NCBI GenBank assembly: GCA_021234155.1
Contig: JAJEKV010000011.1
Span: 14,297,255 to 14,361,254, forward strand
Length of the DNA stretch: 64,000 nucleotides
Reading direction: 5' to 3'
Source of the DNA: Isoetes taiwanensis
Taxonomy: Eukaryota > Streptophyta > Lycopodiopsida > Isoetales > Isoetaceae
Below the pieces are notes generated by a model. That model was not told where the DNA came from. It did no database searches and saw only the letters and a list, made by a program, of their open reading frames with translations. Positions 1-64,000 of this stretch are shown here, in pieces (the stretch's first letter is position 1; every line of letters begins with the position of its first letter). Both the position numbers and the translations under genes were made by a program.

Positions 1-100
1 AAAGGTATCCTACGAACATTGCATTTGACGGAAGCTGGTGCTAAAACCGCCTCTAAGTATACAAATCTGCATCAAGCTCACCTGTGTGATAAGGATGATA

Positions 101-245
101 CCTTGTTTGAAGAAGCGGAACCATTGGACCCTGTTTGAAGACGCAGATAAAAACTTAAAAACTAGCAGAAACATCCGACTATGTTTGAAGAAGCTCAATC
201 CAGAAACCTATTCTTACCATCCGACTCTGTTTGAAAAAGCCCTCT
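101..245. repeat. Imperfect short tandem repeat (TGTTTGAAGAAGC core)
   Basis: The core TGTTTGAAGAAGC or a close variant begins near 103, 132, 182 and 228. The last units are preceded by a shared ACCATCCGACT-like stretch, giving a unit of roughly 45-50 bases. It is open in several frames, but nothing resembles a known protein, so I treat it as a decayed tandem repeat and not a gene. Confidence 0.5.
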
Positions 246-465
246 AACATTAAAGCATGTTCTTCACATCCTCTGTTATTCCCGAGGCAGAAGCCAACAA
301 AAGCTCCATCGCAGAGACAGGACGAGGCAGAGCAGGGCCTCCGGGACTCTGAGAAGAGAAGCCGGGGGGATGGAGCCATCTTCTGCTGCTTTTTTGCTTT
401 GAGAAGAGAAGCGGAGCGGGAACGGAGGAACAGCGCGAGAGAAGGAATGGGGCTGCATGACCGAC

Positions 466-589
466 CATTTACAGGCAGCAGCCAGTTTTTAGCATCATCA
501 GCATATGCTAGGCATATGCCGGCATATACCTGGATATGCCCACATACCCACATAAACGAGGGTTTGCCCCCCTAGGGGCAACCCAAAAA
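466..589 (+). repeat. Dispersed hairpin repeat, copy 1
   Basis: About 120 bases that recur in direct orientation at 4,341-4,465. Both copies begin with CATTTACAG, contain a run of CATATGC/CATATACCTRGATATGCC motifs, and end in an identical GC-rich hairpin (here 560-584: GGGTTTGCCCC, spacer, GGGGCAACCC) followed by a short A-run. A conserved terminal hairpin suggests the end of a mobile element family. No target duplication or partner end could be found, so the class is unknown. Confidence 0.6.
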
Positions 590-646
590 CAAGAAAATAA
601 TCAAATGAACACTAAAACACATAAAACAAAAAATGTAAAAACAAAT

Positions 647-893
647 GTGCATTCTGGAATACACTTTTGCTTTTCGAAAAAACAAATGTGTATTCCAGAA
701 TACACTTTGGATTTTCGAAAAAAGCAAAAGTGTATTCCAAAATACACCTTTGCTTTCCTGATAAAGCAAACATGTATTCCAGAACAACGTGTTGCCTTAC
801 ACTTTGGATTTTCAGAGAAAGCAAAAGTGTATTCCAGAATACACCTTTGCTTTCCTGATAAAACAAACATGTATTCCGGAACAACATGTTGCC
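647..893. repeat. Array of near-identical palindromes (GTGTATTCCAGAATACAC)
   Basis: Perfect or near-perfect 18-base palindromes lie at 647-664, 688-705, 730-747 and 827-844. Diverged relatives near 770-795 and 868-893 read ACATGTATTCC-GAACAACRTGTTGCC. The first three are 41-42 bases apart, and a higher-order unit of 97 bases repeats from 730 to 827. Linkers are A/T-rich (GCTTTTCGAAAAA, CTTTCCTGATAAA). The palindrome core TTCCAGAA fits the inverted nTTCnnGAAn pattern bound by heat-shock factors, which is only an inference. Open frames across it are by-products of the repetition. Confidence 0.75.
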
Positions 894-1322
894 TATGTGC
901 TAAGGTTTAGAGAACGCGTGGTATTTACTTGCAACTTGTTAAATCAGAACGGCGTGAGTATAGTTGAGAACTTTGCGAAGTCCTGAAGAATTTGGGCAAG
1001 AAGATTGTAAGGTACGTGACAATCGTCTAGTAATCTTTGTTGTTCTTCCATCCGATGCTTGTATATGCCTTTCTTGTAATGAAGACGATAGTGTCCTTGA
1101 GGAATCTTTGTCCTTGGTCATGGTGTTATACAAGGGATCAGCCATATGTGAGAGTGTTGGATGAAAGTTCGCGCAAAAATGTTCTATATGTACAGAAGTG
1201 TTGATACAAACGATGTGAGCAAAGTAGAAGGCAACAAGCGACGTTTAACATAGTATCTGGCAGATTCTATTAGAAAGATCGGTAAGTTTTTCCATGATCA
1301 GGCCAAGACATTCTTTGGATCA

Positions 1323-1619
1323 GTGAATAATAGTCTTAAAGTTGATAGTGTAAGATTCATGGGCAACATAAAAAGAGGGTCAATACCGCCTGAAGATGCA
1401 CTAGATTGGGAATATGGTGGCCATGTCCTCAATCTCTCTGAAGATATACACAACTTGATGATAGCAAAGTGCAATTTCGAGGGCATTAAAGAATGGTTAG
1501 CATACTTGGGAGGTGTGATGGAATGCATTCTTTCTGCAAATTTTGAATTGACCTTTAAAAGTACAGCTGACTGTCAAGCTTATAACATGTTCCAACAAAG
1601 CTATTTACAGAGTACATAA
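1323..1619 (+). CDS. Hypothetical open frame, 98 codons
   Basis: The frame is open from about 1,323 to a TAA at 1,617, with a reasonably protein-like composition (acidic, tryptophans, a stretch around DALDWEYGGHVLNLS). I do not recognise the family. No good ATG context or clear splice partners are visible, and the neighbours are repeats and a pseudogene, so it may be an exon remnant of a captured or dead gene. The first codon in the frame is not ATG. Confidence 0.2.
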   Translation: MNNSLKVDSVRFMGNIKRGSIPPEDALDWEYGGHVLNLSEDIHNLMIAKCNFEGIKEWLAYLGGVMECILSANFELTFKSTADCQAYNMFQQSYLQST

Positions 1620-2825
1620 AACACTCTAAAATTTATTTTAATGCATTTCAAAGCATAGGAGCAAATATTATATCACATAAGAGTGGCACAAAGACAATTA
1701 CACTATCACAAAATAAAAAACATAACAGGATAAGCTACCACTTGCTACATTGAATATCACTGGATGAGATGAGTCATAGTAGCCTAAAATCTCATGTGAT
1801 GAATGTGTTTGGCTTTGACCAAACATTGTCTACTGCACCCATGACGGCGACATGGAAAATGCAAGTAGGATCTTGGGAGCAAATTGTACTCTCTGTTTTC
1901 TAGTTGGAGGTATTATATGTTGGAGGTTTTTGTCATGCCAACATTTTTGTAGCACTAAGCAAAGACAGAAATATCAATCCTACTTCATGGTGGATTCGTG
2001 AACTTAACAATTGCCATCCTCATAATTCCATTTGACAAGGTCTATTCTTTTAAGATAAACCTAGAGTCTAGTTTTTGTTCCGTCATAAAATGTGCACCAT
2101 CAGACCAATGCATTTGGAAACTAAGTAAGATGGTACTTTTACAGCCATGTTCAAGACATACTATCGACAAAGGCTTCTGCTATTGCAGCTTTCGCTTGAA
2201 TAGTAGAAAACAGGAATGTCATGACTGGCACGAGAAGAGATCTGCGACTACAATCAGGTTCTGCAAAAAATGGATATGCTTAGTAAAATGTCCAAGGACA
2301 TGACATTCAAAGCACCTTTCCCCTGTCTAGCATTGCCCGTAGAAGGAAATGTGCATCCAGACAGTACAAAGCAAATAGATTAGAGAACTTCCAATTATTT
2401 ACCCTCCTTTCATGTAATTAAGGTTTAATCCCCATTAGATTAAATTGCAATATTACAGACACGAGATGCAGACCAACTACCATGAACTTCACAGATATCA
2501 TTTGCTGATTAATAGCACGCACAAACTCGATGCTCCTTATTTCTCAAAGGCAAACTCCTAATCTGTAAAGCGAACACTTGGTGTTCATATATTGGATAAC
2601 ATCATTAACAGAACTTAAAGCTGCAACTCGCAATTACAACAAATTCAATCTATTTTTAATTCAGGGTAGCTCACTTACCTTGCCAGAAAGGAAAAGCAAG
2701 GGTGATTGATGAAGCGGCAGCTGCAACACGAAAGCTGGCCCTGCACCACCGACAAGCTTAAAACCTGTATGACAAGGGAACATGGGGAATTGAACTCTCC
2801 CATCGAAGCAAAGCGGTTCCTCATT
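1620..2825. other. Non-coding stretch
   Basis: AT-rich sequence without a convincing gene. An open frame of about 100 codons at 1,998-2,303 has no recognisable features. No inverted or tandem repeat stood out. Confidence 0.4.
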
Positions 2826-3099
2826 TGAACATGCCACAACTTACAATCAAAATAAGACAACGCAAAAATCCGGTTGAGTCACCTGTGAGCAAGCACCAGA
2901 TTCATCACAAAAACAACATCTGCATATTCTTGCATCCAAAAATACAGGATGAATTACCGCTCCACCTCTCTAAACATCTCCTCAAGCATTTGAATCATGA
3001 AGCAACAGACATATTCAACAACTCCACGCCTGTGTAAAACATTCATAGAGAGAATCGCACCCTGTACAAGATATCCATCAGAAGAAATTTATAAGTTAT

Positions 3100-3735
3100 T
3101 GCCAATGCAACTTTTTGTGCCATATCCTCAGCTTCCCTTTGCTTTTGCACGCTCCTCCATAAGTTCATTCTCTAAGAAGAAAAGACAAGAAAAAATATAA
3201 AAAAAGAAAAAAAAGGAGATTTTACCATCCATATTTTGCAACAAATAATGGCAATCATTACCTGAAGCTGTCCAACAGTACTCTGTAATTTTCCAACCTC
3301 TTCCTTCCTCTGTTGCAGTTCCTTTTCCAAGTTAGATTCCCTAATCTGTATCTCCCTCAATACTGTTTGTCTTAGCTTCTCTTCATTGGCAGAAATTGCT
3401 AAAGAATCCTCACAAAGTTCAACTAATTCTTAAAAGAACTCCTTTGGTGCACTTAGTGCAGTATCAAATATTGACAAGTCATTCCATTCTAGATTGGCAT
3501 TTTGCAAACCAGCATCATCAACAAAAACAGACCCTTCTCTGCTAACAGAGCACCAAATCAAAGATCAATAAAAAGGGGCAAGGTATAAACAAGAACGAAA
3601 GTACATGAATAACCCACCTGGGAGTACTCTCGCCATTCCAACGACCCCTCATTCTCAATGCAAACAATGAATTTATACAACGCATGGTCACAGAAATCTA
3701 ACCTTAATCTGCTTCATGAAACATTAGCAATAATA
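3100..3735 (-). pseudogene. Coiled-coil protein gene remnant with introns kept
   Basis: Reading the minus strand, an exon-like block at about 3,735-3,628 ends in a CAG|GTGGGT donor. A second block begins after a GCAG near 3,537 and runs to a donor CAG|GTAATG near 3,262. A third begins after TTCTTCTTAG near 3,172. The second block encodes a heptad-rich, charged helix (ELQQRKEEVGKLQSTVGQLQ) typical of a coiled coil. It carries an in-frame TAA near 3,431, and the third block needs a one-base shift to continue its helix. Retained introns rule out simple retroposition. The parent family was not identified. Interpretation: a decayed copy or captured fragment of a coiled-coil gene. Confidence 0.5.
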
Positions 3736-4340
3736 TGTGGCCGCTAGAAATCATACTTACAATGGGCAGGTTTGCAGTTGCAAATGTATTGGATAGAATG
3801 GTATTGCTGGTGCTGATTAGTCAGATTGGGGATGGAGCTTTATCCTCGAAGACCCTCTATCTTACCTGCTCTTAATTATGTCGTTGCTATTATGGGCAAG
3901 GAAGGCTGAAGGTGAAAAACTGTCCCAGCGCTTAAATCTCTGGCCCAATCCATCTCTCTCATTCCTATGTCTACCGTTTCCCAGCTCTGGTAGTGCTCCC
4001 ACATCCGAGGCCGAACTAAACTGGCATAAACCCTAAGCCGGTATAAAGAAAGGTCGATGTGGTTCTTTTCTTGGCAGTTCGACAACCCTACTGCACAAAC
4101 GAACTTTGAAGACCATGTAGCCAGCGCCATGGCTTAACCTGTAGCCAGCACCAATGCCAAAGCCATCGCCAACGTGAAACGGTAGCTCGAGCAAAGAATC
4201 AAGCAAGACTACGAAATAAATAAGCCCTGATTTGTATCACCCTATCTCTCGATCTGCATTCGGATACTTGCCATCTGCCCAAGAGACCTCTCCGGTTACC
4301 CGGTTGCGAGAGCGGCTGCCCACCAACAGAAGTGACCTAG

Positions 4341-4465
4341 CATTTACAGCCAATCATAAGTTTTTAGCAGTCACCAGCATATCCTAGGGATATTCTAGCA
4401 TATACCTAGGATATGCCAAAAGCCCACATAAACAAGGGTTTGCCCCCCTAGGGGCAACCCAAAAA
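4341..4465 (+). repeat. Dispersed hairpin repeat, copy 2
   Basis: Second copy of the repeat at 466-589, same orientation. It has the CATTTACAG start, CATATACCTAGGATATGCC-type motifs, a CCCACATAAAC box, and the same 25-base hairpin at 4,436-4,460 followed by AAAAA. The flanks differ from copy 1 immediately after the A-run, which marks a real boundary on that side. Confidence 0.6.
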
Positions 4466-5700
4466 TTGGTAATTCCCAGTACAAATTTGTACCGAAACTC
4501 AAATAAATATGAAGGATAAAAATAAAATAAAAATAAAGGAACATTTTCTATAAAATGACCATACACCTTTGGCATGCATTTATGCACGCCATTACCCCAC
4601 AAAATTTAAAACTTCATTGTAAAGGTATGCAAGGAGTTATTGGATAGTTGTTGTTGAGCAACTATTGCTCGCTTTTTAGTACATGTCTCAACACATCATA
4701 AGGGCACGAAAAGTTGATATGGATCCACTTGAATGAATATAGCGTGTTGCAGTCAAAGGGCTCTTTTCAAACCTTATCAAACAGCTTGCACGAATGAATG
4801 CGCACATAATAGGACATAATGGATAGGTAAACAGGGTAATAGGGATGGCCACAAGCAAAAGAAGACAACACGAGGCAACAAAAGTGTGGACAAATCAGAT
4901 GAACAGAGCCAAAAGAGGAGAGAAGATGCCATACAACTATATGAAGAGGAGATAAAGGGTTTGGCGATAAAGAGACGCCATAGATCATGGTAATTGGTAA
5001 GCTGATTCCAAGGGCCCCATATCGATGAAAAGACCACAGTTACCACGATATCTGGAAGCAAGTTGTAAAGTGGAGGAACAATTTAAAGGCATCATCCTCG
5101 ATTGTAGCCGCGTCATGCTGATGGAGGAGTGAAACCCACCAAAGGAAGCATAGATAGAATGAGACGAGCAGGCTAAGCAAGAGATGTTGATTTTAGGAGT
5201 GCAAAGCAATATATGATAATGCAATTAATCAAGATATGATTCTAGTCTGGGATATGGAGCGCCAAATGTTGATTCTTTCATATTGGATTTTTTTTTGGGG
5301 TTGTGTATGTGCTGCCAGAAGTCGAATTTGGCATTCTTTATTTACATTTTTTTGCTTATTTCTAGGGGGTTCGATTCCTTGATATTTCTAGGGCATAAGT
5401 TGTAACATGGCCATATGTGGGTAAGGTTTTGGCGTTTTATGAGTCCAAATAATATTGGGGTGCACGTGTAGTTGCACCACGTGATCTTCCAATGAAAAAC
5501 CTCCACGTCATCAAACTATTTGCACACGCTTCCATTAAAATAACATGTTCAGAGGTAAGAAAACGACAAAATGGTAAAAAAGTAAAACAATCTCAGGACT
5601 ATTAATTACTCCACGAGTGCACGAGGCCACAATCAAAATAAACAAATTAAAAAACGGAATAAAATAAAATGCAAAATGAAATAAAATAATTTCGCTAGAC
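4466..5700. other. Non-coding stretch
   Basis: AT-rich intergenic sequence. Minus-strand open frames around 4,767-5,224 are hydrophobic translations of A-rich DNA and show no domain. Confidence 0.4.
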
Positions 5701-6736
5701 ACGAGATCTGCACAAGGAAAGGGTAAAAAAAAGGGAGGCGTAAAGGGAGGATATTGCGGCCAATTAAAAAGGGGTAAAGAAACGGGGGAACCGGGGGGTA
5801 AAGCGGGGGACCGGAGGGCAAAGAAAGGGGGGCGACGGACCGGGTAAAAGGGGGCCCAAATCCCGCAAAAGAAATCCCGGAAAAGGCCGGAGAAATCCCG
5901 GAAAGTGGATGAAATCCCGCATCCCGGTGCGTAGGTCAGAGGGATAACAGTCTGGAGCAAGATTCCGGCCCTCCTGCCAGGAAGCGCGTTTCCACCGCCG
6001 TATACCCCACATATACGGTATATACGTCATCGCCTACGCATACCGTATGTACCCGCCCCCCTCCGCCCGTATCTATACCCCCATACCATTTCCTCATTAT
6101 CCGTATATATTCCCCCTCTACGTATGTACACGCTTCGCTGTGAAGATGATCCCCCCCTTGTGCTTAGCTTCGAGTCCGGCGGCTATGGAGATCTGACCAA
6201 GGCGGCCATGGCCGATTCTTCATGAGTAGTACTTTCGGCTCTTGCCCTTTGCTTCGCCTTTGGATCTCGGCTGTCGGAAACCTGGAGACCTCGCGTTTTT
6301 TCTTAGTTAGTGTTTGGCTTTGTGTATCTTCAGAACGAGAATAGTGCTTCTGCAGTTTGAGCTGGTTTGCGATTTGGATCTGTGTTGTGGGAGCCCCATT
6401 TTTGCCGAGGCGCTTTGGACTCTTGGTAACGCCGCATGCTGTAGGTTCTAATCTGTTGTTGGGTCACTGAATCGACAGGCGTTTGTGGGGCTTTCTTCGC
6501 CCTTTGGCATGGCGGGTTCGCTTCACCACATTTCATACTTTCTATGATTTATTGAGAAGTCTTGAGGCATTTCGGCCGCCGCTGTGGGTTGTAAATAAGA
6601 AAGGGCGGTCAATTCGTTTCTGGGCTCTGGAAAGCATATATTATAGCTACTTTGCTAGATGGTTGTATCTTTTGTATAGTAATTGTACAGAGATAATTTT
6701 GAAATAAGAAGGCAGTGCCCTGTTACTAAGGAAGTG
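5700..6736 (+). promoter_or_regulatory. G-rich upstream region and 5' leader of the Tubby-like gene
   Basis: Composition changes sharply from AT-rich to G-rich at about 5,720. Four G-tracts at 5,784-5,788, 5,793-5,798, 5,805-5,809 and 5,816-5,818 satisfy a G-quadruplex pattern. They are followed by several GAAATCCCG repeats (about 5,870-5,925). From about 6,000 to 6,130 CGTATATAC-type motifs recur, ending in a pyrimidine-rich stretch. The segment 6,130-6,736 probably contains the transcription start and a long leader. A 74-codon open frame at 6,483-6,707 could be an upstream ORF. The exact start site and any leader intron cannot be fixed from sequence alone. Confidence 0.45.
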
Positions 6737-8713
6737 ATGTCTACAAAAAAATCTTCGCCTTTCAAGAGCATTCTTCGGGAATTTCAAGACCTAAGGGGAG
6801 GCATTGGGAGTCTGTCTAGGCGGAGTTTTGAAGTTAAACTTTCATATCATCAACGTTCAAGGTCGCATAGTGTTGTTTTGGATGAAAGCCAGTTCAATAA
6901 TGTGGTTGTGCAACAGAGTAACTGGGCTAATATGCCTCCAGAACTTCTTAGGGATGTAATCCAGCGGGTTGAGGCTAGTGAGAGCACATGGCCTGCTCGC
7001 AAACATGTAGTAGCATGTGCAGCAGTTTGCAGCACCTGGAGGGATATTACAAAAGAGCTTGTCAAGACTCCAGAGCTTTCTGGCAAGTTGACATTTCCTA
7101 TATCGTTAAAACAGGTATGGTGATAACCTACATTATAAATAGATGATGTTTTAGGAAGTATGTTTAGATGTTATATAGTTTGGCAAGTTGTGAACGTTCC
7201 ATGAAACATGGCCTTTTCAATAATTCTTTCATGGTTTTAATCCTCTTCATGGTTTTAATCCTGTTGAACTGGTTAAATTTCCAAAAATTTCATACCGTAT
7301 CTTTTGAATATGGATGTTTTTATCTTTTGAGACTTTGTCAAATGATAATGTATTTGGTATTTTTGGTTCACAGCCTGGTCCTCGAGATGCAACTGTTCAG
7401 TGCTTTATTAAGCGTGATAGAGCTACATCCACATACTATTTGTACCTGGGTCTCCCTCCAAGTGAGTATATGCTTATCTCATTGTAGTCATTGTGATGTG
7501 AAATGATGGAGGGGCAGACAGTGTATATATATTGGACAATCCTTAGATATTCTTCTTACAAGAAATTCTACAAATGTAGGACTCTACAACTTTGTTGTTG
7601 GTATAATTGCTGGCCTTTGCATGTCTTTATTGTTTTCGAGTGTATTGAAACAATGAGAATTACTATTCTACTGCACAACAAAGAAATACTAGAGGCTATT
7701 TGTTAAAGCAAAGGTGTACTTTTTATTTCCAAGTCTCCTTGTCCATTTTTGTATAGGGTAATGGTTGAACAAGAATTAACTATGAGTCTGTAATTAATTT
7801 GCTGTAACCTGCTTTGCAGATTTACTTGAGAATGGTAAACTGCTTCTAGCTGCTCGGAAATTTAGGCGTGCTACTAGCACTGATTACATCATCTCACTAG
7901 ATGCGGAGGATTTTTCACGTGGAAGCAATACATATGTAGGAAAATTACGGTAAGATTATATATTTTTAATCAATTTTTGCGTTTTTGGTGCGACATGGTG
8001 TTGGTGTTGGTGTTGGCATTCTAATGAATGACTTACTCTGCAGCTCCAATTTCCTTGGTACAAAATTTACAATTTATGATAGCCAACCTCCACACAGTGG
8101 TGCGGTGCCTTTGACAAACAGGGCAGGAAGAAGAATTGGTTCAAAGCAAGTCTCTCCAAGAGTACCAGCTGGGAGTTACAACATCGCCCATATAGCATAT
8201 GAACTCAACGTTCTTGGTACACGCGGTCCTCGGAGGATGCAGTGCACAATGCACTCTATACCTGCATCTGCTTTGGAAGTAGGCGGGTCAGCACCAACTC
8301 CTACTGAATTTTCTAGTTCTATGGATGATTCATTGCTCCCTGTACTTTTTTCGAAATCAAGATCTGCTGTTGCTGATTCCAGCAGAGCAGAGTCTGAATC
8401 CTTCAGGGAAATTCCAGTGAAGGATGGAGCTTTGATATTGAAAAACAAGGCTCCCAGATGGCATGAACAGCTTCAATGTTGGTGTTTGAATTTTCGTGGG
8501 CGCGTCACAGTTGCATCTGTTAAGAATTTTCAGCTGGTTGCAGCTACGGAGCCTGTCCAACCAATTTCACAAACTGATCATGATAAGGTCTTGCTGCAAT
8601 TTGGGAAGATTGGGAAGGATATGTTTACCATGGATTACCGTTATCCACTTTCTGCCTTCCAAGCCTTTGCAGTTTGTTTAAGTAGCTTCGACACAAAGCT
8701 AGCTTGCGAGTGA
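6737..8713 (+). CDS. Tubby-like F-box protein (TLP family)
   Basis: Four coding exons: 6,737-7,114, 7,374-7,461, 7,820-7,949 and 8,044-8,713, all with GT-AG introns and consistent phase, giving 421 residues, the usual plant TLP size. After a short basic N-terminus, an F-box spans about residues 62-108 ([18 protein letters not shown]...CSTWRDI). The tubby domain runs from about 120 to the end. It includes the basic [10 protein letters not shown] strand that in the family contributes to phosphoinositide binding, and the hallmark C-terminus [10 protein letters not shown]. In the family, the F-box joins an SCF ubiquitin ligase through a SKP1-like adaptor, and the tubby domain tethers the protein to plasma-membrane PIP2 until stress releases it. 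The ATG at 6,737 begins the typical [15 protein letters not shown]-like start. The upstream in-frame ATG at 6,683 adds residues unlike the family. No disabling change seen, so probably functional. Confidence 0.93.
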
Positions 8714-9785
8714 AAGTTTTCAGGTCCTGCAATAATAATTCGTGTTGGGCTTGCCGTGGTTGATGTCAATTGCACGCCATGGGGATTGATTTCCCTGTTC
8801 GTAACAGTGATGCTATTGCTCACCTGATTTTGTACCAATTACACTAATCTTAACAGTGCATTCAGTTTGAATGCAGTGTAGAAAAAAGTCTCGATTCACA
8901 TGTTATGTGCCACTAGGTCAGTTTGCAGGTTGCTAAAGGCATCCCAAATGTAAGTTTCTTACTGACTTCTACTTTAATATGGGCTAAAGGTTTGTATCTC
9001 CCACAATTTATGTGGAATGATGGTAATGTTCCTAGGTCACTACTAGATGATGTGGTTGTGTTTTTAATTGTTTTTCTCAGTGCTGTACGCTTCATACTCT
9101 ATGGATGGTAATTTTACACTGTTTAAGGGATTGGAGACGTTGCTGCAATGCAGACTATATTCCACCATAGTACTGCACACAGGCAAGCGGATGTGTGCTT
9201 GCACAGGCAAGCGGAGAAGCCTAATGATTGAGTGCTTTGCCCCAAGTCTGATACATGCAGAAGGGATGTGAGCTTTTGTTTCTATCAATGTTGATGATCT
9301 GTGTTCTGGCATAGTTTTTTGACCCTTTGCCTTTTGGACGTTGATTTTGGTTTGTCATTGGGCGGCTTTCTTATCTTTTCTTGACTTTTTATCTTTTATG
9401 GTCAGTATCATGTAAGAAGATAAAGAAAGTGTTTGCTGACTCTTGTACTCGTACTTCTGATAAAGGAAGAGTTAAATTGTCTTTTTGCAGTGGCACTATG
9501 GAACTTTGTATATTAGTTATCTCTATATATACACGGGTCAATGGCCGTATTGCTTCGGATTGGACAACCTTAATAGACTTTTAGACATCTTGAACAGTTT
9601 GATTCTTGCACCCTACAGTTTTTACTCAATAGCTTTGATGTTTTTTTATAGAAACAATCTCTCAAAGAATAAGCTGTTAAGTCTTTTAAAGAATAAGCTG
9701 TTAAGTCTTTTACGTAGAATTGAAGTATGAAAAATTAAGCTCATGGTCAACTATAAATATTCTTCTCTCGTAATTATGGCTATAG
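8714..9785. other. 3' flank of the Tubby-like gene
   Basis: Probable 3' UTR and intergenic DNA without a gene. A perfect direct repeat of about 28 bases (AAAGAATAAGCTGTTAAGTC core) occurs twice in tandem at about 9,663-9,715. Confidence 0.45.
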
Positions 9786-9985
9786 ATACAAGAAATTTAT
9801 TGCGGCGGCCTTGGCCGCAGCGAACATTTCTTTTGTCCAACCCACTGCAAAAGAAGTTTTGTGCCAAGTTAGATGAATCTTAGTTCTGGACATGCTTGAG
9901 ATGCGAGAGAACATGCAGGAGTTGAACCTGCAATATTGCCGTCTGTTTTGTGCCCGTAAGGTAGATAGGTGCTATAACCAACTAC
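9786..9985 (-). repeat. GC-palindrome repeat family, copy 1, with tRNA-like segment
   Basis: Begins ATACAAGAAA and carries a GC-rich palindrome at 9,802-9,821 (GCGGCGGCC/GGCCGCAGC). The same arrangement is seen at 23,522-23,585 and, inverted, at 58,831-58,890. Further in, a minus-strand stretch GCAGGTTCAACTCCTGC (about 9,917-9,933) looks like a tRNA T-arm/B box. About 50 bases upstream on that strand is TAGTTGGTTATAGCACC, which resembles a D-arm/A box. Homology to the 23.5 kb copy continues through this part. It may be a tRNA-derived short element ending in a hairpin, or a terminal part of a rolling-circle element. Confidence 0.55.
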
Positions 9986-10022
9986 CATGGGATTCTCATT
10001 ATTGTCTGTGCCCTTTCTTTTG

Positions 10023-10370
10023 GCATCCGATGACAGCCAGTGGGTTTTGGGCCTGGATGGGGATTTTCCATTACCGACGGCTTGACCACTAGGTTGTAAC
10101 CGTGATGTATGTTCTTTTCATTTATTTCATTTTATTTTTGCATCCAATGACAGTCAGCGGGTTTTGGGCTTTGGATAGATATCACCCACTACCAGTAGCT
10201 TGACCACAAGGCTGTTACCGCGATGTATCTTTTTTTCATTTATTTTCATTTTATCTTTTGCATCCAATGACAGTCAGTGGGTTTTGGGTTTTGGATAGGG
10301 GCCGCCCATTACCAACAGCTTGACCACTAGGCTGACATCACGATGTTATTTATTTCATTCTTTTGTTACA
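10023..10370. repeat. Three tandem copies of a 117-120 base unit
   Basis: Units start at about 10,023, 10,140 and 10,260, each with GCATCC-ATGACAG-CAG-GGGTTTTGGG, a variable middle, then GCTTGACCACTAGGCTG and a T-rich spacer. On the minus strand CAGCCTAGTGG matches the pol III A-box consensus at 10 of 11 positions in the third unit. No B box is evident in the unit. It lies between the Helitron remnant and the GC-palindrome repeat. Confidence 0.8.
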
Positions 10371-10434
10371 TCTTTTTTTCAATTTATCAAAGAAAAAAAG
10401 AATGAGTGAGGGGAATCCCATAGTAATCAGATAG

Positions 10435-10535
10435 CACATCATCTATCATACATGCAGAGAATTTATCTATCATCTATCATCATCTATCATCTATCATACA
10501 GACAGGCACATCATCTATCATGATGGTGTGCCTTA
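10435..10535. repeat. ATCTATC microsatellite with small hairpin
   Basis: Runs of ATCTATCATC and related units from about 10,438 to 10,520, ending in an imperfect hairpin GGCACATCAT / ATGATGGTGTGCC at about 10,505-10,533. It lies on the 3' side of the minus-strand Helitron remnant. It could be part of its terminus, but no CTRR end was found. Confidence 0.55.
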
Positions 10536-10849
10536 TCTGAATAACTTCTGAATGCTGGCATAAGACACCTCATTGAGCAAAAGTGTAGCATGTACGAAGG
10601 ATATGAAAGATGGAGTGGACGTACCTTATTAACTTCTTCTGTGTTGTATAAACAAAGTGCGAGCCGTACGAAGGATATGAAAGACGGAGAGAACGTACCT
10701 TATTGATTTCTTCTGTATTGTATAAACAATTGAGTGACATGAATGAAGGAGGGCTAAGGAAAATGTACCGTATCATAAAAGAAGTTCTTTGTAGACGATA
10801 TTCTTGGTGGTCCTCGCTGTGTTCTTCGATGAGAGGAGAATGAGCACGT

Positions 10850-13080
10850 CCTATCTCCTCCGTACGCGGGAGAGCACCGTGTATAACTGGCCATGTGCAA
10901 ATACTTCGGTACGCAAGTCGATGACGACACGATCCAATGTCAGTCCCTGGCAACTATTGAAGGTAGTCGAGTAAGACAGATTGCCGCCTATGAATGGTCC
11001 AGGGTCGATTCTCTGGTTGATAGAAGAAATTAGTTCTAGAGATTGGGTACGTACATGCGTCATCCTGGGATGTTTCATCTAATACCTCTTCATCTAATAC
11101 CTTCACCATTATAAATTTTTCGTGCATTGATATGACCATAACACTCGCATTTTTCACAAGACCCTTTTCCATATCTAGTCGTTTCATAATGTGACATATA
11201 GCCCCTACCTTAAGCCTGACTTCGTGGTTGGGTATCCCCGAATGTGTGAAGTTATTAAGAAAATCTGATGTTCCATAAGGATGGTCATGTATGATTTCAT
11301 CTTGTTCGCTGATGTGGTCATGGCTATAATATGTCTTATCATGATTAGGAACTCTATGAAGAATGCGATCATTGAAGTTGTCAACACTCTTATTAATCGG
11401 CGATAAGAAGTTGTGTTTCTTGCATGTTGTTGGATTCTGAAGCATGTTGGAAGGATACAAAAATTCAACACCATCTGCTACATTGGTAGTTGTATCGAAC
11501 ATATCTAGTGAGACCATAGATCCTTCCCAATCCTCTCCTATGCGATCAACAAATCGCATTAGTTCGGGGTCGTCTGCATTAAGTATCGGCTCTTCTAATC
11601 TCAATACATGAAAACTTTGCCATAGCAGTGATGACTTTATAGATGCATCCTCTAAAATACTCTAAAATAGTTTAGTCGAGCATCCTCAATCCTCGAATAC
11701 ATGTCAACCAAATACTCTCCACACAGACGACCCAATTGAACAAACCGTTCCTCATGCAACAATCTAGCCCTATACCATCGTAATTGCGTAAGACCATGTT
11801 CGTTTCCAAGCCCCAACCAATTGTACCATGCGGGACAAAAGACGGATATTGCAGCGGTTCATACATAGAGTCAAGGATGTTTATGAATGTTGGCTCCCCT
11901 TCATTACGAACCCAAAAACCAGCAACTCTAGGAGCGACATCAACCGTGCTATTAATATCTGCAATGGCTGCAACTTCGTAGCTTGCAACCACTCCTTGAA
12001 CCGTAATATATGCTGATGGTAACTGCATGCTTCCCATGGTTCGAAGATTTTGAATAAATGGGTTAATTTGGTTAAGAATTGAACTAATAATACCAATCCA
12101 TTGAAAGGGCACTCTTTGGTCTCGAGCTTGTGTATATCTCCGTATGCCTCAGGGGCTCATGCTAGTTGTTTTGGGTTCATACATGACTCCACCTACCACA
12201 TCGAGCTTGTGTATATCGTTCAGATTCGTCATAGATATACCAATGTATCGAATGTCCTATTTCCATTGTGGGCCGTAGCCGACGATATGTTCGTCCTGTA
12301 ATAGTTACCGACAAAAGAAAATCTAAATTTACGAATCCGCCACTTACTCCAAGAACACTGAAACAAAATAGTTTATTTACTTTTCTTGCTAAATCAGCAA
12401 ACTCTCTTATGTTATACATGTTGTATAGTGCCACAGGCAAAGGGGGTAAAGGTTGCAACAACCATTTCCCTTTGTTGCAACAGAATCCATCTTGTTCGAC
12501 GTTGAGCAAAGGAATCTGACAATATGTGCACCTTTTATTTCACGTGCACATCACGTAACTTCGGCGTACAAGTTCATGTGTCGTGCACGAGCTTGCCAAT
12601 GTATATATGCTTTTGGTGCTACTTCTGTACCATTTACTTGAATCTGTGTTTGGTTTGACGACGTTGATTTAATATCCACAGTTTCAAAGTTTGCGTCTCT
12701 TTGTGGTACAAGTATAAAGTGGGATCGTCCTGAGCGCTTTCTAGCCATGTCTCTTATTCTAGATTTATCATGCTCAGTTAAACTTGCATAGCGTTCTACC
12801 TTTCTTTGCCATATGCTCTCTCTATCATCCTCTGATAGCTCTACATAGCATTCTACACTTCTACATCATATTCAATCCTTGTTCTTATCCGATAAGTTTG
12901 CATAACACTCTCTTTCTCTTTGACGTATGCTCTCTCTATCCTCTCCTGATAAGTTGGCATAACGTTCCCTTCTCTTATACCGTCTTCTTTCTGAACCTTC
13001 TTCAACTGATTTTATGTAACATTCTTCAGTCGGACTGATCAAATTTGCAGTAATATTTTGCCCAACCACAACTATAGCTG
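10850..13080 (-). mobile_element. Helitron remnant (RepHel pieces, HUH region deleted)
   Basis: Minus-strand frames, read from 13,080 downwards, match successive parts of a plant Helitron protein. First come repeats of about 23 residues of type RERYANLS-ED/NRESIR (12,740-13,080). A CCNKGKW...PLPPLP block with GGFVN...GRTYRR follows (12,177-12,509). Then NPFIQNLR...PTFINILDSMYEPLQYP...PHGTIGWG (11,672-12,112), whose tail continues only in another frame. Next is a helicase-side segment beginning RLEEPILNADDPELMRFVDRIGEDWEG (10,954-11,604). The C-terminal helicase motifs QGLTLDRVVIDLRTEVFAHGQLYTVLSRV end at about 10,850. The HUH nuclease region and most helicase motifs that should lie between DARLN (about 11,665) and the SSLLWQSF segment are absent, and frames are broken. 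It is a dead, internally deleted copy. Its N-terminal start probably lies at 20,290-20,455, beyond an insertion. Confidence 0.85.
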
Positions 13081-13104
13081 TGTGTTCTGAATTTACGTAT
13101 TATA

Positions 13105-13488
13105 GGGGTAGAGGAGACAGACACTGAGGGTCAGACAGATTTGGAGGTCGCTAAGCAGTTCTTCTGTGGGGTTATGCATGTCCCAGCTATTGGACTTGTG
13201 TCTGCAGCGAGGGTGGGGGCTGCGCGTCCTGATCGACCTCGACACCTTCTAATTCGTTTTCGGGATGTGTTGAGTCGTCTAAGTGTTCTTCAGCACGGAA
13301 ATCATTTGAGGGGCACTACTTTTTCATTACAGGAAGATCTTTCTTCCATACAGCTATGCAATCGCCGGAATGAGTTGTGCAAGGTTAGGGAAGCCCGTCA
13401 ACACAAAAAATGGGCGATATACCGAGGAGGAGCAGCAATTATCCTAGACCATTGGCCATCTAATCCGTGGACAGGCTATGTCTAGGGT
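13105..13488 (+). mobile_element. LINE ORF1 C-terminal fragment (L1 ORF1p-like)
   Basis: The frame is open from about 13,090 to a TAG near 13,486. The segment RPRHLLIRF...HLRGTTFSLQEDLS...RRNELCKVREARQHKKWAIYRGG fits the C-terminal RNA-binding domain of L1-type ORF1 proteins (RPR-IIVRF start, EDLS motif, basic helix). The N-terminal part and all of ORF2 are absent. The frame is followed directly by about 75 bases of trailer before the CACTA insertion. The trailer resumes at 20,162 and ends in a (TCTTTA)n tail, so this seems to be a short, deletion-type LINE derivative. Confidence is high for the domain and moderate for the joined structure. Confidence 0.7.
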
Positions 13489-15739
13489 CTCTCAGCAGTA
13501 CCATATCATCAGAACAAATAGCTTTTTTGTTACGGGGCTTTGTCTCCATGTTGTGCTTTGTTTACACTACAAGAGAAAGGTACCAATATCGTCTAGTTTA
13601 ACGTCAAAAAACTTGACGTAAATGGATCCTCTTACACTCCAAATTTTGTCATATTTTTGACACTATAGCTGACGTGATCATTTGCCACAAAGTTGACGCT
13701 CGGGCGTCAAGTGTTGTATCAAGATTGTGGCACATTCAGTTGTCACATCTCCTGATACAAAGGCATCTTTTTAACGAAATTGCAACATTATAGCAAAAAA
13801 GTTAGTGTCAAGATAGCATCAATACTTTTTGAAAACCGTATAACAGATGTAACATTAGAATATTATCAAGTGCTGCAACAACGTTGTAACATAATTGCAA
13901 TAAATAATTGTACATATATGGGCAAAATTCCATCAGAGTTGTGACGAGCTAATAACAAGAAAGGCATATATTTCATTAATTGTAAATTAACTAGTACCAA
14001 AGATTGTGACAAGCTAATAACAAGCATGGCATATTATACTTCGTCGATTGTAACTAGTTTTATCAAACTAGCAACAAAAAAATCAACAAACTTTGTGGCG
14101 AGAAAAGCACCATTCGGCAAATAAAAATAGTTTGTTAATAGCGTCAACCATTGCAACTCTATTCAAATTCCATTATAATTTGTGTAATATTAAAATTTAA
14201 TTTTCTTACCACTGATTTCGATCTAAAATTACTTTACATTGCAATATTTTTCTTAAAATTACTCTACATTGCAATAATTTTCTTACCACTGATTTTGATC
14301 TAAAATTACTCTGCATTGCAATAAAATATAAGGAAAGTTGAATATTCCCATTCAATAATAATAAGCCTTCTACATATGAAATGCTCATAGGCATAAGAGT
14401 CAAATACTCATAAGCAAGAGTATTCTTAAGTACGTAACAAATCACAATAGTGCCTTCAGAACTCTCATTTTAGTATTCAATGCATTCTCCACACTCATCA
14501 CATTCACAAATATATTATTAGACTTATTGAAACCAATAGTAATGCAGAAGAGAAAAAATTTATTAGTATTGAATTTTTGAGAGTGTTCCTACAATATTAT
14601 TGGCATTAAATCTGACAAATTATCATATCAATCTGGCAACTAATCTCACATATTAATTGGCGCATCTAGTATTATAATAGCATGATGGCCAGCAATGTTG
14701 GACTATAAATTTTCAGCAAATGGTTCTAGGCATTGTGATATGTAATTAAGAATGAAAATGTTTATCTTTTCCTTGTCAAAATCGCTATCAGTATGATATA
14801 TTTCCTCGCATATTATGAAAAAATAGAGAATAAAAAAGGTAAACACACACATATTGACTTATATAGAGAAATAACACTTACAGTCTCAATTTTCTTGCCT
14901 TTTCTCTATTTCACCTTAAAGATTATGCCCAGACTTCTTTCAACATAATCCACAGCCTTAAACTGTAATTGAGAAACGCAAAACTTTACAATGACTTATT
15001 CTAAATGTTTATTATCGAGAAAAAGAGAAATGGAAGCCAAATCATAATTAGGCAAACACCACTAAATGTATAATGAAAGATATGCCTTTTGCTGCTTTGG
15101 CTAAAAACATATGTAACATCACACTGCAAATAACACAAAAATGACTGTTCAGGACAAAAAAAGGTGATTCAGAAACTGCAAACCTATGCTTCTAACCATA
15201 TTTGGTCCTTGCAAATCATGTAAAATGTATTGGAATGGGGCAAAAGTAAAAGCACCTCCCAATAGCATCAAACATTTCCTTATTCGGTACAAAGTTTCTT
15301 CAGATTAGACAAAGTCATGGACTTCTATAAGGAATAAATGGCTAGAAGCCATGGAAGAAAAGTATGCAATGCTACAGGAGCAAAGTACCTGGATTTACAC
15401 AACAATATCTACACGCCTTGGCCACCTGGTTTCAAGCTAAAGCAGAAGAGGATAGTATCTGCAAACTAGAAAACAAGATTTGCACAAAAGCTTCTTTAAA
15501 ATAGAATTTGCCATCACAGTTTTGGGGTTAATGCAACAGTTTGGGCGTGGTAGTTTGGCAACAAGAAACAGGTATACATCTCAATCAAAAAGGCAAATAG
15601 GACAAAAGATTATCAATGCCATCAGTCAGTTCATAAACCTGCAAAGCAATCAGGAACTGTGCCCTCAAGAACTGTACAAACATATAAAAACACATTTATT
15701 TATCCACTGTAAACTGCTCCTAGATCATGGATTACAAAT

Positions 15740-15925
15740 ACACAAATATCAATGCTAAGACTGTGTACATGCATATTATCTGCTGGAGCATCACATGCAG
15801 CTTGCAAACACAGATATTAATGCCAAGGTGTCCACATGCACAGCTGTTGCAAACACCTGTATCAATGCCAAAATTGTGCACATGCATGAACATATCTGCT
15901 GAAGCATCACACAGCTGTTGTAACG
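15740..15925. repeat. Local tandem repeat inside the CACTA element
   Basis: The phrase ATCAATGCCAA-TGTGCACATGCAT recurs near 15,748, 15,812 and 15,859. CTGCTGRAGCATCACA-GC recurs near 15,780 and 15,897, giving a compound unit of about 115 bases. Non-coding. Confidence 0.55.
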
Positions 15926-18699
15926 GATTGCAGTAAGTACTAGATTCCTTTTGTTTAGAGCTGAAACGTGCAATAAAGCATCTAAGCCTAATCTTTTTGC
16001 TGTTCAAAATGGTTGTCACACGTACACATTATCCCAATAGCAGATGCACTATAACTTTAACTCTTCATATCAGAGAATCTGATGGAAGTGGCAAACAGTT
16101 TGGTGAGGGCCAATGCTAAGCATTCTAGAACTTGGCAGATTATTCTACAGCTAGTGTTATTATTTCTGAAAGAATCTAGATGTTAAAAGTGACATGTTGG
16201 CACTAGAAATTGGAGGTTATCCATAGTATTTCACACGGAGAAATGCAAGTAAACTGCAATATCCAGTCATGACCCTGGCTGGCCTACCAATGGATATAGG
16301 AAGCATATTTTGGAGAAATACCACAACGAAACCTCCTACTATTTAGTTATATGCTTCTGGTTAAAAAGGCCACTGGGGCTGCCATGGTTTTGAATCTGGA
16401 GCTCTAATCTGATCTGCTGCAAAATGCTTGGCTCCTGCAAACAGGAGGACTATCAGCCTATAGATCATACTTGTGTTTTTGTGAAGAAGGGTAGAATGGA
16501 GTTGCATTTATTTCATAGCTGGTCACTCGTCTTTTGACAGTCCAAACATGACTACATCTTTTGAAGTTACGATGAAGCAAAGATAACAGAGAAAACATAA
16601 AACGAAAGCATCTGATCCCCTTACCTCTCCTTTCGCTTCTTTTTCTTCTCTAGGTCATTTTGTTTTTCTGATGGCCTGGATGGCGTTTTTGAACCCCCTT
16701 CAGCATTTCTTTGAACCCCTTTCTTTACTCACTCATTAGAGCAGCCAGAATATCTTCAGGCACATTCTGTCAGGAAACTTCCAAGCCTGGACTCCTCTGC
16801 CATCGTTGATCCATCCTTTCCCTTGCCAGATCCTGTTGGAAACACTAGATAACAAAGCAAGAAAGAAATGTTAGTAACCGACAATGAGAAATACCTAGAA
16901 AAACTTTTTTTGGTCGTCCTCATCTACATTTTGCTTGTGATATGGATACTTACTAATGGCGCTGGAGGAAACAGACGATGAGCCATGACTTGAATCGAAA
17001 TCAAGACTGGTGAAGACGGTAATGGTGCCTTTTTTATTTCTACACAATTCTTTCTTGTGTTGCTATTTTTCTCCCGCCATTCTCCTTCGTTCGTTGGGAT
17101 TGGAATTTTCTTTCCCTTCTTTTTTCATCTTAGCCTAAATGTATATGTGGTTTATTAGCACTTTATTTTGTAGGCTATATCCCATGGAATATTCTATGGC
17201 AGTCCCGTGTGATCCGTCCCATGCAAATCAATATGGCCCCATGTTGACCCGATTTGCAAGGAGGTATTAAAAAACACAAATCCAATGGTTATCATTCACA
17301 GGAGTGCACAATATAACAAACATGCTGAACTTTGCCATCTGCCCTGTGCTCCAGCAATGGAGCTGTGTTTTGTATCTGCTCTAGCTATAGCGATGGCGCT
17401 GCACTGCACTGAGGCCAGAACATGGCTTTCCAAATCCGGTGCAGCATGAAAGCGCTTGACTTAAGATCCAGTAAAGCATGATGGTTAATTCATGGAGCTT
17501 ACCCTGTTTCAATCCTATTTCAGCCATGGCTACAGCGATGGCAAATCTGGCAATCAATTGGCTACAACGATGGCAAATCCAGCAGCGATGCCCTGTGGCT
17601 ATTTCCAAGATGCCTGCCCAGTGTAACAAACATAATGAACTTTTCATAGCAAACCCTTGTTGCTTCTATTTCTTCAGAGGAATTGAACCTCTGTGTTCCA
17701 CTAGAAGACAGAACATAAAGCAACAACAATAGCCCAGCCTTGGCTGCAAATCGACCCTAACAGATTTAACACAATCACAAATCTGCCGGATTAGCTTAAT
17801 CACAAATCTGCCGGATTTAACAAGGTTGGGCCCTAACAGGATTTTCGTCTGTGATAATGTGGCCGAAATCACAAAGCCTAACTGCTGCACTTTCCAAATC
17901 TAAAACATGAAAACCACAAGCCTGGCTATGGCTATATGGCCAAACATGCGACTGAAGCTATGGCTTCCGGCAAAGGCCTGACCACCTCCATAAGAGCTGT
18001 CGCCGCCTTCCTACAAAAATAGAAAAAAAAAATACAGAAAGAAAGAATAATGCTCCTATTTGGAATCCACCATGCCAGCATCAACAAACTACGTATTTGC
18101 ATATGAATACAGTAAAATACCTTAGACAATCTTATGTAATAAATGTACGTTTTCTGATTTCGGCCACATTATGACTATTTTTGGGTTGCCCGAACTGTTT
18201 TGTAGGGGTTAAAATGTCAGTTATCTGCAAATATACTCATAATTATGCTTTTTCTACAAGTTATGTGTGGTTTTTTCTCTTTGTAAGGGGTTTGACCTTT
18301 GGATATTTATCTTTAATGTTTTATACACGCAGGTTTGAACTTGCTAAACCATTATTTTGACCAGTGCTCTACAATTTTCTAGTGACGATTGTTGGGAGTT
18401 TAATCCCGCTGACGACATCCGAGATAAACCGGAATAGGCGTAGGTAATAAGCTTGCCACTAACATTCAACTATGTTTCTTGACGCAGAGCAAGTTTATTT
18501 GGATACCCAGCCTTTAATTTGATCTGTTCTAGATGGTTATAATGTTTTGATTTTGGCATATGGCCAGGCAGGCTATGAAAATTCCAATATAAAGTTGCAA
18601 TACAAATGATTTAGAACTATAATGCACAAGTTATGGACCTACTTACCAATGATGACTTCACAACCTTTTGCTAAGCTTGTCCTTGTGGTTCTTTTAGAA

Positions 18700-18860
18700 G
18701 GCTTTTCTTTTTTTTTTTTTTTCCCTTCGGGGCGGGGGTTTTTTAACCCGGACAGTAATAAGTTTGCTGCGCTCCTTATGGGTCCCATAGGCCGATTGGC
18801 CTCAGTGGACGATAAAAAATCATTCTCATTCTCATTCTCTTTCTTTTCCTTTTCCCTTTT
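18700..18860 (+). mobile_element. LINE 3' end fragment with (TCATTC)n tail
   Basis: The segment shared with 29,741-29,893 and 59,079-59,262 reads: GGGGGTTTTTTAACCCGGACAGTAATAAG in overlapping pieces, then TGGGTCCCATAGGCCGATTGG, then TCAGTGGACGATAAAA and a CTCATTCTCATTC tail at about 18,823-18,842. It is 5'-truncated, as is typical for LINE copies, and is nested inside the CACTA element. Confidence 0.75.
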
Positions 18861-20161
18861 CTTCATACGGTTGTGCAAGGTATAATGCATGTAAGCTTAA
18901 AAATCGAAAGAAGTCCAAGTTTGGTGGCATGAATGTACCAGAAGTTTATATGTTATCAGTTCAGTCTGTTGCGATATCTTAGAGATAATGGTAAATTGTC
19001 AGAAAAGCCATGCCCATGGTGCAACCACTTTAAATCAAAGAAGTAGCCAGTCTCATAGGTTTGCATAATCGTGCTAATAAGGAAAGACTCTATACCTCTT
19101 CCCTCCCCCCCCCCCTCCCAACAACAAAAAAAAAACATCCTTTTTTTTTGTTGCTCTACTAATGGTGTTTAATATATTTTTCTCAGTATATAGATGGTGC
19201 ATGTGGAAGAAATGGATTTTGCATCAGGCTTTGTGCCACGTCAAATCTTAACAAAATCAACTCAGGCTTATTATAAGGAGTCCAGAGAATTTGTGGTACA
19301 TGGAACTTTGAGAGTAGATAAATTGGGATCCCACTATTGTGGTGCACAACAATTGGTATCAGAGCGAAGTGATGATCTGACATGTGAACGACTACCACAA
19401 CTAGCAAATGATATGTTTATATTTTAAACCATAGACAAAGGCTTGCTTCCAACCTCCAAAAGTCATTACGAACTTGGCTCTTCAATTATATCTGAACAAT
19501 GATGAAATAAATGCCATTGAGTGCAATTTGAGTATGAAATTATATTTGTTCATATTTTACAGTAACCAGTAAACTAGCCACAGTAATCCCTAAACCAACT
19601 TTGACTGGTCTAGACTAGTCTTTTCAAACTAGCTAGCTTTGTCCTATTGCCAGCGAGCAGCCAAAGTGGACATGTATAGGCTTTTAAGTTCTATCACATT
19701 GGGGATCATCATTCTATTATTAAGCTTGCTGCTAGTACTGCTATGATATGGTGGGTATTTAGAATTGAGCATTATCCCTCTATCATAGATGCAATCTAAG
19801 ATAAACTTGCTGCAATTTGGATAAAATTGTATCATAATAATCTAGGAATACTCCACACAGTCTCTGTCAAAATATTGGATACAAAGTTGAAAATATCTTG
19901 TTGTCAATCGTAAGAAACTATTGTCACAACTTAGTTATAACATTGTTTAAAAGTTGTTGTTATAATGCACTTAAAGTGCAATATGAACTTGACAAAAAGA
20001 TGTCACTGCCTTAATAAAATGTTTGACACTATGGCTTTGACACAATCCTGCCACAATGGCACCATTTTGTGTCAAGATAGCAGCATTCGTCATAAAGTTG
20101 TCACTACACTTATGTCTTGACACAAGCGTTGACACTATAACCCCTTCCTCTTGTAGTGTTA

Positions 20162-20281
20162 GGCTTATGCCTTTTTGTTCTGTAGGGGGCTCACGCCCTC
20201 TTTTCTTTGTTTGGGTCCCATAACCCGATAGGGTTCTCGTGGACGATAAAAACTTATCTTTATCTTTATCTTTATCTTTCC
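20162..20281 (+). mobile_element. LINE 3' trailer with (TCTTTA)n tail
   Basis: Contains TTTGGGTCCCATAACCCGAT, TCTCGTGGACGATAAAA and then four TCTTTA units to 20,281. This parallels the trailers at 18.7, 29.8 and 59.1 kb but has a different simple tail. It directly follows the TTA duplication of the CACTA element, so it is most simply read as the continuation of the LINE fragment that begins at about 13,105. Confidence 0.7.
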
Positions 20282-20289
20282 TCTGCTAC

Positions 20290-20455
20290 TCTAGCTCGCT
20301 GTTTTCTGGCACGTTTTCTAGCTCTTTCTCGTATTCTATCTCTATCCTCCTCATTCAAATTTGCGTAGCGCTCTCTTTCTCTTTGTCGTGCTCTCTCTCT
20401 ATATCTCTCAGCTAGATCACCTTATGCGATCCTATCACTATCATCCATGGTCTTT
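20290..20455 (-). mobile_element. Helitron N-terminal segment, separated from the rest
   Basis: On the minus strand an ATG at about 20,452 opens MDDSDRIA, a stop, then GDLAERYRERARQRE...RYANLNEEDRDRIRERARKRARKQRA. These are the basic, RERYANL-type repeats found at the N-terminus of plant Helitron RepHel proteins and also at 12,740-13,080. Together with the trailer ending at 20,281 this suggests that the Helitron reading frame was split by the LINE and CACTA insertions. A second, unrelated Helitron remnant is the alternative. Confidence 0.6.
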
Positions 20456-23230
20456 TACTTTAGAAAAATTCTAACAAACATATGGGAATATTGAAGCCCC
20501 AACTTTCAATCAAAGGGATAACGTGGGATTTTACTTACTTGATACCATTGTGACCACGATTTTTCTTCCAAGCTCACTTCAACCGATAGCAAAGGCCTCT
20601 TCTTCAAGCTAGAACACGAAGGATTGAAAATTTCATTACACTCATATATATTTCGAACGAATATACACTAAATTACAGGAATTGCTAAAGGAAAGTGTGT
20701 GTGTCGAGGTATTAATTACATTAATGAACCCAGCTTTGCATTAACTACATTGAAGCAAGTACTTTTAGTTAGCAACAATCCACAATTCTAAGTGTAGGTA
20801 CTAAATTTGAGATATTCTTAACCATCCTTCTAACATCTCTTCCCTCTACTTATCTGTCAACCAAAGTAGCCTAGCATCTTTGTGCACTTAGATAATTTGA
20901 GGTTGAAAGATAGACTTGAATTTATATCACGTGGTATGTCTAGATGGGATTGTATACTAAGTAGATTTCTATGGGTTTATGATGCCAAAGAAACATGCTA
21001 TATGCTTAAAGGCAAGGTAAAGCTCTATACTAAAGGTTTGGAGCCGAGCATCTGCGTGATGTTTCCATTGGGTCATGTTAAGAATCTTGCGATTTTAGCT
21101 AGAGCAAGGGAAAGGTTCATGCCATCATGGTTCCTCCATTGCTAGCATACAAGATACCTTTTCTAAACTATGCGAATATAGTAGAAAACATGCATTGGAT
21201 ATTATCTCACTTTAAGCGTGAAGGCATATGTGTAGCACATGGAGCGAATAAGCTTTGAGATATTCAATAGGCATAGTGTCATATACTTGATTGTTCCCAA
21301 GGCCTAGCCTAAGGGGCATCAATAATAATGAAGTTTGGGGCGTTTGTGAATTTGTTTTGATTTTAATACATTGCTAGGCTCTACAAAATCTATAACAATG
21401 ACTCTTTTGATTGAGCAATCTAGGCAACAACCTTAAGGTTCTATTTAGCAATACTTCGAGAGAAATAGTGACACACATAAGCCACAAAGAGATGGACAAA
21501 TAGAATAAACGGCCGCTCTAAAAGATGTCAATTACCAAAATTGAGCAATTTCAAAATGACTTGAGGTTGACATGGTTAAAAACTAATAAAGATTTACTAA
21601 GGACAAATTAGGAAGGACAATTGGGAAGGAACTCATGTAGGAGGCAAAGTCCTAGGTGTAGGAAGTATGCTTAATTACGTATGGTTTGACACTTAGTGAC
21701 GTGCTCACTATGCCAATAATTTGATATTGGCAATACTTGGTACTTAAACAACATGGTCTGACACATGCCCATTATCCGAGCATCTTTGTGAAACACCCAA
21801 ATGAGATATTTCATCTACCTACCATAGCTAAAAAAGGGGAAAGAATAATCAATAGAGTCTGTGGTAAGCCACAAACCATGGTCTGGAATAGTTAGGCGTT
21901 CACGATGTCAGTCATTTGATATGGCAAGACTTGGTTCTCAAACAACATGGTTTGACGCATGCCACTAATTGGAGAAAGCAATTTGTAATGCACGATTCTA
22001 CGTTGGTAAGTGATTAATGGTTATTATAGCAAAAGAAGAAAAAAAAAAAAGAAGAAGGCCTTAACCGAAGTGATATTTGATGGCGTCATCTCATTTAAAA
22101 CATCCATTGGTAAAAATTTAATGACTTTTATATGGGCAACGAATACCTAGTAGAAGCATCAGTACTGATTTTTTTTTTCCAGTTCCTTAATCGGCCATGG
22201 CCGTCTACATCTATTTCGTTACACCGTGGCAGCATCGCCATAGCCAGTTCCGGCAACGCCATAGCCAGTTTGCCAAAGCTTCAGTCTGTTGTGCTTTTCA
22301 AGCAGCTTTTCGGTCCAGCTCCTTTGATGTCTCTCTGTGTTTTTTTTTTTGGTTATGGGCTTCGTTGGCTATCTGACGCAGTTGTAGATTCGAAAGGGAA
22401 ACTGGCAGAAGATACTTAATATAGTTTATATACGATTCGGCAACCGCTGAGGTATGGTTTTAAGACATTTTTTAAGGCGGCATGCAACTGCTGATGTTTC
22501 TGTTGATCTCGTCTGTTTCTATTGATGGCAGAGGTTTCCAGGCCTATTGACATGAGCAAAAGAACAAAATACGCAGATTAGAATAAGCACGGGCTAATGA
22601 GAAGCAAAAAGCGAAAGCAACGGCGTTCTGGAAAACCGTTTCCCAGCATATATCCAATCCTTTTAATCTATCAGCATCTTACCACTATTAGGGAATGAGT
22701 TTTACTGCCAGCGGCCATAGCAGAGAAACATCAAACAGGAAACATTTTCACAATAAAACAACAAAGATGTGAACTTACAAATTGGACCGGTGCAGAGCCA
22801 ATTCCAGGAGAATCTTAGAATTATATTATCAGAATTAGAGTAAGTATCCCTTTTATATTCGTCAAGGTATTTTTATCCATAAAATTACAGATGTTACGGT
22901 GTAGAAACTACAGATTACCTAGGCCAGACTTGTTCTAATCCATAAAATTACAGATGTTGCACTGAAAAAATGACAGATTACCCAGACCACTATTCACTGC
23001 CAGTGAAGAATTCTCTTAACCAAAACGTGGCAAAGAAACAAAAGGTTCGGATTGGTGTGCAGAGAAAACATATCGGAAACGTGGCAACCAAAAGCAAGTC
23101 TAAATTGCGGCGCAGAAAAATTACTGGGGAACAAAAAGGGAAAATTGCAAACTGTTTTATATACGTTTAGATGAGTACAGAGAACAAAAGATCAATAGCA
23201 AGCTTGTGACAAGAGGGCTTGTAGCGTCTA
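20456..23230. other. Non-coding stretch
   Basis: AT-rich sequence without a recognisable gene. A diverged direct repeat (AAACAACATGGT-TGAC-CATGCC core) occurs near 21,745 and 21,940. The open frame at 22,970-23,170 is lysine-rich and featureless. Confidence 0.4.
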
Positions 23231-23450
23231 GTTCTTAAATGAAAATTAAAGACATTTTGTTGATGCTGGACATTTTTAGGGTTGGGTTGTTCAACAATGA
23301 TTGGTCTGACATTTTGTTGATGCTGGAGATTTTTAGGGTTGGGTTATTCAAGAATGATTGGTCTAGATGTTCTTAAATGAAAATCAAAGACATTTTGTTG
23401 ATGCTGGAGATTTTTAGGGTTGGGTTGTTCAAGAATGATTGGATTGCATT
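23231..23450. repeat. Imperfect tandem repeat (GACATTTTGTTGATGCTGG)
   Basis: Three copies begin at about 23,251, 23,308 and 23,389. Each runs GACATTTTGTTGATGCTGG, then ATTTTTAGGGTTGGGTT, then TTCAASAATGATTGG. The longer third spacing comes from an extra GTTCTTAAATGAAAAT segment that also precedes the first copy. Confidence 0.8.
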
Positions 23451-23521
23451 TGAGTTGTCTTTGGAAGCATTCTTGAACAATCGGTCCACATGAAGCCTTG
23501 CCACTGCATCAAGTTTATGAT

Positions 23522-23700
23522 ATACAAGAAACTTATCGCGGTGGCCAAGGCCGCCGCGAACGTTTCTCTTCCCCAACTCGTCTATATATGCTAGAACATG
23601 CAGAACTTGAACTTGCATTTTGTTGCCTTGTGTTCAGTGCTCGCACGATAGAAGAATATTGACCATAACGACTCGTTACGAAAGATGTTTTGCATTGAAT
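23522..23700 (-). repeat. GC-palindrome repeat family, copy 2
   Basis: ATACAAGAAACTTAT, then the palindrome 23,537-23,558 (CGCGGTGGCC/GGCCGCCGCG), then GAACGTTTCTCTTCCCCAAC. Similarity to copy 1 continues to about 23,650, through GAACATGCAG and a decayed version of its tRNA-like B-box segment. Confidence 0.65.
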
Positions 23701-26700
23701 CAAAAGAATCTAAGTTCCGAACATACAAAAATTGAACTGTGTTTGAGCATGGGGAATTCTAACCTCCGTAGTTGCCAATATGTCTATGCAAAATGGTTAT
23801 TCAAATGCATATGAAAAAAACATGAACCCATCAACCCAATAGCTTTCCATATGGTAAGAACAAATTTATGATATGCATCATGGAGATGCCCTTCTAATGC
23901 TCCTTATTTTAGAGAAGAGATCCGGCTATGGTTGTTTTTTTCTTTGCAACATGATAATCTGAAGCTAGTAATTTGCCAAAAGGAACCAAAACAATTGATG
24001 CCTGATTAGCTCTGCTGGATCATAAATATGCAATGGAGGCCGAATCCATTGCATTGCCCTGCGATCTAGCTCTAGCATATTTGCTTTTGTTTCTTTGTTC
24101 AAAAATGCATGCGCGGAGGAAAATTTTGGGTAGCATGCAGTGCGTTTGTGCAGGCAAGCTTGTTGTAGAAGGGTCTGCCTTAATCCAACAAAAACTTTAG
24201 CCACAGGCATTGTCGATGTCTGTAAATGTTATGGGTAGTTAACACGAATGTACTTGAATGTGGTTAAACAGATGTGTGAAAATGTTGCAAAGGTTTGCAC
24301 GGGAACTAGTTGGTTTCTATAATTTTCGTTGCTTTCAATAGAAAAACCACCTGCAACCTGTATTACATAGTGCATCATGACATAGTGCTAGAGTAATTAC
24401 ATCAAAATTTTCTTGTCCAAGTACAAATACATAAGTGATAACAGAGTCATAAGGAAAAAAATGCCTATTTTCCTCAGTTTTAACCAGCTTTTGTCATACT
24501 TTTTCCTCTCTTTTAGCTCTTATCCATGCATAAGTTTCTTAGACTCTTCATTTCTACTTCAATTAACCTTCCAATGGTGTTTTGTAATCAAAGAAGTTAC
24601 CAGAATTACATATGCAAAGGGTTATGCCTAGTTAGTAGAAATTATAATAGCAATCTGGGACAGACCATGGATTCTCATCCTGCCTAACTATCTAACGCTT
24701 CGGAGCTGCAATCATAGAACATTTGTGGTTGCTGCCACCCTTTTGTTCAGAATACTACTTTCATCAAGAGTACCAATACATTGTTTCCCAAATGCATTCC
24801 ATTTTAGCAAAGTGATAATCAAGTGTGGTCTTCAAAGAGAAAGAGAGACTGAAAATAAGACTAACACAAGAACGTTTTTGCCAGGCAGTTTAATTAAATT
24901 TATTCCATCTGAAGCATAAAAATGTTTTGTCCTATTATTCCTTAGCTGTATTATACCATAACATTTTGTCTCAAATGCACTAGCTTTGCCCTGTAGATTT
25001 AATAAAACTTTTCTTATGCACTAGCAGTGGTGCCCTGCAGCCTTAATAGAACTTTTTGTTTCTTCTTTTCCTGTTCTATAATACCATAAAGGCAGGTATA
25101 ATGAAGAATAGAAACAAGAAGCATACGGACTTCGAGTGCAATAGTCTCAACAATTTGCATGCTCCTTGAATCCATGGCAACTTCATCCAAAAAAGAAATT
25201 GATTCAGTTTCATAGAATTTCAACAACTGAAATTCAACAGATCAAAAGCATCCTTAGCAGTTCCACTATACCAGCTTCAAACCAAGACTCATGCAGCACT
25301 CTGTCTTTAAATGCTGCATGCACAAACCAACATAATACCTATCAGCATAATGTTCTTGATGTTACAAAGCTTAGGAGCTTCGCCAGGACAGAGTTTCCAC
25401 TGCAGAGATCTCGCCTGAGCTTCTCCAGAACCGGGCTTTCTTGCTGTTAAATCTCGCTTTTCCTTTCTTTAGTTCAGTTGCTTGAATCCGTCTCAAGCCA
25501 AGTATATATCTTCGAAGATTTTCAACTGGTTTTGGGTCCTAAAAAGGAAAGATCAGTCGATTTAAACTGTAAACTGCTCTCAGACAGATGAGGCACACAA
25601 GATTGCTTATACAACTCTTTAAAACGCGGCTATTGGGACGAGGAAAGCTATCCAGATTATGGCTATGGCTGGCATAGCATTCAAATGCATGAGCTGTTTC
25701 TTAAGATAAAGCATATGGGCAACTGCTTTTGCCCTTACTACATTAACTCCGGCCATGGAAAGGCACCGCCGAAAGTGAGGTCCCACCTGGAAGCGATTGC
25801 CATAGCCATAGCCATGAGGAGGTACTCTTAGTCTCCGTCTGCAAATTTCTGCCTCAGGGTGCCCTTCAACGGATTTACCGGAATACTAAGCTTAGAAGTG
25901 TATCTGCTTCAAGAATGGCTTAGAGCCCATTCCTGAGCCTGCTTTGAAGAAGCCCAAGGTCGAAATAGTTGAGAATACGGTGCCTCTGCAAGGTGTTTAT
26001 ATTGATTTAGTCACTCCTAAGTCAGAAATCAAATCCCCTGCTTTTGCCACTTTTTGGAGAGCGTAGAGCTGCCATTGCAACTTGAACCCAAAGGAAAAAA
26101 AAACTCAAAAGACTACCTGAACAACGAGAGCAGGGGATTTGTTGAGAATCCTGCTGCTGTTTCCTGCTGCTGTTGAGAATCCACGGCTGCCCCATCTGTC
26201 TCAGCCAGTTTGTTTTTCTCAAAGTTCCACGTTTCTTAACTTCTCGTCACCGTATTGAGAATCCCGCTGCTGCACTACCAGCGCCCGCATTTCTGCCTGC
26301 TTGCTTGCCGCTCCAGCTGCTGTCTTAAGAAGAGGGCCTAAACTGTATTGAGGTCCAATGACGTGGGCTTGGATCATTATGCAATATTGATTTTTATAAC
26401 GTAATCGTAACCTTTTTATAACCTTTTGCCCCATACCACGTGTCAGCAGCAGCAGCAGCGCTCTTCAAATAAATAGCTCTCAAACAAATATTTTCAAACA
26501 AAAAATGACACTCGATTATATATGAGTGATATCACCACCATTTGAGTTTTTACTTGTTTCTTGTGTTTAATGGGGCCACTTCAAACCTACTTATATGTTG
26601 TGGTGATATTCAAACCTTAGAGAATTTGATAGTTTTTGCACGTGGTCAAAATTGCAACCATTGGTTTTCTTAGAATAAATCCCTTCTAGAAAGGCAACAC

Positions 26701-27205
26701 ATGCTTTAGAAATTCCCATGCTTTAGAAACCATCTAATATACTCCAATCTTACAGGAAACACAAATCGCCTCTGTTGTCAAATGGACACAGAAAATTGGC
26801 CTGTGAGAACATAAAAAACATAAAGAAAAAGAAAAAAAATACAGAGGTTGATTCAGGGGACATTGAAAATGACTCTGAGCAGGATGCACAGGAGTTTCGA
26901 ATAGCGATGATGTGCAACAAATCTGGGCAAGATAATTTGGACAACTTCACCACAATCTTTGATGAAGTCGAGGTCCTGATATCCTTATCCTCAAAAGCAT
27001 TAAATGGTGGCAGAAGGCTGGCCATGCCAGCAGAATTTAATTAGAGAATATTACAATTTTGAGAATTTTGAGCTAAGCCAACTAGGTTAAGCTCAATAAT
27101 CTTCAACATTATTATTAGCTTCTTTTGCCACCAATTCTTGCAAGTGGAGCTCTACACTATTATGAATTATCACTTTTGATGGCTTGTTCTTTACTGCCTA
27201 GCCAT
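23701..27205. other. Non-coding stretch
   Basis: No recognisable gene. An 89-codon lysine/aspartate-rich frame at 26,775-27,044 shows no domain. GCCATAGCCATAGCC-type phrases occur at about 25,655-25,830, as in several other places in the window. Confidence 0.4.
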
Positions 27206-27208
27206 AGT

Positions 27209-28185
27209 CTATTGTTTTAGATGCTGATAACGAGGCGAGTCGTTGGGATTTGGTCTCCACTTCTTATTCCAGCATTCCCTATACTGCAATGCATATGAAG
27301 TGCTCTTCCTCACAACCGGCTTCCACCAAGACACATGCGTCTCTTCGTAATAAGGAAGATTTGGGTCATGTATGGGATCCTCTTCAGCATAGGCCAACCA
27401 TGTAGAGTAGTTGTCAGCTGGTCTGATGAGCAAGAGCATTCTTTTTCCAACATCCTAATATGGGTCAAATACCTCAATTGGATTACGTGGTTGACCAGAA
27501 TAGGGCCCTTTGTAATGTGGGGGTACAACGTACTCATCTGCCAATCAGGTTCTTCCATTGCTAGTTGTCTGGTTTGGGGCCAGAGACCTTGAAGTTCAAC
27601 ACTTCCTGGTTGAACATCTCCTATCACAGACATCAGAGCAGACCAATAGTCAATGACCTTATTTATATATTTATTGCACCATGAATTGTTAGCAGCTCTT
27701 GAGATAACTACCCAACGCATCATGTATTTAGCTATAGATGATATCAATGCACCCATATCCTTCAAGCTCCCATACAGTTGCACGGCCTTAAGTGATCCTC
27801 CCAAAATCATAGGAAAACTGTAATCATCTTCCTTCCACATCCTAATGCCTTTCTTGGGGAGCCACTCTTGATGCCTTTGCCTCATCTTGTGGTACATAAG
27901 TAGCCAACCATCCTTCATGCAGAACTTGAAGAGGAGAGGTTCTAAATAACCATATAAACGGTCCTCCTTGTCAGGGATATGGCCTTTCATGAATTCCTTC
28001 CAATTAGGTACCTCGGTTACAAGGTTGCAGGAGTTTTAGTACTACACTCTTGAAAAGCTCTGGGATTGTCAATGCATCTGATCTCCTCATGAGAGTCGAG
28101 TAATTTTCAAATAGAGCATCTGAGTCATCAATGAACCATCATAAACCCTAGCTGCATCTGATCAAAAACACCCAACCAAACAGAA
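27209..28185 (-). pseudogene. Decayed protein remnant of unknown family
   Basis: Minus-strand frames are protein-like over about 970 bases. A first part reads DSDALFENYSTLMRRSDALTI (28,140-28,010, then a frame break). The longest frame, 226 codons at 27,310-27,990, is rich in W and Y. A final part continues in another frame (27,209-27,439) with WWKPVVRKSTSYALQYRECWN and WRPNPNDSPRYQ. The overlap of the last two frames near 27,430 indicates an indel. The composition suggests a plant transposon-associated or plant-mobile-domain-like protein, but I do not recognise it with confidence. It is not a functional gene as it stands. Confidence 0.45.
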
Positions 28186-28487
28186 TAGGCCAATATTCAC
28201 GCCAGTTATTTCCAATAATTGTGCTAAGTGCAATGTTACCTAGGCAGGCGTGAAAGCTTGCGGCATCAATTTGGTGCTAGAGAAAAGACTAAAAGGAGAG
28301 ATCCAAAAGTTGGAAGCAGAAGAGCAGGTATCTCTACCAACAAAAAGAGTAGTGCAGAGCATCACCAACCTATCATCAATCTTCATCAATGGAGAAGCAT
28401 ATTTGTTGATCAACGACATCAAGAAGCTTCTGGAGTGAAAAGCTCCTGGCTACCACAACGAGCTCGCATTAGCAAAGAACTTTAGGG

Positions 28488-28926
28488 TGTGATGACCATA
28501 TGGGAGTAATAATACAAAGATGATCGTCACAAGAATACAAATTGGTAGTTGAATGAGGCCAGATTTGAGCCTGCAACTCTCTAGTTGCAAACCACATACT
28601 TTCGCCAACCGAACAACCTATTTACCTTACGTATATTATCTTGCACCTCATATGCATATGATTTCCAGGAGGTTCTGGGACATTTCAGAACAGGCGCATG
28701 TGCAACACTTGGCAAAATCTCATTTATTAGAGTGGTGCAATCTTAACCATTGGTTAGGTATATATAGAGGAGTCTCATTCTTAACTAACTATTCTAGTTC
28801 AATGCCAGTCCTGAGTGTTTTAGCTCAAGTCCTTGTATTCTTCTAAGTCATATCAAGTATTTCCAACATTCCAACATATGTTTCGTGTATTTCTTGCATA
28901 TATCCTCTTGTTTTCACGTAGGTTCA
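28488..28926 (+). repeat. LTR-like sequence, copy 1
   Basis: Starts TGTGATGACCATA and ends CACGTAGGTTCA, giving TG...CA ends. A TATA-type motif (TATATATAGAGGAGTCTCATT) lies in the 3' half at about 28,760. It aligns along its length with 38,194-38,768. No 5-bp target duplication was seen, and what follows is not an obvious primer-binding site, so it could be a 5' LTR or a solo LTR. Confidence 0.7.
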
Positions 28927-29740
28927 TGATAATTTGAACCCGGATTCTTATTCGGTTCTAACCAGTCAGAGAATTTTCTTCTATCGTGGTGGAGAATTAA
29001 TTGGCGAGTATTAAGCAAGATGTAGAGAAGGTTGTAGTACGTTGTATCAACACTATCCTAAGTTGAAGAGGGATGTTGAGCGGCATGATGAGGGCCAACT
29101 ATCAGCTTCACTTCTAGTTCAAGATTTTATCCTAGTTCCAGACCTAGATTCAGTTCCAGCTCCAGTTCTTGATCCAATTAGAGTTCCTGAACTTTTTGAT
29201 GTTGCAGAGTCCTCATCCTCTATTGCTTGTTCAATCTTGGATTCAAACTTGAGCTTGAATTCTACCTTCAATATGCCTTTATGTCATTATGCTCCTTCAA
29301 TTTTAGATCTGTTCCTGATTTAATTCTCTGTCTCGATCCTGAGGTAGCATCTACATCTGTTCATATTCTTACTTCAGTTCATATTTTAGTTTCTACCCTT
29401 GGTCTTGTTCCTCCTCTAGTTCTTGAGTATGCTCATGTTTCTGTTCCTATTTGTAATAGATCTTGGCTGAACCATGGCAACAAACCACATCGCATCTATT
29501 GCCTCTACCTCGAAATCCCTGATTCTCCCGTGATGCTACAGAGTGATGTGGAATTTTCCATACTCCCACAATCATTTAGATAGTGTGGCAGATTTTTGTA
29601 AGAGAAGGAAGAAGCATGTGAGATTTTGTGAGAGAAGAAAAATAGTGCAGAGGCAAATATAGAGGCAAATATGGATGAAGAAAAGAAAAATATACGTGAG
29701 AATGCGGCAGTGGAAAAAGAATTAAAAAAAAAAGCAAAAA
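28927..29740 (+). mobile_element. Possible internal region of the LTR element
   Basis: Follows LTR copy 1. Contains an open frame (29,042-29,323) with a repeating LDxVPAPVLDP-like composition and an overlapping one (29,227-29,583), neither with a recognisable gag or pol motif. It may be non-autonomous internal sequence or unrelated DNA. Confidence 0.25.
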
Positions 29741-30365
29741 CAAGAGAATGAGAATGAGAATGATATTTTATCGTCCACTGAGGCCAATCGGCCTATGGGA
29801 CCCATAAAGAGCGCAGCAAACTTATTACTGTCCGGGTTAAAAAACCCCCGCCAGGTTTTCGAGGGAAAAACCATGGCAGTAATAAGAATGCTGTCAAACT
29901 GTACAAGTATACATCAATGTATATATACATGTCAAGTGTGTGACCGAGGACATAGCTGATCTCGCATGTCCATAACCTCCTGAAGGTATGATCCCAGCAC
30001 CCGTACGGATGCTGTGCTCAATGTCACATGTAAACGGCTGGCCAGGCCTGACCAACTCAGCATAGCGCGTCCGAATTTGATCATATGCTGGGCAACTTTG
30101 AAGGGTATGAGATTCATCCTCAATGACTCCTATTTGGCAGCATTGACAGAGCCTGTCCTGGCGTGGCTCACCAATCCATCTGCCCGTCTCAATTCGAAGA
30201 TGATGTGCCCCTGTGCGAATGGAGGCAATGAGTCTGCGCCTTTTCATGGGCAAGTGGGTACGCAGGTAGCATTGCGGACCTCGTTCCAATGTGGGATGAG
30301 AGAAATGTGGAAATAGAAATAGGAGATATGGATGAAAATATGATGCATCATGTTTATTCAATAGG
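29741..30365 (-). mobile_element. LINE ORF2 C-terminus with 3' UTR and (TCATTC)n tail
   Basis: The minus-strand frame 30,361-29,894 encodes RRRLIASIRTGAHHLRIETGRW, then a cysteine-rich C-x2-C block with EDESHTLQSCPAYDQIRTRYAEL. This is the zinc-binding C-terminal region found after the reverse transcriptase in several LINE clades. It is followed by a trailer with ACTGTCCGGG- and CCAATCGGCC-type segments and a GAATGA tail (29,743-29,764 on plus). The reverse transcriptase itself is absent, so this is a 5'-truncated copy. Its trailer identifies the shorter fragments at 18.7 and 59.1 kb as the same family. Confidence 0.8.
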
Positions 30366-31373
30366 GAAATACATTAAACTCTACTAGAGAGTGTTTACCC
30401 AGGTCATCATCATGGAGGAAGAGGCTCTCACCACCCTTCCCTGGGCCTGCCACTACCCAGTCTCCATGGGACTTCCATGAGCCAAAGATGAGGAGAACAA
30501 GTCTCCTCAAGATATTTATAATTTTTTTCACAAATCTTGGTCGTCCACGTGTCTTGATCCGGGCCCTTCTTTTTGACACCTCATCGATCTCCCCAATTTT
30601 ATCTTCTTCTCCCTTTAACAAATTTGGTCTTTTTCTATTACAATAAGTACAATTTGATTAAGGACATTAAATTGTAACAACAAACACAAATACATCTAGG
30701 CCCTTGATCTTCTCTCTCCCTTTAGACCTTTAGAGTGCAATTCTTCTATGTTGGCGGGGATTTGCCAAAAATCTGGTCAACATCCTTCGGCCACCAACTT
30801 CAAAACTTTTCATATTTTAAGTACAATGGGTTAGTTTTTTTTTGGCACAAAGAAGAGCTAACTGGGGGTTTTACGGGTCCCACCAAACCTATTAAGAAAA
30901 TGAGGGTTTTAGCGGACCCTCCAAATCTATTTGAAAAAGATAATATTTTGGAGTTTTTAAGGTGTACTCCAACACCAAAATGTAACTTATGTGCCATGCG
31001 AAAGAATTAGAAAAGCAATGATAAGTTTGGCCTTGGGGTAGGGCTTAAACGTGATGGGGCAATGTTCATAGAAAATATTGGGGCATGATCATAAGGGATA
31101 AATACACCCAAACAAAAAATATGTGTTTCAAAAAAAAAAAAAAAAAGGTGTTTCAAAAGTGCAAAATAAGCAATGTTGGGCAAAATAAAGTATAAGGCTC
31201 AATATGCATGAAGATAAAGATGTGGAGGCAAAAAGACAAGTGGTTAAAATGGTTAATGGCATTAAACATAGAAAGTGGGTGGATAGGCCATAAATACAAC
31301 GACATAGGAATAAGAAGTGGCAAAAATCAACGTGGGAAAATGGAAGATAAGGGAAAAATAAAAAAAGTGGACG

Positions 31374-31664
31374 TGACTCACTGGGTATATTGGTTAAGGT
31401 AGTCTTATTAGGACATTGAGTTATTTTGGTAGAGGTTGGAGCCTCTATATGTCATATTCTAAAATCTTAAGCAAAGTCGTATAGAGTTTCGTCATTCCCT
31501 CAAATCCTTAGGTGAACTCGTATTTCATATTTCAAAATCATAAGCGTCTCCAATCATAAATAGCAAAATGAAAGGTGCCCAGAAGCCCCAACATTCGATC
31601 TGGGCCGTAAGATAGACAGATCTGACGATTGTGGTAGTTCAAGGTGCACCTCATTTAGAATATG
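31374..31664 (+). repeat. SINE-like repeat, copy 1
   Basis: Shares about 290 bases with 31,803-32,105. The head contains a GGTTAAGG...GGACATTGAG...GTAGAGGTTGGAGCCTC region (a mutated B box). The body includes TTTCAAAATCATAAGCGTCTCC and CCCAGAAGCCCC, CGATCTGGGC and GGTGCACCTCATTTAGAATATG. It is linked to copy 2 by about 140 bases that recur at 41,459-41,585. Confidence 0.75.
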
Positions 31665-31802
31665 TAGCACAATAATGGGGGTTCTAGGGGATTTGATATG
31701 GATGTAAAAATGACAATTCTTGAAAACATAGACCATATATCCCTAAAACAATTGAATGAATTGTTATAAGAAAAACATAGATTCATGATAGAAAATATAT
31801 CA

Positions 31803-32105
31803 CATTGGCTTACTAGGTATATTAGTTAAAGTAGTCTTATTAGGACATTGAGTTATTTTGGTAGAGGTTCGTGCCTCCGTATTCTATATTCTAAAGTCTT
31901 AGACAAAGCCGTATAGAGTTTCGACATTCCCTCAAAATCTTAGGCGGACTCGTATTTTATATTTCAAAATCATAGATGTCTCCAATCATAAATGACCATA
32001 AGCGAAACGAAAGGTGCCCAGAAGCCCCGACATTCGATCTGGGCTGTAGGATAGACAGATCTGACGGCTGTGGTAGTCCAGGGTGCACTTCATTTAGAAT
32101 ATGTG
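31803..32105 (+). repeat. SINE-like repeat, copy 2, with intact pol III boxes
   Basis: TGGCTTACTAG at 31,806-31,816 matches the A-box consensus TRGYNNANNNG exactly. GGTTCGTGCCT at 31,866-31,876 is close to the B box GGTTCGANNCC. The spacing of 49 bases is within the tRNA range. The non-tRNA body is the same as in copies 1 and 3. No poly(A) or simple-repeat tail and no target duplication were identified. Confidence 0.75.
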
Positions 32106-32391
32106 GAATATGGGGTGCACTCCTATTCCACCCACAATATTTAACTCAACTCATATGCTGTCTTCCTTAACCCTCCTCAAGTCCAACATATTGGGACATC
32201 TTTGGCTAATGGTCTTAAGGTTTTTACCTTGCTAGTAGAGCAATACCTAGTTGGGACCTTACCTCTATGTCTCTGTTAAGAACCTCGGGTTCTTTATGAT
32301 GCACTTACCAATTCCTTGGACTAGAGTGGAAGCCCAACTTCTACCATAGTTTGCGCCTAGTCTAACTAAGTACATGATCCTGGGTAAAAGC

Positions 32392-32703
32392 ATGTTAGGG
32401 TGTACCACTTTTGGAACCAGCAAAAGTACATACACTAGGTACTTCAGAACTGGGTACTTTCTCATTTTTATTTTCATTAAAACTAGTACAAAAGTTCAAA
32501 AATTAAAGTTAAGGACGCATTAATATTCAAAGTTAAGATAAAGATAATGCTACTGGAAACCAAAATATATATAAAAGTTCTAAAATGTACCTTTTATTGA
32601 GATATTACACAGGTACCCAGTACCCAGTCCTGGGTACCTTTTTAGGTACTTTTTTGGTCACTAAATAATACTTTTTAAGGGACACCCTAACATGCTTTTA
32701 CCC
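32392..32703. mobile_element. MITE, 312 bases
   Basis: Terminal inverted repeats GGGTAAAAGCATGTTAGGG (left, 32,392) and its inverse CCCTAACATGCTTTTACCC (right, ending at 32,703), about 25 bases with one mismatch. Flanked by TCCT on both sides (32,388-32,391; 32,704-32,707), a probable target duplication. The AT-rich interior holds several GTACC/GGTAC motifs and no gene. The superfamily is unclear from a 4-bp duplication. Confidence 0.75.
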
Positions 32704-33403
32704 TCCTAGACATGTGAATTCCCTAACTAGTGTGAATTCAATAACATGCTATAGAAGGCCAGTTGCTATAGTTAATACAATGGTAACAATAATAGACCCA
32801 CCCAGATCTAATTAGAAGCAAGCTTCTAACAACCCTACCACCTCATCTCTAGTCTTTCATGAGAGATGTTATTAGTCCTATTGCAAGATCAACTCCAGGT
32901 TAATTCTTGCATTTCTTAATCAAAGGCAATTGCTGACGTGGGAAGAGTTTAGAGCTAAGTTCCTTCTTTTAAGGTGGGATCGAGCTATTTGGCAGAAGGT
33001 GTCTTCAATTCTTCCTCTAGTAGCACAAGTGGATGACCCCCAGCCTTGGGTAGTTCACGAGCATGTCAAAGCTGATAAGTGGTCTTGCTTGCTGCGGACG
33101 TCTTGCCTCCTTCGTCCAAGTGGCCTTCGGTCATTCCTAGGGATCGGCAGAAAGCAGTATGGAAATGGGTATGGGATAAACTACTCCATCCTAAAGTATC
33201 TGTTTTATGGTGGCAAGTCATTCGTCGTTGTCTGCGCGTTAATATTCTGGTGCACAGATTTCGTCCAGAGGTATCTACACTTTGTCCCTTATGTGCACAG
33301 AGGGACGAAACAATTGAGCATTGCTTCTTCCTATGTAGACATGTCAGACATGCTTGGTTGTGGCTTCAAGGCCTCTTTTGTTGCAATTTGAATAGCCAGC
33401 AGG

Positions 33404-36400
33404 CACAAGGCCCCCAAAAATTAATTGTTATCAGTTTTTCACAACAATTTTTGCATAAAACCACTATAGTAAAGTAATATTATTTTGTGGGTTAATATGT
33501 TGATTAACAATGAATAGTTATATAAGGTGGTTCATACTTATGATTTATTGTCCTAGTTTCTTATAACAATTCACCATCATGGTTTAATGGAAGCTAGTCT
33601 TTACTACTTGTTTTTAATAGCGCTTTATTGCCATGTTTTAAACATGTGGTCTAACTGTCTAATAGTGATGATTTCTACATTACTTGTTTGTGCAACTCAA
33701 TGAGGTTGTCTAATGGAGTTGTCCTCAGCTTCTTGTATGAGCCAATGTTGTTCCTTACAACAAAATATCCCATTTTTTTTCTCAAAAACTATAATGGTTC
33801 CTTCATCAAGATAGCCAAGGCTTGCAACTTTAACCTATTTAATGATAAGGACAAATCAATGGCATTTTGGATGATGCAACTGGTATTAGTTTCATAAACA
33901 TAACAATACATGCACACCTTAGAAACCATTTCCATTTAAAGACGTATGGGCCAATGTTTTTCCATGAACTTGTTACATGTTTTTTTTATCATATTCTTGA
34001 TGTTTATATTGTGTAATTGATCTTGCTTTATATAACAACTTAAGAATGGTTCCTTATACAAACCATTAAGGAATATTTACAAACATATATATAGCCATAA
34101 ACTAGCAAGAATTAGGATCTATTTGCACTATTGTGATGTCTAATAAGCTGTATATGGACTTGAATATAAGCATATAGTAGCATACACCACAAGAGCCAGG
34201 GATTTGAACCCTAGTATTTCCATTTGGTCCACCCAAATGACAAAAACTTTGAAACTTCTAAAAAATTATTGTTAATTCATTATAGAAACTTCTGTTAATT
34301 TAAAAAACATCACTGGACAAGAATATCCGAGAAATCTATATATGCAAATTTTTGGAAACAAAGCCGCAGTTCAGCGTTATACACCATCTTGCTTAAATAA
34401 AGACAAGCTGCACAGATTTCTACCTTTAGATGTCTGCAAATCTCAGGAGTTTTCTAGCTTTTGTGTCGGCCTCATCACAATAAATAAATGATATAAAAAA
34501 AAAATACTCACCTCATTCATAGCAGCTTGCACAGAGGCGAGTGCAATTACTCCATAAAGAACATATCTTGATCCTCTTAAGTATCGGTTGCCAATAGATC
34601 ATGTATACCAAATCAGCAAGGATATAAATCATGCCAACCAAATCCCCCGTCGCAAGAACACAAGAATGCACATGCCACCACATAAACCTTTTAGGCAAAA
34701 GATGCAAACAGATTATGCCAAGAAAGTAAGAGATTCTAGAATTAAGGTGCAACAGAACATACCAAAAAGCAATTAACAATTTGCAAAGACTATATTCTGC
34801 CACAAGCTAATCCTTTTAAGCAAAAGTTGAAGAATAAATCATGCCAAGAAGTAAGTGATTCCAGGTGCAGCAGAACATACGAAAATGTAAAAACCATACC
34901 AAATGATATAGAAACAACAATCTTGCTGAATGTCTTATAATGCCGGTGAAGCACAAGCCAAGTATGATCAGATCAAATATTCTGCAAAATAGTTCAGAAA
35001 TTGTTGATGTTAAATCTTTGGCCCACACTGATATAATCAACTTAATGTTCTTTAACAAATATATAGCACAATTTTGCATTGCTGAGGCATGCAAAATCAA
35101 AAACATTGAACAAAATAAACATTGAACTCATGAAAACCACACCTGCATGAAGCGTCCAAGGTTGAGCGCAAAAAAACTGCAAGAAAGGCCTACATGGCAA
35201 ACGATTATGAAAGCTCTCAAGCAATCCAGAGGCCGAATCGATTGAATCTGTTCTAAAATAAAAACCATGCAAGAGATTAAAGAACTCCAACAAAAGGGCA
35301 AGGATGAAATAAATCAAAAGAAGCCAAACGATCCCATCAAAGCCTTAAAAAACCTCAATGGAAATTACAAAAGGTAACGATTCAAGGCCGGAACGCCAAC
35401 CTGAATCCACACAAAAAGGGCAAATGCAAAAAAATTATATAAAAAAGGTCGAACTTCATCAAGCGGGAAACCTAGCAATAAAAAAAACAGGGCGGGGCCC
35501 TTTGAATGTTGGCACCTCCATTAATGATGGTGCTAAACATTTTAAAATTCCAAATGCCCCCAACGTAGAATTTTGTCTAGGTGCATTCCCATCTCTCAAA
35601 AATATATAATATAAATTAAGCCACAAGGCACCTTTCCAACATGAGATATGAAAATAGAAACACTTGCACACACATGCCCTTCCCCACCCCACAAATTCAA
35701 AGCCATAAACTATACCCAAAATTCATTCCATCACGATGAAGAACAAAATACCAAACATATCAAAGGTACAAAAGACTAAAAAAAAACAAGCCTAAGAGAA
35801 CCACTTCCCAAGGCCAAATATGACATTTCTAGAAAGAATAGTAAGGTTTGCAACCTAGATGATACTTAAATGTCTGCACAAATCCACCAGGAACTTGTAA
35901 TTACTTAAATGTCTACTTAAATGATTTCAGGAAGGGTGTCGTTCTGCAATCAAATCAATTTCCTCTAGGATCTCCAGTTATTTTATTACATATTGTATAC
36001 ATGTCTACAACTTCATGGCTATCTAAAGTAAAACTTTATATCCATCAATGGCATAAATTATACAAATAATATCCAAACTTCAAAGACACCTACTACATTC
36101 CATCACCTTTACATGTACCAAATCGAGTCTTCATTGGAGACCAATAACCATGAATATGACACCAAGAGAACCTACCATGGTTAGCTTACACTTTCAATCT
36201 ATTAAACATAATGTAGAATATGGAAGAGAAATAAATATGGAATATAGAATATGGAAGAGAATATGTATATCTATTACCATGTTTATGCAATATCAAGACG
36301 TTGTGGTAGTGTTCTCCCTATAGACATTCCTTCGCATGAACATTAGCCCTTAGGGACGCCTCACATGTCAGCGGCAAAACTTGCCGGACGTCAAACCGTT

Positions 36401-37220
36401 CAAGACGCTAAGGTCTGAACTGCTCCAGCAGTTCGGGGACGACCGGCTCAGACGTCAAACCGGCCGTCTCAGATTTAGTTCATGTGAATGCGTAAAAATT
36501 TACATGTGAGGCGCCTCTTAGTGCAACTTCAAAAAAAGGCAATTGAAGGAAAGATAGAAAATGACCAGGAGCACCATTATCTATTCCATACTTAAAGTAG
36601 TCACCCCTCTCCAATATAAGAATTACTCAAAAACATTTCTTCATGGTAAATCTTAGAATACATATTAAAACATTCTCTAAGCCCATATAAAATGCTGAGA
36701 CTTTTCACAAGGGACATTCCAATAATTAATTTATATCTGCAAGTCAGCTAAAAGTTTTAATTTAATCTTAAGACTCCCATACAAGAGCTTTTGGTGCAGT
36801 GGCCTTAAGGTGGCATCGGGACAATATTTCTTATTATTCATTTCACAAAACCCTACTAATCCAAATCATGTCACTGTTTAGGATAGTTTTAACATGTCAT
36901 TACTAGATTAAAAAAGCCACTATCATATGCACGAGGTTATCTCTTAGTGAAGAAACCACTATAGCATTGATACCCACCATTGATAACCACATCACAAACC
37001 ACTAATAGTCTTCATAAACCACGATTAGTGAACAAACCACTATGCTATTGAGGACCACCACTGATAACCATGTCACAAACCAATATTAGTATTGACAAAC
37101 CACTACGCCATGTGGTTTTCTTCTATCAAACAAATTCATGCATAAAACACCACATATATCATGGTTTTTAGATGATTCAGTACTGCTTAAACATAGTAGT
37201 TCATTTTTGGGGGCCTTGTG
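33404..37220. mobile_element. CACTA-like transposon with CACAAGG ends, 3.8 kb
   Basis: Perfect 17-base terminal inverted repeats CACAAGGCCCCCAAAAA (33,404-33,420) and TTTTTGGGGGCCTTGTG (37,204-37,220). Flanked by a perfect AGG target duplication (33,401-33,403; 37,221-37,223). Subterminal AAACCACTA motifs cluster at the right (about 36,950-37,110, six copies) and appear at the left as AAACCACTATAG near 33,459 and GGTGGTT/ATGGTTT near 33,530-33,590. CAC...GTG ends, a 3-bp duplication and clustered subterminal repeats are the hallmarks of the CACTA superfamily, but the terminus is CACAA and not CACTA/G. No transposase frame was found. A small MITE is nested at 36,353-36,517. Confidence 0.85.
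36353..36517. mobile_element. Small MITE, PIF/Harbinger-like, 165 bases
   Basis: Ends GGGACGCCTCACATGT and ACATGTGAGGCGCCTC, inverse to each other with two mismatches near the tip, flanked by TTA (36,350-36,352 and 36,518-36,520), the usual PIF/Harbinger target. The GC-rich interior contains two copies of GACGTCAAACCG and a small GAACTGCTCCAGCAGTTC palindrome. It is nested in the CACAAGG element. Confidence 0.65.
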
Positions 37221-37645
37221 AGGTGTTATTAGCAGTCTATCCAAGTAGTTGGGATAATTTGGCAAAACGGGCGTTTCATTTGGCTTCTGCATGGATCATT
37301 TGGTCCATTTGGAAAAGAAGGAATCTTCTCATATTCAAAGGTCTTGCTTGTTCAGATGCACAGATCCTTCTTGATGCCCAACAACGAATTGTCAAAGCCT
37401 TCAGGTGCTCATCAATTGCTAATGAGGTGAAGAGCCGTATTTGGGAGCACTATCTTCAGATTCATACTTACTTATGAGTTTTTGTTTGCTCTTCATATTG
37501 TTTAGATGTTGTATTTGAGTGGGGTGGTTTTGCTCTAGTGGACATTCTCTCCACTGAGTTATTAGTCCCCATTGTACTCTGTAACTTTCTCTGGATAATA
37601 AAGGCTCAAGTCCTTCAATTTTTTTTTTTTAATTCTTGCATTTCT

Positions 37646-38193
37646 GGAGGCCTTGCCCCAAAATGAAATAATACACCAATTATGGCTAATTGGTCTGTGT
37701 ATATTCCCATGAATTGGAATTGGATTCTTTTTCACAACTCTTAGAGTTGATTCTTCTTGCCCAAAATTATCAAGTCCATCTGCCATAGCCATCCAGCTTC
37801 CATCTCTGTGCAGATGAGTATGTTCAAATCTCAGAAAAAAGGTCCACCCAATCGGGTGGTGCCATGTCACTTTATTTTAAGGTTATTATGACCTTACGTA
37901 GGATTAAGGAATTAAATGGTCTTGTTGCTTCATATGTTCATAATACTATTCATGATCTAGACTCTGATCCTGTGACTAGATCTGCCAAGTCTTGTTTGGA
38001 AATCAACTCTAGTCTCTATTTATATTCCAAATCTTGCCCCTACATTAGAGCTTTCTCCATGTCTAGATCTCATCTTAGACAAAGATCTACGATGATTCAA
38101 CTCATGATGATTGGTGGTTGTTATCTGGGAGAAGATATTATCTCTTGCACTCATTATTAAAAGGGAAAATCATCATCGTTTGGTGGGGCATAG
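37646..38193 (+). other. Sequence between LINE and LTR copy 2
   Basis: Contains a 98-codon open frame (37,864-38,160) of unknown nature and ends in a purine-rich GGTGGGGCATAG immediately before the LTR. That would suit a polypurine tract of an LTR element whose internal DNA is otherwise unrecognisable. Confidence 0.3.
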
Positions 38194-38768
38194 TGTGACA
38201 ACCATACGGGTATAATACAAAGATGGTCATCACACGAATGAAAAAAGGTAATTATACAAATTGGATTCGAACTTGCAACTCTTTAGTTGCAAGCAACATA
38301 TCTTTGCCAATTTTTGAATTACCTATATTTGTTGTGGATATTGTCTTGCATCTGCCTCAATTGCATATAAGTTTCAAGGGGTTCTAAACCTCCCAGAACC
38401 TCGGTGGTTTTAAACCTTCCAGATGCTAGGTGCATGTGTGACACTTGGCATGATATCCATTGGAGTGGTGCAATCCTGACCATGGGTCTAAATATATATA
38501 GAGGAGTCTCATTTTTGTTAAACCATTCCAGTTCAATGCCAGTCTTAAGCGTTTTAGCTCGACCTTGTATTCTGCTCAGTTATATCAAATATATATATAG
38601 AGGAGTCTCATTTTTGTTAAACCATTCCAGTTCAATGCCAGTCTTAAGCGTTTTAGCTCGACCTTGTATTCTGCTCAGTTATATCAAATATTTCAAGCAT
38701 TTCAGCGTATTCTTTGTGTATTTCCTGTGTGTTTCCTGTGTATTTACCCCTGTTTTCGCGTAGGTTCA
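38194..38768 (+). repeat. LTR-like sequence, copy 2, with duplicated promoter segment
   Basis: Homologous to 28,488-28,926, starting TGTGACAACCATA and ending CGCGTAGGTTCA. A 99-base segment starting at the TATATATAGAGGAGTCTC box is present twice in tandem and appears identical (second box at about 38,592-38,610). Copy 1 has it once. It is preceded by a possible polypurine tract, so it is perhaps the 3' LTR of the element whose 5' LTR is copy 1. Missing matching target duplications leave that open. Confidence 0.7.
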
Positions 38769-38819
38769 TGACAAACAACTTTACACCCTTTGATGCACAA
38801 GAGTTTTCACACTTCCAAA

Positions 38820-39133
38820 TTAAAATGCCCCTTAAACCCCCTTTGGTTTGGGTGCATATTCAAACAGGGGAAACTCCGGGCATCGAGAGCCATTGGACGT
38901 GCATATTTGCAAGTTATTCCTCGATCTAAACTGTAGATAGAGATCCTCATTTGTGGGGTATGTTTGTACAAATTTTGGTATAATATATAATGAGGTTTGT
39001 GATATATTCTAAGGTTTGAGGCATGTACTACATGGTGTTAATTTTTTACATGATTTTAGAGGCTCTCGCTACTCTATGTCGCCTCACTGTGTGAATATGC
39101 ACCTAAACCAAAGGGGGTTTTAATTTGGAAGTG
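38820..39133. mobile_element. MITE with CACTTCC ends, 314 bases
   Basis: The left end CACTTCCAAATTAAAA and right end TTTTAATTTGGAAGTG are perfect inverses over 16 bases. Complementarity resumes over CCCCCTTTGGTTT...GTGCATATTC / GAATATGCAC...AAACCAAAGGGGG. Flanked by CA on both sides (38,818-38,819; 39,134-39,135). The CAC...GTG tips with a 2-bp duplication point to a CACTA-related miniature element. No gene inside. Confidence 0.72.
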
Positions 39134-39135
39134 CA

Positions 39136-40745
39136 GAATGTAATGGTTATGTTGCTAATTTTTTTTTTGGCCCTTTCAGGACCTAGAAATACTAATGTGC
39201 ATATAAGTTAATGTTCTAGATACAAATGAGCCCTATGATAAATTAAGTACAAATTATGTATACTGTTAATTACCTGGTGGTTAGCATTGTGCACATATTA
39301 GGTGCCAGTAATGATAGACTACACTTGGCATGTTTAGGTTAGCATAAGTGTACGGCTTAGATTTAGCTAGATGTAGGCAAACTTGCGGTCTACACTATAT
39401 TAGACAAGAGCCTCTTTAAATGTATTCAGCTTTTACATATTTGGAGAGCCTCATTTGGCGCACATTTCCCATGATATTCTTTGTGCATATTTTGTCTCTT
39501 TCTTCTAGTTTTATGGTCCTGAGCATGGTAGGCTTATAGCATCTGGCAGTCATGGGCTGCTGCTGTAAGATGTATGCCAAGAACTCAAAAATAACACTGG
39601 CACCATTATGCAAGGGTTCGATCAAGATCATTTCTTTAACCTTGCTATTATGATGTTGTCTTGCTGCTCTCATGATTCTCTATTTTGAAAACTTCCTGTA
39701 TACTAATGTCAACCCTTTAGATTTTCATTTTTAGTCATCCAACCAGCTGATGATTCTGCCAGATGATCATCTATTCTTGTTAATCTATTTTCATAGCTCT
39801 ATTTTTTTGGGGCAGCAAGCGCAGTTTTGTAGTAAAGGATTTTCGGAGTGGTGACAGCATTCCTTTTGCAAGATTATCAGAAAAATCAAATGTTTGATCC
39901 TTTTTTATCTCAAAAAATTTGGAATGGAAATGGCTGTGTGTTTATTTGCACACGATCCATGTATTACTTCGCATAACTTAGTTCCACGAACCCTGGAATT
40001 GAGTACTGAAATGCTCCTATTAAGTTGTGACCCCATGGATTTGACAAAAATTCTTCACAAGCAAAAACACAAAAGTGAAAATCCAAGATATCAGTTTACA
40101 TGCATAGAAGCAATTTTAGAAACAAGCAAGAACAAACAGGAAGAAGGATTCTCAGGCTGGGAGGGATCACTATAATATAACAATAGACAAATAAATAAAT
40201 ATTGAATATGTATACAGACATTAATGCTCATAGGCTGAAGCCACTTGGATGATATGTGCTTTTCCTCATTGGTTAATGGCAAATATGTCCATAGATTTAC
40301 ATCAATGGTGCTTTACGAAGCCCAACATATATACTAGTTTTTCCCTCCATGTTTAATTATTTTCTTTTGTCAATCAATTCTTCTTATATTATTGTCCATT
40401 CTTCAAATCCATGTACAAATTTCGGGAAATGGTCTTTTTTGATAACTAAGCTTTTTGACTTGCGCAAAAAAAATGTATTCCTCTTTAGCACCTCATTTTC
40501 TCTTGTTCTAGCAACGTATCTCATATTCTTCATCATCCTTTAATCTGATTTGTGACATATTTGTTGTTGCAGATGTTCTAAAAGGACGAGATATTCTTTG
40601 ATGAAAGTGTTGTGTGCAATTTGTGCAAGTTCAGGGAAAGCTAAACTATCAATCTGTTTTGTCAATCAATTGTACTTACAGAATTGCCCATTCCTCAGAT
40701 CCATAAAGGCAGCTCACTGCTGAAGTTAAAACTATAATCTAGAAA
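39136..40745. other. Non-coding stretch
   Basis: AT-rich, no recognisable gene. Frames such as 39,894-40,175 are short and featureless. Confidence 0.4.
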
Positions 40746-40749
40746 CGAT

Positions 40750-40930
40750 ATCTTTATATCCACACTTACGCATGAGTAGTTGTACTATTTGTATGTTTTG
40801 GCTCTATCTTTTTGTGTTGGATATGTGGTTGGGTAGTTTGGCTCTCGTGGACATTTTTCCGCTGAGTCTTTTGTCCCCGATGTACTCTTTTCATTCTTTT
40901 CATTTTTAGTCCCCCATGTACTCTTTTCAT
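40750..40930 (+). mobile_element. LINE 3' UTR fragment
   Basis: Similar to the 3' end of the LINE at 37,460-37,600: ACTTACGCATGAGTAGTTGT, then GGGTAGTTTGGCTCTCGTGG, ACATTTTTCCGCTGAGT and GTCCCCGATGTACTCTTTTC. The GTACTCTTTTCATTCTTT piece is repeated once just downstream (40,917-40,937). 5'-truncated, no coding part. Confidence 0.6.
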
Positions 40931-41110
40931 TCTTTCATGCATGCAGGTGATGGGAACTCAGGAGCTCCTGCCGCTAGCATTGTTCACATAATCCATGATA
41001 ACTTTTGCATTTGATCATAGACTCGCTAGATGTGCCTCCAAATTGATAGAACAAGACTAAGTTGCAACAACTTGCAACATCATCTAATGAAAGATGACAA
41101 TAGTAGCAAA

Positions 41111-41590
41111 TTATTCTAAACGAGGTGCACCCTGGACTACCTCAGTCGTCGGATATATCCATCCTATGGCCCAGATCGTATGTTGAGGCTTCTGGGTGCC
41201 TCTTGTTTCGCTTATGGTCATTTACGACTGGAGGTGCCTATGATTTTGAAATATGGAATAAAGGTTCTCCTAAGGTTTAGGAATATGATACACCGGGACT
41301 CATCTGTATATAGGTTCGCCTAAGATTTTACAATTTGAGATACGGAGACTCGAACCTCTACCAAAATAATTTGATATCTTAATAAGAATGTTTTAACCAA
41401 TGCAATGAGCAAACTAACATGCTTATTTTATATATTGAATTCTATGTTTTCTTTCTTTCTTTTTAATAATAACATATTCAATTGTTTTGGGGGTATAGTC
41501 TATGGTCTCAAGGATAGTGATTTATGTATCCATATCAAATCCCCCTGGAACCCTCTGTTATTGTGCTACATATTTATGTACAAGTTGATG
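41111..41590 (-). repeat. SINE-like repeat, copy 3, with linker segment
   Basis: Reverse-oriented relative of 31,803-32,105 (41,111-41,412), with B box GGTTCGAGTCT on the minus strand at 41,345-41,355. The ATATGTAGCACAATAA...GGATTTGATATGGAT... linker found between copies 1 and 2 follows at 41,459-41,585. The linker is therefore part of the repeat family and not chance flanking DNA. Confidence 0.7.
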
Positions 41591-43180
41591 TACACAAAAA
41601 TCTAGGGCCGACCATGCATTATTTATTATTATTTTAAAACCTAGGTATATTTAGATGTTTGGTATCTTTTATGGATCCCAAAGGGATGGCCTAGATTGCA
41701 CGATTTCCAGCATTCCTAAGTTATTCTCATTACCAATGGTCAGGATAGACATAAAGCAAGATTTAACCATAAAGTAAGATAGTGTCAAAACAAAGAGTAC
41801 CACCAAAGGTTTGGGGGAATATGTTCAATCAAGTGCTGCCTATATGGCATGACATAAAAACCTCTTCTCTGCCTCCTCCTCTTCCTCCTCCTTATTTCTT
41901 GATTTTTTTAGCCACCAAATCAAGAAGTTGGTTTTATTTGATATGGAATAGGTTCTTTCAATGGTCCATGGTGGTAGTTGATTCCATGAAATATCAAAAA
42001 ATTACCCTTCATATGGTTTAACATGTATGTGTTCTCGACAATTATAAACACATGCTTTAATGCGTCACATTTATACTATCACATTTATACTAGACTAGAC
42101 TAGATATGTTGTATTGTAATATCATATTGTATAATAGGACAAAGTATATTTGATATAAAGAAAAAAAAAGGCAAATCTATAATTCTAAGCTTTTAAATGA
42201 CATGTATATCTCCAAGTTGGTCCTATGATGGATATTGCACTATTTGTTCAACCGACAGGCAAAAATGCCACAGATGGGCATGACCAGCCGTCAAATTTAG
42301 ACCTTTGGCTACATTGGACATGAATACAAGACAAAGTATTAAAGTTAAACAAAAATTACAAACTTTGACACAAAAAATGCAAACTAATAAATGCTTCTAC
42401 AAAACACAAGCATATTACGAAAACTGGTAAATATTAGTCGGTGTTATATACCACAGGCAAAAAAGTTTTCTAGTGCCCAAAAAACGTAGTGTATTTTTAA
42501 TAAAACACTCATTTTGATTGACATCACCACCAAAATATGTCACAGATATACCCATTTCTAACACGACACCATCCAACATTTAAGACGCTTGCGAATGGTA
42601 CAACTCAAAGAGTAATAAACCAAAGTTGCACAGTATTTTCAACAGGCTCAGTTAACGTGTTAAACAGTCTGCCTGGGATGTGGTTGTGCCTCACAATAGG
42701 TAACTTTGTGTTCGTAATGGTTGTTGAGACTGTGCTCTCATTTCACTTTTAGAGATCATTAATATATAGATTGAATTAAATGCCATACTAAAAGGTTAGG
42801 TTGTTTCTAATTTTCTCCATCCCAAGCCTCTATTAGGCTTGGTAGAATGACTTGATAATCTATAAATGTCATGGGCATAATATGTATCAATTAAACATGA
42901 CTCATTCTCCTGCCAGTGTAGATGACTTACGCATTGTACTATCTATCTATATCTTTAGACGTCAGCATCTAAATCAATAGACAATATAAATTACTTTAAA
43001 AAATCTATTCTATTCTATTCTTTAAAACATATCGATATATGGTAATTTTAATATAATATTACAACAACAGTCCGTACTCTGGACCTATGTCATGTAGATT
43101 AATGAGGTATAACAAGTTATTAAGACATAGTCATACTGTGGACCTATCTCACGTAGAGATAAGGATATATATATAACATG
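41591..43180. other. Non-coding stretch
   Basis: AT-rich, no recognisable gene. A short diverged duplication (GGACCTATGTCATGTAGAT / GGACCTATCTCACGTAGAG) lies near 43,080 and 43,140. Confidence 0.4.
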
Positions 43181-43181
43181 C

Positions 43182-43481
43182 TTAACAATCAAGGCTGGTG
43201 TGGCAAATCTCATAAAGATAACGAGAAAGGTTTTCACCAGCGTATCCTTCCTTGATTATGTTGTCGCATAAGCATCTTGTACCTAAAGCCATAAGGGGAT
43301 AACAACAATCTCCACTAGAAGTTCCCACACAAGGAGATATTACGGCAATCACATCAGATGCACCACAAGAATACACAAATGTTGGGGAATCAACAGCCTC
43401 AGAGTTCACAACCAATAGTAGTAGTATCGACATTATTAGTACAATTGCCTTCACATCCATATTGTGATTGTTGAATTTCAA
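43182..43481 (-). CDS. Secreted eight-cysteine protein (nsLTP / 2S-albumin superfamily-like)
   Basis: Single-exon frame of 99 codons from ATG at 43,481. A second ATG at codon 8 starts directly before the hydrophobic segment AIVLIMSILLLLVV, which with NSEA forms a typical signal peptide. The mature part has the eight-cysteine order C...C...CC...CxC...C...C (SCGAS, SPCVG, GDCCYP, RCLCD, EICHT, and a last C before the stop). This is the pattern of plant non-specific lipid-transfer and related proteins, which form a four-disulfide helical bundle outside the cell. At about 70 mature residues it is close to type-2-like LTPs, and ligand and role cannot be told from sequence. The neighbours are repeats, and no TATA box was assigned. 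Intact frame, so probably a real gene. Confidence 0.75.
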   Translation of the reverse strand: MKFNNHNMDVKAIVLIMSILLLLVVNSEAVDSPTFVYSCGASDVIAVISPCVGTSSGDCCYPLMALGTRCLCDNIIKEGYAGENLSRYLYEICHTSLDC

Positions 43482-44059
43482 GAATGTAGGCTTTGATTCT
43501 TATACTTCGTAAATGTGTATCATGAATTCTCTATCCACACCTTTTGTGCTTGATAAATCATCTTTGTATGTGATTTGATTCGGCGCACCTTCCACATATC
43601 TTGATTGCTTTCTACTCCATTCTTGAAACAAAACGTATGACATGTGCTGGTCATTCTATCAAAATTTGACCTTTATTATGAATTTTCCTTTATTTTCTAT
43701 CCTATTCTATTCTACTCTTTCTAAATAATTATTATATTAAACTATTACATTTGTCATTTAACATAGAATGTCTATTTTTACCTTTGTAAGGGAAGGAAAT
43801 GCTTCCACAAAATCAACAATATCTCCAAGGGGTTACGATGGTTCTACAATGGGTGTAAGTGGAGGAGTGACAGTAAACTAGAGGGGTTCATGTATCTCTT
43901 GAGTAGTTTCTTTCTATGTATCTCCTACGATCGCATGTACATGCGCTTTATCTTTGCCCTTGGAGGCACATTGATCATTGATGTTTGCGTGGCTTGGCTT
44001 GGTTACACCTAACTCCACAATGGAGAACATCCTCCTTATTTCCCACCCGTTTAAAAGTT

Positions 44060-45599
44060 TTAAGTAAAATAGGTTCCACTTTTCATAGTCACACCTTTGG
44101 GGATCAGTGTATTTGCTGGAATAGCAACATAAATTCTAGGCCCTAACAAGCCTAGTGGCAGGTGCTCAATTTCAAACCAGCATGGGATTTTGATAGTAGA
44201 AAGGTAACTAGGAGAGAAGCCTGGCGTGTAAAATCGGTATAAAATAAAGCCTCCTGCAAAAGGGTCTGTTTCACGGGCAATTAATCTGTCCACAGCTGCT
44301 TCACACACAAATATAATGAGGAAAAAGTTATTGCCCAGCCTTTAATGATTGGCATTGGGGCAAATCTAACATCTTCAAGTGTGTTGATAGCCATGTACTT
44401 AATCTGCACAAATCCAGAAAGCCCCCAGCAAAACAATCCTACAACTGAGCACGAGATCAAGCACTTTTTGTGCATCTCATGATCAATTTCTGCCACTGGA
44501 AAATTATCTTCTACCTCCACGTTAGTGCCAGTGACCATTTCAGGCTAAGTATTCTTAATTGCTATTGTTAGGTTCTAAATGAGACTCCTCTAGTGCTTGA
44601 AGTGCCTCTGTAACTCTTGTGCTTCTATTAATATCTTGAATTTGGTTCTAAATCCACTCTGAAAATCTCAGCTTATTCACTATTCTTGCTGAGTTTATTC
44701 CTTTCCAAGCTGAAACTTTTGGATGAAGCCCACCACTTTGTGCTATCTTCTCTCAACTAGCATCAATCCTCTCAGTTTGATGCTCTGTCCTCACATTCTT
44801 TCCCCTTTTTTTCTAAAGACTTATGACCAGGATGTTTCTCTAGATTAATTACCACACTAGATGTTTGTTTCTAAGTAGGCTCTTCCGCATCATTTTGTGT
44901 GCCAAGACTTTTCTGATTTTTGACTTCCATATCTACCATTTCAGAATTTTGCTTCCTAGTATGAAGAGCTGAATCATCTAAGTTAAAAGAGAACTTACAT
45001 GTGACGCTTTTTTGATATCCCCTTTGTGCTTTATTGACTTCATTGGATCCTTATTATCTTGTGCTAGTATTGAGTCTACTAGTGCAGCAAATTTCTGCCT
45101 CAGCTTTGCCAGCTTGTTATCAACTAACTCTTTCTTTGCTTCCTGTTCTCTCTCCTTTGCATTCTTCATTATATCTTCCATCATAGAATTTGTTAGATCT
45201 ACTGCCACAAGGTTAAGATCAACAAAAATTTGCTTTGTAACTGTGTTGTACCCAAAATCTATCTTTCCAACCCCCTACAAGACAAATTTTACTCCACAAC
45301 ATTTATGCATTGATTTGAAGCCTTGTCTGCTCTTTCTGCTGATTTAGGAAGACTTTGGATCCCTGATTGCTCTATTCTGGTGTGTTTAAAGACCTAATCG
45401 AGTCTTGGTCTAGAGCTGGGACCTTACTTCCATTGCTTTCATCTGCCTGAATACCGGCTGAGCTCCTCCAAAATTGGGGCTTTTGTCCCGAAGTTGTCTG
45501 TTGTGATGTAGAACGGAATGGGCTCAGCCATTCTTGCTCCACTGACTGGCAGAATCCGAGAGTGTCGTGTACCAAATTTTGCAAGTCAGGGGGAAGCAA
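44060..45599 (-). mobile_element. Degenerate LINE ORF1 (DUF4283-like)
   Basis: Minus-strand pieces in order: a Q/S-rich N-terminus (45,599-45,372), a charged coiled-coil stretch MEDIMKNAKEREQEAKKE (45,208-44,978), then two overlapping frames (44,538-44,281 and 44,308-44,060). The last two together give FVQIKYMAINTLEDVRFAPMP, RLIARETDPFAGGFILYRFYTPGF and IPCWFEIEHLPLGLLG. The last strings follow the layout of the DUF4283-type domain of plant LINE ORF1 proteins (an FF/AGG strand, a W/YTPxF turn, then IPxWxxIxxLPL). Frames are broken and no ORF2 follows, so it is a dead fragment. I infer the family from the motif order. Confidence 0.65.
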
Positions 45600-45625
45600 G
45601 AATGGCTGAATCCATTCTGTTCTAT
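45511..45625. repeat. Imperfect fold-back sequence
   Basis: AGAACGGAATGGGCTCAGCC and the following ATTCTTGCTCC (45,511-45,541) are inverted at 45,592-45,625 (GGAAGCAAGAATGGCTGA then ATCCATTCTGTTCT), with about 50 bases between. The arms match at roughly 28 of 31 positions. It overlaps the start of the LINE ORF1 remnant, so it could be an insertion or a snap-back duplication. Confidence 0.6.
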
Positions 45626-46289
45626 GACATCAACGTAAGCTGCTTATCGGATTCTACAGGTTTGTTGAGGCAATTTGTCATTCTACTTAAGAATGAATCA
45701 AGTAATGGATGGAATGCTCATCCACTTACCTTGACAATATATTGTGGGCGGGCTTGGAGCCACCTAAAGGCCCACGTCGATCAACACTTGATGCCATCGT
45801 TGCTATCCGAGTAGTCACTCGAGTCGCCACTACAAGGTGCGCCACGTCCACCATCATCTGCTAATATTATTCCAAGCAATAGCCATTATGTCATAGCATG
45901 CAATGTTAACCTTGAGTATTAGAGGTTGGGCTAGGAACCAAGTAGATAGACTGAACGGACTCAAATCATGGCTTTTATAAAGAAGCACATAACTTTTTTT
46001 GTGCTCTAATGGCAATTTGTTATATGGATTAGAAGGCATCCAATCTATCACACTATTCTCCCCCAAGGTTGAGGTGGCAATTGGCATACATTAAACCTTT
46101 TATCTTGGGCAATTGTTGATTTGGGTTGGGATAACATAAGGTTTTGGAAGGTTGGGGCAAGTATTCGTATGGCTAAAGAGTATTATTCTGACGTCAGAAA
46201 TTAGGCTTTGGGATGGCTATGGTCGGTCTGGCTAGGTCAAAGGATTTTCATTTTTAGAAGCGTTGTTGTGGTGATGGGTTCGTGGGCGC
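45626..46289. other. Non-coding stretch upstream of the Rep-like gene
   Basis: No gene recognised. A perfect palindrome TCTGACGTCAGA lies at about 46,187-46,198, roughly 100 bases before the putative first exon of the Rep-like gene. It contains a TGACGTCA (CRE/bZIP-type) core. Confidence 0.35.
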
Positions 46290-46299
46290 GTGGACGCGA

Positions 46300-48124
46300 T
46301 GGAGCAGAGCAGGAGTAGTTTCGCATACGGCACTGGAGCTCATCACCATATTCTCTTGGAGTCGCAGGTGAGTCTGCTCTTTAAATTTGGGGGCTGTGGC
46401 TGTGTGGTGCCTATTGTTCTTGAGGAGGAAGCCTGTGAATTCACCTTCATTTCTTTGTTCTATTTATCGTTTGCTGTTGCAATTACCTTGTGAAGTCAGC
46501 TTGTGTTATGGTCTCGGGCCTCTAGCTGGTTTTGCAATTGAGATAAGATGCTGAAGAGGGCAACTAGGTGTAAGAAACAAGCTCTGCCTCCTGAGGCCAA
46601 TTTTTCTTGTATTGATGATGCTTTTTGTGTGGGGAACACAGAGGGGAGGTGTAAGGTAAGGGGTAGATTAGATAGTGAGGATGAGGGCAATGGGTTGCTG
46701 GATGTGAGCCTTACCTTAAGATATGCTGGGAGTGATGTACGGCTAAGCATGTTTGACAGACTTGTGGATTACCTAAAGAATGAGACTATTGCAGGGGTTG
46801 TGGCCCTTGAGAGGGGATCCGAGCTGGATCATTTGCATTGTCAGGGACTGCTGAGAACGACGTTGAAAACACCTCGGGTTATGGATGCTGCTATCAAAAA
46901 GTTCTTTGGTTGGAGATTCCAGAAGACAACGGGCATCCTCCTCATCGGCAAGGCCTTGAAGAACACAAGGATGCATTGCTTTGAGGGACTCGTGGGATAT
47001 TGAAGGACTTTGGAAAGGTCCACTTCAAGGTTTGCCTTTATAACTTGAGTGAGAAACAGATCAAGATGGGCAAAGATCTGTACCTCCTTCATGGTGCAGG
47101 GTGATCTCAAAAGTGTTATGGTGTTGGACAATAAGAACTTGCTACATAAGGCCCATCATTTTGTGAAGTACCATGGGAGGAAGCAGCTCTCTACCTTCCT
47201 TGTATATACTGTGTGCCGGATGCTGAGGACGGGGAAGTTTATACTATCTAGCCAGTGGATCTTGCCTACTAACTGTGCATTCATTTTAGAGCACCGTGTG
47301 AAGGCATCATGGAGAATAATGCTCAATCCATCGCGGGCCATGCCCAGTGACGTTCATTGTGTTGTATTTAACATCCCTGCAGGTATGCAGCCCGTTGAAC
47401 GATTGGGTAAGGCGAGGAAGAGATATTACGTTGATGCATGCAGCCCTGAAGATGGAGATGAGGGGTTTGTTGATGTTGCTGATGAGGAGTTCAGACCTGG
47501 GATGGAGGGGACATCCGAGCAGCCTGATTTCATTCCTTTGGACTCCATTGATTACACGACGACTATCAACTGATGGCATGCTTGCGTTTCTTTGCTTTTC
47601 ATCTGCAATTAGTTATTCCTTTGCATTCCTTGATTGTTCCAGTTTGACAAGAATAAATTTATGCCCATGCAGGAACATGCCTGTGTCAATGCCTTCTGTT
47701 GCCCATATAGTGAATAGGCAGCCAGAGGTCGTGGAGTCTTTCACTCCTCCTGACAGGCCAGCTGAACCTGCACTCCCTCAGGCTCCTTCTGTGGAGAATC
47801 TGATTTCCACTAGTCTCCCACATCCTCCTATGGCATATGCAGAGGCAGCGTGGACTCATGTGGCTTCTGAGTTGCTGACCAATGTCGTGAATATAAACAC
47901 TCTTGCAGAGACAGTTGCAGCTTCTGTGCGCTTGCTTCGTATGCATTCTGTGCGCCTGCTTCGTACGCAGCTGGGAGCTGGAAGAGACAATAGGAAGCAT
48001 GGAATGGAATGAAGTTGCGGTGTCGGCGAGGGAGAGGCAAGCTCTCAGGAGCCACATGAACCTGGCATGGGCTTTGCTGCTGCGGGAGTTGAGACACATT
48101 GACAGGTTCTCTCTTAGGCATTGA
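46300..48124 (+). pseudogene. Rep-like HUH endonuclease gene, replitron/CRESS-type, decayed
   Basis: Main frame 46,548-47,003, possibly preceded by an exon starting ATG 46,299 and ending CAG|GTGAGT at 46,369. It contains LTLRYAG (motif I-like, codons 55-61) and DHLHCQG with the HUH pair at codons 95 and 97 (46,830-46,838), inside ALERGSELDHLHCQG. The frame ends with a TGA directly after GLVGY, where the catalytic tyrosine motif (YxxK type, KD following) is expected. The continuation KDFGKVHFKV...KQIKMGKDLY is in another frame to about 47,100, then returns to the first frame (to 47,573), with RMLRTGKF...SSQWILPTN. A proline-rich and a helical segment (47,684-48,124) may be a further exon, also frame-shifted. 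No helicase domain is visible. In the family such proteins nick and join single-stranded DNA. This copy is inactive as read. Confidence 0.7.
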
Positions 48125-49441
48125 AGTCTCTCGTGCTGTAGATTGTGCCCCTAACAATTGCACATGGAAATGACAGGTTGGCAAGGAGGCATGCACAGGC
48201 ATTAAATATCACCACCAATTGATTGAAACTGTTATGTCATGGGATTTTGATTAATTCTCTATTATTTCTTTCTTTGTAGTTGCATTGGAGCATGATTTGT
48301 TTTTCTATGCTGCATGAATTCTGCAATAAGAAAACTAAAAAATTTGAGACGATGGGAAACTTACTTTTACATTGGCATGCTTGAGCACTTGCGTGGAATT
48401 AGTCCCCTGGCATAATGGATCGCCCTTTAGGGAGTTCCATTATGATGAAGCATCATGGGACCGATTCATGTCGGTGGGGTTCAAATCCCCATGCTTCTTC
48501 CTGTTACATCTCTATTTGATGTGATGGACAGGTGAACTGCTGTGCTGATCCCCTTATGAAACAGGTTCATGTGTGGGAGTTGGTGATCTGGAGCAAATTC
48601 TGCTATTGTTGGACAAGCATGCCTGTTGCAGTCCTGCCTCCCTCTTTTCCAATCTGTTTTGACATGTTCTGTTGTGTTTGAAGTGGAGAGTATGTAACAG
48701 AATGCTGTGGCAGCCACCTATGGTGTTGAATAGGAATGAAGTTCATTTAAACTATACACAATGTTGACCATGTTCAAGTTTGTTGCCATTGAAGGGCACA
48801 GGTTTCTCATTCAAGCTGGTGCTCTCGAACATGTAGTGTATGTATGTTTGGTGTTGATTACTCAGTATGCACACCTTTGATTTCATGAGAATACTATTCT
48901 AACCTTTGGGTGATGTGGAAAATGGGGTTTGACCCCATCTTATTTTTGGATGAACGGCCCCAATTTATGGATTTGGCATGATCTATGGAATATTCCATGC
49001 ATCAACGGCTCGGGTTGGACGAGTATGAGGGTTGAACATGCACTACTTTTGTCATGTGGATGGACACTAATGAGACCAAACCCTTAGTTTCAAATTACAT
49101 CCTTGGTTTAGATGGCAGTGCCCATAGCCATTGGTTATGTTGAAACCGGGCAAGAACAAGTAGGAAAAGTGTTGGAGAAGGCAATGGAGCAAGAGAGGAG
49201 GAGCTAAATGGGCGAAATAGTGAATGGGGCTTTAAATGGACAAAGTTAGGCTTTGGCATATAAAGGTACATATACGTAGAAAAATGACATATAACTGCAT
49301 AAATAATATATAAAGTGACTTTAATGAACATAGTGGGCACTGATATCCCCCAATGCAAGCTCCTCTATCTTAGAATTTTTAACTATCAAACATATCATAG
49401 ATACAATTGATGAAGTTTAATTAAGCAAAGTACCTGATGTA
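48125..49441. other. Non-coding stretch
   Basis: No protein gene recognised. A tRNA-like fold at 48,447-48,497 is listed separately. Confidence 0.4.
48447..48497 (+). other. tRNA-like fold lacking a D arm
   Basis: A 7-bp outer stem GAAGCAT/ATGCTTC encloses a 5-bp stem ACCGA/TCGGT with loop TTCATG and a perfect 5-bp T-arm TGGGG-TTCAAAT-CCCCA (B-box like GGTTCAAATCC). Total 51 bases, too short for a normal tRNA: there is no D arm or A box. It may be a deleted tRNA pseudogene or part of a tRNA-derived repeat. Confidence 0.4.
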
Positions 49442-49558
49442 TAGGGGAAAGGAAAAGGGGACTGCTTTCCGGTGCAGCGGGTGGGGTCCCGCGACCGGCG
49501 GTAGCCGGGAGCGGGTCACCGGCTGCACCGGAAAGCAGGACCCTTGTCCTTTCCCCTA
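49442..49558. repeat. Compact GC-rich fold-back element, 117 bases
   Basis: Ends TAGGGGAAAGGA and TCCTTTCCCCTA are perfect inverses. A second perfect 17-bp inverted pair CTGCTTTCCGGTGCAGC lies inside at 49,462-49,478 and 49,522-49,538. The loop is about 43 bases and very GC-rich (GGTCCCGCGACCGG etc.) in AT-rich surroundings. The whole can form one long hairpin. No clear target duplication was seen. A MITE-like fold-back or a hairpin RNA source are both possible. Confidence 0.75.
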
Positions 49559-51480
49559 CAATATAGAAATTGGGGAGCATTTTTTGCTCTGTTTTTCTTC
49601 GGCGATGGCGCTTAGATTGTTGCTTTGGCGGTTTGATTCTTAGCCGCCTCAGTTTGCTTGCTAAATCTTGATTCTAAAAATACATTGATCATGTCTTCTG
49701 GCGATTCTGTGGTAACAAAGGCAGTGGTTTTTAATCTGTTGAAGCAGTTTTTGGGAGCTCGGCAGTTTGGTTGCATGTCATGGTTTGCAAGTGATGCGAA
49801 GAAAGCTTCAAAAGCAGAGAATCCTCTTTCAGTGCGATGAGATTTCCAAGCCCCATTCCGGTAAAGCTCTGTATTCTCTGCTTGTTTTGTGGCGGGTTTA
49901 GAGCATGTGCACATTGCTGGGCTGCTGCATCCATGTCTGCAGCCATCCCAAACGAAGGGCAATGCTTGCAAAAGACTTTGCGAATTTCTGCATTCTTCAT
50001 GCATTTCTTGAATCCGTTTCGTAACCTTTATCTCTGTGTTTTAGCCCACGTTATCTGCAAGAAATGACGGCTTCAGTATACGATTTCTAAACTCCGGCAA
50101 GAATCTTTGGATATGAAATGTACTGTAGTGTATTTCCAGGCATCCGTGAATGGGAACAATAATCCAGGAATTTTGTTGCATTAAATGGTAGGAAATGGTT
50201 CTACTGCTGTGTTTTTGCTTAAGATTGAGAAGGATATTGAGAATCCGCTTTCTCGCATTCTAATTTGTCTGCCAAAATCTGGCATTCCTGTGTTTTAGTC
50301 TTGTTGAAGCTTCTAAGGGTATCAGAGCCTGCCTCTAAGTCGCCACAACACTAAGATCCTTGGTTCCATGGGTAGGCAGGTGAAAATTCGAAGTTATTTT
50401 CCAGTCAGCAAGATCAAATGCTGGTTTTGGCCATAGCTGACACAAAGAAGAAACAGGGGAACGCCATAGCTGACACAAAGAAGAAACAGGGGAACAAAGG
50501 GGAAAGAAACAGAGAAGGCAGATGTAACCGGGAGAACCTGTCCTGCGGAATTTGGCTACCCAACTTCCATTCCGCATTGTAGGAGAGTGCTACGTGGCAG
50601 CACCATATTACACCCCACCTAAAAAATGCGACCCAATTTCTATATTGGTTTAATTGGGCCAAAGCGTTTGATGCCAAATCCAACATAATGCATCTAAACC
50701 TTATATAATATTAAGCACAACTAATGAAGTCTAGTTGAGCAAAGCATTTTTGTGCCTAATCAAACTCCAACATAACACACCCAACGCGAGCAGCTAATGA
50801 AGTCTAGTTGAGCAAAGCATTTGTGCCAAATCAATCCAATACAACACACCCATTCTGATCACTCTTATGCCAAAGCCCAGCATCCATTACTGATTATACT
50901 AAATCATAGGTATGCATTTCAAGTGGTGCATTATGAGAGGTCTAATTTCATTGCAATGCACTGTTCAACGACAAAACCTGCTATCTTTTGCCTATAATAT
51001 ATGGTCCTTTGACGCCTTTATGCAGTAAAGTACCCCACATTTGTTTTTTTTATAGAAACACATTCTCTTATCCTACTCAACTTATGTACAAACCATGTGA
51101 AATAACACGTGAAATGTCCACGATGAGGTTGATGCACCTCCACAACTGAAATATAATTATGGTCAGATAGACTTGTGATGAAGGTGATGCTCCATGAATC
51201 ATTACATCTATACACTATCTACAATTAAACAAAATGAATACAAGAGTATGCCCTCTTATAGTTGTGCATGCATGTGATAAATATAATATATGAGTAAATT
51301 GAACTAGTAGACAATTATTAATATATACACCTTATGTAGTGGCAAGTACCATAACAAAAGAAAACATGCATTTACATTGTATAAATTTGTACATGGAGAA
51401 CAAGCACGGACAAATCTAAATCTTTTAGACAACCTAAACATAACTTGGCAAGCTCATATGCACATGGCCAACAACAAATA
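49559..51480. other. Non-coding stretch with short direct repeats
   Basis: No gene recognised. CATAGCTGACACAAAGAAGA and the following bases form a 33-base tandem duplication at about 50,433-50,498. CTAATGAAGTCTAGTTGAGC with flanking bases recurs at 50,720 and 50,792. Confidence 0.45.
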
Positions 51481-51944
51481 TGACACATCTTGTCCCTTGA
51501 AGGTTAAACTCTGGGAGTGGTCAGTTGCTGCTTCATGTGTATCCTGGTGCTTGGCCGCTCTTGCGGCAGCAAGCCTTGCATCTGTGCGTGGCTTGGTTGG
51601 TGTGGTTGATTTGGAAGCGGCGGCGGTTGTGGATCTTTCAGGGGATTCAGCAGCCTGCAGCCTCTCTGATTCCTCGACTCAGGTACAAGCTATTTCAAAG
51701 CTTTCTGGTGTTCCCGGGATTAGTAGAGCGGAAGTTTGCCATTTGGCGGGACTTCTTGGGTGTTGTAGATGGTGATGGTCGGTTTGTACAGCAGTAGAGT
51801 TGCAGTTTGTTTGTGAGTTTGTTGTGGAGTGTCGAGGTATCGCTGTCTCTTTGGGGCAGTTCTCCTTCCTCCTCACTTGCTTTGTAACATTACCATTCTT
51901 TTAATATATTGATGACACAGTTCTTCAAAAAAAAAAAAAAAAAA
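51480..51944 (+). mobile_element. LINE 3' end with poly(A) tail
   Basis: The frame 51,525-51,797 contains LHLCVAWLVWLIWKRRRLWIFQG, the tryptophan/arginine-rich C-terminal motif of plant L1-like ORF2 proteins (compare WIIWSIWKRRNLLIFKG at 37.3 kb). It is followed by about 130 bases of trailer and an 18-base A-run at 51,927-51,944. 5'-truncated. No matching target duplication found. Confidence 0.72.
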
Positions 51945-53360
51945 CAATTTTTTAGTCCCCTATTTGACTACCGACTCAGTTATGTCTATAAATTCAAGAG
52001 TTTTAAGAACCATAATGATTGATTCTTTTGCAACAAAATCAGCTTAGGGAAGTTCCCCTAAAAAATGTGCCGCCTCTGCCTCCGCTTGGTCCTTGCACAT
52101 GGCAAAAATCCTAATTGCACCCTTTTGACAACCACTTCTTCCACTGAAAAGGTCAATAAGTTTAAAAATTTGCCTCCAAAGTATCAAGTTTGTCGTAGGG
52201 AATATTATCCTCACGGTACCCCATGTTGCCCTATGCCCTATAAGTATTCTGAGAAATTGGCAACCTATCTCATCGGACAAGTATACCTTCCCAAGGGGAG
52301 ACTTGGAGCCAAACACCTACACAACTCATGTCATTCTAATTACAGGACACGCATTTGGAGATCTTCTTTTAATATGACTATATGCCAGCTAGAAACATGA
52401 GCATCTAGAAAAGGGAATTCTCTTATGGAAATTCTTCTAGTAAGTTAGACAATTTTGATCTCATTCAGACTGCTAGTCGACATCGGCTAGTAGAGGTTAC
52501 CATCTGTAATAAGTGTACAGGGACCCAGAGTGGCATCCAGCAGGTGGGGGCACAGGGATATGAAATACAATCATGGTCGAAATGGCATGGAACAGGTAGG
52601 AACGTAAGAAATCGAGGACGACACGTGGACAAACAATGGACACATAGTATTGTTCTGGAGGTTGATATGGGGGTTCTGGGTTGACTGGATAGAGGCCCAG
52701 AGCTAGAATAGACATCTCACTCACAAGGTCCATTACACACATACATGTTGGGACCTTTAGGCAGAAGGAAAAAGTAAATTGGATAAAACAATGGTATGGA
52801 TAAACCAATGGTTGGTTATTTTTCTGAACACCTTTATTTTTTAAGCTTGTCTTCTTTTAGCAACTTAGCATATGTGCAGTTAAAAAAAAGGAGGGTTAAC
52901 AGAAGCAGCCTGATCCTTCCCACTTCTCAAGCTCTGGAGATCTGAAGTCCGGCAGTTTTTGGGGCAACGGCGGCATTCATAGATCTCGGGATTCTCGACC
53001 AAATGCATGTTTTATTCTTGTATTCGTCCTCCAATGCATGAAGAATCCATTATCTATGGCAGTAGCAGCTTTTTCCGAGCATACAACAAGTATCAAATAC
53101 ATATGCATTTTGATTTGTTCAGAAGTTGAGCAGTTTGGGCTTTTGAAATCTTCGGAAAACAGTTAATAGGTCGCTTCAGATTTAAGTTACCGTGTATTTT
53201 CCTGATTTGGGAGTACCATTTTGGGTTATGGCTTTTAAATGCTAGTTCGACTCTTCCGATTCGGCGCAGCTGAAGCTGCATTCGTCGGACCATGCCTATC
53301 TAGAGTATCATGTGAAGGGTTTCTGCTAATCCCTGCTTTAGGGAATTGTATGCAAAAAGC
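51945..53360. other. Intergenic stretch upstream of the membrane-protein gene
   Basis: No protein gene recognised. The last few hundred bases probably hold the promoter and 5' leader of the gene at 53,361. No core element could be assigned with confidence. Confidence 0.4.
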
Positions 53361-55216
53361 ATGGGGAAAGATAACTATGGTATTTCGGTTTTAGAAACCG
53401 AAGGAAGCGGAGAGCATGGAAACTTAACCTGCCCTTGTCGAGGTTTTCTTGAGCAGATAACTTGTAAATGGGTTATCAGTGTTGCATTAGGTGTCCAATT
53501 GTTGGTGTTTGTGTTTCTCGCTATAGCCTTCCATGGAAAGCATAACAACGATCCATGGCCCCTTTCTGATGGTAAGTTCTACAAGCCTTAACTGCCAGCA
53601 TCTACTTCTTAAAGTTTCTCAAGTTCTTTTCTGTTGTTGAAGCCTGCCAGTTAGTCAATCTTAATTTAGGCCTTCATATATAGACATGCATTCTATTAAT
53701 CGTATTTTCTTTTGTGGCTTTCACATTTAGAAACGCCAACAGCAGCAGATAAATAGAGATCATGAGTCTCAGGTGATACTATCCAGCTTGTTGTCTTCAT
53801 TATTCTGCAAACACTACTTAAGTACTTTGAAATCTAGAATTGAACCACCAATACAGCGTCCTAGTTGGATACATTTAGTGAATATCACTTTAACTAACAT
53901 AGATATGCATGCACATCAAAGGGTTTTGCTGTAGCATGCAATACAGTAAATTATTTTGATTTCTGTCCACGTAGTTTATAATATTTTCTTTGCAGCTAAA
54001 GCTGTGGCAAGCTTTAAGTTGAGGAGATCTGTGAATGATGTGAAATCTGATGTTGAGAACCTCAAGTTAAACATCTCAAGCAAGATCATCTTCCCTGGTG
54101 TAAAGGTAGACTTCATACTTTCTTTTTTCCTTATTCTGTTTGCCCCAATTTTTTGTACTATTTCTTTGTCCTCTTGCAAATGAGCTTGTTATAATCGTTG
54201 TAAAAAAATTAAATATGCAGGTGGACATTTGGAGAGTGCAGGAAACTAAGCCAAAGGGTTGGACAGAAGTAATTTTTGGTGTATTACCAGATCCTTCAAA
54301 TAAATCCTTGTCATTCGAGGATATAACCAAGCTCAGGGGGACAGTCGTGAAGCTCTACCTGAAAGAAAAGAACTTGTCTTTAGTGCCAAATGCTTTTGGC
54401 AAAGCTTATGAGTTTCAAGTATTGGACTTTTATGGAGGTCTTACTATTGTTCCAGAACGTGCGAGCAAATCTTTATCGAGAAGGTGTGCACTTTTCAACT
54501 TCACACTGCACAATTCCCTTTCCCATGTCAATTCTCAGTTCAAGGAGTTCAAAACACAGTTGGCTCATGGATTATCTCTAGCACATGACGAGGTGAGTTA
54601 TTTGAATAAAACTTTGTGATTTTATCGTAAATTGTTCTGAAATTTTATAATTTTTTTTTGCTGCAGAACTTAATAACCCGTTTAACAAATTTAGAGGGTT
54701 CTACGCTCAAAGCTCCTGTGATTGTCCAAGCATCTGTCTTCCGAGCTGTTGATCATCATCTTACAACTCCAAGGCTCAAGCAACTTGCTCAACATGTAAT
54801 CAGAAATCGTTCACAAAACCTGGGGTTGAATCACAGCATGTTCGGAAATGTAAGAGAGATACGCCTATCTCCGTATTTGCAACATTCCTTAGGACTGCCC
54901 CATGCACCGAGTCCAGCCCCATCTCCCATGCAGGGATTTGTTACAACTTCATGGCAAACTAAGCCGTCAGATAGTTTATTTCAGCCTATTCCTGCTCCTG
55001 CTTCATCTCCATCACTCCATTTGCCCGAATTAGGTCGGTCTTCTGCTCCATCAGCTACAGTTGTGGAAGAGACAAATGAGCTCTCACACAAAAGTGTTCT
55101 CCCACCTATGTCGGGTAAGTCAAATGTGTCATCAAAGTTGTCTAGTATTTTTTTTAAATTTTTTGAGCATGCCAATGGCAAGTTCTAAAGGTTTTTTTAC
55201 AGATGTGGCACCTTGA
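53361..55216 (+). CDS. Single-pass membrane protein, DUF7036-like plant family
   Basis: Exons 53,361-53,571, 53,996-54,105, 54,221-54,592 and 54,667-55,114, plus a short last exon 55,203-55,216, in consistent phase, giving about 384 residues. The start is the first ATG in frame; an upstream TTG codon in the same frame at 53,346 is ignored. After a short N-terminus with CPC, one membrane helix spans residues 37-57 (WVISVALGVQLLVFVFLAIAF). Two repeat-like extracytoplasmic segments follow (GWTEVIFGVLPDPSNKSLSFE, then FEVLDF-like GGLTIVPERAS and LFNFTLHNSL). The region ends in NLEGSTLKAPVIVQASV and LKQLAQHV, then a proline/serine-rich tail (APSPAPSP). I recall this order from the plant family labelled DUF7036, whose function is unknown. 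If the last intron is not removed, the frame runs on to a TAA at 55,186-55,188 (404 residues). Confidence 0.8.
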
Positions 55217-58200
55217 TAATGGCTGCAAGAGATTTGGAGTCCTGGTCATGTACATCTCTATGAGTGCTTCTTGGTAAAAAATATAAGTCTAATCACTGCG
55301 GAGGCTTAAGTACGTGTCAATAATTGGCTATGCAAGCTGCTGAATGAACTTGGTTTTGGCGTTGAGTCTTAGCTGCTAATATCCAACAAAGGGATTTTCT
55401 TGAAAGAGTTTTGTACACTGATGTATCACAAGACAAAGGTCTTGTTTATAAGTGCTCTAAGGGCCTATATAAATGGAGTGTGCTAAAGATTAGTACCCAG
55501 CATCGAAGCGATGCAACCTGACTCTGTTGTCACTTTTAAGTATTCTTTGACTTAATCCTCAAGGCAAAGGCCTTAGTGAAAAGTCAGCAAATGAGAGAGA
55601 TTGCGTAAGCTTGTAATTAAAACTACAATGGAAAGTTCAGCAAATGAGCCCTTGCAGGCCCATGACTTCCGTGCCTTGTATTGATCTAATTTGTGCTTTT
55701 TTTTTGCTAACTCTTTTTAATACTGAAAACAGTAACGTCAACTTGCTTATATTGGATGTCCTGCCTAGTCCACCAGAAACACCACCAGAAACACTATATG
55801 AAGTTGGACTGTGAACTAATTATTGTGTACTGATTAAGGAGGATGTATGCTATATGAAGATGACTTAAAATATGTGAAAGACTTCAACTTTACAAATTTG
55901 GTGACATGATATACCCTCTAAATTGTCAGGCTTGAATTTTGCTTTATTGGCTTGAATTTTGGTTGTGCCACTTTTTGAATGCATCACCTTGTTCTAGCTC
56001 TCTAGCTCCCTATGTCTTTCTTTTGGGTAAAACTAATCCCATTTGCCAAATTTGTTAATGATTGTTAGCTATGATGGCAGATGTAGGAGGAGGATGCCTT
56101 AACCAAAACTAGTAGATGTGAAACATTATTGATAAAAAGATACCTATATGCAAAATTGAACTCTCCATTGGAGAAAATGCCACTTGAGTAAATTACTCCG
56201 TGAGAATATATCTATGCTTTCTTAACATATATAATTATTGGAGGGCGATTCCCAGATCACGGCACGTCAGCTTTTTTCGTGCGCAACACTTCTATAGAAA
56301 TTTTTTTGACACGTTGCAAACTTTTCTGGCTATGGCATGTTCGGCAAGTGTCGCAACCCAATCGCTGAAGCATCTCCTCCGGCTATGGAATTGCCCAGCG
56401 CCCATCTGCATCAAGCTCTTCAGTCGGTTGGAGGAATGCCGCATTAGCGCACCTTTTATGTGTTTTTGCTGGCTATGGCGTATGCTTTGCTTGGATGCCA
56501 AGCTACATCGCTTATCTTTCCTTTATTCGTCTCTTATGCCCAGGTTCGGCTTCTACAGCTCAAGATTTAGAGATAAGGTGGGTCAAAGTTTAGTGGCGAG
56601 CTATGGCATCGATATTTGTGCTATGGCTATGCAATGATTATATAAGCATTTCTTTAGCTATGGTCACGGATTTGGTGAGTTGTGTCTATGGAAGGATTAA
56701 AAGCTTGGAAAAGAAAAGCCGTGTTCTTCTATCTTATTTTTGCTATAGTTATTTGCTTCCGAGTATTTTTCTCAAAAACAATTCTCTGCTTTGTCATGTA
56801 TTGCGTGCAATTACACGCCCATTGACATATCATCAATCCATTTTTCCCCGTAATAATAATACACCGGCAACAGATGAATGTCTTGCATGGCAACAAGTCT
56901 AAGACGTAAGATGTGATCATTTTGGATATAATCACCGTGTATCGTAATATTATTATGGTGTATTATGGGAAAATGAGGATGTTTGAAGTCAGAGATGCAA
57001 ATATATTTTTTGCAAGCACATTCTCTTGCAATAGCTAACCTTGGATAAAAGATATGTGTAGCCTGTTGTATAGTCACACAAAAAAGGTTTAAATATTTTG
57101 CGTACTTGATTAGTAATTTAGTAGTGTCTCTCGCTCATTTCTCGCTTCAATTTGTTCCTCATAGCTTTGCACCAAGATAATCTATTTTCTTCAAGTGTGG
57201 TTATCAATCGAATACTCTTGAGGCAGACTCGACTGCTTTTTCTCTTTGCGACTTTATTTAGTTAGGCAAAGATATGGCTCTTTGTGGTTTAACTAATATA
57301 TATGAGGATGTTTTGGAAGAATTTGCAGCTAGCACATCATGCATCTAAAGATTTAGGGCCATGGCAATCAATGATCCAAAGAATAAGAAGCCTTCACAAA
57401 TCCAGATTTTACAAAGATGCCGCCAGCTTGGGAAATGAGAGGGCAAATAGAAAGTTGGCCCATTGTGCAATTATGGCCACGAAAGTTATAATTCAAGAAA
57501 GAAAAAGTTAGATGCCTTGGCACATCGTGAGTCCATTGGGCGAAGAACCGAGCCAACCGGAAAGTTGGCGCTTGGCACTTTGTGCTAATAAATATTTGCC
57601 GAGCCCACTAAAATAAAACGTTTTAGAGAGCACTCGTGTCCTTTCCAAGACAATATCAATCTGCTTAAGGAACTCCATTGAAACTTAAAATTGGATTTCA
57701 AGATATAAGAATTCTACTGGTTCAAGAATAGAGATAAATGCGCAAAGATATGATGTCTTGTCGACTAGAGTCTACTAAAATAAAAAGGCTTAGAAGTCTT
57801 CAAAAAATAAAAACGCGCCAGAAGAAGTCCTCTCGGATAAATAATATGATCAAGGAACTCCTCAGAGTCTTAGAACTACGCACCTATAGATTATTTATAA
57901 ATTCTATGGTTCAAGAATAAAGAATAGGGACAAATGTTTGACCAATGATGGTGCACAATACCAACATACAAATAGAGCTGGAAATAATTATAATTGAACA
58001 TAAATACGTAGATGTAATTCATGATGCACTTCAACCAAAAACCCCCTTTTAAGACGACCTCCCTTTTTTCAAGGAGTAAATTTGCAGGCTACAAGTGGCA
58101 ACGGTGGTGGTCATCCCCTATTTTTGGGGTGCTTACACAATTGAACTCTGTTTTTTGTAATTTAGCCCCGTAATGTTTAACCAACTTTGTATATAACTAA

Positions 58201-58300
58201 GAATTCCTTTCCTTTAGTAAATACATAGTTTTATTTCTTGCCATTATAACTTGGTTTTGCCCTATTATTATGGACCTATGGTTAAAAGTGATCTCGTTGG
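55217..58300. other. Non-coding stretch
   Basis: Begins with the probable 3' UTR of the preceding gene. A frame at 56,200-56,637 shows no domain and contains many GCTATGGC-type motifs. A diverged direct repeat lies at about 57,600-57,735 and 57,765-57,935 (CTACTAAAATAAAA-GTTTAGA..., GGTTCAAGAATA... cores). Confidence 0.4.
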
Positions 58301-58301
58301 A

Positions 58302-58480
58302 TTTGTTCAATGATACCAACATGCTAAAGTCATGCAAAACATAATATTCACACACTACAAGGCATTCAAGCGGGCACATTATCTTTTAAATTTGTTCAAT
58401 GATACCAACATGTTAAAGTCATGCAAAAAGTAATATTAACACACTACAGTGCATGCAAGCATGCACATTATCATCTGCAT
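58302..58480. repeat. Tandem duplication of about 89 bases
   Basis: TTTGTTCAATGATACCAACA, then ACACACTACA-GC and GCACATTATC, occurs at 58,302 and again at 58,391 with several substitutions. Non-coding. Confidence 0.7.
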
Positions 58481-58830
58481 GTAGAAATATGTATAACATC
58501 GTCTTTGATAAATTTGATCATAATTATTATTGTAGAAACATAGATTCAAGTCTCTCATGTTTAAGAACATATTTTACACTATTGCAAAGTAGATAATTCA
58601 AACAAATAACTGATTTCTTAAAATACAAGGGAATCGATAAAGAGAAATGTTCGCGGCGGCCTACATTTAACCTATGTGATAACAAATTCATTTAATGATT
58701 CTATGTTGAGAGATAATTATGTCTAGCATATCATTTTACCAATAAAACAACATATTGTCCTAACAAAATTATTGGCAAACATGTATATTTTCCAAGCGAT
58801 CCATAACATCGTTACGCTAAGCATGTATAG

Positions 58831-58890
58831 ATGAGTTGGGGAAGAGAAACGTTCGCGGCGGCCTTGGCCGCCGCGATAAGTTTCTTGTAT
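58831..58890 (+). repeat. GC-palindrome repeat family, copy 3 (inverted), plus a half copy
   Basis: GAGTTGGGGAAGAGAAACG, the perfect 22-base palindrome CGCGGCGGCCTTGGCCGCCGCG split at 58,854-58,875, then ATAAGTTTCTTGTAT. This is the inverse of 23,522-23,581. A half copy with GAGAAATGTTCGCGGCGGCC lies at 58,642-58,661, so two ends of related elements are about 200 bases apart. Confidence 0.7.
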
Positions 58891-59078
58891 CATTAAATCC
58901 TACTTTATCATCAAATCCACCAAATCTTGGGCTGCCGAGATCTCCATGGAATATGCTAGACAGATCAAAACTCAACCAGCTGCCTTAAAAATAGAATACT
59001 CTACGTACCAAACACATCAGGAAACCTAGCATTTAAACATGCAATAAATAATGGTCATTTACATAATGGTGTTATAGA

Positions 59079-59262
59079 ATAAGAATAGAATAGAAGAGAA
59101 TAGTTTTTTTATCGTCCACTGAGACCAATCGGCCTATGGGACCCAGAAGGAGTGCAACAAACTTATTACTGTCCGGGTTAAAAAACCCCCGCCCCGAAGG
59201 GTTTTCAAGGGAAAAACCGTGGCAGTAATAAGAATGCTGTCAAACTGTACAAGTAGATTTGA
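59079..59262 (-). mobile_element. LINE 3' end fragment
   Basis: Minus-strand trailer of the same family as 29,741-29,893: GTACAGTTTGACAGCATTC, an ACGGTTTTTCCCTTGAAAACC...GGCGGGGGTTTTTT hairpin, ACTGTCCGGG region, CCGATTGG, GGACGATAAAA. It is followed by a decayed GAATA-type tail (59,079-59,103). 5'-truncated. Confidence 0.75.
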
Positions 59263-59600
59263 ACATCCATAATATCTCCATATTAGTATAAAGCTACAAC
59301 CACAAGATATAAAGTCCAGCTCCCTAGGAATCGGACTCAAGCATATCCTTTAAGCTAGAGAATTAAAATCATATCTGAGGAGTTGGTCGCTCACAAGTAT
59401 TGCATCTCATTCCATGTAGCACGCTACTGGAATCTGCTAGCACACCGTCTAATCTAGCAACTTGGAATGTGTACACTACACACAATTTTCTAAATCTTAT
59501 TAATTAAATAATTTCAATGTCCCAACTTCAGCAAACTTCACTTCCTCATGTTTTAGAATGTCACAAGTTCTTCAGATTAGCACCAAAGATAATATATGTG

Positions 59601-59677
59601 TGATGGTGCCTCGCCTCACCATCATACCTTATAACACATAGGAGGATTGTGATGGCGTCGTCACTTCGCCATCACAA
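59601..59677. repeat. Two adjacent related hairpins
   Basis: TGATGGTG-cctcgcct-CACCATCA at 59,601-59,624 and TTGTGATGGCG/CGCCATCACAA at 59,647-59,677 with a 9-base loop. The stems share the TGATGGYG core, so one may derive from the other. A CATAAAA microsatellite follows at about 59,690-59,735. Confidence 0.6.
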
Positions 59678-59735
59678 GTACAAACGTAAACAAAAACATA
59701 AAACATAAAACATAAAATATAAACATCAACATAAA

Positions 59736-62700
59736 ACTATAAAAGTGTCCATATCTCCTGCTTCAATAATTCACGTGCCGACCACATATTCTCTTTCCGG
59801 GTTTAAAACAAAGCACAAATGCAATGGGCGCTCTTTAGCCTGATATAGCCCTCTAAGACCCTATTCTCAAGAAATCATGGTTCTTTTAATTTTTGTTAAT
59901 CATCAGATATACAAAAGATATAGTGTTATGAACCATGAAAAATTGCTGCAACGCGGCATATAGCATCTGCTACAGACATGGATGCAAAAAACACCAAATC
60001 GGGATTAAAAAAGGAAGCATAGGAACAAATTTAGAAGACAAGAACAAGCGCAGCAAATGATGGTAATCAATGGGAATTTTGAAACACGTACAATCTCCAA
60101 GCTCTAGCAAAAATATTGAAATCTTGGTAAATTCAATCTGAATTAACAAGATAGCCTTGATTCCATACAATCTATGGTTGTAGCATGCATCAAATTTAAA
60201 ACCATACAAGCATATATTCAATACACAAAGAAATCAACATGTACCTATGCCATCGCCACTGCCCTAAATGCAGAAAATAGAGGATAGGATAAAACTTGAA
60301 GTAGCAAGTCGAAGAAGATGCAATGATTCAACTATCTGATGATGTCTCCTAAAACACAAAATTCCTAAACCAGAACGAAGCCTAAAACTAGAATACTCAC
60401 TGTATGCATAAAACTTTGCCAAAAAAAAAGGGAAATATACACCATGCTCTCAAAAGCAGGAAAAACAAATTAGAAACTTCTAATTAAACAAATACATGAT
60501 CCCACCTTTAGAACCCGATCTTTTAGTTTTCCAGATTATGAAAAGTATGTGGAGGAGCTACTCCATGTCATGTGTTAGGATTGAAGAATAGGAGATTAGA
60601 GGTGCCTTACGATGAAATCCATGAACCACAAACATTAAATTGAAGATGCAATCCATGAAGCACAACATTATATTGATGTCGTGATCATTCACACTTTTGG
60701 ATGGTGCTTCCAAATGGATTACATTGAGGTTGTCTGAAATTGTCATATGTCAGAGGGTGGCAAGGCCTCCTTCTTGTATATAGGAAGCCAATCATCGATG
60801 TATTTATATTTAGACTAGTTGACTTTGAGAACAACTCCTTCAGTGCCTCCCCAAGTGCAGTCTTTAATTGGCTAAAATATACATGTGTAACCGGGACAAC
60901 CATTGTGATTCGAATTGCAAAAAACGCTACCTTTCCAATTGATCCAAACTATCACAAGAAGAGATAATAACCCTCACAAGAACATCAAATAATTTAATAG
61001 TAGTTAAGAAGAGATAACTAACGCCAATATAGTAATTTGCAAAGGGAGGTATCTCACAACCCTTCGAATTGTCAAAATATTGCAAAAGAACCTTAGCCAC
61101 AATGATGAAGAGCAACAAAGCCAATGGCCAATCTTGGTGAATACCTCAAACAACCATACAGAATATAGAAGTGTCACCTTGAAAGAGGACAATAGAGCAA
61201 AAAGGAAGGGAGCCCCGTAGGATTTAATAGATGATCTCATAACTCATCTAGCTTTAAATGTGTTGGACAAGCTTGATCATACAGTCACTTAATCCATGTA
61301 CAAGGAATTAACAAGCTTTGATATATGTAGAGACAATTGTGGAGATGCGTAGAGGATGGCATTTCAAATCTTCATGTGATATGCTGAATGTGGCCTTAAA
61401 AACAACATTGAAATTTCCACTTCACTTCATGTATTTTGATGTTTTGCTTCAAGCCATTCTTAGTTACCTTAAGAGGATTCAATGGAAATATGAACTCTTC
61501 TAATATGTTTTATGCATAAATTGATAGATATGTATCGATAGTAATTTGTTTATATTGGTTATGTTTTCTATATCAATCTCATCGTGGGGTGCCCATGTAA
61601 CCATTTAGTAAAAAAAGTAAGAAAGTTTTAATGTATCATTGTCTAGTCTAAGTTACCAACGACTCCCTTTCACATCAACCCCATGTCCTCAATAAGAACA
61701 TGGAACTGAGATAACATAAAGCTCGATCGAGTAACCCAACCAACTAGCTCTCAATTACTGAACATTTCAATTTCCATCAATTTTAATAAATACACGAATG
61801 CAACGAATTAGAATTTTGACCTAATTACCCAATGTGTGTATTGAATGTCTTGAAAAATTGTTCAAAAGTTGCATGTGACACCACGCGCAATGGTAAAGGT
61901 GAGAAAGAAGATGATGGGTTAGTAGAGATTAGACATGCTCGACATGCCACATTTAGTTAAGATTTATGTAATAAACGGCATTTCCACTTTGGCGCAATGA
62001 TTAACAATGGTCAAGGAGTGGAGAAAAGGACGTGAAAATAGAGCTTGAGCATGCTCGATTGGCCACATCTAGTACTAATTTAAGATTTATGCAGTAAATG
62101 GCATTTAAAATTTAACATACAAGAATTTAGCGCTGGCGGAGCCAGCACCTTGTAGACCCTTAGGAGTTCAATTCGAGCATGAGATTAGGCCATTGGTGTA
62201 AGAGTGTGTTTTAAGTTTGGGTCAGACCTGCGTGGTCACTTTACTTAGCGGCATTGCTATCTATGGGTTAGAGTTCGTCATTTTGAATAACTTCCAGGGA
62301 CAGTGCTGAGTTTTTCTTTTGTTTATCCACAGATTGTGATGTCGAAACGGTAGCACTTCCCCACCATTTTGGAGTTCACACTTTTTGAAAAAACTCCTCG
62401 AAGGATTCCTCAATAATCAAAGGAATTGGGTGATCGTGATACATTTCATCACAATTACTCGTATAAAAAACCTTACTTATCCTGCACCAGCAAAACTTTA
62501 AATAGTGCAACCTAAGATTAAAGCATCTTTAGCTAAATTAGTATTTACCCAAAGCATCAGCCTAACTCTAGCAAACCTGTACAACTGCCTTCTTAAAGCT
62601 CAAGGTCAACATAAGCAAGCAGAAGCATAGAAGTTTAAATGCAAGATGTATAAGAACTGTGAGGATTAAGGGTTTGTCATCTTGCAGTTCATCGTCCATA

Positions 62701-63360
62701 AAATTTTGCTCTGTGGAATAACATAGCAAAGATTTCAGACAAGCAAAGACTTCACATAGAATCGTACATCAAAGTATTCGGACATAAAATCCTCCTAATC
62801 TACCAATGGGATTCTACTCTTAAGGCCAACACAACACTTACCAAACACCATATTGACATCATCTACAAATCAGACATGTAAATTATATCATGAGCACAAT
62901 CAACTACCTACCTACTACCTAGAAAGAAACATGTAGCATATTGAATGTCTTGCCCACTGCCTACAAAGGGACATTGTGTGTGCAATGTCATCATTCATAT
63001 GAGCCATCAAGAAACTCTCATATTTGAACATCAAAGACATTAGCCTAAGATCACACATTTAATGGACATGTTAAGTATATTACCTTATATGCATTTCAAT
63101 GCACTGTTAACCTTTAGTATGTTAACCTTTAGCAGACTGAGGACACTATATGAAGCCTGCATAGCGTGTTTTGCTTACTTGACCCTTGTGCATATCGTCA
63201 TAAATGAAGTAATGACAACTAAAAAGGTCAGGATAGCCACTTTCAATGCCTCAAAAAGTTGTTAGTTATGGTATTGACTCTTCTAGTTATCACTTTATGG
63301 TTGGTTTAGAACATTGTTTATGGTTAAATGTAATGGCAAAATGTTTAACTAAAAAAGAAC
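59736..63360. other. Non-coding stretch
   Basis: AT-rich, no recognisable gene, RNA or transposon. Frames such as 60,740-60,967 and 61,004-61,240 are short and show no domain. Confidence 0.4.
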
Positions 63361-63371
63361 AAGGTGCTGCG

Positions 63372-63392
63372 CACGGAGGGTTACCCTCCGTG
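63372..63392. repeat. Perfect 9-bp hairpin
   Basis: CACGGAGGG-TTA-CCCTCCGTG, a perfect stem with a 3-base loop in AT-rich DNA. It could be the end of a mobile element, but no companion end is visible in the window. Confidence 0.6.
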
Positions 63393-64000
63393 ACCCGTGA
63401 GTGAAATGGCTTAAATCATACTTCAAAGTCATGTTTTCACAATCAATCAATATTGCTACTTCAAAACAATACAATACTTGATACTTGATTCTTGTTTTCA
63501 ACAAGAATTTCACCCTTGATCCCTAAAATATTATTCTAGGTCTAGAAAGGGCCAGAGTCCTATCACGTTATTCCATAACTCAACATTGCTTTGAGCACAT
63601 ACAATATTTTATTAAACTCAATGTCTCAACCTCAACCATTTAAAGTGATTAGAAGAGAAATGACAAACAAAGCCTTTTGACTTAAATATCCACATTCGAG
63701 TTAACATCATTTGGGTTCAAATCGTCTGTTTGAGATGTTGCTCTATTAATGCTCTTAATTTTAAATACTGATTTTGTATTAAATAGATACATGAATATAT
63801 TGTTGCCATCATGGCAATGATATGGATTTAAGTTTGTGGCGTTAAATAATTTGGCCAGATTGTGCTTGTCTCAATCATTATATTGTATAGACCACATGAC
63901 ATCAATTTATCTCAAAAAAAAAAGTAAAAGAACCTGCATGACCTGTATTTGTGCAAAAATGGACGGGTCATATTTGTAGTTCCTTTATTATTTGCAAACC
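63393..64000. other. Non-coding end of window
   Basis: AT-rich, nothing recognised. Confidence 0.4.

Follow-up and report, generated by a model that had tools for sequence, protein, structure and literature searches.

What is a broken, Rep-like HUH endonuclease frame doing in the genome of the lycophyte Isoetes taiwanensis? The question arises from a stretch of 64,000 nucleotides (hereafter the window), in which a first-pass annotation had recognised Rep-type motifs and had proposed a plant replitron, distinct from Helitron. Replitrons are recently recognised transposons of plants and algae that use a virus-like HUH enzyme, defined by a single catalytic tyrosine and by the lack of a fused helicase; their founding paper is reportedly Craig 2023 (PNAS). 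Related enzymes are found in Helitrons, whose ends read TC...CTRR and which carry two tyrosines and a helicase, and in CRESS-DNA viruses, which show the Rep motifs in the order I-III, an SF3 helicase in Rep and a capsid gene. In the bacterial IS91/ISCR and related HUH transposases, target letters resemble the element end, so that no duplication arises.

According to the available part of a review (PMC10741241), replitrons occur in liverworts, mosses, lycophytes and ferns, have direct terminal repeats of 5-11 bp and 'can' give a 2-8 bp target duplication on insertion; the premise that few land-plant replitrons had been characterised is hereby corrected. HUH enzymes cut single-stranded DNA via a tyrosine and stay linked to the DNA (PMC13231165, available in part), and the replitron figures in a reference entry of PMC13253262, likewise available in part. 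On the strength of that part of the review (PMC10741241), replitrons in lycophytes are already known and the Isoetes element is a further case; the literature search gave nothing joining the Isoetes genome assembly with an HUH endonuclease.

Here, I argue, at a probability of about 0.93, that the locus belongs to a replitron with many copies in this lycophyte genome and that the window holds a dead one.

A decayed copy in the window

The motifs LTLRYAG, DHLHCQG and GLVGY, previously read as CRESS Rep motifs I-III, do lie in that order, all within a single open frame of the ORF listing (46,542-47,003). The profile PF21859 (Replitron_HUH) matches this frame at residues 56-153 with 31.0 bits (E 3.7e-7); since this is above the curated cut-off of 28.5, the motif frame is not a product of chance, and the profile check bears out the proposed Rep/replitron HUH identity. 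In the window frame a stop codon comes right after the tyrosine codon. Alignment to the 362-residue open frame of the relative L021 keeps ORF1 in frame up to GLVGY, then puts it out of frame for about 35 codons, the frame being regained from QGDLKS (~47,100) to the shared ORF1 end at 47,573; compensating frame changes near 47,001 and 47,100 had been predicted, and the alignment confirms them.

Other parts of the first-pass annotation need revision. Its 'extended C-terminus without helicase motifs' stands in so far as no helicase match was found, but the part at ~47,677-48,124 is a second broken ORF, in another frame than the HUH part; tblastn of the ORF2 of L018 recovers it at 47,677-47,961 in frame 1 and at 47,930-48,151 in frame 2. 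The limits of 46,300 and 48,124 were too narrow, the element running from 46,100 to about 49,033 (Table 1). The relative L069 spans window positions 46,100 to 49,037 with 84.1% identity over 2,972 columns. The window element measures 2,932 bp, the nine other copies measured being 934-3,106 bp long.

Table 1. Coordinates of the replitron copy and its features within the window
Feature	Position	Strand	Remarks
Whole replitron copy, ~2.93 kb	46100..49033	+	right end uncertain by several bp
Conserved 5' end TTAT[C/G]TTGGGCAATTGTTG	46100..46118	+	20 5' ends compared; first TT judged host target
ORF1, HUH transposase gene	46548..47573	+	start codon picked by eye; frame lost from ~47,001 to ~47,100
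Replitron_HUH domain match	46707..47000	+	PF21859 positions 3-98 of 128
Motif I, LTLRYAG	46710..46730	+	relatives: LTLGYAG, VTLGLSG, VTLGMAG
HUH motif (HLH)	46830..46838	+	invariant in 4 aligned proteins; L100 has DRLH instead
Predicted catalytic tyrosine codon	46998..47000	+	relatives go on GYC(L/M)KD
ORF2, second conserved coding region	47677..48124	+	tblastn with L018 ORF2; disrupted in this copy by a shift of frame near 47,930-47,960
Imperfect subterminal palindrome	48975..48996	+	suggestive
3' terminal unit CGGGTTGGACGAGT|ATG	49011..49027	+	
Start of truncated second terminal unit (AGGGTT)	49028..49033	+	

The profile PF21860 (Replitron_C) had no match in the window fragments, and Rfam gave none in the window at the gathering score. 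Two further window frames gave Pfam hits below cut-off, one to Anoctamin (E 0.053) and one to Gasdermin (E 0.27), which were attributed to chance. A structure predicted from the single sequence of the HUH fragment alone had a mean pLDDT of 33.4 and was discarded. The window copy is a dead, decayed replitron, ordinary for its group.

Elsewhere in the window, a minus-strand stretch at 10,954-12,865 matches the Pif1 2B helicase domain PF21530 (E 2.7e-7), and the ORFs beside this match look, by eye, like the N-terminus of a Helitron protein; it seems to be a Helitron remnant, present besides the replitron. The plus strand carries a Tubby-like coding stretch at 7,970-8,713 (Tub, PF01167, E 7.9e-77), probably an ordinary host gene, and a DUF7036 domain at 54,631-55,188 (PF23041, E 6.3e-8), probably an exon of a host gene. 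Upstream of the replitron, an inverted repeat at 45,509-45,624, with 30-nt arms that are 90% complementary and 56 nt between them, is possibly a small foldback element.

Copies and families in the genome

The searched genome comprises 1,658,258,908 bases in 1,110 contigs. All 150 scored matches of a PF21859 profile search (2,165 rough candidates) were above the cut-off, none of 14 control genomes being matched, and all 150 scored candidates of a protein search (2,546 first-look candidates) matched as well; the copy number is thus given as at least 150 matching places. Four groups are distinguished, namely A1, the window's group; its sister A2 (L020, L021, L023, L024, L094 and L099); and the diverged groups B (L095, L096 and L100) and C (L093, L097 and L098). 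The window copy differs from L069 by 16%; the likeness between L093 and L098 (family C) is 96-98%. Three short copies have both ends and a different or absent middle, namely L067 (1,400 bp), L071 (934 bp) and L074 (1,139 bp), and look non-autonomous.

The HUH protein and a second coding region

In relatives the HUH profile is matched far below the window's E value, at 5e-20 in L021 and 4.7e-20 in L093. The aligned family representatives keep (V/L)TLG, DHLH(C/Y)Q and GYC(L/M)KD, and with them the HxH and tyrosine motifs; L100 has DRLHYQ. Three aligned relatives have one tyrosine in GYC(L/M)KD, and the window copy keeps this tyrosine before losing the frame. No helicase was found among Pfam matches up to E 10 in the ORF1 proteins of two relatives and the ORF2 proteins of two. 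Replitron_C (PF21860) reached E 0.08 and 13.8 bits in L093, against a cut-off of 27, and had no match in L021; solved structures searched with the L021 protein gave no match up to E 10.

ORF2 is present in 25 of 37 records (36 fetched stretches and the window). In 18 of these 25 the HUH and ORF2 matches lie 538-674 bp apart, in the remaining ones between 78 and 3,771 bp. At the protein level, ORF2 of A2 is 60% identical to that of B over 106 residues and 40% identical to that of C over 96, with E values of 8.8e-32 and 1.7e-22, respectively, in a three-sequence comparison. No Pfam family matched ORF2 of A2 and B up to E 10; by eye, the protein looks mainly helical.

Both ORFs are under selection. 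For ORF1 (seven copies, hand-picked for open frames) dN/dS is 0.15-0.33 within families and 0.11-0.12 in the two finite A2-B pairs. For ORF2 (eight copies, likewise hand-picked) it is 0.08-0.12 within A2 and 0.14-0.31 within A1, except for 2.87 in the duplicated pair L015/L017; between A1 and A2 it is 0.03-0.07 where finite, with dS near saturation and eight such pairs lacking a finite value.

ORF2 might be a further exon of one HUH protein and no separate protein, which would be compatible with the replitron reading and to which I give slightly less than even odds. It is tied to the HUH part: of the 30 records with HUH part 25 have it, of the seven without HUH part none. By eye, many copies also show a T-rich gap before ORF2, with a TGCAG-like acceptor at its end. 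Against a single spliced protein, ORF1 stops with TGA at the same position in 22 of the 23 copies readable by pattern (L013 differs), and no common GT donor was seen by eye at the ORF1 end. A short frame at 46,299-46,367, starting with MEQSR and ending at CAG|GTGAGT, has a similar MDQSR counterpart in L023 and L024; it is possibly a first exon, a frame joining it to ORF1 being unfit in some copies (by eye).

Element ends

The dispersed copies have recurring ends. Of 41 non-self matches to a 5' query, none extends left of 46,097 and 26 start at 46,097-46,100, the rest starting further in; all 39 non-self matches to a 3' query end at 49,024-49,045. The A1 5' end reads TTAT[C/G]TTGGGC, and the preceding base is A or T in 20/20 rows (13 A, 7 T), that is, in 19 of 20 fetched ends, L054 being left out as off-pattern, and the window; as L046, L048 and L050 share one flank, 18 of these rows are independent. 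Family C starts with AATGTG, preceded by a host T in 13/13 rows and by AT in 11/13 (T in 12/12 and AT in 10/12 independent left flanks, two rows sharing one). The 5' ends of A2 are mostly ATT|AAGTT, L094 having CATC|AAGTT without ATT, and the three left flanks of family B end in C, T and A. L070 and L011 each contain a further, internal copy of the 46 bp at the 5' terminus, as would result from a duplication of the left end.

The 3' end of families A and C is built of units of 16-17 bp, typically one or two. Among 20 fetched A1 3' ends, eight of which repeat the flank of another and are not independent, nine have one unit by my criterion, ten have two and one has three, the third unit being doubtful. 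Several 3' ends, including that of the window, stop inside the second unit, and unit number differs behind one and the same right flank (L033 and L044 vs L031, L038, L040 and L042). The recurrence of that flank beside all six of these 3' ends suggests that a replitron end is being carried within some other repeat. L015 and L017 are duplicated stretches, 93% alike, that share the insertion and, by eye, have two and three 3' units, respectively; the number of units is thus open to change once an element has inserted. No 16-17 bp units occur in the two 3' ends of family B that were seen.

No terminal inverted repeats were seen when the ends were compared by eye; the letters common to both ends amount to 3-5 nt (such as ATT or ATAAT) and are partly host target. 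The 3' units are preceded by a palindrome, e.g. GGAATATTCC-AT-GGAATATTCC or GGCATATGC-TGT-GGCATATGCC, for which the evidence is suggestive of a real feature. In 15 hand-picked sequences, 85.1% of cells are standard pairs and slid versions are worse; the third pair is broken in 6/15 and the eighth in 7/15. Its covariation score was equalled by 2 of 500 shuffles, its both-side pair changes were matched by 64 and its further pair types by 257. When 3' ends were folded as single sequences, the z values lay between +1.5 and -3.0 and in most cases did not set the fold apart from shuffles; the rows for L069, L075, L078 and L095 are uninformative because the pattern had picked an internal stretch.

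Empty sites and target

Comparing the flanks of intact relatives had been proposed in the first-pass annotation, and besides the recurring 5' and 3' ends it yielded junction-spanning empty sites for 8 of 19 insertions (5/10 and 3/9). The search used the joined flanks of these insertions, with 40 of 332 and 40 of 1,595 candidates scored, the host repeat of L096 filling most of the second candidate list; for the other 11 insertions none was found among the candidates scored, and the joined flanks of the window copy met only their own two half-matches there.

In the case of L020, six of the nine empty copies listed were read and show CCATT|TC or CAATT|TC, and ATT stands at either end of the element in the filled site; the junction is clean, but a 3-bp ATT duplication would look the same as one ATT from the host and another belonging to the element. 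The right flank of L020 matches for ~36 bp, after which the empty copies have ~185 bp that are absent beside L020; this segment belongs to the host repeat in which L020 sits (L084-L089). For L098 the outcome ranges between the loss of 1 bp and the doubling of 1 bp, according to how the ends are placed. Compared with their empty sites, L075 lacks 5-7 bp, L016 4-7 bp (its T(T) differing at one base), L095 3-5 bp and L096 about 4-6 bp (five empty copies read). Flanks at the empty sites of L067 and L023 were too altered to judge. Target bases (~3-7) are therefore missing in four of six judged empty sites, a lack that could also reflect later decay, and right ends are imprecise; no target duplication above 1 bp is present in the five judged insertions other than L020.

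The left TT is present in the empty sites of L020, L075 and L098, and all but one base of it in that of L016. The left T(T) or AT is accordingly host sequence in the judged insertions of families A and C, and on account of the family A empty sites the TT at the 5' end of the window copy is read likewise. In family B a host origin of the left letters does not hold in the same way.

Replitron, Helitron or virus

The PF21859-type HUH enzyme, the one tyrosine, the absence of terminal inverted repeats by eye and of a helicase among the matches, a window element of 2.93 kb, within the replitron length range of 0.9-4 kb, and a non-seed plant as host are as in replitrons; the proposal of a plant replitron is further supported by the dispersal of copies with recurring ends. 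An endogenised Rep of a CRESS-DNA virus would account for the motif order and for a tyrosine motif like that of CRESS Reps, and is nonetheless highly improbable, for the sequences form a dispersed repeat with recurring ends, short copies retaining both ends and empty sites, the replitron profile scores above its cut-off, and neither an SF3 helicase nor a capsid protein was among the Pfam matches of the window fragments or of the four relative proteins.

Equally improbable is a Helitron, a rolling-circle element whose Rep has two tyrosines and is fused to a Pif1-type helicase. The HUH enzyme, the host A/T at the insertion point, the want of a clear target duplication and the possible subterminal palindrome would all suit it; the profile matched is that of Replitron_HUH, however, GYC(L/M)KD holds a single tyrosine, the relative proteins show no helicase, and the ends are TTAT[C/G]TTGGG and GACGAGTAT instead of TC...CTRR, so that the separation from Helitrons made at first reading is retained. 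HUH chemistry, the possible palindrome and insertion without target duplication, a Helitron trait according to the available part of the review (PMC10741241), remain the points of likeness.

Within replitrons, the Isoetes elements depart from that part of the review (PMC10741241) in that the letters shared by their ends number 3-5 nt, vs 5-11 bp, and in the five insertions without duplication above 1 bp, although duplication, optional by the review's wording, is no defining trait; the second conserved ORF and, in families A and C, the 3' units also set them apart. In the replitron literature examined, available in part and not including Craig 2023, ORF2, the terminal units and the missing duplication are undescribed, and are possibly new.

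A possible mode of transposition

In working copies, the ORF1 HUH enzyme, with its one tyrosine, would nick single-stranded DNA at the T|A step of the left end; the element would then be copied by a rolling-circle type of replication, copying would stop at a 3' unit (one or two being present, and each finishing on a T|A step of the same kind), and the copy would be joined just 3' of a host T or TT. That a like T|A step is found at the left end, in the right-end units and in the target suggests cutting there and joining beside host T(T). Given the likeness of the host letters to the 3' end of the element itself, no target duplication would be expected; target letters resembling the element's own end, without duplication, are also what likens these elements, by description, to IS91/ISCR. 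The ragged right end would stem from the choice of unit used, and ORF2 may act in oligomerisation or as a helper. I infer as most likely the nick position, the rolling-circle copying, the units as terminators and the extension of the scheme to family B.

A wider reading is that lycophyte replitrons are two-gene transposons which need a second protein, under strong selection in three diverged families, and that insertion, in families A and C at the least, takes place 3' of host T(T) and leaves no duplication, one or two iteron-like units serving as alternative stops. I regard it as tentative and rather unlikely as a whole, its odds being lowered by family B, which has neither the terminal units nor the T(T) flank.

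The literature searched, as far as it was available, holds little on the mechanism of replitrons. Near-identical copies (L093/L098), empty sites, short derivatives and at least 150 matching places make end recognition, target choice and the role of ORF2 testable in this genome. If the two-gene, T(T)-targeted reading is true, what has been described as replitron direct repeats and duplications may in part be a host target motif that mimics the element end.
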